A stretch of DNA of 46,096 nt from Bacteroidota bacterium (GTDB taxonomy: Bacteria > Bacteroidota > Rhodothermia > Rhodothermales > UBA10348): contig JAQBZH010000020.1 in NCBI GenBank assembly GCA_027622005.1, positions 1 to 46,096 of the forward strand, written 5' to 3'. Made by a program: the position numbers and the translations under genes. Numbering within the stretch: position 1 is the first letter of the stretch; every line of letters begins with the position of its first letter. The notes below the pieces were generated by a model. It was not told where the DNA came from. It did not search any database and was given only the letters and a program-made list of their open reading frames with translations. This document shows, piece after piece, positions 1 through 46,096 of the stretch.

Positions 1-51
1 TTTCGGCGCCCGCCAACCTGGATCGTCTTCCCACAATCCTCGCTTCGACGC

Positions 52-69
52 TTTGACCTAAGGGTCAAA
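52..69 (-). terminator. Possible weak terminator after the hsp20 gene
   Basis: A 7-bp perfect inverted repeat (TTTGACC / GGTCAAA, 4-nt loop) lies 20 bp beyond the stop of the small heat shock gene, which is read leftward. There is no U-run after the stem on the minus strand, so it may be only a 3'-end stabilising hairpin. Confidence 0.3.
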
Positions 70-89
70 ACCCTGCGAATTTCAAGTCG

Positions 90-536
90 CTAAGAGATCT
101 TAATTTTCTGTGGTTTGGTTTCTTCCAACTTGGGTACCCTCACAAACAGGACACCGTTTTCAAATCGGGCGTCGATTTTCGTCGCGTCGATCTTATTCGG
201 AAGTGAGAAGGAACGATAGAATCGGCCAGTTTGACGCTCCTCGCGAACTACCGTATCGCTTTCGGTCACAACACGAGAGTTCCGCTGGCCGGAAATGGTC
301 AATACGCCTTCGTGTAAATTGATTTGGATATCTTCTTTTCCCACGCCCGGAACGTCAGCTGCCAGTTCATAGGCATCCGTTGTCTCAACAACGTCCATTC
401 GTGGTTGCCAAGAAATAGGTTCGTTGCTGTCAGGATCCGTTCCCAACGAAGGGAAAAAATTGGAAAAAATGTGATCAAAGTCTCGCTGCATGCGGGAAAG
501 GTCAGCGCGGGGAGAGAATCGTATTACTTTGTTCAT
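90..536 (-). CDS. Small heat shock protein, Hsp20/alpha-crystallin family
   Basis: 148-aa ATP-independent holdase chaperone that would bind unfolding proteins in the cytoplasm as an oligomer. The N-terminal arm (about residues 1-42) has the usual aromatic-rich start with RDFDHIFSNFF. The alpha-crystallin domain follows (about 43-140), with the VDVVET-like first strand, the DVPGV motif and the conserved A-x-x-x-n-GVL-x-v-x-P signature near the end (FENGVLFVRVP). The C-terminal tail PQKIKIS carries the I-x-I/V motif that docks between dimers. Length is typical. The ATG start is supported by an AGAGGTGA Shine-Dalgarno-like sequence about 8 nt upstream on the minus strand. It stands alone, with a long non-coding region upstream. 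No CIRCE element was seen. Confidence 0.95.
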   Translation of the reverse strand: MNKVIRFSPRADLSRMQRDFDHIFSNFFPSLGTDPDSNEPISWQPRMDVVETTDAYELAADVPGVGKEDIQINLHEGVLTISGQRNSRVVTESDTVVREERQTGRFYRSFSLPNKIDATKIDARFENGVLFVRVPKLEETKPQKIKIS

Positions 537-902
537 GTTGGGTCACCTCTAGTGTTTGTTCAATCAAATTGAGTTTGTTCGAATCACGCGGTGGACTTTT
601 TCCGGCCTTCAATCGGCTCCGCCACCAAGCTTGATGACCAAAGAACAACAACCAGTGTGCCAACGGAAAAAAAGCGATAGTCCTCTGAAATAACGTCAGA
701 ATGAGAATGTCAGAGTTTCAGAGTTGAAAGTAACCTTACGTTTTGTGTCACCGACACGATGACAGAGGGCGCGACAAACTGTCTTTTTCAGTTCATCACG
801 CCCTGCCAAATGTTGGAGGCGGTAAATCTGGGAAAATCAGATCGATAGAGGGCCTGTGGTCTACGCAAAACAGCTTGAGATGCTCGACTAAAGCGGCGCG
901 AT
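537..902. other. 366-bp non-coding region upstream of hsp20
   Basis: No convincing gene was found here. It presumably holds the hsp20 promoter (leftward). Visible structure is limited to a small dyad GTGTC-ACC-GACAC at 745-757 and imperfect direct repeats TTTGTTCAATC / TTTGTTCGAATC at about 555-585. A 72-codon plus-strand frame at 743-961 overlaps the 3' end of the next gene and has no protein-like features. Confidence 0.5.
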
Positions 903-1130
903 TTAGTTTTTGTCGTCCAGGAGCTCTATCCCTTGTTGAACTTTCAATTTGCGGTATTTAAACAGACTTCGTGAAAGTCCGCCGAGCCCCAGTAGTCCCA
1001 TGATCAGGAAGAGGTAGGGCTTTTCGTAACCACCTGAAACGAATAGGTAAAGCCAGCTAGTCAGGATAATCACTCCCAAAAAAATGTTCGCCAATGTTCC
1101 GCTTTGAAAAGGACTGCCGAAGGATTTCAT
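903..1130 (-). CDS. Small two-helix membrane protein of unknown function
   Basis: 75 aa. Two hydrophobic segments (about residues 14-32 and 37-55) are separated by a short Gly-Gly-Tyr-Glu turn. A basic stretch (SLFKYRKLK) and an acidic tail follow, so both ends are probably cytoplasmic by the positive-inside rule. I recognise no family. It starts 27 bp after the fumarylacetoacetase stop on the same strand, so it is probably the last gene of that operon. The hydrophobic periodicity and operon position support it as a real gene. Its function is unknown. Confidence 0.6.
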   Translation of the reverse strand: MKSFGSPFQSGTLANIFLGVIILTSWLYLFVSGGYEKPYLFLIMGLLGLGGLSRSLFKYRKLKVQQGIELLDDKN

Positions 1131-1157
1131 GGCTTTTCGAGGATGGTCGTGATAATA

Positions 1158-2393
1158 TTAAACTGAGGGTAGAATTTTGCCCGATACCTCTCCGAAGCCT
1201 ATACGAATACCATTTTTTTCGGCAACGCCTTTCATCACTACGGTATCCCCATCGTTGATAAACTTGCGTTCAGTACCGTCGGAAAGCTGTACGGGCGTAG
1301 TTCCACGCCAGGTTATTTCCAGCATCGAACCAAAACTGCCTTTTTCAGGGCCTGAAATCGTGCCGGAAGCCATTAAATCCCCGGGCTTAATGTTGCACCC
1401 ACCGCTCGTATGATGCGCCAGTTGCTGGCAAATATTCCAATACAAGTGCTTGAAGTTGGATCGACAAACCACATTTTCAACATCGGAATTGGGAGGATTA
1501 ATGCTAACCTCTAACGAGATATCGAATGCCGAATCTCGTTCCGACCTCAAATAGGGTAGGGGTTCCGGGTCCTGTTTTGGACCTGGGCATCGGAAGGGTT
1601 CAAGGGCGTCCAGAGTCACAATCCAAGGCGAGATAGACGTCGCGAAGTTTTTGGCTAAAAAGGGGCCCAGGGGCACATATTCCCACGTTTGGATATCCCT
1701 AGCGCTCCAATCGTTCACCAAAACAAACCCAAAAATGTGTTCGGTCGCCTTTTCAATCGAAATGGATTCCCCTATCGTCGTTCCAGGTCCAGTGAAAAAA
1801 CCTACTTCTAACTCAAAATCAAGAAGCCTTGAGGGCCCAAAAACTGGGTCCGCGTTGTCTGCTTTCGTTTGACCTTTTGGCCTACGAATTTCGGTACCAG
1901 AAACTACAATTGAGCTGGCGCGCCCGTGGTAGGCAACAGGTAAGTGAAGCCAATTTGGTAGGAGGGCATTTTTAGGATCTCGAAAGAGCGATCCGACATT
2001 GGTTGCATGCTCACGGGAAGAGTAAAAGTCTGTGTAATCCCCAATTTGAGCTGGAAGTAGCATCGTGACGGCCTTTCGGGGAAATAGGGCCAGCGACCTT
2101 AGGTCCATATCATCCCGTAGGCGGCTGTTATCTTCAGAAAGCAACACCTGCAATGTGGACCGAACCAAGGTCCAAGTTTCTCTGCCAGCCGCCATAAAGT
2201 CATTCAGAGAAGAGCCTGAAAATACTTTTGTAGGCAACAAATGGGCCTTTTCAAGAGCGTCTAGATCGACAACCCAGTCCCCTAGGGCCGTGCCGGGACG
2301 GGCGCGCGTACTTCCATTGGGGAGAAAAATGCCATACGGCAAATTTTGAATGGGAAAATCACTACCAGGAGAAACATCAATAAAAGATCGCAT
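1158..2393 (-). CDS. fahA: Fumarylacetoacetase
   Basis: 411 aa. Hydrolyses 4-fumarylacetoacetate to fumarate and acetoacetate, the last step of tyrosine/phenylalanine breakdown through homogentisate, in the cytoplasm. An N-terminal SH3-like FAH_N domain (about 1-115) is followed by the catalytic FAH domain (about 120-405). Residues matching the mammalian active site are present: D122 and H129 (motif TDFYSSREHA), metal ligands E194 and E196 (LDFELEVGFF), D228 (NDWSARD), K248 (LAKNF) and T345 (SGTISGPE). Length is close to the usual about 420. Its start lies 40 bp after the stop of the 328-aa unknown gene, and the small membrane gene follows, so the three are likely co-transcribed. No other homogentisate-pathway gene is in the window. 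Confidence 0.96.
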   Translation of the reverse strand: MRSFIDVSPGSDFPIQNLPYGIFLPNGSTRARPGTALGDWVVDLDALEKAHLLPTKVFSGSSLNDFMAAGRETWTLVRSTLQVLLSEDNSRLRDDMDLRSLALFPRKAVTMLLPAQIGDYTDFYSSREHATNVGSLFRDPKNALLPNWLHLPVAYHGRASSIVVSGTEIRRPKGQTKADNADPVFGPSRLLDFELEVGFFTGPGTTIGESISIEKATEHIFGFVLVNDWSARDIQTWEYVPLGPFLAKNFATSISPWIVTLDALEPFRCPGPKQDPEPLPYLRSERDSAFDISLEVSINPPNSDVENVVCRSNFKHLYWNICQQLAHHTSGGCNIKPGDLMASGTISGPEKGSFGSMLEITWRGTTPVQLSDGTERKFINDGDTVVMKGVAEKNGIRIGFGEVSGKILPSV

Positions 2394-2433
2394 GGGGAAA
2401 GATATAATTGAGAGTCAAATCGGGGCCAAAGAC

Positions 2434-3420
2434 CTATTTGGAAAGCCAGCCTAAGTTCAGCAAATCAGCCCTGGGTTCGTTAAGGCTGCAGCTACCGATA
2501 GAAAGGCTCAGACTTCTTCGGTCTGCAATAAAATCAGTATTAGAAGCGGATAAGTCTTTCCAAAAGATACCTGAAGGGGTAAATACAAATGAATCGGAGT
2601 TTTGATCGTCCAAGATCTTGGAAATCTCGTGTACTTTAAGCTCATGGACCCTTCCCAGCGTTGTAGCAAAGAGAACGTTGATAAATCCATGCATTAAGTC
2701 CTTTTGATTTGCACAAATGTGCCGAATGGGATGGTGTAATCCAGCGGTAGCTTTAAAAGGGTACCGCATTTGGATGGCCGTATGAATGAAGCACGCCAAT
2801 TCGTCAACAGTGGGAAAATCGGTAGGGTCCATCCCGCCGCATCGAATCTTTCCGAATATCTTTTGACGAAAAGTGGAGCTCGCGAGCGCCATAAAAAAAA
2901 GTGGTACCTGATCCGAAAAAGAGGCCGATCGGACAATTTCCCCGAAGACGGACGCCGTACCGAATTCGGACGCTTCAAAAACATGGGATACGGCGGCCAC
3001 AGTTTGAACCGCTAACGAGGCATCGGAAAATGTCTGCGCTGGAAATCGAAATTCAAAAGCGTCGATCGCCGCTCTTCCACCCTGATTACGAACAAATTCG
3101 GCACATTGATTTAAATCCTCAGTGAGTATCACGGGCAAGGAATCTACGGTTGACGCGATTCTGGGAAGTACGTCGAACGAAAAGGGCCCCTGTTTAGGTG
3201 TTTTGTTCAGTAAAACGGCCAGTTCGTTCAGTCGACCTATAGGGACCACAAACGGACCCATCATCCACGCATCCGCACTAGAGCGATGACCCAAATATTC
3301 TTGCCACGCCGCTTCGAGAGGGAGAGCGGCCGGTGGAAATAGCCCAGCATAGTCAAATAGCCCATTCAAAAGCGTTTTTACGCTGGAGAATCGTGGGATG
3401 GATGGGGTCATTAAATCCAT
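2434..3420 (-). CDS. Conserved uncharacterised protein, first gene of the fumarylacetoacetase operon
   Basis: 328 aa, soluble, with no signal peptide or membrane segment. I cannot name a domain. An N-terminal FDYAGLFPPA motif (about 23-32) precedes a middle region rich in alternating strands and helices. A C-terminal block contains KIRCGG (about 199-204), FPTVDELACFI and FKATAGLHHP (about 231-240). The lysine-bearing strand ends and the Gly-Leu-His-His-Pro loop look like a TIM-barrel or aldolase-type active site, but that is inference. Start: ATG at 3420, with a second ATG four codons in. Neither has a clear ribosome site. It leads an operon with fahA 40 bp downstream, so a role in aromatic amino acid degradation is plausible. 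A perfect dyad lies about 55-70 bp upstream. Confidence 0.75.
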   Translation of the reverse strand: MDLMTPSIPRFSSVKTLLNGLFDYAGLFPPAALPLEAAWQEYLGHRSSADAWMMGPFVVPIGRLNELAVLLNKTPKQGPFSFDVLPRIASTVDSLPVILTEDLNQCAEFVRNQGGRAAIDAFEFRFPAQTFSDASLAVQTVAAVSHVFEASEFGTASVFGEIVRSASFSDQVPLFFMALASSTFRQKIFGKIRCGGMDPTDFPTVDELACFIHTAIQMRYPFKATAGLHHPIRHICANQKDLMHGFINVLFATTLGRVHELKVHEISKILDDQNSDSFVFTPSGIFWKDLSASNTDFIADRRSLSLSIGSCSLNEPRADLLNLGWLSK

Positions 3421-3474
3421 TTAAACCGTAAAAAGAGTGAAAAAAGGCAACTCTGATGGGTGCACAGAGTCTTG

Positions 3475-3490
3475 ACCAAGAACTCTTGGT
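3475..3490. promoter_or_regulatory. Palindrome upstream of the fahA operon (candidate operator)
   Basis: ACCAAGA-AC-TCTTGGT is a perfect dyad with 7-bp arms, 55-70 bp upstream of the operon's first ATG, in the 290-bp divergent region shared with the TPR lipoprotein gene. A second, AT-rich palindrome (GTAATATTAC, 3513-3522) lies 23 bp further out. Spacing and symmetry fit a dimeric repressor or activator site. No regulator gene is adjacent, so the binder is unknown. Confidence 0.4.
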
Positions 3491-3719
3491 TAAACCTTGT
3501 TTGAACTAGATTGTAATATTACCTTGAAAGACCGAAAAAACTCCATTCAAGGCAGAATATCTTAAGGATAGTTTAAAATTGATCGAGTGTTTTCGGAAAT
3601 ACCGTACCATTTGGATGAGTTTTTTTCAAAGTCTCGTTCTAAAGTTTGACCTGTGACATAACAGGAACGAAAATGGTGCACATCACTCTACGTTTGAACG
3701 TTACCTACATATGGTAGTC

Positions 3720-4931
3720 ATGAAGAGATTCCCCATTCTCCTAAGCCTTCTTCTAGGCGTATTTTTGCTTGCCGGGGCCGATGGCTGCTCTAGCGACCCT
3801 AACGTCGAAGGCGCCAAGCTCGATCTTCGAAATCAAGATTACGACCGAGCGCTTCAAAATCTAAATACTGCTCTCGAAAAGAATCCTCTGAATTCGGAAG
3901 CTTTAGAGCTCAAAGGTCGTGTTTTATCCGATCAGGCCTTTGCGACGCTGGATCCCGATCAACACATCGTATTGATTCACGAAATGATCAAGGCATTCGC
4001 CAAAGCGAAAGAAGTTGATCCATTGCTGACGGAATCAGTGACCAATAGCATGCGTTTTGCTTACGCGAGTGAATTTACCCGGGGCATTCAGGCCTTCAAC
4101 CGTGGTAGAAATGACGCTGCAGAATTTATTGTTGCTGCCAAGTACTTCCATACAGCCGGGGACATTTTCCCTGACTCTTCGGGGGCTTATGTCAATGAAG
4201 GCTATGCGTACATGAACGCTAATCAGCCAGAAAGCGCCATGGTGCCTTTTGAGAACGCGATTAAAGCGGGTGACATTGAACCAGATACCTACCGTTTTCT
4301 AGCAGGCCTTTATCAGACGTACAATCGTTCAGAAGAAGGGATTGCTCTGCTTGAAAAAGCAAGCGAAATGTACCCTGAAAATATTGACGTTCAGACGGAA
4401 TTGTTGAACGCTTATCAGGTTTCTGGCCAAATTGACAAAGCGCTTGACCGCTACAAAGATGCTGTGGCGCGTGAACCTGACAACAAGTTGTTCCGATACA
4501 ATTACGGCTCACTTTTGGTTCAGGTTCAACGTTACGAAGAGGCCATTGCCCAGCTTGAAGCTGCCATCGCGCTAGACGCTGACTATACCAACGCCCATTA
4601 CAACGTCGGCGCTGCTTATATCAATATGGCCGTTGATGTGAATCAACAAGTAAGCGATCTGGATGATAAGCTTCGCGCCGAGCGTGGAGGTTTGAGTCGC
4701 GCTGAAATCCAGACCAGAGAAGCCGCGATCGATGCGCTAGTAGAGCGTCGTAAAGAGCTTTTTGGCCTAGCTGTTGCTCCTTTGGAAAAAGCAAAGACCC
4801 TGTTTGAAGCAGCTGGGGAGGACGCAAGTGACGTATGTCGTGCGCTATACCAGTCTTACGTCCAGGTCAATGAAGTCGAAAAAGCACAGGGCATCTCAGA
4901 CTGTGCCGGATATGCTGATTCAGATAATTAA
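3720..4931 (+). CDS. TPR-repeat lipoprotein
   Basis: 403 aa from ATG 3720. An in-frame ATG nine bases earlier (3711) is possible, but the later start gives a cleaner signal peptide (MKRFPILLSLLLGVFLLAGADGC). The likely lipidated cysteine is in ADGCSS. D at -2 is unusual for a lipobox but tolerated in Bacteroidota. Mature residues carry at least six tetratricopeptide repeats of about 34 aa (for example NYGSLLVQVQRYEEAIAQLE and NVGAAYINMA). A charged, coiled-coil-like insertion follows (DLDDKLRAERGGLSRAEIQTREAAIDALVERRKE). It probably acts as a periplasmic or outer-membrane scaffold. It is monocistronic, with a divergent operon upstream and a strong hairpin 72 bp after the stop. Confidence 0.85.
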   Translation: MKRFPILLSLLLGVFLLAGADGCSSDPNVEGAKLDLRNQDYDRALQNLNTALEKNPLNSEALELKGRVLSDQAFATLDPDQHIVLIHEMIKAFAKAKEVDPLLTESVTNSMRFAYASEFTRGIQAFNRGRNDAAEFIVAAKYFHTAGDIFPDSSGAYVNEGYAYMNANQPESAMVPFENAIKAGDIEPDTYRFLAGLYQTYNRSEEGIALLEKASEMYPENIDVQTELLNAYQVSGQIDKALDRYKDAVAREPDNKLFRYNYGSLLVQVQRYEEAIAQLEAAIALDADYTNAHYNVGAAYINMAVDVNQQVSDLDDKLRAERGGLSRAEIQTREAAIDALVERRKELFGLAVAPLEKAKTLFEAAGEDASDVCRALYQSYVQVNEVEKAQGISDCAGYADSDN

Positions 4932-5002
4932 GCATCAATATGGAGGTAATTCGCGGATATTTTAGCTCGATATGGTCGCCCGCGGAGAAATAATTGTCTA
5001 GG

Positions 5003-5038
5003 ATTCGGGGCCGGGCTAGAAAAAGCCCGGCCCCGAAT
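5003..5038 (+). terminator. Strong hairpin terminator after the TPR lipoprotein gene
   Basis: A 15-bp perfect stem (5003-5017 pairs with 5024-5038) has the core GGGGCCGGGCT and a 6-nt AGAAAA loop, followed by TGTATATA. The stem is very GC-rich. The U-tract is weak but AT-rich. It ends 41 bp before the next start and is inconsistent with any upstream start for that gene. Confidence 0.7.
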
Positions 5039-5079
5039 TGTATATACCGCCACCACGTTCCCATTTTCATTTTTTTCCC

Positions 5080-6249
5080 ATGAAGTCATTCGAACTCGGA
5101 CAATTTGGTCTAGGCACCAAGGCCGTTCACGCAGGACAAGCACCTGATCCGACCACGGGTGCCGTCATGACGCCGATCTATCAGACGTCCACGTACGCCC
5201 AATCAGCTCCTGGTGTGCACCAAGGTCATGAATATGCCAGGGTTACAAATCCGACTAGAACGGCGTTAGAAGGCAATTTAGCCGCCCTGGAATCTGCTGC
5301 ATTCGGTATTTGTTTTTCTTCTGGAGTAGCTGCCACGGATGCCATTGTGCGGTGTTTGCGCCCGGGGGACCACATTCTGGCTTCCAACGATCTATATGGT
5401 GGAACTTATCGATTGATGAAGCAGGTTTTCGGTCCGTTTGGGATCGAGTCGGACTTTGTCGATATGTCTGATTTATCCGTGGTCAAATCGTCCCTAAAAG
5501 CCAATACGAAATTGGTTTGGATTGAGACACCCACTAATCCGCTTGTTCGGGTTGTCGATTTAAAAGCTTTGTGTGACCTAGCGCACGCCAATGGCGCTGT
5601 GGCAGCGGTCGATAATACTTTTGCATCGCCCATTTTGCAGAGACCGCTGGAATGGGGAGCCGATTTGGTCGTTCATTCAACTACCAAATATTTGGGCGGT
5701 CACTCCGATGTTATTGGAGGAGCAGTTTGTACCAACAGTTCTGAATGGAACGAAAAACTGCGCTTTTTGATCAAATCAGCGGGCGCAGTACCAGGACCAA
5801 TGGATTGTTTTTTGACCCTTCGCGGTACTAAAACACTCCAAATTCGGATGGAGCGGCATTGCTCTAACGCGCAAGCGATTGCCGAATACCTCGAGAATCA
5901 CCCAAAAATAGGGAAAGTGTATTATCCGGGCTTACCCAGCTTTGCCGGACACGAATTGGCCAAGAGACAAATGGACGGATTCGGGGGGATGGTGTCCTTT
6001 CTTTTAAAAAATGACAACATCAAGGACGCCACAACGGTCATGTCGTCGACCAATGTATTTACGCTGGCAGAAAGTCTGGGGGGCGTAGAAAGCCTGATGA
6101 ACCATCCTGCGACTATGACGCATGCTTCCATTCCTAAGGCGGAGCGTGAAGCTGCCGGCCTTTCAGATACATTGATTCGGCTATCTGTGGGAATCGAAGA
6201 CCTGAAAGACCTTATCGCAGATCTTGAACAAGCGCTCGCACGGGTATAA
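5080..6249 (+). CDS. Cystathionine gamma-synthase / gamma-lyase family PLP enzyme
   Basis: 389 aa, Cys/Met-metabolism PLP-dependent enzyme of the transsulfuration pathway. It either makes cystathionine from an activated homoserine and cysteine or cleaves it to cysteine. The two cannot be separated by eye. Visible landmarks are YARVTNPT (about 52-59, phosphate-binding Tyr/Arg from the neighbouring subunit), SSGVAA (cofactor phosphate loop), DNTFASP (D178, pyridine nitrogen), HSTTKYLGGHSD with the Schiff-base lysine K203, and C-terminal SDTLIRLSVGIED. The ATG at 5080 matches the usual N-terminus. The longer reading from TTG 5038 would begin inside the terminator hairpin. There is no Shine-Dalgarno sequence before the ATG. 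It is convergent with the E1 gene. Confidence 0.92.
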   Translation: MKSFELGQFGLGTKAVHAGQAPDPTTGAVMTPIYQTSTYAQSAPGVHQGHEYARVTNPTRTALEGNLAALESAAFGICFSSGVAATDAIVRCLRPGDHILASNDLYGGTYRLMKQVFGPFGIESDFVDMSDLSVVKSSLKANTKLVWIETPTNPLVRVVDLKALCDLAHANGAVAAVDNTFASPILQRPLEWGADLVVHSTTKYLGGHSDVIGGAVCTNSSEWNEKLRFLIKSAGAVPGPMDCFLTLRGTKTLQIRMERHCSNAQAIAEYLENHPKIGKVYYPGLPSFAGHELAKRQMDGFGGMVSFLLKNDNIKDATTVMSSTNVFTLAESLGGVESLMNHPATMTHASIPKAEREAAGLSDTLIRLSVGIEDLKDLIADLEQALARV

Positions 6250-6320
6250 AGCCAGACAATCGTCTCAATACGAGTATCTAGGCAAAGCTTTTAGGATCCG
6301 TTAGTCCTCACAAAGAGGTG

Positions 6321-8459
6321 CTAGTGGTTTACTAACGCTCGGGCAGCTTGAATCACGTCTTCATCATCGGGGAGCAATGCTCGTTCTAGTGAATCGGCAA
6401 ACGCGATTGGAGAAAATTTGCCTGCTAGCCGCTTGACTGGAGCATCGAGCTCATAAAATGCTTGATCGCTAATCTGAGCAGCGAGTTCAGCTCCGTAGCC
6501 AAGGAACTCATGGTCTTCATAGACGACGAGCGCCCGATTGGTTTTATGAACTGAAGCCATCACCGTATCCATATCGACCGGCAACAACGTCCTAAGGTCG
6601 ATAATTTCAACAGAAATGCCTTCTTTTTCCAAAACACGGGCTGCATTCGTGGATTTGTGCACCATCATCCCATAGGTGATGATCGTCAAATCCGACCCTT
6701 CTCGAACAATTCGGGCTTTACCGAAGGGTAGGAGGTAATTTTCGTCAGGTTCCGGGCTTCTAGCTGCCGCCGACCGATACAACGCTTTATGCTCCATGAA
6801 CAAAACAGGGTCTTCCATCCGAATGGCTGCTTTCAGCAATCCTTTGGCATCGGCTGCGTTGGATGGCATGGCGATCTGAAACCCAGGCATATGGGCAAAG
6901 AAGGCTTCAATGTTTTGGGAATGACACAAACCACCGTGGATGTAGCCTCCAACCGGTACGCGGATTACCATAGGGCAAGCCCAATCGTTGTTCGAGCGAT
7001 ACCGATAGGACGCAACCTGGTTACGAAGCGCTTGCATCGCTGGCCAGATGTAGTCTCCAAACTGAATTTCAACTACGGGTTTATACCCGGCAGACGCAAA
7101 TCCAACGGCTGTTCCAATGATGGAGGCCTCGGCTAACGGCGTATTGAAGCACCGTTTGGGTCCAAATGCATCCGTCAGGTCCCTCGTAGCCGTAAATACT
7201 CCACCCTTTCCACCGGCCACATCTTCGCCGTATACCAAAACGCGATCATCACGGCGCATTTCTTCGTGCAACGCATGGTTGATCGCGTCAACCACAACTA
7301 TTTGGGGCCCGGATGGAATAGTTGCTTCATACTCGAGACCAAGATCGCCTTCAAATAAGACGTGTCGGGTGGCCGTTGCAGGGTCAGGATCGTCCTGTGC
7401 ATCAGCCCAAGCGGCCGCTTTGTCCACTTCTAACTGAACCTCCTTTCGAAGCCGCTTAATATCTTCCTGAGATAGAAGCCCATCATTTACAAGGCGGTTT
7501 TCCAACTGTAGAATCGGATCCTCGCGTTGGTCGGCTTCCAATTCTTCGGCCGTTCGATACTTCGTATGATTGTCAGAGGATGAATGGGGTAGCAAGCGAA
7601 CGAGATCGGCTACGAGACAAACAGGTCCTTTTCCGGCCTTAATGTGTTCAATTGCTTGCTTGGCGGCCGAATACGTTTCAAAAAAGTCCGTTCCATCGAC
7701 GTGGATGCGGGCCAAGCCTTCGTAGCCGCGTGCCAACTTGAACGCCGAACCACCTGCCGTCTGGTCCCGAACAGGGACCGAGATCGCATACCCATTATCC
7801 TGAACCACGAACAAAACAGGAGCTTTTTCGCGAGCAGCCCAATTCAAAGCTTCGTGGAAATCCCCTTGGGAAGTTGCTCCATCGCCACATGAGCAATAGA
7901 CGTAAGCGTCGGTTATCCCATCCCGCTGCAACGCCAATCCGGCTCCTACAGCCGGCAAAAATTGTGCGCCAACGGAGGATGAGATCGGTAAAATATTTCT
8001 GGATCGATTGCCAAAATGTTCAGCCATTTGCCGTCCACCCGAATTCGGGTCTACAGCCTTGGCCAGATGGTGAAGCAGTACCTCGTTGGAATCGCCACCT
8101 AACATGAGATACATCATCATGTCGCGGTAATAAAGGCTGAACCAATCCTTGCCCGGTTGACTAAGAAGACCGATGGCGGCTTGAGTGGCTTCGTGTCCAG
8201 CACATCCAATATGGGAAAATCCTTTTCCCTGTTTCAACAGGTTTAGCATTTTCTCATCTAACCGACGAGAAGTCAACATTGTCCGATAAACACCAATCAA
8301 GGTGTCGGCTTCAAAATAATCGGTTCCAATCTCGATCACATCGAAATCACCCTTGAATTTGACTCTTCCATTGGTGGACGAGATCAATTCAACGGTACGT
8401 GTCGAACCATCGCCCTCAGGAGAGCTTGAATTTTTGGTCGTTTTCGATGTTTTTGCCAT
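6321..8459 (-). CDS. Fused E1 alpha/beta subunit of a branched-chain-type 2-oxo acid dehydrogenase
   Basis: 712 aa from the ATG at 8459. The reading frame extends to a TTG at 8492, but the ATG form (MAKTSKTTKN) is preferred. The protein joins the two E1 subunits of a TPP-dependent 2-oxo acid dehydrogenase (2-oxoisovalerate type). The alpha half (about 45-375) has GCAGHEATQ and the TPP/Mg motif GDGATSQG with N222 in QDNGYAISVP. The beta half (about 385-712) has VYGEDVAGGKGGVF and the C-terminal transketolase domain (ITYGMMVHKS, HEFLGYGAELAAQI). Such fusions are common in Bacteroidota. It decarboxylates the keto acid and acylates an E2 lipoyl domain. No E2 or E3 gene is nearby. TPP dependence links it to the riboswitch-controlled receptor at 18.5 kb. 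Confidence 0.93.
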   Translation of the reverse strand: MAKTSKTTKNSSSPEGDGSTRTVELISSTNGRVKFKGDFDVIEIGTDYFEADTLIGVYRTMLTSRRLDEKMLNLLKQGKGFSHIGCAGHEATQAAIGLLSQPGKDWFSLYYRDMMMYLMLGGDSNEVLLHHLAKAVDPNSGGRQMAEHFGNRSRNILPISSSVGAQFLPAVGAGLALQRDGITDAYVYCSCGDGATSQGDFHEALNWAAREKAPVLFVVQDNGYAISVPVRDQTAGGSAFKLARGYEGLARIHVDGTDFFETYSAAKQAIEHIKAGKGPVCLVADLVRLLPHSSSDNHTKYRTAEELEADQREDPILQLENRLVNDGLLSQEDIKRLRKEVQLEVDKAAAWADAQDDPDPATATRHVLFEGDLGLEYEATIPSGPQIVVVDAINHALHEEMRRDDRVLVYGEDVAGGKGGVFTATRDLTDAFGPKRCFNTPLAEASIIGTAVGFASAGYKPVVEIQFGDYIWPAMQALRNQVASYRYRSNNDWACPMVIRVPVGGYIHGGLCHSQNIEAFFAHMPGFQIAMPSNAADAKGLLKAAIRMEDPVLFMEHKALYRSAAARSPEPDENYLLPFGKARIVREGSDLTIITYGMMVHKSTNAARVLEKEGISVEIIDLRTLLPVDMDTVMASVHKTNRALVVYEDHEFLGYGAELAAQISDQAFYELDAPVKRLAGKFSPIAFADSLERALLPDDEDVIQAARALVNH

Positions 8460-8602
8460 TAGAGCTTGGTCAAATTCAAAAATGCAGGTCAAAGAAGAAA
8501 TACTAATGACGAGAATACGAAAATGTTTGCATTATCGTGAAAACTCGGCGTGAAGCTTCCCCAAAAAACAACACCGCTAATTCAGGCCCGAGGCAGAGAG
8601 AG

Positions 8603-8617
8603 GAGTCCGAAGGACTC
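8603..8617 (-). terminator. Probable terminator of the two-component operon
   Basis: GAGTCC-TTC-GGACTC on the minus strand begins 1-2 bases after the kinase stop codon and is followed by a pyrimidine-rich tail (TCCTCTCTCT). The stem is only 6 bp but compact, with a tri-loop. Confidence 0.4.
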
Positions 8618-8618
8618 T

Positions 8619-10070
8619 TTAAGCTTCCGATTCAGCCATCAAGGACGTCTCAAAATCGAGCTCAAACCAAAATCGGGTGCCGCGACCCACGGTACTTTCT
8701 ACCTGAATATTTTCGCCGTGGGCAGCCAATATTTGCTTGACGATGCTCAATCCTAGTCCAGTACCGCCACTTTTTCGGGATCGATCGGGATCGACTCGAT
8801 GGAATCTCTCAAAAATCCGCTCGAGATGCTCTTCCGGAATGCCTCGGCCATTATCGACCACCTCAATTCTAACTTTCTCCAAGTGCCTCCGGTATCTACA
8901 CCGGACCGTACCGGAATCGGAGTAAGCGATGGCGTTATCAATCAAATTGATCAGAACTTGCCGGATTCTAGCCCGGTCTGCCCGTACGAAGGCTTCTGGA
9001 TTTTCCACCTGGAGTTCGATATTCTTTTCGGCGGCTTTTACCTTGAGGACTTCGTAGACTTCATTCAGCAGCTCGGATAACTCAAATACCTTGGGCTTGA
9101 TAAGGTCCTCGCGGTATTCTAGACGCGCGATTTCTATCAGATCGTTGAAAAGATTATTCAGCCTTTCAAGATTATTGAGTCCTTTTTCCGCATAAAAACG
9201 GCGCTGATCGTCGGAAAGACTACTTGATGACAAGGCTTCAAGATATCCCCCAACAGCAAATATGGGATTTCGCACTTCATGGGAGACATTTCCAATAAAC
9301 TCGTTTTGAAGATGAGCCATGCGTTCGAGTTCGTCAATTTTAACTTTAAACGTGCCCGACATCAGATTTAGGCTCTTGGCCAGGTCTTGAAACTCCGCCG
9401 CTCGGCTTTCGACCACAATTTGTTCTTCAAATCGACCTTCACTAATGCTTTTGGCGACATTTCGTATGGCTTGAAGCGGTTCTGTTACGCGTTGGGCGGC
9501 AATCCAGCTTCCAAAAACGGCTAATAGAAGTGCCATTACCATGGCAGCGACCATCGTGAATTGGAGTCGGCGAATGAGCCGATACAGAATGGGTCTAGGT
9601 TGACTGATCCGTACGATTATTCCCGAAGCCGGCTGTTTCATCGCAATGTAAAACAGGTGCTCTCCATCTTCGAGGCGCTCCGCATAATTGACGTCTATGC
9701 CTTCCGAAAATTGCATTTCTGGAGAGCTATAGAGAGGATCATTACGATCGGTTTTAACCCCTTCCTCTCCCACAATCAGGGAATCATTCAGAACGAGGTC
9801 GATCCGAATATCCGCCATCCGCTCCATAATCCGCATTCGAATGATGCGATTGACGTTGGCCGTCTCCTCATCCAAAATACCAGAGACTCGCGTAGCCTGC
9901 TGAAACATGGTTTCTTGATAAGCAATCTGCACTTCGTTTTTCAAAACGAAGGTGATGTACAAACCAACTGCAACGACCGCAAGACCGACAAAAAACAGAA
10001 AGGTCAGAATCATCCACGTTTGCGTCGACGCACGCGATGGAAATATCCGCTCGACGAGACGTGAAATCAT
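8619..10070 (-). CDS. Membrane sensor histidine kinase (PhoR/BaeS-like)
   Basis: 483 aa. TM1 is at about 18-43, a periplasmic sensor domain of about 125 residues follows, and TM2 is at about 170-192. A HAMP linker (about 193-245) comes next. The HisKA domain carries phospho-acceptor H264 in GNVSHEVRNPI. The HATPase domain has the N box (LINLIDNAIAYS), G1 (VDNGRGIP), F box (IFERFHRVD) and G2 (GGTGLGLSIVK). It autophosphorylates on H264 and passes the phosphate to the response regulator encoded just upstream (22-bp gap, same transcript). The sensed signal cannot be told from sequence. Length and domain order are standard. Confidence 0.95.
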   Translation of the reverse strand: MISRLVERIFPSRASTQTWMILTFLFFVGLAVVAVGLYITFVLKNEVQIAYQETMFQQATRVSGILDEETANVNRIIRMRIMERMADIRIDLVLNDSLIVGEEGVKTDRNDPLYSSPEMQFSEGIDVNYAERLEDGEHLFYIAMKQPASGIIVRISQPRPILYRLIRRLQFTMVAAMVMALLLAVFGSWIAAQRVTEPLQAIRNVAKSISEGRFEEQIVVESRAAEFQDLAKSLNLMSGTFKVKIDELERMAHLQNEFIGNVSHEVRNPIFAVGGYLEALSSSSLSDDQRRFYAEKGLNNLERLNNLFNDLIEIARLEYREDLIKPKVFELSELLNEVYEVLKVKAAEKNIELQVENPEAFVRADRARIRQVLINLIDNAIAYSDSGTVRCRYRRHLEKVRIEVVDNGRGIPEEHLERIFERFHRVDPDRSRKSGGTGLGLSIVKQILAAHGENIQVESTVGRGTRFWFELDFETSLMAESEA

Positions 10071-10092
10071 AAAAAGACCTTAAAACTGTCTC

Positions 10093-10806
10093 TTATTCTT
10101 CGCCGGCGCTCTCTTCCTCGACAAAGCGATATCCAATGCCGCGAACGGTTTGAATATGCTGGGCGAATGAGCCAAGCTTCTCACGAAGGTTTTTGATGTG
10201 CGCATCGACAGTACGTTCTGTAACCATCATGGCATCTTTCCAGATTGTTTCCAGAAGTTGTTGACGCGTAAACGCCTTCCGAGGATGACGGACCAAATAG
10301 CGAACCAACTCAAACTCGGTCAGCGTTAGTCCGAGATCTTTTCCTTCTAGGGACGCTCTGTACTCATCTTCATAGATGGTCAAATTGCGTACAATAAGGG
10401 TACGGCTCTCTTCGATCCCAGCACGACGCAAGACCGCCTTTACGTGGGCCACAATGACTTGCGGGGAAACAGGTTTCGTTAGGTACGCGTCTGCGCCCAG
10501 CATTAACCCGCGTACCTGGTCATCCTCTTCGCCTTTGGCGGATAGAAACACAATCGGAATTGTTTCTGTTTCTACGCGGCTTCGTAGCCGACGACAGACT
10601 TCATACCCGTCCATTTCTGGCAGCATGATATCCAGAACGAGCAGATCGATGTCTGGAGTTGCTTTTTGAAGCGCCTCACTACCTGTGTAGGCTTTGTGTA
10701 CGTTGAATCCTTCCTGCTCGAGGAAGTGAGCGACGACTTCTACAACATCTTCTTCATCATCGACTAAAAGAATGTGGAGCTGGGACGGGTCAAACGTGCT
10801 TGCCAT
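10093..10806 (-). CDS. OmpR/PhoB-family response regulator
   Basis: 237 aa. The receiver domain (about 10-125) has acidic pair D16/D17, phospho-acceptor D59 (LLVLDIMLPEMDG), switch S89 and K111 in LTKP. The winged-helix DNA-binding domain (about 138-232) has the LTLTEFELVRYL and VDAHIKNLREKLG signatures and ends RTVRGIGYRF. Phosphorylation by the partner kinase should promote dimerisation on tandem DNA sites. It is the first gene of a two-gene operon with the kinase. The 164-bp gap to alr upstream probably contains its promoter. Confidence 0.96.
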   Translation of the reverse strand: MASTFDPSQLHILLVDDEEDVVEVVAHFLEQEGFNVHKAYTGSEALQKATPDIDLLVLDIMLPEMDGYEVCRRLRSRVETETIPIVFLSAKGEEDDQVRGLMLGADAYLTKPVSPQVIVAHVKAVLRRAGIEESRTLIVRNLTIYEDEYRASLEGKDLGLTLTEFELVRYLVRHPRKAFTRQQLLETIWKDAMMVTERTVDAHIKNLREKLGSFAQHIQTVRGIGYRFVEEESAGEE

Positions 10807-10970
10807 GGTGATTCCAGGGGATAAAGCGGCTAATAGAAAGGTAAAGGGAGGAGATCCCCCACATTGAGAGACTCAAAGGGAGCTGAATATACTACATCCA
10901 GAAGAATAACATAAACAACTGCTTGAGTATCACTCGTTCGTGATCAAACAATAACTCGGATTCCGATCAC

Positions 10971-12107
10971 TTATGGTGAATAAATTCGAGGTACTCGATT
11001 GCTTACCCTACACACCTGAACATAAGTGATGCTACTACATTGTTCGGCAACTTCAAAACAAGTGGGCGAATTCTTTCCAAAAATCGTAACGTCATCTCCC
11101 ACAACGACCTCAGAATTGATTTCTGAGGGGTTTCCGAGGTCGACCATGAACATGTCCATGCACACGGTTCCGACTACAGGGTAGGTAGAATCCCCGATTC
11201 GGACCCTGCCACTACTCGATAATTGGCGCGAAATGCCGTCAGCGTATCCAGCAGCAATTGTCGCGATACGTCTCGATGTAGGCGCCACCCAGCGTCCACC
11301 ATACGAAATTGGACTGCCTTTGGGCACCGTTTTGACGGCGCTCACTTTGGTTTTGAATTCCATAACGGGCTGGAGGAGATCAAGGAGCGGGCCGGTCGGC
11401 AGGTCCAACAAGCCGTATAACGCTATTCCTATGCGCGCCATTGACATAAGCGAAGGGTCAATGGAAGGTGGGAAGGTGAAGGTGGCGGCGCTGGCCGCTG
11501 AGTGAAGTGGGGCTGGAGGGCCGCCCAGCGCCTTCATCAGGGCCATGAATCGATCAAACTGAAGATGGGTGAAGCGGGGGTCCTCTTCATCAGCGGATGC
11601 AAAATGAGTCCAAACCGATGCCAGCTTACTCTGCGGACCTTTTTCCACCCCGCGAATGATTTCCACAGATGCTTCAGGCGTCTGGCCGAGTCGTCCCATC
11701 CCAGTGTCCACCTTTACGTGACAAGAGAGGAGCGCCTTCGCTTGTTGAACCGTCCGAAGAGCTTGTTCGCTATCGACAATGGCTTGAAGGTCAAAATCAG
11801 CGTAGAACCCCAAGTTCTCCGGCGAAGGGGGCGAAAAAACAATCAAATCGGCCTGTATTCCTGCTTTCCGGAGCGAAACGGCCTCCCCAAGTGTAGCTAC
11901 GGCTAATTTCGACACACCCTTGGACTCGAGTACCCTAGATACTTCTAGACTTCCGTGACCATAAGCGTCTGCCTTAACGACACCCATTAGCTCTACGCCT
12001 TCCAGCTTCTTCGAGATCTCATCTATGTTATGATGGAGCCGGTCCAGATGGATTTCTGCCCGAGCAGAAACAGGGACAAAGGCGTTGGAGGGTAAATGCG
12101 TTTTCAT
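10971..12107 (-). CDS. alr: Alanine racemase
   Basis: 378 aa. A PLP enzyme that interconverts L- and D-alanine for peptidoglycan in the cytoplasm. The N-terminal TIM barrel carries the Schiff-base lysine K45 in VVKADAYGHG. VDTGMGRLG (about 133-141) and R225/IG (MARIGIALYG) follow. The C-terminal beta domain has the catalytic tyrosine Y269 in PISYGGRW, then AAGYADG and VGTVCMDM. Length is normal. The ATG start gives a short leader before HLDRLHHNI. It is divergent from pyrC across 215 bp. A hairpin-like repeat (GTGATC / GATCAC, 10940-10970) abuts its stop. The product supplies D-Ala to the ligase encoded 2.5 kb away. Confidence 0.95.
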   Translation of the reverse strand: MKTHLPSNAFVPVSARAEIHLDRLHHNIDEISKKLEGVELMGVVKADAYGHGSLEVSRVLESKGVSKLAVATLGEAVSLRKAGIQADLIVFSPPSPENLGFYADFDLQAIVDSEQALRTVQQAKALLSCHVKVDTGMGRLGQTPEASVEIIRGVEKGPQSKLASVWTHFASADEEDPRFTHLQFDRFMALMKALGGPPAPLHSAASAATFTFPPSIDPSLMSMARIGIALYGLLDLPTGPLLDLLQPVMEFKTKVSAVKTVPKGSPISYGGRWVAPTSRRIATIAAGYADGISRQLSSSGRVRIGDSTYPVVGTVCMDMFMVDLGNPSEINSEVVVGDDVTIFGKNSPTCFEVAEQCSSITYVQVCRVSNRVPRIYSP

Positions 12108-12322
12108 CGCGGTAAACTACGCCGGACGATTTTAACTTTGCAGCACGATCCGCAAATTCTATTTTTGGTTACCGGTAGCGAACCTTAGGCCTTATTTCCC
12201 TCCCAAATTCAATTCCTTGTGGATACCGCAAATCTTGGACTAAGCGAACTCAATTCTTCGAGTAAATTACCCTGTGGGTTTGTATTTTTAAGCGGTTGCA
12301 AATCTAGACTCAAACACCCCTT

Positions 12323-13618
12323 ATGACACAGGAGCTAACTCCAAACTTACTAATTGTCGGCGGAACGATTTTGAATCCGCAAACAGGGTCCGCGACTCCG
12401 GCTGATATTTGTATTGAAAACGGAACCATAACGGAAATTGGCGCCAAGCTGGATCGTAAGGGAAAAGCAATTTATGATGCGACCGATAAATTTATCTCTA
12501 TCGGCTGGATGGATATGCATGTCCATTTTAGAGAGCCTGGATACGAGCACAAGGAAACGATCGTAACCGGCAGTCGCGCAGCGGCCTTTGGCGGTTTTAC
12601 GGCCGTGGCGTGTATGCCAAATACAAACCCACCGATTCACACCCGCGACGTAGTTGAGTTCATCATTGAACGAGCGGAGAAGACTCCCGTGGACGTTTAT
12701 CCTATCGCGTGCGTATCGAAAAATAGAGCGGGCGAAAGCTTAGCGGAAATGGCGGATCTGGCTGCTGGTGGCGCCGTTGCTTTTTCAGATGATGGGTCCC
12801 CGGTACAGAACAGTGGTCTGATGCGGCATGCACTTGAATATAGCTCGATGCTCAATATTCCCATTATTAACCACGAGGAAGATCTATCTCTTGGTACCAA
12901 AGGCCACATGCACGAAGGCGAAGTTTCCACCCGATTGGGATTGCCTGGGATTTCGGGACTTTCTGAAGAGATTATGATTGCCAGAGACATTTTGCTCGCC
13001 GAATACACGGGCGGGCATGTCCACGTTGCGCATATTTCGACAGCAAAAGGCGTCGATCAAGTTCGAGAGGCCAAAAAAAGGGGGATAAACATCACAACGG
13101 AAGTTTGCCCTCATCATTTTGCGATCACGGATGCGTTGGTAGAATCCTCAGGGTATCACACCAATACTAAAATGCATCCTCCACTCCGACCCCAATCTGA
13201 TATTGACGGGATAAAAAGAGGATTGGCCGACGGGACGATAGACGCTATTTGTACAGACCACGCACCGCACGCTTCGTTTGAAAAAGAAGTCGAATACATA
13301 GCTGCGCCGTTTGGGATTTTGGGTCTGGAGACGGCCTGGGGATTGACGGGTCGCGAACTCGTTTCGGAAGGTGTTTTGTCCGTTTCTGAAGCGGTTTATA
13401 AACTTTCGATCGCCCCGAGGGAAATCTTACACTTAGCGGTGCCAGAAATTAAAGTCGGTCAAAAAGCGAATTTAACCGTATTCGACGCAACCACGGAATG
13501 GGTCTTTTCTGCAAACGATATCAAGTCGAAAAGTACCAATACGCCGTTTGTTGGCTCCAAAATGGTGGGGAAGGCCTGGGCCATCTACAATAAAGGCTTT
13601 TTTGTCAACAACGGGTAA
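12323..13618 (+). CDS. pyrC: Dihydroorotase
   Basis: 431 aa, class I dihydroorotase of the amidohydrolase superfamily. It closes carbamoyl-aspartate to dihydroorotate in pyrimidine synthesis. Zinc-site motifs are in order: MDMHVHFREPG (metal His pair and substrate Arg), SDDGSPV (bridging Asp region), NHEED (His), HVAHIST (His) and CTDHAPH (catalytic Asp). The ending VFSANDIKSKSTNTPFVG is the usual family finish. The ATG at 12323 gives a conventional N-terminal beta segment (LLIVGGTILNP). It appears monocistronic, divergent from alr and convergent with the phosphoesterase. Confidence 0.95.
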   Translation: MTQELTPNLLIVGGTILNPQTGSATPADICIENGTITEIGAKLDRKGKAIYDATDKFISIGWMDMHVHFREPGYEHKETIVTGSRAAAFGGFTAVACMPNTNPPIHTRDVVEFIIERAEKTPVDVYPIACVSKNRAGESLAEMADLAAGGAVAFSDDGSPVQNSGLMRHALEYSSMLNIPIINHEEDLSLGTKGHMHEGEVSTRLGLPGISGLSEEIMIARDILLAEYTGGHVHVAHISTAKGVDQVREAKKRGINITTEVCPHHFAITDALVESSGYHTNTKMHPPLRPQSDIDGIKRGLADGTIDAICTDHAPHASFEKEVEYIAAPFGILGLETAWGLTGRELVSEGVLSVSEAVYKLSIAPREILHLAVPEIKVGQKANLTVFDATTEWVFSANDIKSKSTNTPFVGSKMVGKAWAIYNKGFFVNNG

Positions 13619-13636
13619 GTTACCTGCACGATGATT

Positions 13637-13653
13637 GTTTTCCTGTCGGAAAA
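13637..13653. terminator. Possible bidirectional terminator between pyrC and the phosphoesterase gene
   Basis: TTTTCC-TGTC-GGAAAA is a 6-bp stem with flanking T and A runs in the 56-bp gap between two convergent genes, so it could act on both strands. It is short and AT-rich. Confidence 0.35.
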
Positions 13654-13674
13654 GAGTCAACGAGCCACCCAAGG

Positions 13675-14376
13675 CTAATGACCGTTTTCCAATCGTTTGC
13701 CCAGCCTTGAGGGTAAACCTTCCTCCCGAATGCGCTGAACCGATCGTTCAACGTTGTACGCGACGCGTCGTAGTTCGAACTCAAACGTTTCCGGGTCAAA
13801 AATGCCAAAACTGGCTCGTGGATCTCCATCTCTGGGTTGCCCAACGCTTCCGACGTTGACCAAAAAACGATGCCCTTTCCGGACTCGGAGCACGCCGAGC
13901 TGGTTGCATAAAACGCCGGGTAGATGGGTGTGTCCGACAAAACAGAGATCTGTCTGAAAATGGTTGAACTGATCTTGAGCTAGAAAGAAAGATTCAACAC
14001 GTAACCATCTTTCCGGATAACCAGGAGAAGCGTGGACAAATGTCATACCCATATCCACGACCGTCAAAGGGAGCTCAGCCAGCCACCTTTTTTGTGCATC
14101 GTCCGTGTTATCAGCGTTGTGTTCAGCGGCAATTTGCCCATCTGCAGGTAAAAAACGAAGACCTTCTCCCGTCGCAACGGCAAGATCATGGTTGCCCAGA
14201 ACCACCTTTTTACACCGCTCTCGAACGAGGTCAATACAGATGACGGGGTCCGCTCCATACCCCACGACATCGCCCAGACAATAAATATCCTGTATTCCTG
14301 ATCTATCGATCTCAGCAAGCACTGCCTCCAATGCAGCAAGATTTGAGTGGATATCCGAGATAATGGCAATCGACAA
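13675..14376 (-). CDS. Calcineurin-like metallophosphoesterase (YfcE/MJ0936 type)
   Basis: 233 aa. The dimetal phosphoesterase motifs are complete: SDIHSN (D8, H10), GDVVGYG, GNHD, HASP and GHTHLP. The rest of the fold ends in NVGSVGQPRDGDPRASFGIFD, typical of small diadenosine-polyphosphatase or phosphodiesterase-like proteins. The start is TTG at 14376. An in-frame stop lies only three codons upstream, and the first residues (SIAIISDIHSN) are the core of strand 1, so no ATG is available. It is divergent from ddl, with the 18-bp tandem repeats in between. The substrate is unknown. Confidence 0.88.
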   Translation of the reverse strand: MSIAIISDIHSNLAALEAVLAEIDRSGIQDIYCLGDVVGYGADPVICIDLVRERCKKVVLGNHDLAVATGEGLRFLPADGQIAAEHNADNTDDAQKRWLAELPLTVVDMGMTFVHASPGYPERWLRVESFFLAQDQFNHFQTDLCFVGHTHLPGVLCNQLGVLRVRKGHRFLVNVGSVGQPRDGDPRASFGIFDPETFEFELRRVAYNVERSVQRIREEGLPSRLGKRLENGH

Positions 14377-14412
14377 AGGATTTCAAGGCTGGAGGTTTTC
14401 AAAAAGGCGCTT

Positions 14413-14466
14413 CCCGAAATGTATCAATAACCCGAAATGTATCAATAACCCGAAATGTATCAATAA
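14413..14466. repeat. Three perfect 18-bp tandem repeats in the phosphoesterase/ddl intergenic region
   Basis: The unit CCCGAAATGTATCAATAA occurs three times without mismatch or spacer (14413-14430, 14431-14448, 14449-14466). It lies 37 bp from the phosphoesterase start and 146 bp from the ddl start. It is not in a coding frame I can support. It could be stacked binding sites or a replication-slippage array. Confidence 0.9.
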
Positions 14467-14611
14467 CACTGCGCCGCCGTCACAAAGATCGGGCGAATGA
14501 AACTCGTATTTCAATATTCATTCTTTCCATTACCGTTTCAGGCCGTATTTTCACAATCGAACAAACGCCTATCATTGGTCTACGAGGGGCGTACAAATAT
14601 CACTCAAGTCC

Positions 14612-15841
14612 ATGCAGCGCAAGCAAATAGGCGTATTTTTTGGCGGTCAGTCCCCAGAGCATGAAGTGTCGGTTATAACCGGTCTTCAAGTCGTAGCTGC
14701 GCTAGACCCCTCGCAGTTTGACGTCACGCCGGTCTATGTGACCAAAGATGGACACTGGTTTATTGGCAACAACCTCGGCGATATCACCCGATACGCAGAC
14801 ATTCCGGCCCTACTTTCAAAAGCTCGGGAAGTCGCACTAGCCTCTGGACCCGGTAGGACGTTGGCATTGGTTGAGCGAAAATCATCGTTTATTGGGTCCT
14901 CAAAGGAGATCTTGCTGGACGTGGCTTTTTTGGCCTTCCACGGGGGGTCAGGGGAGAATGGAGCCGTCCAGGGGTTGTGCGAGACGCTGAATGTGCCGTT
15001 TACCGGCAGCGGGATTGCTGCATCGGCTCTTGGGATGGATAAAGTATTATCCAAAAAGATGTGTCAGATGGTCGGCGTCCCTGTTGTCGATTGGCTGGAA
15101 GTGTGGGAATATGAATGGAGGGGACGGGAAGCCGCCAAACTCGAGGAAATCGAATCCCAAATCGGTTTTCCAGCCATCGTTAAGCCGGTCCGGTTGGGGT
15201 CGTCCATTGGAATTGCCCGAGTTGTGAACCAGGCCGACCTCGACAACGCTATCGAAGAAGCTTTTCGTTACGACGCTTCGGTGATGATAGAAAAATGTGT
15301 CCCCAACCTGCGCGAAATCAATTGCTCTGTTTTGGGTGATGGGTCCGACTGCCAGGTTTCGGTCCTGGAGGAGCCCGTTTCCAAAGAGGGCATCCTATCG
15401 TTTAAGGACAAATACATGAGAGACGGCCTCTCCTCAAAATCAGGAGGCTCAAAATCAAGAGGCTCGAAAAGCCGTCAAGGGGAGGGCATGGCGTCGCTGG
15501 ACCGACTTATTCCGGCCCCAATTTCTCAGGAATTGGGAGAAGAAATTAGCAAACTAGCCCGGCAGATTTTCAAGGCCCTGAACTGCTCTGGCGTCGTTCG
15601 AATCGACTTTCTGATGGATGATGCTTTGCAAAAAGTTTGGTTTAACGAAATCAACACCATCCCGGGATCGTTTTCGTTTTATTTGTGGCAGCCAACCGGA
15701 CTTCCATTTGAGGCGCTCGTACAGAAACTGGTGGAATTGGCCATTTCGAGTTATGAAAATAGGTCGGGGCGGGTTCGTTCCTACGATGTGAATTTGTTGG
15801 CGACCCGGTCGAAAGGCGGACTCAAAGGAGGCAAATCGTAG
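14612..15841 (+). CDS. ddl: D-alanine--D-alanine ligase
   Basis: 409 aa, ATP-grasp ligase that joins two D-Ala for peptidoglycan. Motifs include FGGQSPEHEVS (about 10-20), FHGGSGENGAVQG (109-121), TGSGIAASALGMDK (131-144), FPAIVKPVRLGSSIG (186-200), EINCSVLG (235-242), and GVVRIDFLMD with the metal-binding FNEINTIPG (about 327-352). It is longer than most family members. A Ser/Lys/Gly/Arg-rich insertion (about 271-292) made of SKS(G/R)G repeats sits in the loop after FKDKY, and there is a basic 25-residue C-terminal extension. The insertion is encoded by 15-bp DNA repeats (15433-15462 and a partial third). All core motifs are intact, so the enzyme should be active. Confidence 0.94.
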   Translation: MQRKQIGVFFGGQSPEHEVSVITGLQVVAALDPSQFDVTPVYVTKDGHWFIGNNLGDITRYADIPALLSKAREVALASGPGRTLALVERKSSFIGSSKEILLDVAFLAFHGGSGENGAVQGLCETLNVPFTGSGIAASALGMDKVLSKKMCQMVGVPVVDWLEVWEYEWRGREAAKLEEIESQIGFPAIVKPVRLGSSIGIARVVNQADLDNAIEEAFRYDASVMIEKCVPNLREINCSVLGDGSDCQVSVLEEPVSKEGILSFKDKYMRDGLSSKSGGSKSRGSKSRQGEGMASLDRLIPAPISQELGEEISKLARQIFKALNCSGVVRIDFLMDDALQKVWFNEINTIPGSFSFYLWQPTGLPFEALVQKLVELAISSYENRSGRVRSYDVNLLATRSKGGLKGGKS

Positions 15842-15942
15842 CTGTGGGCCGTTTTACAATCTAAGTTCATCAGAATAAGTCTCAATCAATTTTTGCGCTG
15901 GAGCTATCGCACAAGGGCGGCGCTCCTTCTAGTTCACCACGT

Positions 15943-16869
15943 ATGAAAGCATCTCGTTTATTGTCCTTAATAACCCTTTCGATTTCCATCATTGGGTGCG
16001 TGGCCGCCCTTCCTAGGATCGACAAAGCCAAATTGCTTTCTCATGTGGAGACCCTTTCCTCCGACGTGTACCACGGGCGCCAAACGGGCACGGATGGGGG
16101 TGTTCTAGCGCAATTGTACGTCAAGAATGAAATGGTAATCATGAACCTAACGCCCTGTTTTGAAGCCCTAGAGCAGGCGTTTTCTTTTAGCTCGCGTCAA
16201 TCTCAAACAGAAATAGCAGGAGTTAATATGGTTGGTTTGATTCCCGGATCGGGTTCTTCTGACAAGACAATGGTTGTAACCGCCCACTTCGATCATTTGG
16301 GAAGCCGCGAAGGAGTCGTTTACAATGGTGCGGACGACAACGCATCGGGAACGGCAGCAATGATCGAAATAGCTAGATATTTTACGCAAAACCCACCCGA
16401 ACATACCATCATTTTTGCTGGATTAGACGCCGAAGAGATGGGATTGCAAGGAGCCCGGGCATTGGTGGCATCTTCCTGTATTGCCGACCGTAACGTGGTT
16501 GTCGATTTCAACGTGGACATGATTAGTCGAAGTCCCAAAGGTGAGCTTTATGTAGCTGGAACGCGGCATTACCCGGGGACGAAAGCCATTTTAGAAACGC
16601 TAACTCCCCGAGAAGGAGTGGCTTTGCTGTTTGGTCATGACGTACCTGGGACGGGATCTGAGGACTGGACTTCGGCTTCGGACCATGGGCCGTTTCATCA
16701 AGCAGGCATTCCATTTCTTTATTTCGGGGTCGAGGATCACCCAGGGTATCATCAGCCTTCCGACGATTTTCAGGAAATTACCCCCGAATTTTACTATCAG
16801 AGCGTGGAATTAATTCTGGAAACGATTTTAAAATTCGACGCGAAATTGGATACCATTACGTTTCAATAG
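15943..16869 (+). CDS. M28-family zinc aminopeptidase, probable lipoprotein
   Basis: 308 aa. The signal peptide ends in a lipobox SIIGC (C19), so it is probably anchored to a membrane on the periplasmic side. The M28 di-zinc centre is complete: H115/D117 (TAHFDHLG), bridging D131 or D132 (GADDNASG), catalytic E164/E165 (DAEEMG), D192 (DFNVDMI) and H270 (GYHQPSDD). It would remove N-terminal residues from peptides or dipeptides. The start at 15943 gives a good signal sequence. It follows ddl by 101 bp on the same strand, and co-transcription is uncertain. A GC-rich 8-bp tandem repeat follows the stop. Confidence 0.9.
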   Translation: MKASRLLSLITLSISIIGCVAALPRIDKAKLLSHVETLSSDVYHGRQTGTDGGVLAQLYVKNEMVIMNLTPCFEALEQAFSFSSRQSQTEIAGVNMVGLIPGSGSSDKTMVVTAHFDHLGSREGVVYNGADDNASGTAAMIEIARYFTQNPPEHTIIFAGLDAEEMGLQGARALVASSCIADRNVVVDFNVDMISRSPKGELYVAGTRHYPGTKAILETLTPREGVALLFGHDVPGTGSEDWTSASDHGPFHQAGIPFLYFGVEDHPGYHQPSDDFQEITPEFYYQSVELILETILKFDAKLDTITFQ

Positions 16870-16870
16870 G

Positions 16871-16912
16871 ATTTTCCCCGATTCCCCGATTCCCCGATTC
16901 CCCGATTCCCCG
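16871..16912. repeat. Short tandem repeat (ATTCCCCG)n after the M28 peptidase gene
   Basis: Four perfect ATTCCCCG units (16881-16912) are preceded by one imperfect unit (ATTTTCCCCG) and followed by a CGCGCGCG run, in the 78-bp gap before the MOSC gene. It is likely a slippage-prone microsatellite and contains no dyad. Confidence 0.85.
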
Positions 16913-16947
16913 AGCCCGCGCGCGCTTCAATTCCCAGCTGTTTCCCT

Positions 16948-17742
16948 ATGCACATCGACTATTTGAACATTTTCCCGGTAAAGGCCCTAGCGGGTATATC
17001 CGTGAAATCGGCTGTGATAACGGCAAAAGGTCTGCAGTACGACCGTCGTTTTATGCTCATTGACGCGTCGAATCGATTCATCACCCAACGAACCCATCCG
17101 CAGCTCACCGCGTTTTCAGTTGAATTGGAAGGAAACCACTTAAAAATAAACCACGCTACGACCGGGCAAATTGCTTTTTCAGCAGAGCCTCCTGAAAGCG
17201 AGTCTTTTTCAGCTATCGTCTGGAACGATACGGTCCAAGTTTCGGCGGTTGGGGATGAAGTGGATCAGTTTTTTACGGAAGCGCTAAACGAAACCGTTCG
17301 CCTCGTGGGAATGCCAAAAACAAGTCATCGACAAGTCAATTTGATGTATGGTAAGGAGGGAGATGATGTCAGTTTTGCCGATGCATATCCCATTTTACTC
17401 CTCGGGACAGCATCCATAGATGAATTCAATTCCCGGATAAAGACTCCTGTGCCGCTGAATCGATTTCGCGCCAATATTGGGGTTAGTGGGTCACAACCAT
17501 GGGCTGAGGATATCTGGAATACCGTCCACATAGGAAACGCCGAAATCCAATTGGTTAAGCCGTGTGAACGATGTATCGTTATTCGAACCGACCAAAAAAC
17601 GGGAGAGCGGCACGACGAGCCCATGAAAACGCTGCTCACGTATCGCCGAATGGACAATAAAGTCATGGTCGGGATGAATTGTATCCCAACCACATCAGCT
17701 ATTGGAGCCGAAATACACGTCGGACAGACGCTCACTATTTGA
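16948..17742 (+). CDS. MOSC-domain protein (YcbX/mARC-like)
   Basis: 264 aa. The N-terminal MOSC_N beta-barrel (about 1-115) starts LNIFPVKALAGISV and has the GLQYDRRFMLID signature. The MOSC domain (about 125-262) carries FADAYPILLLG, LNRFRANIGVSG and the molybdenum-cofactor ligand cysteine in KPCERCIVIRTDQKTG. Relatives bind sulfurated Moco and reduce N-hydroxylated compounds with a ferredoxin or flavoprotein partner. There is no fused 2Fe-2S domain here, so a separate electron donor would be needed. Start ATG 16948; no Shine-Dalgarno sequence seen. Cytoplasmic. Confidence 0.9.
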   Translation: MHIDYLNIFPVKALAGISVKSAVITAKGLQYDRRFMLIDASNRFITQRTHPQLTAFSVELEGNHLKINHATTGQIAFSAEPPESESFSAIVWNDTVQVSAVGDEVDQFFTEALNETVRLVGMPKTSHRQVNLMYGKEGDDVSFADAYPILLLGTASIDEFNSRIKTPVPLNRFRANIGVSGSQPWAEDIWNTVHIGNAEIQLVKPCERCIVIRTDQKTGERHDEPMKTLLTYRRMDNKVMVGMNCIPTTSAIGAEIHVGQTLTI

Positions 17743-17817
17743 TTTCTTCTTCATTAGAAGGTTTGAAGAGCCTGTCGTAACGTTAAGGCACCTTTCTTCA
17801 ATTAAGCGTGACGTCTT

Positions 17818-18279
17818 ATGACTGCCAGAACTGTTGCCAAACTTGCATGGTCTGTTCCTGTATTTTTATTGGCACTGACCGTGCATCAGGCCTATACGGC
17901 GGTTCAGCTTAAGAAAACCATGGACCAGGGTACGTTGACGTGGGCCGAAGTGACGCGGTACGAGCGATCCGACCGCAAAGACGTAACCGAGGTAGAATTA
18001 GATTTAATCGTGCATTTGCCGGATGGAAGTCAATTTGAGCGCGAAAAACTCACGCTTCCTTACTCGATTGGTCACCGAGTGGAAGCCGATACGCTCGAAG
18101 TTATGGTGCTCCAAGGAGCGGCCCAAGAAATCGTCATCAAAGATATCGGCGACACGCAAGTCAGAATTGCCTGGAGCAATATGGCTATGAGCTTTATTGC
18201 TCTGGTTATGGCGTTTTCGGGTGTTTTCGCGTGGAATCGGATGATGCGCAATCCGGCGGTGACACCAGACTCCGTTTAG
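17818..18279 (+). CDS. DUF3592-like membrane protein
   Basis: 153 aa with an N-terminal membrane helix (about 9-28), a central beta-rich extracytoplasmic domain (about 35-115) and a C-terminal helix (about 118-140) with a short tail. The two-helix plus beta-domain plan and the EVELDLIVHLPDGSQFEREKL / LPYSIGHRVEADTLEVMV pattern resemble DUF3592 proteins. Family assignment is from overall look, not a diagnostic motif. Its function is unknown. It ends 20 bp before the TPP riboswitch region and is a separate unit from the receptor gene. Confidence 0.7.
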   Translation: MTARTVAKLAWSVPVFLLALTVHQAYTAVQLKKTMDQGTLTWAEVTRYERSDRKDVTEVELDLIVHLPDGSQFEREKLTLPYSIGHRVEADTLEVMVLQGAAQEIVIKDIGDTQVRIAWSNMAMSFIALVMAFSGVFAWNRMMRNPAVTPDSV

Positions 18280-18300
18280 TATTTTGACTGGGCCGGACGT

Positions 18301-18381
18301 ATATTCCGGCAGTTGGGGGTGCCTTTCTGGCTGAGATCATACTCCTTGAACCTGTCCGGGTAATGCCGGCGTAGGGAAACA
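18301..18381 (+). promoter_or_regulatory. TPP riboswitch (THI element)
   Basis: Conserved aptamer blocks occur in order: GGGGTGCC (18316-18323), CTGAGA (18331-18336, pyrimidine sensor), GAACCTG (18348-18354) and CCGGGTAATGCCGGCGTAGGGAA (18356-18378, with the pyrophosphate-sensor GCGTAGGGA). TTCC at 18304-18307 can pair with the terminal GGAA to close P1. It sits about 160 bp before the TonB receptor ATG. A 7-bp hairpin (ACACGTT 18401-18407 with AACGTGT 18421-18427) could belong to the expression platform. There is no U-run, so control may be at translation or further downstream. TPP binding should shut the receptor off. Confidence 0.93.
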
Positions 18382-18541
18382 GCGATTTGGCAATCGAGAA
18401 ACACGTTCCGCCTTACAGAAAACGTGTCATTCGTCCGCTTTCAAGGCCCTTCCACCTTCAAACTGATGTATTTCGGGTGTGAATTTACCCAGTCGGAATG
18501 AATCAGATATTTTTTACGCGATAGTTGTTGAATTTGGAAAA

Positions 18542-21112
18542 ATGGCCCTGAAATCCCGAAATATTGAGTTTTCCGCACGCGTCTTGGTCCTTGCCGTGGT
18601 AGCTGTTTGTTTGCAGTTTTATCCTGGCGAGGAGGTGTCGGCACAGGTCATTAGCCTCCAAAAGGGAGTGCTTTCAGGGATGATTACGGGCGAAAGCCAA
18701 CGTCCGTTGGCTGGAGCAACCATTCAAATGTTTGTCGTAGGGTCCGATTTAGCCCGATTTGGAGCTACCTCCGCCGAAAATGGCAGCTTTCAATTTTTCG
18801 GAATTCCCGAAGGCCGATACGATGTCCAGATCACGTATGTAGGATTTGGCGCAAGACGCTATCCGGTTCTCATTGAAGCCGACAAAACGGCCCAGCTTGA
18901 CGTCGAGATGACCGCGGAAGCGGTAGTTTTCGATGAGATCGTGGTCAGTTCGGGGCGTGCTCGCGAGCAGCTCTCGCCTGTAACGTTTTCCAATATTTCT
19001 GCCGAAGAACTGGGACGACAACCGGACATGAAAGACCTCCCGGTGCATCTGGCGCGGCAACCATCTATAACTTTTCATTCGGAAAACGGCAATGCGGTTG
19101 GGTATTCGACGCTCAGGATGCGTGGTTTTGACCAGCGAAGGTTAGCGGTATCCATCAACGGCATACCGCAAAACGATCCGGAAGAGTTCAACGTGTTCTG
19201 GATCAACTTTTTTGACATTCAGGGCGCGGTTCAAGACATCCAAATTCAGCGCGGATCGGCGTCGTCAGTATATGGCACGGCGGCAATCGGGGGGGCCATC
19301 AACGTTCGCGCCCTTCCGTACACCCCGGATTTTAATGCTACGCTGCAGATCGGCGGAGGCGCGTTCGGGACCCGGCGATATTCTGCCGCAGTGAATTCTG
19401 GACTCTTGAACAGTAAATACGTGTTTTTCGGCCGTTTAAGCCGGTTAGAGTCCGATGGATACAGGGATTGGTCCTGGACAGAGTTTTGGCGCTATTTCGT
19501 AGGGATTACTCGATACGGAGATCGCTCGACACTCACACTGCAATCGTACGGCGGCCCGCAAAAGGATGGGTTGGCCTTTATAGGCATTCCCAAAGCTGCT
19601 AACAATAAGACGGTCGACGACGGATTCGGTGGTACCATCCATCGAAAGTCCAACGCATCGAGTGCTACAAAAGACATGGAATCCTTCCATCAGCCGCACG
19701 TCGAGGTGTTACACACATTTGACTTGTCATCCGAGTGGCAAATCAATCAAAAGATGTTTTGGGTGAAAGGGGAAGGGTATTTCGATTTTGGTGGTACGTT
19801 TCGAAGCGCCAACTACTTGCGGCTACCGGCAGGATTTGTTGGTGATGGCGATAGAAGCCTGCCGCTTTTCATCTCGCGACCTGATGTCTCGGTACTTTTT
19901 CGGGCATACCTCGATCAGTGGCAGATTGGTTGGATGCCGCGAGTTACCCGAACCTCCGAGAATGCGACGACGACTATTGCGCTCGAGGCTCGTCTGCACC
20001 GAAGCCACCGATGGGGACGGATTCAGGAGTCATTTGGCATTCCAGAAGAGTTTGTCGGTTCTGCCAACGACGTACGAGTCTATTCGTTTAAAGGAGAAAA
20101 AACCATTGCTTCGGCGTCCGTGTCGCATTTAAGGCGATTCTCCGATTTATGGGCCGTTGGCCTTGATGCCCAGTTTACGACCATGAAGTATCGTATTTGG
20201 GACGAAGCTTTTTACGGGACTTCCTTCGAAAAACCGTATGTGTTTGTAAATCCACGACTCGGGATTACTTATCGACCAGAGCAAGCGGTCAGCGCTTACG
20301 CCAGTCTGGCTTATTCCAGCCGCGAACCCCGGATGAAAAATCTGTACGATGGTGAAGAAGCAGGTGAAGGGTTCCTTCCTCAATTTGAAACAGGGTCCGA
20401 AGGACGCCCCGACACCGACAAACCGTTTATCAAACCAGAACACCTCGTAGACGTCGAATTAGGTGGAACGTGGAAAGGCCAGCGATTTAAGATCAGTTCC
20501 AATCTATTCCTCATGCAATTCAAAGACGAATTGGTACCAAGCGGTGGCCTCGATCAATACGGCGTACCCCGAACTGGAAACGCCGACAAGAGCCGGCACG
20601 TTGGGATTGAGGTAGACGCGGCTGTTAAAGTGACCAAAGGACTGGATTTTGCAGGTAATTTTACATGGTCCCACAATCGATTTATCCAATTTGATGAGTT
20701 TGTGACCCTGGGCGACTTTTCGACAACTGCGATCGATCGATCAAAAAACTCGATTGCTGGATTTCCCTCACAAAGCGGAAACGCGATAATGACCTATTCG
20801 AGGAGCGGCTTGGTAGCCTCGCTGATGACGTCTCTAGTAGGCAAACAATTTGTTGACAACGGAAACGGAACGGATAACCTGGGTCAAAAAAACGACGACC
20901 TGACCCTCGAATCATTCGTTTTAGTTGATGCTGCCATCCACTACGCGTTCGCACAGGGATCGGTTTTGGATGGACTTACGGTCGGATTGGACGTCAATAA
21001 CATCATGGACACCAAGGTCTTAACCTTTGGTCAGGTCAGCTTTGGCAGTCCCGAATTTTTCCCTGCTGCCACGAGGCATGCCTTCCTTTCGTTGAAATAC
21101 CGGGTAAAATAA
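18542..21112 (+). CDS. TonB-dependent outer-membrane receptor, predicted thiamine transporter
   Basis: 856 aa from ATG 18542. A GTG 63 bases earlier is in frame but would put 21 non-signal residues ahead of the signal peptide. The signal peptide (about 1-34) ends at VSA-Q. A carboxypeptidase-regulatory-like beta sandwich (about 40-125; GMITGESQRPLAGATI, YDVQITYVGFG) follows. Then come a TonB-box-like FDEIVVSSGR, the plug (about 130-245; LRMRGFDQRR, GSASSVYGTAAIGGAIN) and a 22-strand-type barrel. The last residues (FLSLKYRVK) end in Lys rather than the usual aromatic residue. Substrate inference rests on the TPP riboswitch directly upstream. Thiamine-regulated TonB receptors are known in Bacteroidota. 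Its stop is 6 bp from the stop of the convergent operon. Confidence 0.92.
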   Translation: MALKSRNIEFSARVLVLAVVAVCLQFYPGEEVSAQVISLQKGVLSGMITGESQRPLAGATIQMFVVGSDLARFGATSAENGSFQFFGIPEGRYDVQITYVGFGARRYPVLIEADKTAQLDVEMTAEAVVFDEIVVSSGRAREQLSPVTFSNISAEELGRQPDMKDLPVHLARQPSITFHSENGNAVGYSTLRMRGFDQRRLAVSINGIPQNDPEEFNVFWINFFDIQGAVQDIQIQRGSASSVYGTAAIGGAINVRALPYTPDFNATLQIGGGAFGTRRYSAAVNSGLLNSKYVFFGRLSRLESDGYRDWSWTEFWRYFVGITRYGDRSTLTLQSYGGPQKDGLAFIGIPKAANNKTVDDGFGGTIHRKSNASSATKDMESFHQPHVEVLHTFDLSSEWQINQKMFWVKGEGYFDFGGTFRSANYLRLPAGFVGDGDRSLPLFISRPDVSVLFRAYLDQWQIGWMPRVTRTSENATTTIALEARLHRSHRWGRIQESFGIPEEFVGSANDVRVYSFKGEKTIASASVSHLRRFSDLWAVGLDAQFTTMKYRIWDEAFYGTSFEKPYVFVNPRLGITYRPEQAVSAYASLAYSSREPRMKNLYDGEEAGEGFLPQFETGSEGRPDTDKPFIKPEHLVDVELGGTWKGQRFKISSNLFLMQFKDELVPSGGLDQYGVPRTGNADKSRHVGIEVDAAVKVTKGLDFAGNFTWSHNRFIQFDEFVTLGDFSTTAIDRSKNSIAGFPSQSGNAIMTYSRSGLVASLMTSLVGKQFVDNGNGTDNLGQKNDDLTLESFVLVDAAIHYAFAQGSVLDGLTVGLDVNNIMDTKVLTFGQVSFGSPEFFPAATRHAFLSLKYRVK

Positions 21113-21118
21113 AAAGGG

Positions 21119-22012
21119 CTACCAGGTCATCAGCTTCATACAGAAAACGGAGCCGCCGGACTTTAGAAACTCGTCCGTGTCGAGTTCGATTACTTCGAAT
21201 CCGTGGCTTCTAAGCGCTGCGTTCGTCTGTTCGCACCCCTTTTGAATGAGGACGTGTTTTCGATCCGGGCAATGGGCATTGCACGCAAACAAGGTCCGCG
21301 CTTCGTTTTCCGGAGCCTCGATCACCACGGGGAAAAAGTGCCGAATGAGCGCCCTTCCTTCGCCAGTAAATGCGTCAGGATAAATGAGAACCGTATCGTC
21401 ATCCAGAATACACATACACGTGTCTAGATGATAAAATTCGGGGTCTTCCAGGGCCAATAACATAATGGGAACGCCCAGCTTCTCAGAAATCAGTTCATAG
21501 ACGCCAGGGTCAGTCCGGAAACCAAAACCACCCCAAATAAGCCGTTTTCCTGAATGCCAGAGGGCATCTCCCATTCCTTCAAACTCGGTCGTACCATTCG
21601 CCAGGTCGTCAATAATATCGTATCCAAGATTCTCAAAGTGACGTCGGAAGTATTGGACTTCGCGAGCGCGCTCAGGAGCAAACATTTTGGAAAGCACTAC
21701 ACCTTTCCGGCGTCCATCTTCCGATACATAAGGAAGCGTTTGATTAGCGCAAAACACCATATCCGGGAGGCCCTGAATGCCGCCCACTTCATCAACTTCA
21801 AGTCCACATTGGACATACGCGCTTTTGAGAGATATCCAATCTTTCCGGGCCTGTGCCCGATCGACTTCGCCAATGTTGCCGCTCATATGAGCATTGATGA
21901 CGTAGGTCACGTCAAAGTGCTCGGGAGAGGTCATTAAAATGCGGGTAGGATGCGGCAAAAACGGTAAGTTGGCGAGATCAAAATTGATATCCGCGACGCG
22001 CCGATGGGTCAT
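21119..22012 (-). CDS. Amidinotransferase/dimethylargininase-fold hydrolase
   Basis: 297 aa, guanidino-group-modifying superfamily (arginine deiminase, dimethylarginine hydrolase, amidinotransferase). Motifs are LPDMVFCANQ, EFEGMGDALW (acidic substrate-binding residues), FYHLDTCMCIL (catalytic His) and the C-terminal SGGSVFCMKL, whose cysteine is the expected nucleophile. It has no signal peptide. It should hydrolyse or transfer the amidino group of an arginine-like compound. The exact substrate (arginine, methylarginine, other) cannot be told by eye. It is the last gene of a four-gene operon, starting 2 bp after the lipoprotein stop, and abuts the TonB receptor tail to tail. Confidence 0.85.
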   Translation of the reverse strand: MTHRRVADINFDLANLPFLPHPTRILMTSPEHFDVTYVINAHMSGNIGEVDRAQARKDWISLKSAYVQCGLEVDEVGGIQGLPDMVFCANQTLPYVSEDGRRKGVVLSKMFAPERAREVQYFRRHFENLGYDIIDDLANGTTEFEGMGDALWHSGKRLIWGGFGFRTDPGVYELISEKLGVPIMLLALEDPEFYHLDTCMCILDDDTVLIYPDAFTGEGRALIRHFFPVVIEAPENEARTLFACNAHCPDRKHVLIQKGCEQTNAALRSHGFEVIELDTDEFLKSGGSVFCMKLMTW

Positions 22013-22014
22013 AT

Positions 22015-23088
22015 TTAAGTAGCCTCTTTCTTGGATCCACGATCTGAGACCATTTCTTTTAGGTGCGCGCCCATCGACTGCATAAGCTCTTTTATTGCAT
22101 CTTCCTCAACGTCGAGGGAAATTTTCACCAAGCCTTCAACCGTGGTGATGTCAATTTCCTCGATTTGTTCAACTAATTCAGGAGCGTCGGCTAAACCAAG
22201 GCGAGCCGCGGCGCGCAGACCACTAAAAACGTTGGCTAGGTCTTTTGCGGAAACCTCTGCCGAGGGCTCAATGAGGAGGACTCCTTCGATTTCCCGTCCG
22301 GTCGTATTGGCCCCAATTCCGATTGATTGGATGGCTTTTACGGTTGAAATGATTTGCGCCATCTGGCCTTCGACTTTTAAGCTATCCATGGCAGGCAGGA
22401 GTTCGTTGATATTGCGAACAATCACCCAACTTTCGCGCTTTTCAACTTGAAGCAACAAGTCGTCCGTGATTCCCGACGACTCTGGGCCATTGGCCCTACT
22501 GACCAAACGTTCGAGTTGACCTGAATTATTGGAGATGAGGATCATGGATCCGTCAACCAACGAAAAATGGACGTCTTCGTCTGCGGTAAATCGGTAAGAA
22601 TCTGCCTTTCCCGCCGATTCTATGCGAGTTAGTTCAGAAATGGACTCGATTTTCGAAACCATTTCCGCTTGATTAAAATCAACGAACGCAATCAGGCTTC
22701 CAACGCCGGTCGAGTCCAAGCTGGAAAAGGAAACATACATGTGGTGTACGTCTTCCCGAGGATTGATGCCCAAATAGGTTGCCAGCTGTTCCATCGCAGC
22801 GTCCATGTCGGATTCCGCGGATTTATCACCCATCAGATCTTCCAGCGATTCAAAACCCTTCTGGACGTCCAAATGGGCTACAACCACGGCCGAAGCATCA
22901 AATATGGAGAGCGCTTTTTCGGTTTCGGATGATGCTCCACCAAATAAAGAAGAATCACATCCGGTGAATGTAAAAAGGGAAAGCCCTAAAGCGAAACAGG
23001 TGATGATAAAGCTAAAACGGGCACGACCGAAGTGGCCGTTTCCAACTTTAGAAATCCCTGCGGTTGAACCAGAAATATCCCAATCCAT
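22015..23088 (-). CDS. Lipoprotein of unknown function in an ABC transporter operon
   Basis: 357 aa. An unusually long N-region (about 23 residues, overlapping the permease gene by 41 bp) precedes a hydrophobic signal segment ending in a lipobox FTGC (C44). No alternative in-frame start is closer to the signal segment, so the overlap appears real. The mature part is a mixed alpha/beta protein with two similar-looking halves (FDASAVVVAHLDVQKGFE...; SWVIVRNINELLPAMDS...), much like large DUF lipoproteins that report on surface stress. I recognise no catalytic motif. Position between an ABC-2 exporter and an amidinotransferase-fold enzyme suggests a periplasmic accessory role. Confidence 0.75.
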   Translation of the reverse strand: MDWDISGSTAGISKVGNGHFGRARFSFIITCFALGLSLFTFTGCDSSLFGGASSETEKALSIFDASAVVVAHLDVQKGFESLEDLMGDKSAESDMDAAMEQLATYLGINPREDVHHMYVSFSSLDSTGVGSLIAFVDFNQAEMVSKIESISELTRIESAGKADSYRFTADEDVHFSLVDGSMILISNNSGQLERLVSRANGPESSGITDDLLLQVEKRESWVIVRNINELLPAMDSLKVEGQMAQIISTVKAIQSIGIGANTTGREIEGVLLIEPSAEVSAKDLANVFSGLRAAARLGLADAPELVEQIEEIDITTVEGLVKISLDVEEDAIKELMQSMGAHLKEMVSDRGSKKEAT

Positions 23089-23959
23089 ATATGACGCTGC
23101 CGAATAAAATAGAGGAAATGAGCGGATACCAAGTGGCTACGGCTTCTCCAGATAGGAGTTTCGATTGAATAAAGACCACTTCCACGAAATTGGGGAACAC
23201 GTGGTAAAAGATCTGAAAAACGAAACTAGCGCTGGGGGAGAGAACAGGAACCAATTGTTCGTGTGAAGCAAGAACGGCCGATATAAAAATGAGGCCGTAG
23301 GTCAATATCAATGCTAGACCGTTACTGCGGGTCATGATGGTGACACAAAGGATGACCGAGTACATCACCCCGAACATGACGACGATTAGGGGAATACTAA
23401 GGAGCATGACCGGATGCCAAAGGCCGGTTTTGACCGAAATGGCCACCCAGACACCCAAAATGAGGTAGGTCGCTAGGGCTAAAACGGTCAGCCAGACCCC
23501 CAAAATATGGCCCGATAAAAGCCGCGTCCGACTTACCGGTTTAGAAATCATTAGATCGATGCGGCCCTGTTCAAGAAATCCGCCAATCAGGGGCATGGTG
23601 GCAAATAGTCCCAAAAGTGTACCCAGAAAGTAAGCCGCGCCGAAAACGAAAGAACTAATGTCGATTACAAACGCACCAACACTCATGGCCTCCGCGACCC
23701 ACTCTCCTGTAACTGGATCCTTGACCATTTCTTGAGGAGTCGAATCAAGGCCAAAAATCCGTAGGGCGGAGATGGACCCTTCAACTACATCCAGGTTGAG
23801 CGCAAAAGACAATAACAGCCAGGCCAACGTCGAAACGAGCACGATTCCCTGCGTTAAGCGCATGGCCCATAGCTCGCGAAACGTGAGCAGAAGCGAGCCC
23901 GAAAGGGCCGTTCGGGTTTCGGAATTGGAAAGCAACACGGGTGTTTCGGACGATTTCAT
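23048..23959 (-). CDS. ABC-2 type transporter permease (NosY-like)
   Basis: 303 aa with six predicted membrane helices (about 36-55, 100-125, 150-175, 180-205, 210-235, 278-297). A periplasmic loop lies after TM1 (about 56-98). The cytoplasmic motif GRIDLMISKPVSRTRLLSGHILG is typical of ABC-2/NosY permeases. Start ATG 23959 overlaps the ATPase stop as ATGA, so the two are translationally coupled. It forms the membrane part of the exporter with the preceding ATPase. Cargo is unknown. Confidence 0.9.
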   Translation of the reverse strand: MKSSETPVLLSNSETRTALSGSLLLTFRELWAMRLTQGIVLVSTLAWLLLSFALNLDVVEGSISALRIFGLDSTPQEMVKDPVTGEWVAEAMSVGAFVIDISSFVFGAAYFLGTLLGLFATMPLIGGFLEQGRIDLMISKPVSRTRLLSGHILGVWLTVLALATYLILGVWVAISVKTGLWHPVMLLSIPLIVVMFGVMYSVILCVTIMTRSNGLALILTYGLIFISAVLASHEQLVPVLSPSASFVFQIFYHVFPNFVEVVFIQSKLLSGEAVATWYPLISSILFGSVIYGLGYFWFNRRDF

Positions 23960-24912
23960 GATTTAGCCTTCTGAGAATCGATAATGTCCAAAAATCCAGC
24001 TTCCAACGACCTTCTGTGGCGTTCAATGCTCAAAATATTGACGTTCTGGCTCCGGAGGTGGTCGATCAATTCGTTAAGCGTTTCAGGCAATCCCGAATCG
24101 AGTAATAGAGTTTGCTCAGCTTCCTGGTCTACAATGGTCGGCGCCGATTCGCGCTGCGTTTGAAACGCCTCCAAATTCAAATCAAGTGGTAGGTTTCGGC
24201 ACTGAATACGCCAACCCGTACCCTCAGTCGAGATCTCCGACACCGAGCCAGTCTTTACGATCTCCCCGAAGTTCATGATCGCTACCCGATCGCAAATCAA
24301 TTCAATTTCCGTCAGCAAATGAGAGTTGATCAGAATAGTTTTGCCTTTGGAACGCAGATCGCGTAGTCGATCTCGAATTTCCCGACGGCCAACAGGGTCC
24401 ACGCCGTCGGTTGGCTCATCGAGGACTAAAATGTCAGGATCGTTGAGTAATGCTTGTGCGAGGCCGAGACGCTGCATCATTCCTTTAGAAAACTTTCCCA
24501 CGCGCGTATCGATCCATGAAGCCAGGCCCGCTTCTTCCACCAAACGGGGAATGTGATGTTTTCGATAGTCGGATTCCAAATGGCTCAATCGGCCATATAC
24601 ATCCAGGGTTTGCCGAGCAGTGAGATACGGTGGAAAACGGTGATTTTCAGGCAAATAGCCGAGCTTCCTACGCGCTTGGACGTTTCCGATAGGGAGTCCC
24701 ATCATTGTGGCGGATCCGGCCGTTGGAGATACGATTCCGAGTAAAATTTTCAAAAGCGTAGTCTTTCCGGCTCCGTTAGGGCCCAAAATACCCACAATTT
24801 CGCCGGGAGCCACATCTATATCAACTCCTTTTAGGGCGTGTATTTTACTTCGTCCAAACGTCGAAGTGTACGTTTTGGCTAGGCCCACCGTGGTGATCGC
24901 TGAAATGCTCAT
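23956..24912 (-). CDS. ABC transporter ATP-binding protein
   Basis: 318 aa. Walker A GPNGAGKTT (about 43-51), Q-loop region GYLPENHRFPP, signature FSKGMMQRLGLAQAL, Walker B ILVLDEPTDGVDP, and switch His in NSHLL. A C-terminal extension of about 100 residues (from about 215) resembles the regulatory tail of NosF/CcmA-type subunits. It powers the ABC-2 permease whose ATG overlaps its stop. First gene of the operon ATPase-permease-lipoprotein-amidinotransferase. Start ATG 24912. Confidence 0.94.
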   Translation of the reverse strand: MSISAITTVGLAKTYTSTFGRSKIHALKGVDIDVAPGEIVGILGPNGAGKTTLLKILLGIVSPTAGSATMMGLPIGNVQARRKLGYLPENHRFPPYLTARQTLDVYGRLSHLESDYRKHHIPRLVEEAGLASWIDTRVGKFSKGMMQRLGLAQALLNDPDILVLDEPTDGVDPVGRREIRDRLRDLRSKGKTILINSHLLTEIELICDRVAIMNFGEIVKTGSVSEISTEGTGWRIQCRNLPLDLNLEAFQTQRESAPTIVDQEAEQTLLLDSGLPETLNELIDHLRSQNVNILSIERHRRSLEAGFLDIIDSQKAKS

Positions 24913-24985
24913 AAGGGCCTAATAGGTGAGATTTTACGTAAATAAAGGATCGCTACTGATGGCAATAGGAGGGAGGGAGCGACTG

Positions 24986-26179
24986 CTAACTTCCCAATGC
25001 AACCACTCCCGGCAAAACCTTTCCTTCCAATAATTCAAGCATCGCGCCACCGCCGGTACTTACGTGGCTAACGTTTTCCGACATGCCCGCCATAACGATG
25101 GCGGCAACGGAATCGCCTCCGCCCACTACGGTAAAGGCACCCTCAAAAGTTGCATGGACCAGCGCCTCGGCTATCGCAAACGTTCCTTTTGAGAACGGTT
25201 TCATTTCAAAAACGCCCATAGGACCATTCCAAATCACGGTTTTGGCTTGACGGATCGATGAAGAATAAGCTGCGATGGTCTTCGGGCCGATGTCCAGCCC
25301 CATAAATCCACTCGGAATTTTAATATTAGAATTGTGAGCCGGGGCCGTTTCACTGAACGCGCTTGCACAAATATGATCTATTGGAAGCTTGATTCGGTTG
25401 CCCGCGCGTGCCATGAGATTTCGGGCCAAATCCAGTTTATCGTCCTCTGTAAGGGAAATTCCTGTTTCGATGCCTTTGGCTTTCAAAAACGTATAGGCCA
25501 TGGCGCCGCCTATAAGTAATTCATCGACATGCTGAAGCAAGCTTTCAATGATGCCGATTTTGTCCGAGACTTTCGCGCCGCCAACGATGGCCACAAATGG
25601 ATGATCGGGGTCCTGGGTGACTTTTTTGAGCGTGTCGAGCTCTTTTTGCATCAAAAAACCGGCGGCCTTTTCTTTTATAAGTAGAGCAGCACCAGTCGTG
25701 GAAGCGTGAGCCCGATGGGCCGTGCCGAACGCATCGTTCACATACACATCGGCAAGTCGAGCAAGGCCTTCAGAAACGGCATCTGAATTATCCGTTTCCC
25801 CGGGCTCAAACCGAACGTTTTCAAGGAGCAAAATCTCACCTGGTGCCAGCGATCTCGAAATGGCTTCAACTTGTTCGCCAATCACCTCGGGTGAAATGAT
25901 TATGGGGAGACCGGTAATTCCCGCCAAATATCGGCCAACAGGAGCCATACTGTACTTGGCTACCTCCTGTCCGTCGGGTCGACCCAAATGGCTTACCAAG
26001 ATGACCGACGCGCCCGCCTGCAAAACGTACCTGATGGTTGGCAAGGATGCTCTTATGCGAGTATCGTCGGCCACCGTAATGGTACCGTTTGGCGCCGTAC
26101 TTAGCGGTACGTTAAAATCCACCCGGATCAGCACTCTTTTTCCTGCCAGATTTAGGTCTGTCACGGCGAGGTATTTCAT
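24986..26179 (-). CDS. pgk: Phosphoglycerate kinase
   Basis: 397 aa. Transfers the acyl phosphate of 1,3-bisphosphoglycerate to ADP in glycolysis, reversed in gluconeogenesis. Landmarks: VLIRVDFNVPL (N-terminal substrate site), SHLGRPDG, FGTAHRAHAST, GGAKVSDKI, hinge region, WNGPMGVFEM and GGGDSVAA (nucleotide site). Length is normal. It starts 92 bp after the gap stop and probably forms a glycolytic operon with it, a common bacterial pairing. Confidence 0.97.
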   Translation of the reverse strand: MKYLAVTDLNLAGKRVLIRVDFNVPLSTAPNGTITVADDTRIRASLPTIRYVLQAGASVILVSHLGRPDGQEVAKYSMAPVGRYLAGITGLPIIISPEVIGEQVEAISRSLAPGEILLLENVRFEPGETDNSDAVSEGLARLADVYVNDAFGTAHRAHASTTGAALLIKEKAAGFLMQKELDTLKKVTQDPDHPFVAIVGGAKVSDKIGIIESLLQHVDELLIGGAMAYTFLKAKGIETGISLTEDDKLDLARNLMARAGNRIKLPIDHICASAFSETAPAHNSNIKIPSGFMGLDIGPKTIAAYSSSIRQAKTVIWNGPMGVFEMKPFSKGTFAIAEALVHATFEGAFTVVGGGDSVAAIVMAGMSENVSHVSTGGGAMLELLEGKVLPGVVALGS

Positions 26180-26271
26180 ACAAGACTTCTGTTGTACATG
26201 GGTGATTCAAGTTAAAATCGGCCCCGAGCCTGGTTTCAGTGGAGACCGCTCTCAGTAAAAAATGGCTCGTA

Positions 26272-27595
<1,324 letters not shown>

Positions 27596-28294
27596 ATGTC
27601 AACGCTTAATCCGACCCGTAAAGTATCACGCAAACACGAACTTCGTGAAGATACGGTCGTCACGTTCTATGCTCGCGCACTCGGATATTTCGAAAATAAC
27701 AGAAACGTTGTTTATTCGGTTCTGGGCGGGATCGTTGTGTTGGTAGCCGTCATCATGGGATTTTCCTGGATGAAAGCGACGAGCAATGCCAAAGCGCTGA
27801 CAGAAATGGCCAGCGCAGTTCAAATATATGAAGCCGGTGAATTTCAAGCATCGCTCGATGGAGATGCGGCCTTTACCGGAATGATTGTCATAGCAGACAA
27901 ATACGGCAATTCGGCATCCGGTAATTTGGCTCGATTTTATGTTGCAGATGCGTTTTTCCGCGTAGGAAATATGGAACGCGCGTTGGAATATTTTGAAGAT
28001 TATTCCAAAGGCTCGGACTACCTGGGAGCATCGGCCTATGCAGGAGAAGCCGCAATTCACGAATTGAATGGCGATTTGAAAAAGGCGGGCGATTTATTTT
28101 TGAAAGCCGCCAACGTTTTCTCAAGCGACATTACTTCGCCGATGTATTTGGAAAGCGCAGCTCGTGCCTACGCCGCCGCTGGTGAATCCAGCAAGGCGTT
28201 GTCCGCTTATGAAACGATCAAAGAAGATTTCCCTGATACCCAGGCGGCCCAAAACGCAGACTTCTTCATAGCCAAATTTGAAGCCGCCAAGTAA
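27596..28294 (+). CDS. TPR-containing membrane protein (YfgM-like)
   Basis: 232 aa. A basic cytoplasmic N-terminus (about 1-38) precedes a single membrane helix (about 40-60; VVYSVLGGIVVLVAVIMGF). A periplasmic alpha-helical region of tetratricopeptide-like pairs follows (YVADAFFRVGNMERALEYFED; YLESAARAYAAAGESSKALSAYETI). The plan matches YfgM-type ancillary proteins that assist secreted-protein folding at the translocon, but identity is not certain. Its stop TAA overlaps the next ATG by one base (TAATG), indicating translational coupling. Confidence 0.8.
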   Translation: MSTLNPTRKVSRKHELREDTVVTFYARALGYFENNRNVVYSVLGGIVVLVAVIMGFSWMKATSNAKALTEMASAVQIYEAGEFQASLDGDAAFTGMIVIADKYGNSASGNLARFYVADAFFRVGNMERALEYFEDYSKGSDYLGASAYAGEAAIHELNGDLKKAGDLFLKAANVFSSDITSPMYLESAARAYAAAGESSKALSAYETIKEDFPDTQAAQNADFFIAKFEAAK

Positions 28295-29682
28295 TGGCCG
28301 TACCCGTCATATTGGTCGTTGACGACGAAGTCAGTATTCGACGCACCCTGCGGGAGATTCTCGAGTACGAAGATTATGCGGTTGAAGAGGCTGAAGATGG
28401 AGAAGTAGCGCTCGTTAAACTGAGGGCTAGTAAGTTTGACGTGGTCCTGTTGGACGTGAAAATGCCCAAAAAGGACGGAATGGAAGTCCTTGAAGCGCTC
28501 TCCAAAGAGCAGATCGACGTCCCGGTGGTCATGATTTCGGGCCACGGCACGATCGATACCGCCGTCGAAGCTACCAAATTGGGCGCTTTTGATTTTGTTG
28601 AAAAGCCACCCGACCTAAACCGGCTGCTCCTCACGATTCGAAACGCCCTTGACCGAGGCGTCTTGGAATCCGAAAATCGTCGGATGCGCCAGACAATTGT
28701 TGAGCGCCATGCGGGAGAACTGACCCCGATATTGGGTGATAGCCCGGCCATTCGGACTATTAAAGAAACGATCGAACGGGTGGCCCCGACCGAAGCACGC
28801 GTCCTGATTACGGGTGAAGCAGGCACCGGCAAAGAGTTAGTCGCGAAATGGATCCACGGGCTTTCCAAACGCAAGGAAGGGCCTATTGTGGAAGTCAATT
28901 GCGCAGCAATCCCGAGTGAATTGATTGAAAGCGAGCTTTTTGGTCACGAAAAGGGCAGTTTTACGGGTGCGACCAAACAACGCATAGGAAAATTTGAGCA
29001 GGCTCATGGCGGTACCCTTTTTCTGGATGAAATTGGAGATATGAGCCTTTCGGCTCAGGCCAAAGTCTTAAGGGCGCTCCAGGAGAGTACCATCACCCGA
29101 GTAGGAGGGGATAGGTCGCTTCCGGTTGATGTCCGGGTCGTAGCGGCAACCAATAAGAATTTACTGCAACAGATTGAGCAGCATCAGTTTAGGGAAGATC
29201 TCTACCACCGTTTGTCCGTCATCCTATTTCACGTTCCACCCCTTCGCGAACGTCGAATGGACATTCCCGTCTTGACTGAGAATATTGCCGAACGGATTGC
29301 ACGGCGCAATGGATTACAAGCGAAACCATTTTCACCCGATGCCCTTACCGCCCTTCAACAATTTGAATGGCGGGGGAATGTCCGCGAGTTGCACAATGTG
29401 GTCGAACGGTTGACCATTTTGAGTATGGGAGAGCGCATCACTCAATTGGATGTGGAGCGCTACGTATTGCCAGGTGGGTCCACGGCCAACCCAATTGTTG
29501 GTTTGCTGGATCGTTACGATCAATTCGCCGAATTCCGAGACAGCGCGGAAAAGCTCTTTATCGAACACAAACTGACGCAAAACGACTGGAATATTAGCCG
29601 GACGGCCGAAGCCATTGGTATCCAGCGTTCCCATCTCTACAACAAAATGGGGAAATACGAAATTTCCCGCGGAGATGAGTGA
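28294..29682 (+). CDS. NtrC/NtrX-family sigma-54-type response regulator
   Basis: 462 aa. The receiver domain (about 4-118) has D10/D11, phospho-acceptor D54 and K104. The AAA+ domain (about 145-380) has Walker A GEAGTGKE (174-181), the sigma-54 loop GSFTGA (221-226, Ser in place of the more common Ala), Walker B LFLDEIGD and R-finger region FREDLYHRLSV. A Fis-type helix-turn-helix closes the protein (about 425-458; NISRTAEAIGIQRSHLYNKM). It should activate sigma-54 promoters when phosphorylated. No histidine kinase is adjacent, so it is an orphan regulator here. It is coupled to the TPR gene before it and the LolD-like gene after it. Confidence 0.92.
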   Translation: MAVPVILVVDDEVSIRRTLREILEYEDYAVEEAEDGEVALVKLRASKFDVVLLDVKMPKKDGMEVLEALSKEQIDVPVVMISGHGTIDTAVEATKLGAFDFVEKPPDLNRLLLTIRNALDRGVLESENRRMRQTIVERHAGELTPILGDSPAIRTIKETIERVAPTEARVLITGEAGTGKELVAKWIHGLSKRKEGPIVEVNCAAIPSELIESELFGHEKGSFTGATKQRIGKFEQAHGGTLFLDEIGDMSLSAQAKVLRALQESTITRVGGDRSLPVDVRVVAATNKNLLQQIEQHQFREDLYHRLSVILFHVPPLRERRMDIPVLTENIAERIARRNGLQAKPFSPDALTALQQFEWRGNVRELHNVVERLTILSMGERITQLDVERYVLPGGSTANPIVGLLDRYDQFAEFRDSAEKLFIEHKLTQNDWNISRTAEAIGIQRSHLYNKMGKYEISRGDE

Positions 29683-30436
29683 TTCATCTATTATAGGAGA
29701 GGGCGAAGCTCAGCAGGGCGAAGCTCAACAGGGCGCGCCGAAAGAGGGTGTCAAACAGCCCCTTTTGATGGTTCGAGGGCTCGTGAAATCGTTTCCAGCG
29801 GTCGAAGGCACCGCCCTGACTGTACTTCAAGGGGTCAATTTTGAGGTGTTTAAAGGCCAGGTAGTGGCCATCGTCGGGGAATCGGGAAGCGGGAAAAGCA
29901 CGTTATTGCACATTTTGGGTGCATTGGACACTCCGGATTCTGGTGAAATCTTGTTTGCGGGTGAAAAATTGTTGGGTCAACAGGATGAACAGCTTTCCAA
30001 ATTTCGAAACGAACGAATCGGATTCGTCTTTCAGTTTCATCACCTGCTCCCCGAGTTTTCGGCCTTAGAAAACGTAATGATGCCGGCTTTGATCGGGGGC
30101 GCATCGCCTGGAGTGGCGAGGCCAAAAGCCATGGAGTTGCTCCAACGCGTCGGCCTCGAAGCCCGAACCGCGCATCGGCCAGGGGAATTATCGGGTGGTG
30201 AAAAACAACGCGTGGCCATTGCCAGGGCGCTCATGAACGAGCCTGATTTGATTTTGGCGGATGAACCCACCGGGAATTTGGACGAGCAAACCGCCGATCA
30301 ACTGCACCGGGAAATGATTCGATTAAGCCGCGAGATGGACCAGACCTTTATTCTGGTGACCCATAATAAAAGTTTTGCCGCCATGGCCGACCGGACATTT
30401 TTACTCGAACATCAAACGTTGACCGAGTTATTTTAG
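29675..30436 (+). CDS. lolD: LolD/MacB-type ABC transporter ATPase
   Basis: 253 aa from ATG 29675, which overlaps the end of the regulator gene by 8 bp. A longer frame to 29615 would lie inside that gene. An N-terminal tail contains a GEAQQ duplication (15-bp DNA repeat, 29703-29732). Motifs: Walker A GESGSGKST, Q-loop VFQFHHLLPEF, signature LSGGEKQRVAIARAL, Walker [13 protein letters not shown], and switch TH. The FQFHHLLPEF loop is typical of LolD, the ATPase that releases lipoproteins from the inner membrane to LolA. The LolC/E partners are not in the window. Confidence 0.85.
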   Translation: MSDSSIIGEGEAQQGEAQQGAPKEGVKQPLLMVRGLVKSFPAVEGTALTVLQGVNFEVFKGQVVAIVGESGSGKSTLLHILGALDTPDSGEILFAGEKLLGQQDEQLSKFRNERIGFVFQFHHLLPEFSALENVMMPALIGGASPGVARPKAMELLQRVGLEARTAHRPGELSGGEKQRVAIARALMNEPDLILADEPTGNLDEQTADQLHREMIRLSREMDQTFILVTHNKSFAAMADRTFLLEHQTLTELF

Positions 30437-30473
30437 AGAAGGCCGACTGCTCGGGAAAATCGGGCGGGTCACC

Positions 30474-31163
30474 TTGCTCATCACCATCACCAACAGAAAG
30501 ATAAAGCGATTGGGAATTCGAAGCTCCATAAAAGCGCTCTGGACATCGGGAAAGGGCATAACGCTCGGTCTGCCGGACTCCGTAGAAGGTTCAGATCCGA
30601 TTGACCTATTTGACTCTTGGTATGCCGATGCCCAAAAATCAGGTCTGTATTTGCCAGAATCGATGACGGTAGCGACCTGTTCGACTGAAGGAAGACCATC
30701 AGCCCGCACGGTCTTTTTAAAATCTGTTGATGCCTCGGGATTCGTGTTTTTTACCAATTATGGAAGTCGAAAGGCAAGTGAATTGGATACCAATCCGTTT
30801 GCATCACTCCTCTTCCATTGGCCGATTCTTCAGCGCCAAGTTCGTATTGAAGGCCCGGTTAAACGCGTTAGTCGCGAGGAATCCGAAGCCTACTTTCATT
30901 CTAGGGTTAGGGGTAGCCAAATCGGAGCCTGGGCATCAGATCAGTCTCAACGACTATCTAGTCGCGCCGAGCTTCAAGGTCGTTTCGATGAGTATGAGGC
31001 TAAATTCAAAGATGCTGCCGTGCCATTGCCGGAGCATTGGGGAGGATTTCGAGTTTTTCCTGAACGAATGGAGTTTTGGCAAGGAAGGCCGTTTCGACTC
31101 CATGACCGATTGATCTTTGAAAGAACCGGAGACGAGTGGAAGACCCACCGTCTTTCCCCCTGA
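30474..31163 (+). CDS. pdxH: Pyridoxamine/pyridoxine 5'-phosphate oxidase
   Basis: About 229 aa. An FMN enzyme that oxidises PNP or PMP to pyridoxal 5'-phosphate. Family blocks in order: SDPIDLFDSWYADA, RPSARTVFLKSVDASGFVFFTNYGSRKASEL (FMN phosphate site), PFASLLFHWPILQRQVRIEG, SRVRGSQIGAWASDQSQ, PLPEHWGGFRVFPERMEFWQG, RLHDR, and the terminal WKTHRLSP. No ATG exists before residue 64, inside the fold, so a TTG (30474, or 30510 a few codons in) must be used. The exact N-terminus is uncertain. The gap to lolD is 37 bp. pdxA, the other B6 gene, is 2.7 kb downstream on the same strand. Confidence 0.92.
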   Translation: MLITITNRKIKRLGIRSSIKALWTSGKGITLGLPDSVEGSDPIDLFDSWYADAQKSGLYLPESMTVATCSTEGRPSARTVFLKSVDASGFVFFTNYGSRKASELDTNPFASLLFHWPILQRQVRIEGPVKRVSREESEAYFHSRVRGSQIGAWASDQSQRLSSRAELQGRFDEYEAKFKDAAVPLPEHWGGFRVFPERMEFWQGRPFRLHDRLIFERTGDEWKTHRLSP

Positions 31164-31253
31164 CCGAGCTCAGATTCTTATTGGGTTCTTGTCGAACAAT
31201 GCATAGAGCAAAGGGTTTAAGACCGACTGCATTTTCCCAGATTTCCCAGCTTC

Positions 31254-32315
31254 ATGTTAGAAGAGATCGTTTCAGCGTTAAAAAAAGCGCGTCGAGTAGT
31301 CATTACGACGCATACGCGTCCTGACGGAGACGCCATTGGCTCTCAGTTAGCCCTTGGAAATTACTTGAAACGTCAGGGCAAAGACGTCTTGATGGTTAAT
31401 CAAGATCAGAGCCCGTACAATCTGGAATGGTTACCCGGAGCCGACCACATTGAACTCTATGATGCGTCGCTTCGTCATGTAGAATTTATAGCCCATGCCG
31501 ATGTGGTGGTGATTCTCGATACCAACGTCCAAGAGCGTCTAGGGTCTGTTGGAAAACAAGTTCGGGGCACTACTTCTACTAAGATTTTGGTAGACCATCA
31601 TACCGATTCAGAGAACTGGTTTGATTTGACTTTGAAACGCGAAAGCGCTTCTTCGACAGCAGAATTGCTATTTGAGCTCTTCGAGCTATGGGATTTAGAT
31701 GGGATTGACCACGACGTAGCGGCGCCACTGTATGTGGCTATGATGACCGATACCGGCTCGTTTCGTTTCTCCAACGTTTCTGCCAATTTGCATCGGATGG
31801 TCGCCGAGTTGATCGAACGGGGGAAGTTTGACCCTTCGATTCTACATGCAGAGGTGTACGACAAGAAGTCAATCGAAGGTATCAAGCTACTCAGTAGCGT
31901 CTTATCGTCCATCGAGCTGCATTATAACGGCCGTATTGGCACCGTAGTGGTCACTCGCCGCATGCTTTCGGAATCAGGAGCCTCCGTCGAAGAAACGGAC
32001 GGCTTCGTCAATCAAGTATTGTCCATTGAGGGCGTTCTAGTCGCGTTGATCTTTACCGAAACCGAGCGTGGTACGAAGATCAGTTTCCGTTCAAAGGGTG
32101 ACCATTTCGTTCACAAATGGGCACAAAGTTACGGCGGCGGCGGGCATCGAAATGCATCCGGCGCCTTTATTATCGGCACATTGGACCATGCGTTTCGGAA
32201 GGCAATCGCATCCGCTCCGCATTTTATAAATCTGCCCAACCTTGAAACTTCCAGCGAGCTTTCCGATGAAGACGCTGCGTATTTGAACAGTCTGATGAAC
32301 AGTCAGAATAATTAA
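31254..32315 (+). CDS. nrnA: DHH-family oligoribonuclease / pAp phosphatase (NrnA-like)
   Basis: 353 aa. Manganese phosphoesterase that degrades 2-5 nt RNA fragments and dephosphorylates pAp in the cytoplasm. DHH domain: THTRPDGDAIGSQ (about 20-32), VVILDTN and VDHHTDSENW (DHH signature), and MTDTGSFRFSN. DHHA1 domain: ends in the RNA-binding loop GGGGHRNASGAF (about 297-308). Length is typical for NrnA. Start ATG 31254, 90 bp after pdxH and 7 bp before pepA. Confidence 0.92.
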   Translation: MLEEIVSALKKARRVVITTHTRPDGDAIGSQLALGNYLKRQGKDVLMVNQDQSPYNLEWLPGADHIELYDASLRHVEFIAHADVVVILDTNVQERLGSVGKQVRGTTSTKILVDHHTDSENWFDLTLKRESASSTAELLFELFELWDLDGIDHDVAAPLYVAMMTDTGSFRFSNVSANLHRMVAELIERGKFDPSILHAEVYDKKSIEGIKLLSSVLSSIELHYNGRIGTVVVTRRMLSESGASVEETDGFVNQVLSIEGVLVALIFTETERGTKISFRSKGDHFVHKWAQSYGGGGHRNASGAFIIGTLDHAFRKAIASAPHFINLPNLETSSELSDEDAAYLNSLMNSQNN

Positions 32316-32322
32316 GGTCATT

Positions 32323-33816
32323 ATGAAAGTATCAGTTTCCACCATTTCGATTGCAGAACTAGACGTTGACCTGTTGTTCGTCCCTGTAACAATCGAAAAT
32401 ATAGACGCCGGACTTGCCGAATTGACGGCAGCATTCGGAGGTGCTATAGATAGGGCTAAAAACGATATTCGGGGTGATGGAAGCGCTGCTATCGTCCTTT
32501 ACCCGGATATGGGGACGGCCAAGCGCATTGTTTTGGTAGGCTTGGGTGAATCATCCAAAGTAACACTTGAAAAGCTTCGCCTCGCGGCTGCAAAGGCCGC
32601 TTCTGTTTCTTACGACGTGAAGGCAGAGACCGTTGGCATTGCCATCCCTTCGCTCGATGTAAATGGGGATGATACCGCTCAGGCGCTTGTTGAGGGCTTT
32701 GTTCTGGGTTCGTACCGTTTTGATCGGTACCGAACAGGTCTTTTGACGGGTGAAGCCGCCCAGCGATTGGTCATCCAAACCACCGATCACGATAAACAAG
32801 TACGCCGTGGGGCAGATCGAGGCCGGATTATTGCCGAAGCGGTTTGCACGGCACGGGATTTAGTCAATTTATCTCCAGATGAAAAAACCCCTACGCTTTT
32901 GTCTAAAGCCATCGAAAAATCGGGCAAAAAGCATGGATATGAAGTGTCTGTTTGGGATAAAGCGCTGATTGAAGAAGAAGGAATGGGAGGATTGCTAGCC
33001 GTAAACCGGGGTAGTCTTGAACCGCCAACTTTTTCGGTACTCGAATGGCATCCGGAGAATTCTAGAAATTCGCGTCCCGTCATTTTAGTCGGGAAAGGCG
33101 TTGTTTTCGATACTGGAGGCCTTTCTCTCAAGCCGACAAAGGACTCCATGGACTCCATGAAGTCGGATATGGCGGGTGCAGCCGCCGTCATTGGCGCCAT
33201 TGAAGCCATCGCAAAGCTCGACTTACCTCTATACGTGATCGGACTGATCCCAGCTACGGATAACCGTCCCGGCGAGAATGCCTATGTACCTGGGGATGTG
33301 GTTAAGATGCACTCTGGCAAAACAGTCGAAGTCCTCAACACGGATGCTGAAGGTCGGATGATCTTAGCCGACGCCCTTTCATATGCATCCTCCTTTTATC
33401 CTGAAATCGTGATCGACCTGGCTACGCTAACGGGTGCTGCGGTCATAGCTTTGGGTGATTTTATCGCCGCGGTCATGACCAACGCGGAAAAAGGGGCCGA
33501 AGAACGGCTCGCAGATATTATGCAAGCAGGAGCTGAATCCGGCGATCGGGTGCACAACCTGCCCATGTTCGACGAGTATAACGAGCAGATAAAAAGTACA
33601 ATTGCTGACTTGAAAAACGTGGGTGGTAGAGGGGCTGGCTCGATTACGGCCGCAAAGTTCCTTGAGCACTTTGTCGATTACCCTTGGATCCACGTAGATA
33701 TTGCAGGTCCTTCCTTCATAGCTCAGGCCAAAGGATACAGCCAAGCGGGTGCTACCGGATTTGGGGTTCGACTGCTGACCCGTTTTCTACAGCAAATGTC
33801 TGAAAAGAAACGATAA
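32323..33816 (+). CDS. pepA: Leucyl aminopeptidase (M17)
   Basis: 497 aa. Cytosolic hexameric metallo-aminopeptidase that removes N-terminal residues from peptides. The C-terminal catalytic domain carries metal and catalytic residues K258 and D263 (VGKGVVFDTGG), K270, a ligand Asp in KSDMAGAA, and D341, E343, R345 in the hallmark NTDAEGRMILAD. The N-terminal macro-like domain (about 1-160) is present with normal length. It starts 7 bp after nrnA, so the two are likely co-transcribed. pdxA follows after 31 bp. Confidence 0.96.
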   Translation: MKVSVSTISIAELDVDLLFVPVTIENIDAGLAELTAAFGGAIDRAKNDIRGDGSAAIVLYPDMGTAKRIVLVGLGESSKVTLEKLRLAAAKAASVSYDVKAETVGIAIPSLDVNGDDTAQALVEGFVLGSYRFDRYRTGLLTGEAAQRLVIQTTDHDKQVRRGADRGRIIAEAVCTARDLVNLSPDEKTPTLLSKAIEKSGKKHGYEVSVWDKALIEEEGMGGLLAVNRGSLEPPTFSVLEWHPENSRNSRPVILVGKGVVFDTGGLSLKPTKDSMDSMKSDMAGAAAVIGAIEAIAKLDLPLYVIGLIPATDNRPGENAYVPGDVVKMHSGKTVEVLNTDAEGRMILADALSYASSFYPEIVIDLATLTGAAVIALGDFIAAVMTNAEKGAEERLADIMQAGAESGDRVHNLPMFDEYNEQIKSTIADLKNVGGRGAGSITAAKFLEHFVDYPWIHVDIAGPSFIAQAKGYSQAGATGFGVRLLTRFLQQMSEKKR

Positions 33817-33847
33817 CGAGTCGTTTTGACATGCTATAAGCGCGACC

Positions 33848-34810
33848 ATGGCATCTAAACCTACCATTGCTGTTTCGATTGGGGACCCTAATGGCATAGG
33901 TCCAGAGGTTTTGTTGAAATCGCTTTCCGATCCGGCTTTGCGTGATTTATGCCATTTGGTCGTAGTTGGGCCAAAGGCCGTCTTATCCTTTTATGAGGCG
34001 CAGTTGGGTATCTCGGCAGAGTTTGATCAGATCGAATGCGAATCTCCGGCCGGATTCAAAGTCCTTCCGGGCCAAATCAACGCCGATTCAGGTCGGATAT
34101 CGATGGAATCGGTTGGATTGTCTGTCGATTTGTGCAGCACGGGTCAAGCCGATGCCATGGTGACGTGTCCGATTTCAAAAGAAGCAATTGCGCGCGCGGG
34201 CTACCGTTTTCCGGGTCATACGGAGTTCATTGCCGATCGAGTGGGAGCTTCAGATTTTCTGATGATGATGGTTTCGGACAAGTTGCGGATCGGATTGGTA
34301 ACGGGGCATATCCCCATTTCCGCGGTCTCCGCGGCCGTCTCAGGGGAAAAAATTGAAAGAACCATTGGTACCATGAACCGGTCGTTGCAGCGTGATTTTG
34401 GTATTCCGGAGCCCAAAATTGCGGTTTTGGGATTAAACCCGCACGCCGGAGATGGTGGTGTCCTGGGTACGGAAGACCGGGATGTCATACTTCCTGCCGT
34501 GATTCGGGCCCGGGAATCGGGTATTCATATTTTGGGCCCGCTACCCGCAGATGGTTTTTTTGGGAGTAGTACGTGGAAATCAGCTGATGGTGTTGTTGCG
34601 ATGTACCACGATCAGGGCCTCATTCCTTTCAAAGCACTTTCTTTCGGTTCGGGCGTTAATTTTACGGCAGGACTTTCCATTGTTCGGACTTCCCCGGACC
34701 ATGGAACGGCTTTTGATATTGCCGGAACAGGGGTCGCAAATCCATCAAGCCTTAAAAAAGCCATCGAATACGCTGTCCAAATCGTCCAAAAAAGACAAAT
34801 ACTCGGTTGA
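33848..34810 (+). CDS. pdxA: 4-Hydroxythreonine-4-phosphate dehydrogenase
   Basis: 320 aa. NAD-dependent oxidation and decarboxylation of 4-hydroxythreonine-4-phosphate in the DXP-dependent vitamin B6 pathway. Motifs: VSIGDPNGIGPE, TCPISKEAIARAG with GHTEF (metal His), GLNPHAGDGG (metal His), and YHDQGLIPFKALSF (metal His), with DHGTAFDIAG near the end. Length is typical. Its TGA stop overlaps the TTG start of the methyltransferase by four bases. Together with pdxH it shows the DXP-dependent B6 route. pdxJ is not in the window. Confidence 0.96.
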   Translation: MASKPTIAVSIGDPNGIGPEVLLKSLSDPALRDLCHLVVVGPKAVLSFYEAQLGISAEFDQIECESPAGFKVLPGQINADSGRISMESVGLSVDLCSTGQADAMVTCPISKEAIARAGYRFPGHTEFIADRVGASDFLMMMVSDKLRIGLVTGHIPISAVSAAVSGEKIERTIGTMNRSLQRDFGIPEPKIAVLGLNPHAGDGGVLGTEDRDVILPAVIRARESGIHILGPLPADGFFGSSTWKSADGVVAMYHDQGLIPFKALSFGSGVNFTAGLSIVRTSPDHGTAFDIAGTGVANPSSLKKAIEYAVQIVQKRQILG

Positions 34811-35589
34811 AATCGGTTAATGCATATTCCGCGCTCGCGCTCGTCTACGACATGGTTATGGATCACGTCGATTACGAAGGTTGGGCTGATTACATCTTGC
34901 ACCTTTTGGAAGAGCATTCGACAAAAGAAGACACGCCTGATCTCCACATTTTGGAATTGGGCTGCGGTACAGGGCTATTTACATCGGAATTGTTGATCCA
35001 AACCAAAGCCCGAATATCGGCCGCTGATAGTTCTTCGAGCATGTTGGAGTGGGCTGGACGCCGGCTGGGGAGCGAATCGAATAGGGTTAGCCTTCACCCA
35101 TTGGATTTTGAGACGGGATGGAACGATTTCTCTCTCGAGGGACCGATTGATGCGATTCTATTGTTATATGACTGTATTAATTACGTACAGTCAGAAGAAG
35201 GGCTGAACAGGTTGTTTGCGGGCGTAAAGTCTCGCATGGGGCCTAGCTCTATTTTTATTTTTGATCAAAGTACGCCGGCTAACTCCATCAACAATGCAGC
35301 GTATTTTGAAGATGAGGGTGAGCAACATGGGGTAGCCTACACGCGGAAAAGCTCATTTGACGCGGAATCCCGAGTTCATACCACACAGTTTGAAATATCA
35401 ACCTTAGATGGCGTTTTTCAGGAAAACCATATTCAGCGAGCGTGGACCAGACCTGAAATTATATCGGCTCTCAATCGGGCGGAAATGACGGTTATGGCTT
35501 CATACGACGGCTTTAGTCTCGATGAAGCCCATGATGAATCGGAGCGTATACACTGGGTCCTAAGGATTCGGGAACCCCAGACTACTTAA
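34807..35589 (+). CDS. Class I SAM-dependent methyltransferase
   Basis: 260 aa. Motif I LELGCGTGLFTSELL (about 49-63), the acidic end of strand 2 (SAADSS), and ILLLYDCINYV (motif IV region) define a Rossmann-type SAM methyltransferase. The N-terminus YSALALVYDMVMDHVDYEGWADYI is the usual lead-in for this group. The start is TTG 34807, overlapping the pdxA stop (TTGA). The first internal ATG would cut off the conserved YSALALVYD. The substrate is unknown. It is coupled to pdxA and lies 11 bp before ftsE. Confidence 0.85.
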   Translation: MKSVNAYSALALVYDMVMDHVDYEGWADYILHLLEEHSTKEDTPDLHILELGCGTGLFTSELLIQTKARISAADSSSSMLEWAGRRLGSESNRVSLHPLDFETGWNDFSLEGPIDAILLLYDCINYVQSEEGLNRLFAGVKSRMGPSSIFIFDQSTPANSINNAAYFEDEGEQHGVAYTRKSSFDAESRVHTTQFEISTLDGVFQENHIQRAWTRPEIISALNRAEMTVMASYDGFSLDEAHDESERIHWVLRIREPQTT

Positions 35590-35600
35590 GCAAAATCGCT

Positions 35601-36290
35601 GTGATCGAACTCAAAAACGTATCTATTTCCTATCCCTTACCAGACGGTTCGCCTCGGCCCGTACTCGAGCATGTTAACGTTCACATTGACCGCGGCGAGC
35701 TGGTTTATTTAGTCGGGCCTACGGGCAGCGGTAAGAGTTCGCTTTTGCGCGCTATGTACATGGAGACGCTGCCCCAGACCGGTTCAGTAGAAATAGCTGG
35801 TTTTCACAGCGACACGATGAAGCTTTCAGACATCCCTTATTTGCGGCGCAACCTCGGAGTCGTATTTCAAGATTTTCAGTTGCTTCCAGATCGGAATGTG
35901 TTTGACAACGTAGCCTTCGCTCAATATGTTACCGGAAATCGAGGTAAGTTGGTGACCAACAAGGTGTTACACGTCCTGTCGCGAGTAGGACTTAGCCATA
36001 AACGGCAACGATTTCCGCACGAACTTTCGGGTGGCGAGCAGCAACGCGTGGTCATTGCTCGGGCCATCGTCAACGACCCATGGGTAATGTTGGCCGATGA
36101 GCCAACGGGAAATCTGGACCCTTCGGTGGCCGACGAAATCCAAAAACTGCTTATTGGTCTTCACCGCGCCGGAATGACCGTCTTGATGGCAACTCACGAT
36201 TACAGAATGGTTCGGAATTTTCCAGCAAGGACGCTTGCGGTCCTCAACCGGCGAATCGTGGAAGTGGACCCAAAGTCTCTCATATCTTAG
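35601..36290 (+). CDS. ftsE: Cell-division ATPase FtsE (ABC type)
   Basis: 229 aa. Walker [10 protein letters not shown] (about 40-48), Q-loop [17 protein letters not shown] (a FtsE-like sequence), signature [14 protein letters not shown], Walker [14 protein letters not shown], switch ATHDYRMV. With FtsX it controls periplasmic peptidoglycan hydrolases at the septum. The start is GTG 35601; the first ATG lies inside the ABC domain. No FtsX-like permease follows: the next gene, after 221 bp, is a symporter. Another MacB-class ATPase is possible but FtsE fits best. Confidence 0.85.
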
Positions 36291-36384
36291 TCTTTCAGGA
36301 TTTCCCAAACCACGGCCCTTTCAAGATGGTTTGCAGAGCGCGTACTCCTCGTTTATATTGCGCGCTATTCAATATTCTGATTCT

Positions 36385-36417
36385 CAATAGCTGTTTATTT
36401 ATTACAGTTGAGTATTG
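36385..36417. repeat. Composite inverted repeat before the AGCS symporter gene
   Basis: CAATA (36385-36389) and CTGT (36391-36394) face ACAG (36404-36407) and TATTG (36413-36417), giving a 9-bp interrupted stem in the 221-bp gap between ftsE and the symporter. It may be a weak ftsE terminator or a regulatory structure. There is no U-run. Confidence 0.3.
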
Positions 36418-36511
36418 TCAACGGATTTGCAGTTCGCGAAAGGAGTTTCCGCTAAAATGGACGGAAAATTTGCCTTTTGACCTTTCCACCCTGAACAAAC
36501 GTCACTGATTC

Positions 36512-38203
36512 ATGGAAATCTTAGAGCATTTTATTGCGATTGCTAACGACTTTCTATCGCCAATTCTCGTAATTGGTCTTTTGGGAGCCGGTGCTTTTTT
36601 AACCGTCCGCTTGGGTCTTGTTCAAATTCGTCGCCTTGGCCACGGATTCGCCGTGACCACCGGCAAATATGACGACCCCAATGAGCCTGGGGACTTGTCG
36701 CATTTTCAAGCATTGACCACAGCGCTTTCAGCGACAGTTGGTACCGGTAACATAGCTGGCGTGGCGCTTGCCATTCACTGGGGCGGGCCTGGAGCCTTGT
36801 TTTGGATGTGGGTTACGGCTTTCCTTGGAATGGCAACTAAATATGCCGAAGTGACGCTTGCTCAACATTATCGGATCAATTTGGAAGGCAGCACCAAGTG
36901 GGAAGGATCGGTTGCTGGCGGCCCGATGTATTATATCGAGCGCGGAATTAAAGACGTGTTTGGATGGAATTGGAAGCCTGTTGCCATGTTTTTTGCTTTT
37001 ATGTTGATGATTACTTCGTTTTTTACGGGTAATGCCATTCAGTCCAATACCATTGCCACTCAGGTAGCCGACAACTTTGGGATTGCTACCTGGATTACTG
37101 GTTTGTTCACGGCCAGTATTGTGGGCGCGGTCATAATAGGAGGAATTAGCCGAATTGGTAAGGTTACCGGCATTTTGGCGCCAGTTATGGCGTTTGTTTA
37201 TGTAGCTGCTGCCATGGTGGTTCTATTTATTAATTATGACCAGATCCTTCCAGCTTTTGGAACCATTTTTACTGAAGCGTTCAATCCGACCGCAGGGGTG
37301 GCTGGTACCGGAATGGGTATTTTCCTATTCACTTTGCGTTACGGAGTGCAACGAGGACTGTTTTCCAACGAGGCGGGGCAGGGTTCGGCACCCATTGCGC
37401 ACTCGGCAGCTAAAACCGATGAACCGGTTTCCGAGGGTGTTGTGGCACTTTTGGAGCCTTTCATCGACACCATTGTCATTTGCACGATGACCGGTTTGGT
37501 TATCGTTTCGACCGGTGCGTTCAACGCGAAAGTGCCCACCGCTATTTCGATGACGGATGGGAATATTTCGTACGCTATGGTGGATGATGCTGGTGGACAT
37601 AAGGCCACCAGTGCTCCCAGCTCCATCTCGATTACCGATGGCTATCCAGATGCGACTGCTCCAACGGAGGCGCAACTGACATATTACGATATCGAAGTTA
37701 GTCGTTTCTTTACGGACGCTGGTCAAACCGTGCCATTCACGGGTGTGATCACCCCCGGATCGTTGTCCGCTGCCGCAGCCGACGGAACAGCCCACACTAC
37801 GCTCTACGGCGATGCGGCTAGAAACAGCTCTCCGCTGACTACCTTAGGATTTGAAATTGGCCTAGAACCCGTCGGATTGGCATGGATGGGTAAGTGGATT
37901 GTCTTAGTCTGCGTATTCCTCTTCGCGGTTTCAACGGCTATTTCTTGGAGCTACTATGGAGACCGCTGCGCCAACTATTTGTTTGGTAAAAACGCCATTT
38001 TACCTTACAAATTTGTATATCTCGTTTTCCACTTCGTTGGAGCCATTTTGGCCGTTACCACGATTTGGGATCTGGGAGATGTGGCCTTGTCACTCGTTAC
38101 GCTGCCAAACGTCATCACCCTAATTCTCCTCTCAGGACTCCTGAAGAAGTTGACGGATAGTTACTTTGAGCGCAAACCATGGGTTAAAAACAAGACATCG
38201 TAG
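36512..38203 (+). CDS. Sodium:alanine symporter family (AGCS) transporter
   Basis: 563 aa, about 11 membrane helices. AGCS signatures: GAGAFLTVRLGLVQIRR, ALSATVGTGNIAGVALAI (Na and substrate site), GGPGALFWMW, GGPMYYIERG and FSNEAGQGSAPIAHSAA. It imports alanine or glycine with Na+. It is about 100 residues longer than typical relatives because of an insertion between helices 8 and 9 (about 341-440), rich in Thr, Ser, Ala and Asp and predicted to face the periplasm. Start ATG 36512. upp follows after 24 bp, so the two may be co-transcribed. Confidence 0.92.
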   Translation: MEILEHFIAIANDFLSPILVIGLLGAGAFLTVRLGLVQIRRLGHGFAVTTGKYDDPNEPGDLSHFQALTTALSATVGTGNIAGVALAIHWGGPGALFWMWVTAFLGMATKYAEVTLAQHYRINLEGSTKWEGSVAGGPMYYIERGIKDVFGWNWKPVAMFFAFMLMITSFFTGNAIQSNTIATQVADNFGIATWITGLFTASIVGAVIIGGISRIGKVTGILAPVMAFVYVAAAMVVLFINYDQILPAFGTIFTEAFNPTAGVAGTGMGIFLFTLRYGVQRGLFSNEAGQGSAPIAHSAAKTDEPVSEGVVALLEPFIDTIVICTMTGLVIVSTGAFNAKVPTAISMTDGNISYAMVDDAGGHKATSAPSSISITDGYPDATAPTEAQLTYYDIEVSRFFTDAGQTVPFTGVITPGSLSAAAADGTAHTTLYGDAARNSSPLTTLGFEIGLEPVGLAWMGKWIVLVCVFLFAVSTAISWSYYGDRCANYLFGKNAILPYKFVYLVFHFVGAILAVTTIWDLGDVALSLVTLPNVITLILLSGLLKKLTDSYFERKPWVKNKTS

Positions 38204-38227
38204 TCTAACCTGAACGCTAACACACTC

Positions 38228-38854
38228 ATGAACCGTGTTCAGGTTATCGATCATCCCATTCTGAAGAGGGACCTAACGGTCCTCAGGCAGTCGGAAACGC
38301 CGTACGGTCTGTTTCGAAGTACGCTTCGTAATATTTCGTCCATTATGGCCTATGAGGTGTTTCGGACCCTTCGAATTAAAGAGATCGACATTGACTCCCC
38401 ATTGGAGGCAACCAGGGGACACATTGTTGATGAAAATGTGATTGTCGTTCCTATTCTACGGGCGGGACTTGGTATGATTGATGGATTTGTCCACTTTCTT
38501 CCAGAAGCCCGTGTAGGCCATCTGGGTATGTACCGAGACGAGCATACACACGAGCCTGTAGACTATTACTCGAAACTCCCGTCCGGCATCGAATCGGCCA
38601 CGGTAATCGTGGTCGATCCAATGTTGGCTACGGGTGGCAGCGCTTGTGGAGCTATTCGTCACCTGAAAAAAGTGGGCGCGCAGACGCTCAAACTAGTGAC
38701 GCTCGTTTCAGCACCAGAGGGCATTGCTTTCGTGCACCAAGAACACCCGGACGTGCACATCATAACGGCGGTTATTGACCGCGAATTGGATGTTAACGCC
38801 TACATCCGCCCCGGACTGGGCGATGCGGGAGACCGAATTTTTGGAACCGGCTAA
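38228..38854 (+). CDS. upp: Uracil phosphoribosyltransferase
   Basis: 208 aa. Salvages uracil to UMP using PRPP. The PRPP-binding loop is VVDPMLATGGSA (about 131-142), the N-terminal arginines lie in RSTLRNISSIMAYE, and the uracil-binding C-terminus reads YIRPGLGDAGDRIFGTG. Length is normal. It is spaced 24 bp from the symporter and 6 bp from the antiporter gene, in one plus-strand transcript. Confidence 0.96.
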   Translation: MNRVQVIDHPILKRDLTVLRQSETPYGLFRSTLRNISSIMAYEVFRTLRIKEIDIDSPLEATRGHIVDENVIVVPILRAGLGMIDGFVHFLPEARVGHLGMYRDEHTHEPVDYYSKLPSGIESATVIVVDPMLATGGSACGAIRHLKKVGAQTLKLVTLVSAPEGIAFVHQEHPDVHIITAVIDRELDVNAYIRPGLGDAGDRIFGTG

Positions 38855-38860
38855 AAGAAT

Positions 38861-40765
38861 ATGACAACGCTTTTGAATCGTTTATTGACCCTTTTGGTGC
38901 TTGTGGCAGCGACTGCTTCGTGGGCAACGGCTCAAGAAGCATCCATGGTCGTTCCTCCAACCGTATTAAATGGGATTGGATTTGATGTGACAGTTGAGGT
39001 CACCGGCGATACGCTCTCAATGGACGCCTACACGGTACAGGCCTCTGGCGGCTCGGCCGTGTTGGTCTATGACGAGGATGATGGCGTCTGGATGGCAAGT
39101 GGTGTCACTGTTACGAGTACCGGTGCGCAGGACATAGTGTTGTTGCGTTCAGGTCAGGAAGTCGTTCGCCAGGCGACGCGGAGCATTCCGGGCTGGCTAT
39201 CCATTTTACCGCCGCTGCTGGCCATCGGCATTGCGTTGATTTTTAAGCGAGTCGTACCTGCGTTGTTTTTAGGAATTTGGGTAGGTGCGATTACCGCCCT
39301 TAGTTTTACGTTCAAAGGAGTCTTTATGGGCCTTCTGAATACGTTTGAACACTATATCCTGCAAGAGTTTATTACCGAAGAGCACGGGGCAATCATTTTA
39401 TTTACATTGATGATTGGAGGTATGGTCGGAATCATTTCCAAAAACGGAGGGATGCAGGGGGTTGTCAACCTCATTGTCCGGTGGGCAAGTAATGCCAAAA
39501 AGGGTCAATTGGCGACCTCTTTCTTGGGCATCGCCATTTTCTTTGATGATTATGCCAATTCGCTAGTCGTTGGAAACACGATGCGCCCAGTGACTGACCG
39601 GCTCCGAATCTCGCGCGAGAAACTAGCCTACCTTGTCGACTCAACCGCGGCCCCTGTCGCCTGTATTGCCCTTGTTACGACCTGGATTGGATACGAAGTA
39701 GGGATGATTGGTGATGCCATCGACAAGATTGATGGGTTGGAAGGTTCTGCTTACGGATTCTTTTTAAGCTCGATTCCGTATTCGTTTTATCCTGTGTTAG
39801 CTGTCTTTTTTGTCTTTTTGGTTTCTTGGACCGGAAGAGATTTTGGTCCTATGTACACGGCTGAGAAGCGGGCTCGAACCCTAGGGCAGGTGACGAATCC
39901 TAATTCTTCGGCCAATGAAGCTGAAAACCTGTTAAAGGAAATGACCCCTGTGGAAGGGAAACCTCAGCGGGCCATTAACGCCATTTTGCCCGTTTTGGTG
40001 TTGGTTTTTGGCGTATTAGTCGGCTTGTACGCTACTGGAACCGGCGAGACCCTGAACGAAATTATCGGATCATCGAACTCTTTTAAGGCTCTGATGTGGG
40101 CTTCGATGCTCGGCGTGCTGACGGCAGCCTTTTTATCCATAACTCAGCGAATCATGGATATTGAACAGGTGGTCGAATCCTGGTTTTCCGGCTTGAAGGG
40201 GATGATGTTTGCGATGATTATCCTGATCATGGCATGGGCGCTTTCTGCGGTTACCACCGATTTGCACACTGCAAGCTTTCTCGTTTCTATTTTGGGAGAT
40301 TCGTTAAATGCGGGATTTGTACCGACCATCGTGTTTATTTTAGCAGCGGCTACAGCATTCGCCACCGGTTCAAGTTGGGGCGCGATGGGTATTTTGATGC
40401 CGCTCGTTATCCCCCTTACATGGGCCGTTATGGCGGCTAACGGCCAAGTGGAGGCGCACGATTATCATATTTTATACTCCTCCATTTCAGCAATTTTGGC
40501 TGGTTCAGTTTGGGGCGACCATTGTTCGCCCATTTCAGACACGACCATTCTATCATCAATGGCATCGAGTTGTAATCATATTGATCACGTCCGCACGCAG
40601 CTGCCCTATGCTGCGTTGGTCGGGGGCGTTGCAGTACTATTTGGCACTTTACCAGCTGGATTTGGATTTCCATGGTGGATTTCGATGGGAGCCGGAATGA
40701 TCATTTTAACTCTGTTCTTGCGTTTTTATGGTAAAATCGCTGACAACGAGCCAGTCGTGGCCTAA
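38861..40765 (+). CDS. NhaC-family Na+/H+ antiporter with an exported N-terminal domain
   Basis: 634 aa. A cleavable-type signal peptide (about 1-25, WATA-QE) precedes about 80 residues of beta-rich, Ig-like sequence (about 27-108). About 12 membrane helices then begin at about 111. The transporter part has PALFLGIWVGAI, FFDDYANSLVVGNTMRPVTD (conserved acidic residues in the ion path) and STAAPVACIAL. The C-terminal half ends GDHCSPISDTTILSSMASSCNHIDHV. The N-terminal extracytoplasmic domain is not part of ordinary NhaC proteins. Start ATG 38861 is 6 bp after upp. Confidence 0.88.
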   Translation: MTTLLNRLLTLLVLVAATASWATAQEASMVVPPTVLNGIGFDVTVEVTGDTLSMDAYTVQASGGSAVLVYDEDDGVWMASGVTVTSTGAQDIVLLRSGQEVVRQATRSIPGWLSILPPLLAIGIALIFKRVVPALFLGIWVGAITALSFTFKGVFMGLLNTFEHYILQEFITEEHGAIILFTLMIGGMVGIISKNGGMQGVVNLIVRWASNAKKGQLATSFLGIAIFFDDYANSLVVGNTMRPVTDRLRISREKLAYLVDSTAAPVACIALVTTWIGYEVGMIGDAIDKIDGLEGSAYGFFLSSIPYSFYPVLAVFFVFLVSWTGRDFGPMYTAEKRARTLGQVTNPNSSANEAENLLKEMTPVEGKPQRAINAILPVLVLVFGVLVGLYATGTGETLNEIIGSSNSFKALMWASMLGVLTAAFLSITQRIMDIEQVVESWFSGLKGMMFAMIILIMAWALSAVTTDLHTASFLVSILGDSLNAGFVPTIVFILAAATAFATGSSWGAMGILMPLVIPLTWAVMAANGQVEAHDYHILYSSISAILAGSVWGDHCSPISDTTILSSMASSCNHIDHVRTQLPYAALVGGVAVLFGTLPAGFGFPWWISMGAGMIILTLFLRFYGKIADNEPVVA

Positions 40766-40777
40766 CCAAGTATCTCT

Positions 40778-41131
40778 ATGAGCTCGAATTGGCTTGACGC
40801 TGACGATCGTCCTTGGGGACGATGGGAAGAATATTTAAATGAACCCGGTTACCGGGTGAAGCGCATCATTGTTCACCCGGGACAACGGCTTTCCCTTCAG
40901 CGTCACAAGCTGAGAGCGGAGCATTGGGTGATTGTGGCGGGCATTGGTCAGTTTACACTGGATGACTCCATAATTCCGGTAAGCGTGGGCCAAAAGGTCT
41001 TTATTCCGATTGGTGGGGTGCATCGCATCCAGAACGATGGGGACGTGGACCTCATTATCATTGAAACCCAGCTCGGAATCTGCGATGAAAACGATATCGA
41101 GCGACTCGAGGACGACTACGGCCGTTCCTAA
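40778..41131 (+). CDS. Stand-alone cupin, mannose-6-phosphate isomerase type II C-terminal domain
   Basis: 117 aa. RPWGRWEEYL, GYRVKRIIVHPGQRLSLQRHKLRAEHWVIVAG and IPIGGVHRIQN match the C-terminal cupin half of bifunctional mannose-6-phosphate isomerase/GDP-mannose pyrophosphorylase. The metal-binding His/Glu set (QRHKLRAEHW, GGVHR) is intact. No nucleotidyltransferase half is attached or nearby. It could isomerise mannose-6-phosphate or act as a regulatory or other sugar-phosphate cupin. It is 12 bp after the antiporter gene and only 5 bp from the stop of a convergent gene. Confidence 0.88.
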   Translation: MSSNWLDADDRPWGRWEEYLNEPGYRVKRIIVHPGQRLSLQRHKLRAEHWVIVAGIGQFTLDDSIIPVSVGQKVFIPIGGVHRIQNDGDVDLIIIETQLGICDENDIERLEDDYGRS

Positions 41132-41136
41132 CGGTT

Positions 41137-42219
41137 CTATTTCTTCGACGAAGTGCGCTGCAGGTGACGCGTGGAGAGGCTGATACCAAACACGAGGAAA
41201 ACGTAGTAACCCAATATCCGCCACGCGAGAAGAGATGGGGCCAAAAGCGAAGTGTCGGGCATCAAATCCTTAAAGAAAAGAGCATAAAGGCCTTCCAAAC
41301 CGCCCGCACCTCCGGGGGTAGGCATGATGAGCGATCCCATGGCCATGGCAATGGAACGCATAGAGAGGAGCGCCAAATCAACGTCTGGGACAAAACTCCA
41401 GATTATGAACACGACCAAGCCAAAACGGGCAATCCAAGTTCCGGTGGTCAGCAAAAAACCTCGCAGGAAGAAATCGCTCTTCTGTCGGCGAAGGACCGCT
41501 GCCCGAAGTTCAAAACCCTCCATTTCAGCGACCACTTTTTCCCTAAAACGACGTAGAAACGGCAAATTAAAGAGCTTCTTAGCCAGCCTGCTAAGTAAGT
41601 CTGGCCGATACAATGTGGCGTAGGCAAACAGTCCGGTATAGCACATCAGAATTACGAAGTACGCTACAATGGTCCACGTTCCTAAAAGCCCAACCGAGGG
41701 TGGAATGACGTCCATTGAAAACGTCGCAATGAGAAGCAAAGAAACTGAAATTGCGAACCAGACTTGATCAAGGAGCATTACGTAGGCCATAACCGCGGAA
41801 ACATCGCCGATAGCAATTGGCTTGTTGGGAGGTACTCGGGACTCCCTCGCGATGTAATAGGCCGTGAGCGGCGCGCCTCCAACAAATGAAGGAGAGATAT
41901 TCGATGCAAAATCCCACGCCAGTTGGGACCGAATACCGGCTTTAAATCCCAACGCGTGCCTAGATATGAAACTGATGCGCCAGCCACCCATGATCACCCG
42001 AAGGATCAACATGGCAAGTGCCCCAGACATAATCAGAGGATTGACTTCGGAAATAAATTGACCAAATGCGCCGGAATTGGAAGTGTAATACCCGATGATC
42101 AACAGGACGCTGAGGCTTAGAGCCAGCGGCCAGAAAAAATTCCAACCAGAAATTTTAGGTCGATCAAGCGGTGGCGCCTCTTTTTCGATGTCCTCAGAAT
42201 TTGATTGAACGGTCGTCAT
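41137..42219 (-). CDS. UPF0104 / lysylphosphatidylglycerol synthase-like membrane protein
   Basis: 360 aa, about 8 membrane helices. A polar N-terminus (about 1-25) precedes the first helix. Family marks include ISFISRHALGFKAG, FASNISPSFVGGAPLTAYYI and the hallmark PTPGGAGGLEG near helix 7. Such proteins (YbhN/AglD2-like) are linked to lipid or polyprenol-glycan handling. The catalytic domain of MprF is absent. Substrate is unknown. It is a single gene divergent from the PHP phosphoesterase and convergent with the cupin. Confidence 0.85.
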   Translation of the reverse strand: MTTVQSNSEDIEKEAPPLDRPKISGWNFFWPLALSLSVLLIIGYYTSNSGAFGQFISEVNPLIMSGALAMLILRVIMGGWRISFISRHALGFKAGIRSQLAWDFASNISPSFVGGAPLTAYYIARESRVPPNKPIAIGDVSAVMAYVMLLDQVWFAISVSLLLIATFSMDVIPPSVGLLGTWTIVAYFVILMCYTGLFAYATLYRPDLLSRLAKKLFNLPFLRRFREKVVAEMEGFELRAAVLRRQKSDFFLRGFLLTTGTWIARFGLVVFIIWSFVPDVDLALLSMRSIAMAMGSLIMPTPGGAGGLEGLYALFFKDLMPDTSLLAPSLLAWRILGYYVFLVFGISLSTRHLQRTSSKK

Positions 42220-42395
42220 TCAGGGGCGTATATCAAGGAGGGCGAGCATTCGGAGCTTAAATTTACCCGTTCGAAGGTTGTGCTAAATGCGTTTATGCTC
42301 CGGAGCCTACTATTCGTTAGTTTGCATTGGTCGAACAACGATGGTGAAGCCTCGCGGTTTCTAACACCCTCTTTTCAATCGTATCAAAAAGGATT

Positions 42396-43247
42396 TTGAA
42401 GGCAGATCTGCACATGCATTCGACCGCTTCGGATGGCCGGCTTTCGCCCGAGGAAGTCATGGTTTTAGCCCACGAAATGGGGCTTGAAATGGTTGCCTTG
42501 ACCGATCACGATACGGTGCATGGTATTGTTGATGCTAGGAGGGCTGCTTTTCGACTCGGGATGGGCTTTTTGAACGGCTGCGAAGTGAGCTCCAAAGCGT
42601 TGGGTACAGAAGTACATTTATTGGCTTACGGTTTTAACCTTGGCCATTCGGGGTTGGATGCTTTCTTGCTTACCCAGCAACAACGTCGAAATGATCGTGC
42701 GGCCGAATTTATTTCTCGGTTGAAAAAAACCGGGGATTTACCGCCTGATAGTAAGCCACCCGTTCCTCAGGAGGGTAAATCCATCGCCCGTCCTCATAGT
42801 GCAAAAATGTTGATCGATGCGGGCACGGTGACCGATTTCGCAGATGCTTTTCAGCGATTTTTGACTCCTGGATGTAAACACTTTGTACCAAAGCCACTCC
42901 CGGATGGTCGAGAGGTGGTCGACGTGGTGCATGCAGCCGGAGGCGTCGTTGTTCTGGCTCACCCAGGGCACCAAATGCCACACCGAGTTGTTCTTCAATT
43001 GTTTGACGCTGGTTTGGATGGCATTGAGGTGGTTCACCCATCGCACGATGAAAACCTGGAAATCTATTATCGAGATTTGGCGTACCAGCATTCGAAGTTT
43101 ATAACGGGGGGATCGGACTTTCACGGTCAGCCCAAGCATGGTGGAATGACGCTCGGGGATTATTGGATCAAACCGGGACCTGAAATCTTGAATATGACCC
43201 AAATGGCACCTGCAGCCCCACCGGCACCGACCAATAAAGGGATATGA
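42396..43247 (+). CDS. PHP-domain phosphoesterase
   Basis: 283 aa. PHP metal motifs: DLHMHSTASDG (H6, H8, D13), ALTDHDT, NGCEVSS (Glu), HLLAYGF, LAHPGHQ, and SDFHG at the C-terminus. This is the arrangement of YciV/3',5'-nucleotide bisphosphatase-type enzymes that dephosphorylate pAp or trim short RNA. The start is TTG 42396, preceded by AAAAAGGATT, a good ribosome site. The first ATG (residue 7) would lose the HMH motif. It is divergent from the membrane protein gene; porZ follows after 53 bp, across a GTAAA/TTTAC hairpin at about 43255-43280. Confidence 0.88.
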   Translation: MKADLHMHSTASDGRLSPEEVMVLAHEMGLEMVALTDHDTVHGIVDARRAAFRLGMGFLNGCEVSSKALGTEVHLLAYGFNLGHSGLDAFLLTQQQRRNDRAAEFISRLKKTGDLPPDSKPPVPQEGKSIARPHSAKMLIDAGTVTDFADAFQRFLTPGCKHFVPKPLPDGREVVDVVHAAGGVVVLAHPGHQMPHRVVLQLFDAGLDGIEVVHPSHDENLEIYYRDLAYQHSKFITGGSDFHGQPKHGGMTLGDYWIKPGPEILNMTQMAPAAPPAPTNKGI

Positions 43248-43300
43248 ACCTAGTCGTAAACCTACTAATCCGGTTTTACGCCTAAAGTCAGCCAGTTTAT

Positions 43301-45646
43301 ATGAAGCGCAATCTTATTCTTTTGATTGGGTGTTTTCTCATCTCTTCGTCCGTTTGGGCGCAAGATATCGCTTCATGGACGGCACACACCTCCATGGTAA
43401 AAGCGGTGGATGTGGCCGTAGTTGGAACGAAGGCGTGGGTAGCCACTGAAGGCGGCGTATTTAGTTATGATTCAGCCAACGGCAATATCCAAACGTTTAC
43501 AGTGGTCGACGGTCTGGCTAGCGTCTCCACTTCCAGCATTGCTATAGACGAGGCGCGAAACGCGGTCTGGGTTGGGTTTTCCGATGGCACTCTTAATAGA
43601 ATTGACACGGAGACCGGCCTTATTCGCACCATTCGCGACATCAAACGTGCGGATCAGTTCAGTGACCGGGGCATCAACCGAATTGTGGTCCAAGGTGATT
43701 CACTTTACGTAGCTACTCAATTTGGAATCGTTCTTTTTGACCCCATCAAACTCGAAGTTCGAGATTCGTTTAATCGACTGGGATCGCTTTCGCCCGCTAC
43801 GGCGGTGCGCGATATACACATCGAATCGAGCATTTTTGGGCAACCAACGCTTTGGGCGGCAACTGAATCGGGGATAGCAAGGGGGTTTCTTGGCGGCGTC
43901 AACTTACAAGATCCGACCTCCTGGCAGACGGAGACCACTGGACTTTCGGGCTTGTCACGATCCACCTACTCGGTGGAATCGATTGGGACGGTGCTGTATG
44001 TCGGAACGGGACGAGATCTATTTTCAAGATCCGTTCAGGGAGTTTACGCGCCGTTCAACTTGACTGGAGAGCGTGTAACACATCTTTCTGCCCGTGCCGG
44101 CGTGTTGGCTGGGGCCGCCCAGTTTCGGGTGATGGTCGTCACGGCAGGCGCCGGTTGGCGATCGATGGGGGTTTCAGGTGTGGGTTTCCCCTCGGGCTTG
44201 GCGTTTTCATCGACGGGGGACCTCTGGATCGCATCAGGTGATGGAGGGGTCGCTTACGGGAGCATTCCTGCCTCAGGCGATACGATTGTACCCACAGGTC
44301 AAACCGCTCCAAGTGGTCCTTCGGAAGGATTGTTTACCAATCTATCCATTGGCAAAGAAGGAGATCTGTGGGCCGGAGGCGCCAGCGCCAATAATACCGG
44401 ATTTCATCATCTAAATACGGATGCTACGTGGGTGGCCTACAGCGAAAAAACATCGCCCTTATTAGTCAATAAATCTCGATTTTTGCATGTTTATGGGTCC
44501 AGCGACGGCGTGGGCTGGGCTGGTTCGGAGGGCGGCGGAGTTGCTAGAGTTGATGTCGATGGTTCTTTGGAGCTCTTCGGAATAGCCAATTCGTCGCTTC
44601 AGCCGGCCACGGGTACTTCCGATTTTATTATAGTTGGCGGAGCACACGAAGATCTGTTCAAAAACATGTGGTTTACCACGCGAGCTTCGGGAGCGCCTTT
44701 GCACGTGCGTACATCATCCGGAGAATGGACAGGCTTCGGACCAATGGTGGGGGATGGACTCCTTTCGCGTTCGACGGCCTACGGTAAGATCTTTATCGAC
44801 TCGTTTGATCAGAAGTGGATTCTGATTCACGACGAAGACAATTTCAATCGAAAAAAAGGTCTCGCGGTCCTTGGTACGGGGGTTTTGAGCAACCCAGCTG
44901 ATGATACCTTTCAATTTTACGGAACGAAAGGCGCTGCCGGAGTCGGCCTCCCTTCCGCCGAAGTCAACGCGGTCGCCGAAGATCAGGATGGATTTGTTTG
45001 GATTGGAACGAGCAGCGGACCGGCGTTTTTTGTCAATACAGGGATCGTGTCCCGAGATGCGTCAGCGCAGCCCATCTGGCCTCAATGGGCGGATCGTTCC
45101 AACGGCACGTTTGTATTGTTTGGGCTTAAAATCAATGATATAGCTGTCGATCCTGCCGGCAGAATCTGGTTTGCAACGAGTGAAGGGGCATGGCTAATCG
45201 AGTCGGTTGAAGGCGGTTTTGCCACCGTTTTGCACTTCAAGGCCGACAATTCTCCTATTTTTTCGGACGAGGTATTGGCCGTGGCAGTCGATGCTGAGTC
45301 CGGCCAAGTCTATTTTTCGACTGATCGGGGACTGGTCAGCTATAAATCGGACGCCGTTGCGCATTCCGAGAAAGTGACCGAGTTGAAAGTATTTCCGAAT
45401 CCTGTCCGACTAACGGACGGCTCATCACCCCAGATCTTTATAGAGGGCCTTGTAGCGTCTACCACCGTTCGGATTGTGACTGCTTCGGGATCTTTGGTCC
45501 GTCGTTTGGACTCTCGTGGCGGGCGTTTAAGCTGGGATGGGAGAGATGAAACAGGGAATCTTGTTGGGTCAGGGATTTATTTGGTCATTGCCGTCGGACA
45601 GAGCGACGAAGGGACGGCTTATGGCAAAATTGCCGTGATTCGATAA
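43301..45646 (+). CDS. porZ: PorZ-like beta-propeller protein with type IX secretion C-terminal domain
   Basis: 781 aa. The signal peptide is about 1-20 (SVWA-QD). Two tandem beta-propeller-like regions carry repeated VWVGFSDGTL, LWAATESGIA, DLWIASGDGG and IWFATSEGAW blades (about 25-340 and 345-690). A C-terminal Ig-like sorting domain (about 695-781; VFPNPVRL, VRIVTASGSLVRRLD, WDGRDETGNLVGSGIYLV) follows. Size and domain order match PorZ of Porphyromonas (about 776 aa), part of the type IX secretion attachment complex that hands cargo to the sortase on the cell surface. Start ATG 43301. No other Por gene is in the window. Confidence 0.85.
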   Translation: MKRNLILLIGCFLISSSVWAQDIASWTAHTSMVKAVDVAVVGTKAWVATEGGVFSYDSANGNIQTFTVVDGLASVSTSSIAIDEARNAVWVGFSDGTLNRIDTETGLIRTIRDIKRADQFSDRGINRIVVQGDSLYVATQFGIVLFDPIKLEVRDSFNRLGSLSPATAVRDIHIESSIFGQPTLWAATESGIARGFLGGVNLQDPTSWQTETTGLSGLSRSTYSVESIGTVLYVGTGRDLFSRSVQGVYAPFNLTGERVTHLSARAGVLAGAAQFRVMVVTAGAGWRSMGVSGVGFPSGLAFSSTGDLWIASGDGGVAYGSIPASGDTIVPTGQTAPSGPSEGLFTNLSIGKEGDLWAGGASANNTGFHHLNTDATWVAYSEKTSPLLVNKSRFLHVYGSSDGVGWAGSEGGGVARVDVDGSLELFGIANSSLQPATGTSDFIIVGGAHEDLFKNMWFTTRASGAPLHVRTSSGEWTGFGPMVGDGLLSRSTAYGKIFIDSFDQKWILIHDEDNFNRKKGLAVLGTGVLSNPADDTFQFYGTKGAAGVGLPSAEVNAVAEDQDGFVWIGTSSGPAFFVNTGIVSRDASAQPIWPQWADRSNGTFVLFGLKINDIAVDPAGRIWFATSEGAWLIESVEGGFATVLHFKADNSPIFSDEVLAVAVDAESGQVYFSTDRGLVSYKSDAVAHSEKVTELKVFPNPVRLTDGSSPQIFIEGLVASTTVRIVTASGSLVRRLDSRGGRLSWDGRDETGNLVGSGIYLVIAVGQSDEGTAYGKIAVIR

Positions 45647-45735
45647 GTAAGGTGGTTGGCCGGGTTGGTTTGTTCGGTTGATGGTCAATATCCGACGAAT
45701 ACGACTCGTCCATAAAAAGTTCAAACGTTTTTAGG

Positions 45736-45765
45736 TTGCCCTACTTCGACCTACCGCCATATATT
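45736..45765 (+). promoter_or_regulatory. Promoter of the tRNA-His/tRNA-Glu transcript
   Basis: TTGCCC (45736-45741), 18-bp spacer, TATATT (45760-45765), placing the start site at about 45772, some 12 bp before the tRNA. Position and hexamers fit a primary sigma-factor promoter. Confidence 0.6.
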
Positions 45766-45783
45766 ACAAGTCTGTGATTACAT

Positions 45784-45861
45784 GGTGGTCGTAGCTCAGT
45801 TGGTTAGAGCGCCAGGTTGTGGCCCTGGAGGTCGGGGGTTCAAGACCCCTCGATCACCCCA
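45784..45861 (+). tRNA. tRNA-His (GTG)
   Basis: Full cloverleaf. Extra G-1 (45784) faces discriminator C (45858), diagnostic of tRNA-His. Acceptor GTGGTCG/CGATCAC, D arm GCTCAGTTGGTTAGAGC, anticodon stem CCAGG/CCTGG with loop TTGTGGC (anticodon 45819-45821), variable AGGTC, T loop TTCAAGA. The CCA end is encoded (45859-45861). Confidence 0.97.
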
Positions 45862-45909
45862 TATGAGCGACGAAGTAATCAGGAAACTGGTTCCTCCATT
45901 GTCTCAAAT

Positions 45910-45985
45910 GCCGCGTTCGTCTAGGGGTCTAGGACGCTGCCCTTTCACGGCGGTAACACGGGTTCAAATCCCGTACGCGGTACCA
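45910..45985 (+). tRNA. tRNA-Glu (TTC)
   Basis: 73-nt cloverleaf (45910-45982) plus encoded CCA. Acceptor GCCGCGT/ACGCGGT, D arm GTCTAGGGGTCTAGGAC, anticodon loop CTTTCAC between CTGCC and GGCGG, T arm ACGGG-TTCAAAT-CCCGT. The first acceptor pair is G-T, a wobble where a Watson-Crick G-C is usual. It follows tRNA-His by 48 bp, probably in one transcript. Confidence 0.96.
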
Positions 45986-46020
45986 AAGACCCGGTTGGCC
46001 AATAGGCCGACCGGGTCTTT
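45985..46020 (+). terminator. Intrinsic terminator of the tRNA transcript
   Basis: A 16-bp stem (45985-46000 with 46005-46020, one G-T pair) has core GACCCGGT and an AATA loop. The 3' arm ends TCTTT and is followed by GCATTTT. It starts at the last base of the encoded CCA, so precursor trimming is needed. Confidence 0.85.
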
Positions 46021-46096
46021 GCATTTTGCGGAAGTGGTTGAAAAACTCGGGGCCTTCGCGCAGCGGACGCGGGGAATTAATGACTGAGCGGCAGTG

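Follow-up and report, generated by a model that had tools for sequence, protein, structure and literature searches.

A TPP riboswitch and a predicted omr1/OMthi-type TonB-dependent receptor form a conserved pair in Rhodothermales without detectable thiC

A TPP riboswitch precedes a TonB-dependent receptor gene

The window analyzed here, a stretch of 46,096 nucleotides from a draft Rhodothermales genome (Bacteroidota; contig JAQBZH010000020.1 of assembly GCA_027622005.1), carries a TPP riboswitch aptamer and, behind it on the same strand, a gene for a TonB-dependent outer-membrane receptor. The locus comprises the following features:

18305..18394, forward strand: TPP riboswitch aptamer (THI element), full length (Rfam RF00059 and RNAalifold fold)
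18310..18314, forward strand: 5' strand of aptamer stem P1, CAGTT (homologue alignment; RNAalifold pairs 6-10 with 85-89)
18331..18336, forward strand: CTGAGA, invariant block of the TPP aptamer (columns unchanged in all aligned homologues)
18378..18382, forward strand: 3' strand of P1, AACAG (alignment and RNAalifold)
18395..18541, forward strand: leader separating the aptamer from the start codon, the presumed expression platform (scan, fold and spacing comparison)
18542..21112, forward strand: gene for a predicted omr1/OMthi-type TonB-dependent outer-membrane receptor of 856 aa (Pfam, tree, AlphaFold/Foldseek)

The initial annotation had claimed a TPP aptamer here and named a below-threshold covariance score as refutation. 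In a cmscan search of the whole window, the region matches RF00059 with 65.1 bits, above the gathering cut-off of 54.3 (E 1.2e-10), and the untruncated match covers the model end to end (1-105). The TPP fold also emerges unprompted when RNAalifold is given 23 family homologues and no fold. Of 21 pairs, 2 show compensatory changes. Both belong to P1, and one of them is UA in 8 homologues, CG in 9 and UG in 3; most remaining pairs are invariant. Score and covariation thus confirm 18305-18394 as a TPP riboswitch, for which TPP binding and repression are predicted. It is the single TPP match in a covariance search of the window's whole genome (2.79 Mb, 97.5% complete). P1 of the window's aptamer has one A.A mismatch (18311/18381), otherwise seen only in the sister genome G026.

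The ATG at 18542 is 147 nt away when counted from the end of the aptamer and 159 nt when counted from where P1 ends, the latter agreeing with the spacing of about 160 bp first reported. The reading frame also allows a GTG start at 18479; the ATG is likelier, with a signal-peptide-like stretch behind it. From this N-terminus the protein continues with a carboxypeptidase-regulatory-like domain, a plug and a barrel, and Pfam recognizes CarboxypepD_reg, Plug (54.5 bits) and the TonB barrel (92.7 bits). The C-terminal lysine remarked on in the initial annotation is real (..KYRVK), but we reject it as a peculiarity, since homologues have R, K, D, W, N, P or Q as their last residue.

The AlphaFold model of the receptor has a mean pLDDT of 77 and a pTM of 0.74. 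Its top Foldseek match in the PDB is the PQQ receptor PqqU (TM 0.82 by target, 16% identity), and most of the next matches are siderophore receptors; sequence identity in these fold-level matches is 12-16%. These structural matches support the modeled receptor fold, not a cargo. A PDB sequence search with the receptor returned TonB receptors of a general kind and matches to unrelated domains, and nothing else. Since the downstream gene (21119-22012) lies on the opposite strand, the receptor is monocistronic here; among 28 loci compared, 18 have the same opposite-strand neighbor.

The pair is conserved in the family and replaces riboswitch-thiC in the order

We compared 27 genomes of the same GTDB family (f1) and 114 genomes of the order. 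Exactly one TPP riboswitch is present in 24 of the 27 family genomes. An orthologous receptor, 50-72% identical to the window's in the relatives, lies directly behind it in all 23 with downstream sequence, the window included; the remaining riboswitch-bearing genome had too little downstream sequence and was left out of the receptor count. Across the order, the riboswitch precedes a homologue of the window's receptor in 43 genomes (f1, 23; f2, 1; f3, 8; f4, 1; f6, 5; f13, 2; f14, 3), with a ThiC match in 0 of the 43. It precedes thiC itself in 21 other genomes, 17 identified by tblastn and 4 by coordinates; one truncated case (G071) was set aside in the order-wide riboswitch count.

By this gene content, the riboswitch-receptor pair is a replacement for riboswitch-thiC in those genomes of the order without thiC, and its lineage-wide extent is the new part of our findings. 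One order thus offers a natural contrast, in which the single TPP riboswitch guards thiC in predicted makers of the pyrimidine and the receptor in non-makers. Because of this contrast, a receptor gene in an uncultured member of the Rhodothermales would mark its bearer as dependent on B1 pyrimidine.

Family f13 also shows other arrangements. In six of its genomes, five of them without thiC, a TPP riboswitch stands directly before a short-chain-dehydrogenase-like gene (L183:717-1502 and L175:692-1462, also L111, L167, L177 and L182), and further f13 TPP riboswitches precede TenA and THI5-like genes.

Thiamin genes of the genome and its relatives

The initial annotation reported no thiamine biosynthesis gene nearby. 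This is correct for the receptor's surroundings, of which a scan covered ten genes, but not for the rest of the genome. The genome-wide check for thi genes that it recommended recovered thiO-thiS-thiG-tenI-thiD, followed by tonB in the same direction (L139:6813-11272, C40), as well as thiE (176.5 bits against a cut-off of 145.1) and thiL (306 bits). A homologous tonB stands behind thiD in 4 of 7 family genomes inspected, and a B1-linked TonB is possible on this arrangement.

Profile searches of the draft genomes found no ThiC in any of the 27 family genomes, the window's included, with a model that matches in control genomes. Similarly, the catalytic domain of thiamin pyrophosphokinase (TPK) was found in 0 of 114 order genomes, with a model that does detect TPK in relatives (f26/f29) and in 7 control genomes. 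With no thiC detected, and with the thiazole branch, thiD, thiE and thiL present, the organism would need the pyrimidine half of B1: apparently it cannot make this half and probably has to import it.

In three genera of the family (g5, g7 and g8), profile searches found neither ThiE nor a strong ThiG match. Three genomes of g5 and g8 (G014, G015 and G018) keep the riboswitch and ThiL, and the receptor is seen in G014 and G018, which are 98-99% complete. Families f3 and f14 likewise keep receptor and riboswitch and have no strong ThiG match. ThiL is also kept in a set of five f1 genomes (G013, G014, G015, G017 and G018) where ThiC, ThiE, TPK and a strong ThiG match went undetected. ThiL-bearing genomes without detected TPK, and in some genera without ThiE, raise the question of the form in which B1 enters the cell and of its route to thiamin monophosphate.

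A search for an inner-membrane transporter, also recommended at the outset, did find a PnuC-family gene (L071:7735-8316, C3) on another contig, far from the receptor. This gene could encode PnuC or the thiamin type PnuT; it adjoins PHP-domain and unknown genes, and its PDB match is the nicotinamide riboside PnuC. PnuC occurs in 22 of 27 family genomes, with no thi neighbors, and the copy in the window's genome has no TPP riboswitch or kinase neighbor. It is missing from G020 and G021, both receptor-bearing and at least 95% complete. Given these absences and the lack of thi neighbors, we do not uphold PnuC as a dedicated inner-membrane partner and keep it as a possibility.

Kinship of the receptor and operons of its relatives

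A profile built from the Rhodothermales receptors gives 256-825 bits to TPP-linked receptors from other parts of the phylum, compared with 26-44 bits for Escherichia coli FepA, BtuB and FhuA and for receptor-like sequences from within the order. Maximum-likelihood analysis unites 46 TPP-linked receptors in one clan with 99/99 support against four non-TPP sequences (FepA, BtuB, FhuA and one receptor-like sequence from the order), the outgroup branches being long. The same tree has a branch (96/96) that sets the 28 receptors of the order apart from the rest. We therefore place the window's receptor in a phylum-wide, TPP-coupled clan and consider it best filed with omr1/OMthi, a kinship to BT2390 that is drawn from profile and tree rather than from direct alignment.

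More distant members of this clan stand in larger operons. In four f26 genomes and in G162 (f29), a TPK gene lies directly after the receptor, with both TPK domains in all five, and it is followed by a sodium:solute symporter gene, Pfam-confirmed in the three loci tested. The order of riboswitch, receptor, TPK and sodium/solute symporter points to thiamin as the ancestral cargo. Elsewhere, two TonB C-terminal proteins are encoded directly behind a TPP-linked receptor (L260:326-1752; G118, family f21), where TonB may come under riboswitch control.

Regulation

Other TPP riboswitches use terminators, and a stem is present downstream of the aptamer in the window. A scan of 18100-18700 found no stem plus U-run, and folding and scanning of the 147-nt leader found neither a terminator nor a clear ribosome-site hairpin. 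The minimum free energy of aptamer plus leader is no better than that of shuffled sequences (z 0.49). No sigma-70 promoter was found by a scan that is uninformative for this phylum. The start codon follows P1 at a distance of 4, 8 or 9 nt in three genomes of the family, including one from the same genus as the window; all other spacings are at least 31 nt and vary between genomes. A distance of 4-9 nt leaves no room for a terminator, and closure of P1 could cover the ribosome site directly. From these spacings and the missing U-run, we regard transcription termination as unlikely and control of translation as the likelier mechanism.

Control of translation also fits Bacteroides thetaiotaomicron, where thiamin leaves the OMthi transcript unchanged even though the receptor has genetic importance (PMC5613172). 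Taken together, these points mean that transcript levels with and without thiamin, proposed as a check in the initial annotation, are a weak test and would not by themselves refute riboswitch control.

Proposed function and cargo

We propose that the TPP riboswitch very probably controls an omr1/OMthi-type receptor that imports a pyrimidine-bearing compound of the B1 pathway, and that TPP shuts off its synthesis. When intracellular TPP is low, the receptor would be made and would import, with TonB energy, a compound containing the pyrimidine ring, whether thiamin or an ester of it, or an HMP-type precursor. At high concentration TPP would close the aptamer and stop receptor synthesis, most likely at translation. 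Anatomy, conservation and gene content are what we observe; TPP binding, repression and its translational level, transport and cargo are what we infer. A riboswitch-controlled receptor importing thiamin or a precursor, as first predicted, is the best-supported reading: the pair is kept in every informative family genome, it replaces riboswitch-thiC, and its clan adjoins TPK in relatives.

The nature of the cargo is more finely balanced. Intact thiamin or a phosphate ester has an even chance in our estimate, with TPP reached through TMP and ThiL by way of either an unrecognized thiamin kinase or direct import of TMP. The operon of the relatives couples the receptor to TPK, an enzyme that acts on thiamin, and the receptor's plug motifs are near-invariant in genomes with and without the thiazole branch. 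Set against thiamin are the undetected TPK throughout the order and the retention of thiG, thiE and thiD in most of the family, which would be superfluous if thiamin were imported. Because the thiazole half would be made and no TPK is detectable in the window's genome, an HMP-type pyrimidine precursor is a real alternative. Under this alternative, to which we give a substantial but lesser probability, the pyrimidine half (HMP or its amino or formyl relatives) would be joined to home-made thiazole by ThiD, ThiE and ThiL. It accords with a thi gene set that has the thiazole genes, thiE and thiL but neither ThiC nor a TPK to use thiamin, with the description of HMP auxotrophy as the commonest B1 auxotrophy in marine microorganisms (PMC11452348), and with the f13 aptamers of the same family before pyrimidine-salvage genes. 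The known relatives of the receptor are nevertheless tied to thiamin, and a molecule as small as HMP may require no receptor of its own. What places thiamin or its ester ahead of HMP is the persistence of orthologous receptors where the thiazole branch and ThiE are lacking: neither G014 and G018 nor families f3 and f14 could be supplied by HMP alone.

A cargo of another kind, such as a siderophore or a PQQ-like cofactor, with an incidental riboswitch link, would accord with PqqU and the siderophore receptors among the Foldseek matches. Those resemblances are confined to the fold, however, and the TPP linkage is kept phylum-wide for one receptor clan, so we regard such a cargo as highly improbable. 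Returning to pyrimidine-bearing cargo, we suggest only tentatively, and with more doubt than conviction, that the omr1-type receptor of this lineage became, or also serves as, a receptor for HMP or AmMP/FAMP. If true, a TonB-dependent receptor would be taking up a vitamin precursor of very small size, and its gene would be controlled by the sole TPP riboswitch in a genome where thiC and TPK are undetected.

Comparison with known systems

The pairing of a TPP riboswitch with a TonB receptor is already known elsewhere in the phylum. In B. thetaiotaomicron, the TPP riboswitch-regulated OMthi (BT2390) matters to thiamin supply, as a biosynthesis mutant without it needs approximately 10 times more thiamin (PMC5613172). 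The window's locus shares with OMthi its Bacteroidota setting, a TonB-dependent receptor gene immediately behind a TPP riboswitch, and predicted B1 uptake. B. thetaiotaomicron, however, has further TPP-controlled operons (thiSEGCHF-tenI and pnuT-tnr3), whereas the receptor is the only TPP target in the window's genome, where thiC and TPK were not detected. The combination of OMthi with TPK and a PnuT partner under the same control is likewise not what we find: no TPK was detected, and the PnuC homologue is unlinked.

In Caldithrix abyssi, Cabys_3975-3977 combines a TPP riboswitch, a TonB-dependent receptor, a sodium-solute symporter and a thiamin pyrophosphokinase, and its receptor is, according to the authors, highly similar to BT2390 (PMC5317091). 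The riboswitch lies 163 nt before the receptor, and the make-up of the operon is that of the f26/f29 relatives. The window's lineage, in contrast, has no symporter or kinase beside the receptor.

Among marine bacteria, omr1 of SAR86 and Flavobacteriales MAGs is described in auxotrophs with a nearby TPP riboswitch and potential B1 transport (PMC10881298). The likeness extends to a TonB-dependent protein, potential B1 transport, a riboswitch close by and auxotrophy; the portions of that account considered here make no mention of Rhodothermales or of an order-wide switch between thiC and receptor. Finally, thiV of SAR11, an HMP sodium symporter gene behind a TPP riboswitch in an HMP auxotroph (PMC11452348), is likewise an uptake gene under a TPP riboswitch in a pyrimidine auxotroph, as our bacterium is predicted to be. 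ThiV is an inner-membrane symporter, whereas the window's gene encodes a predicted outer-membrane receptor.
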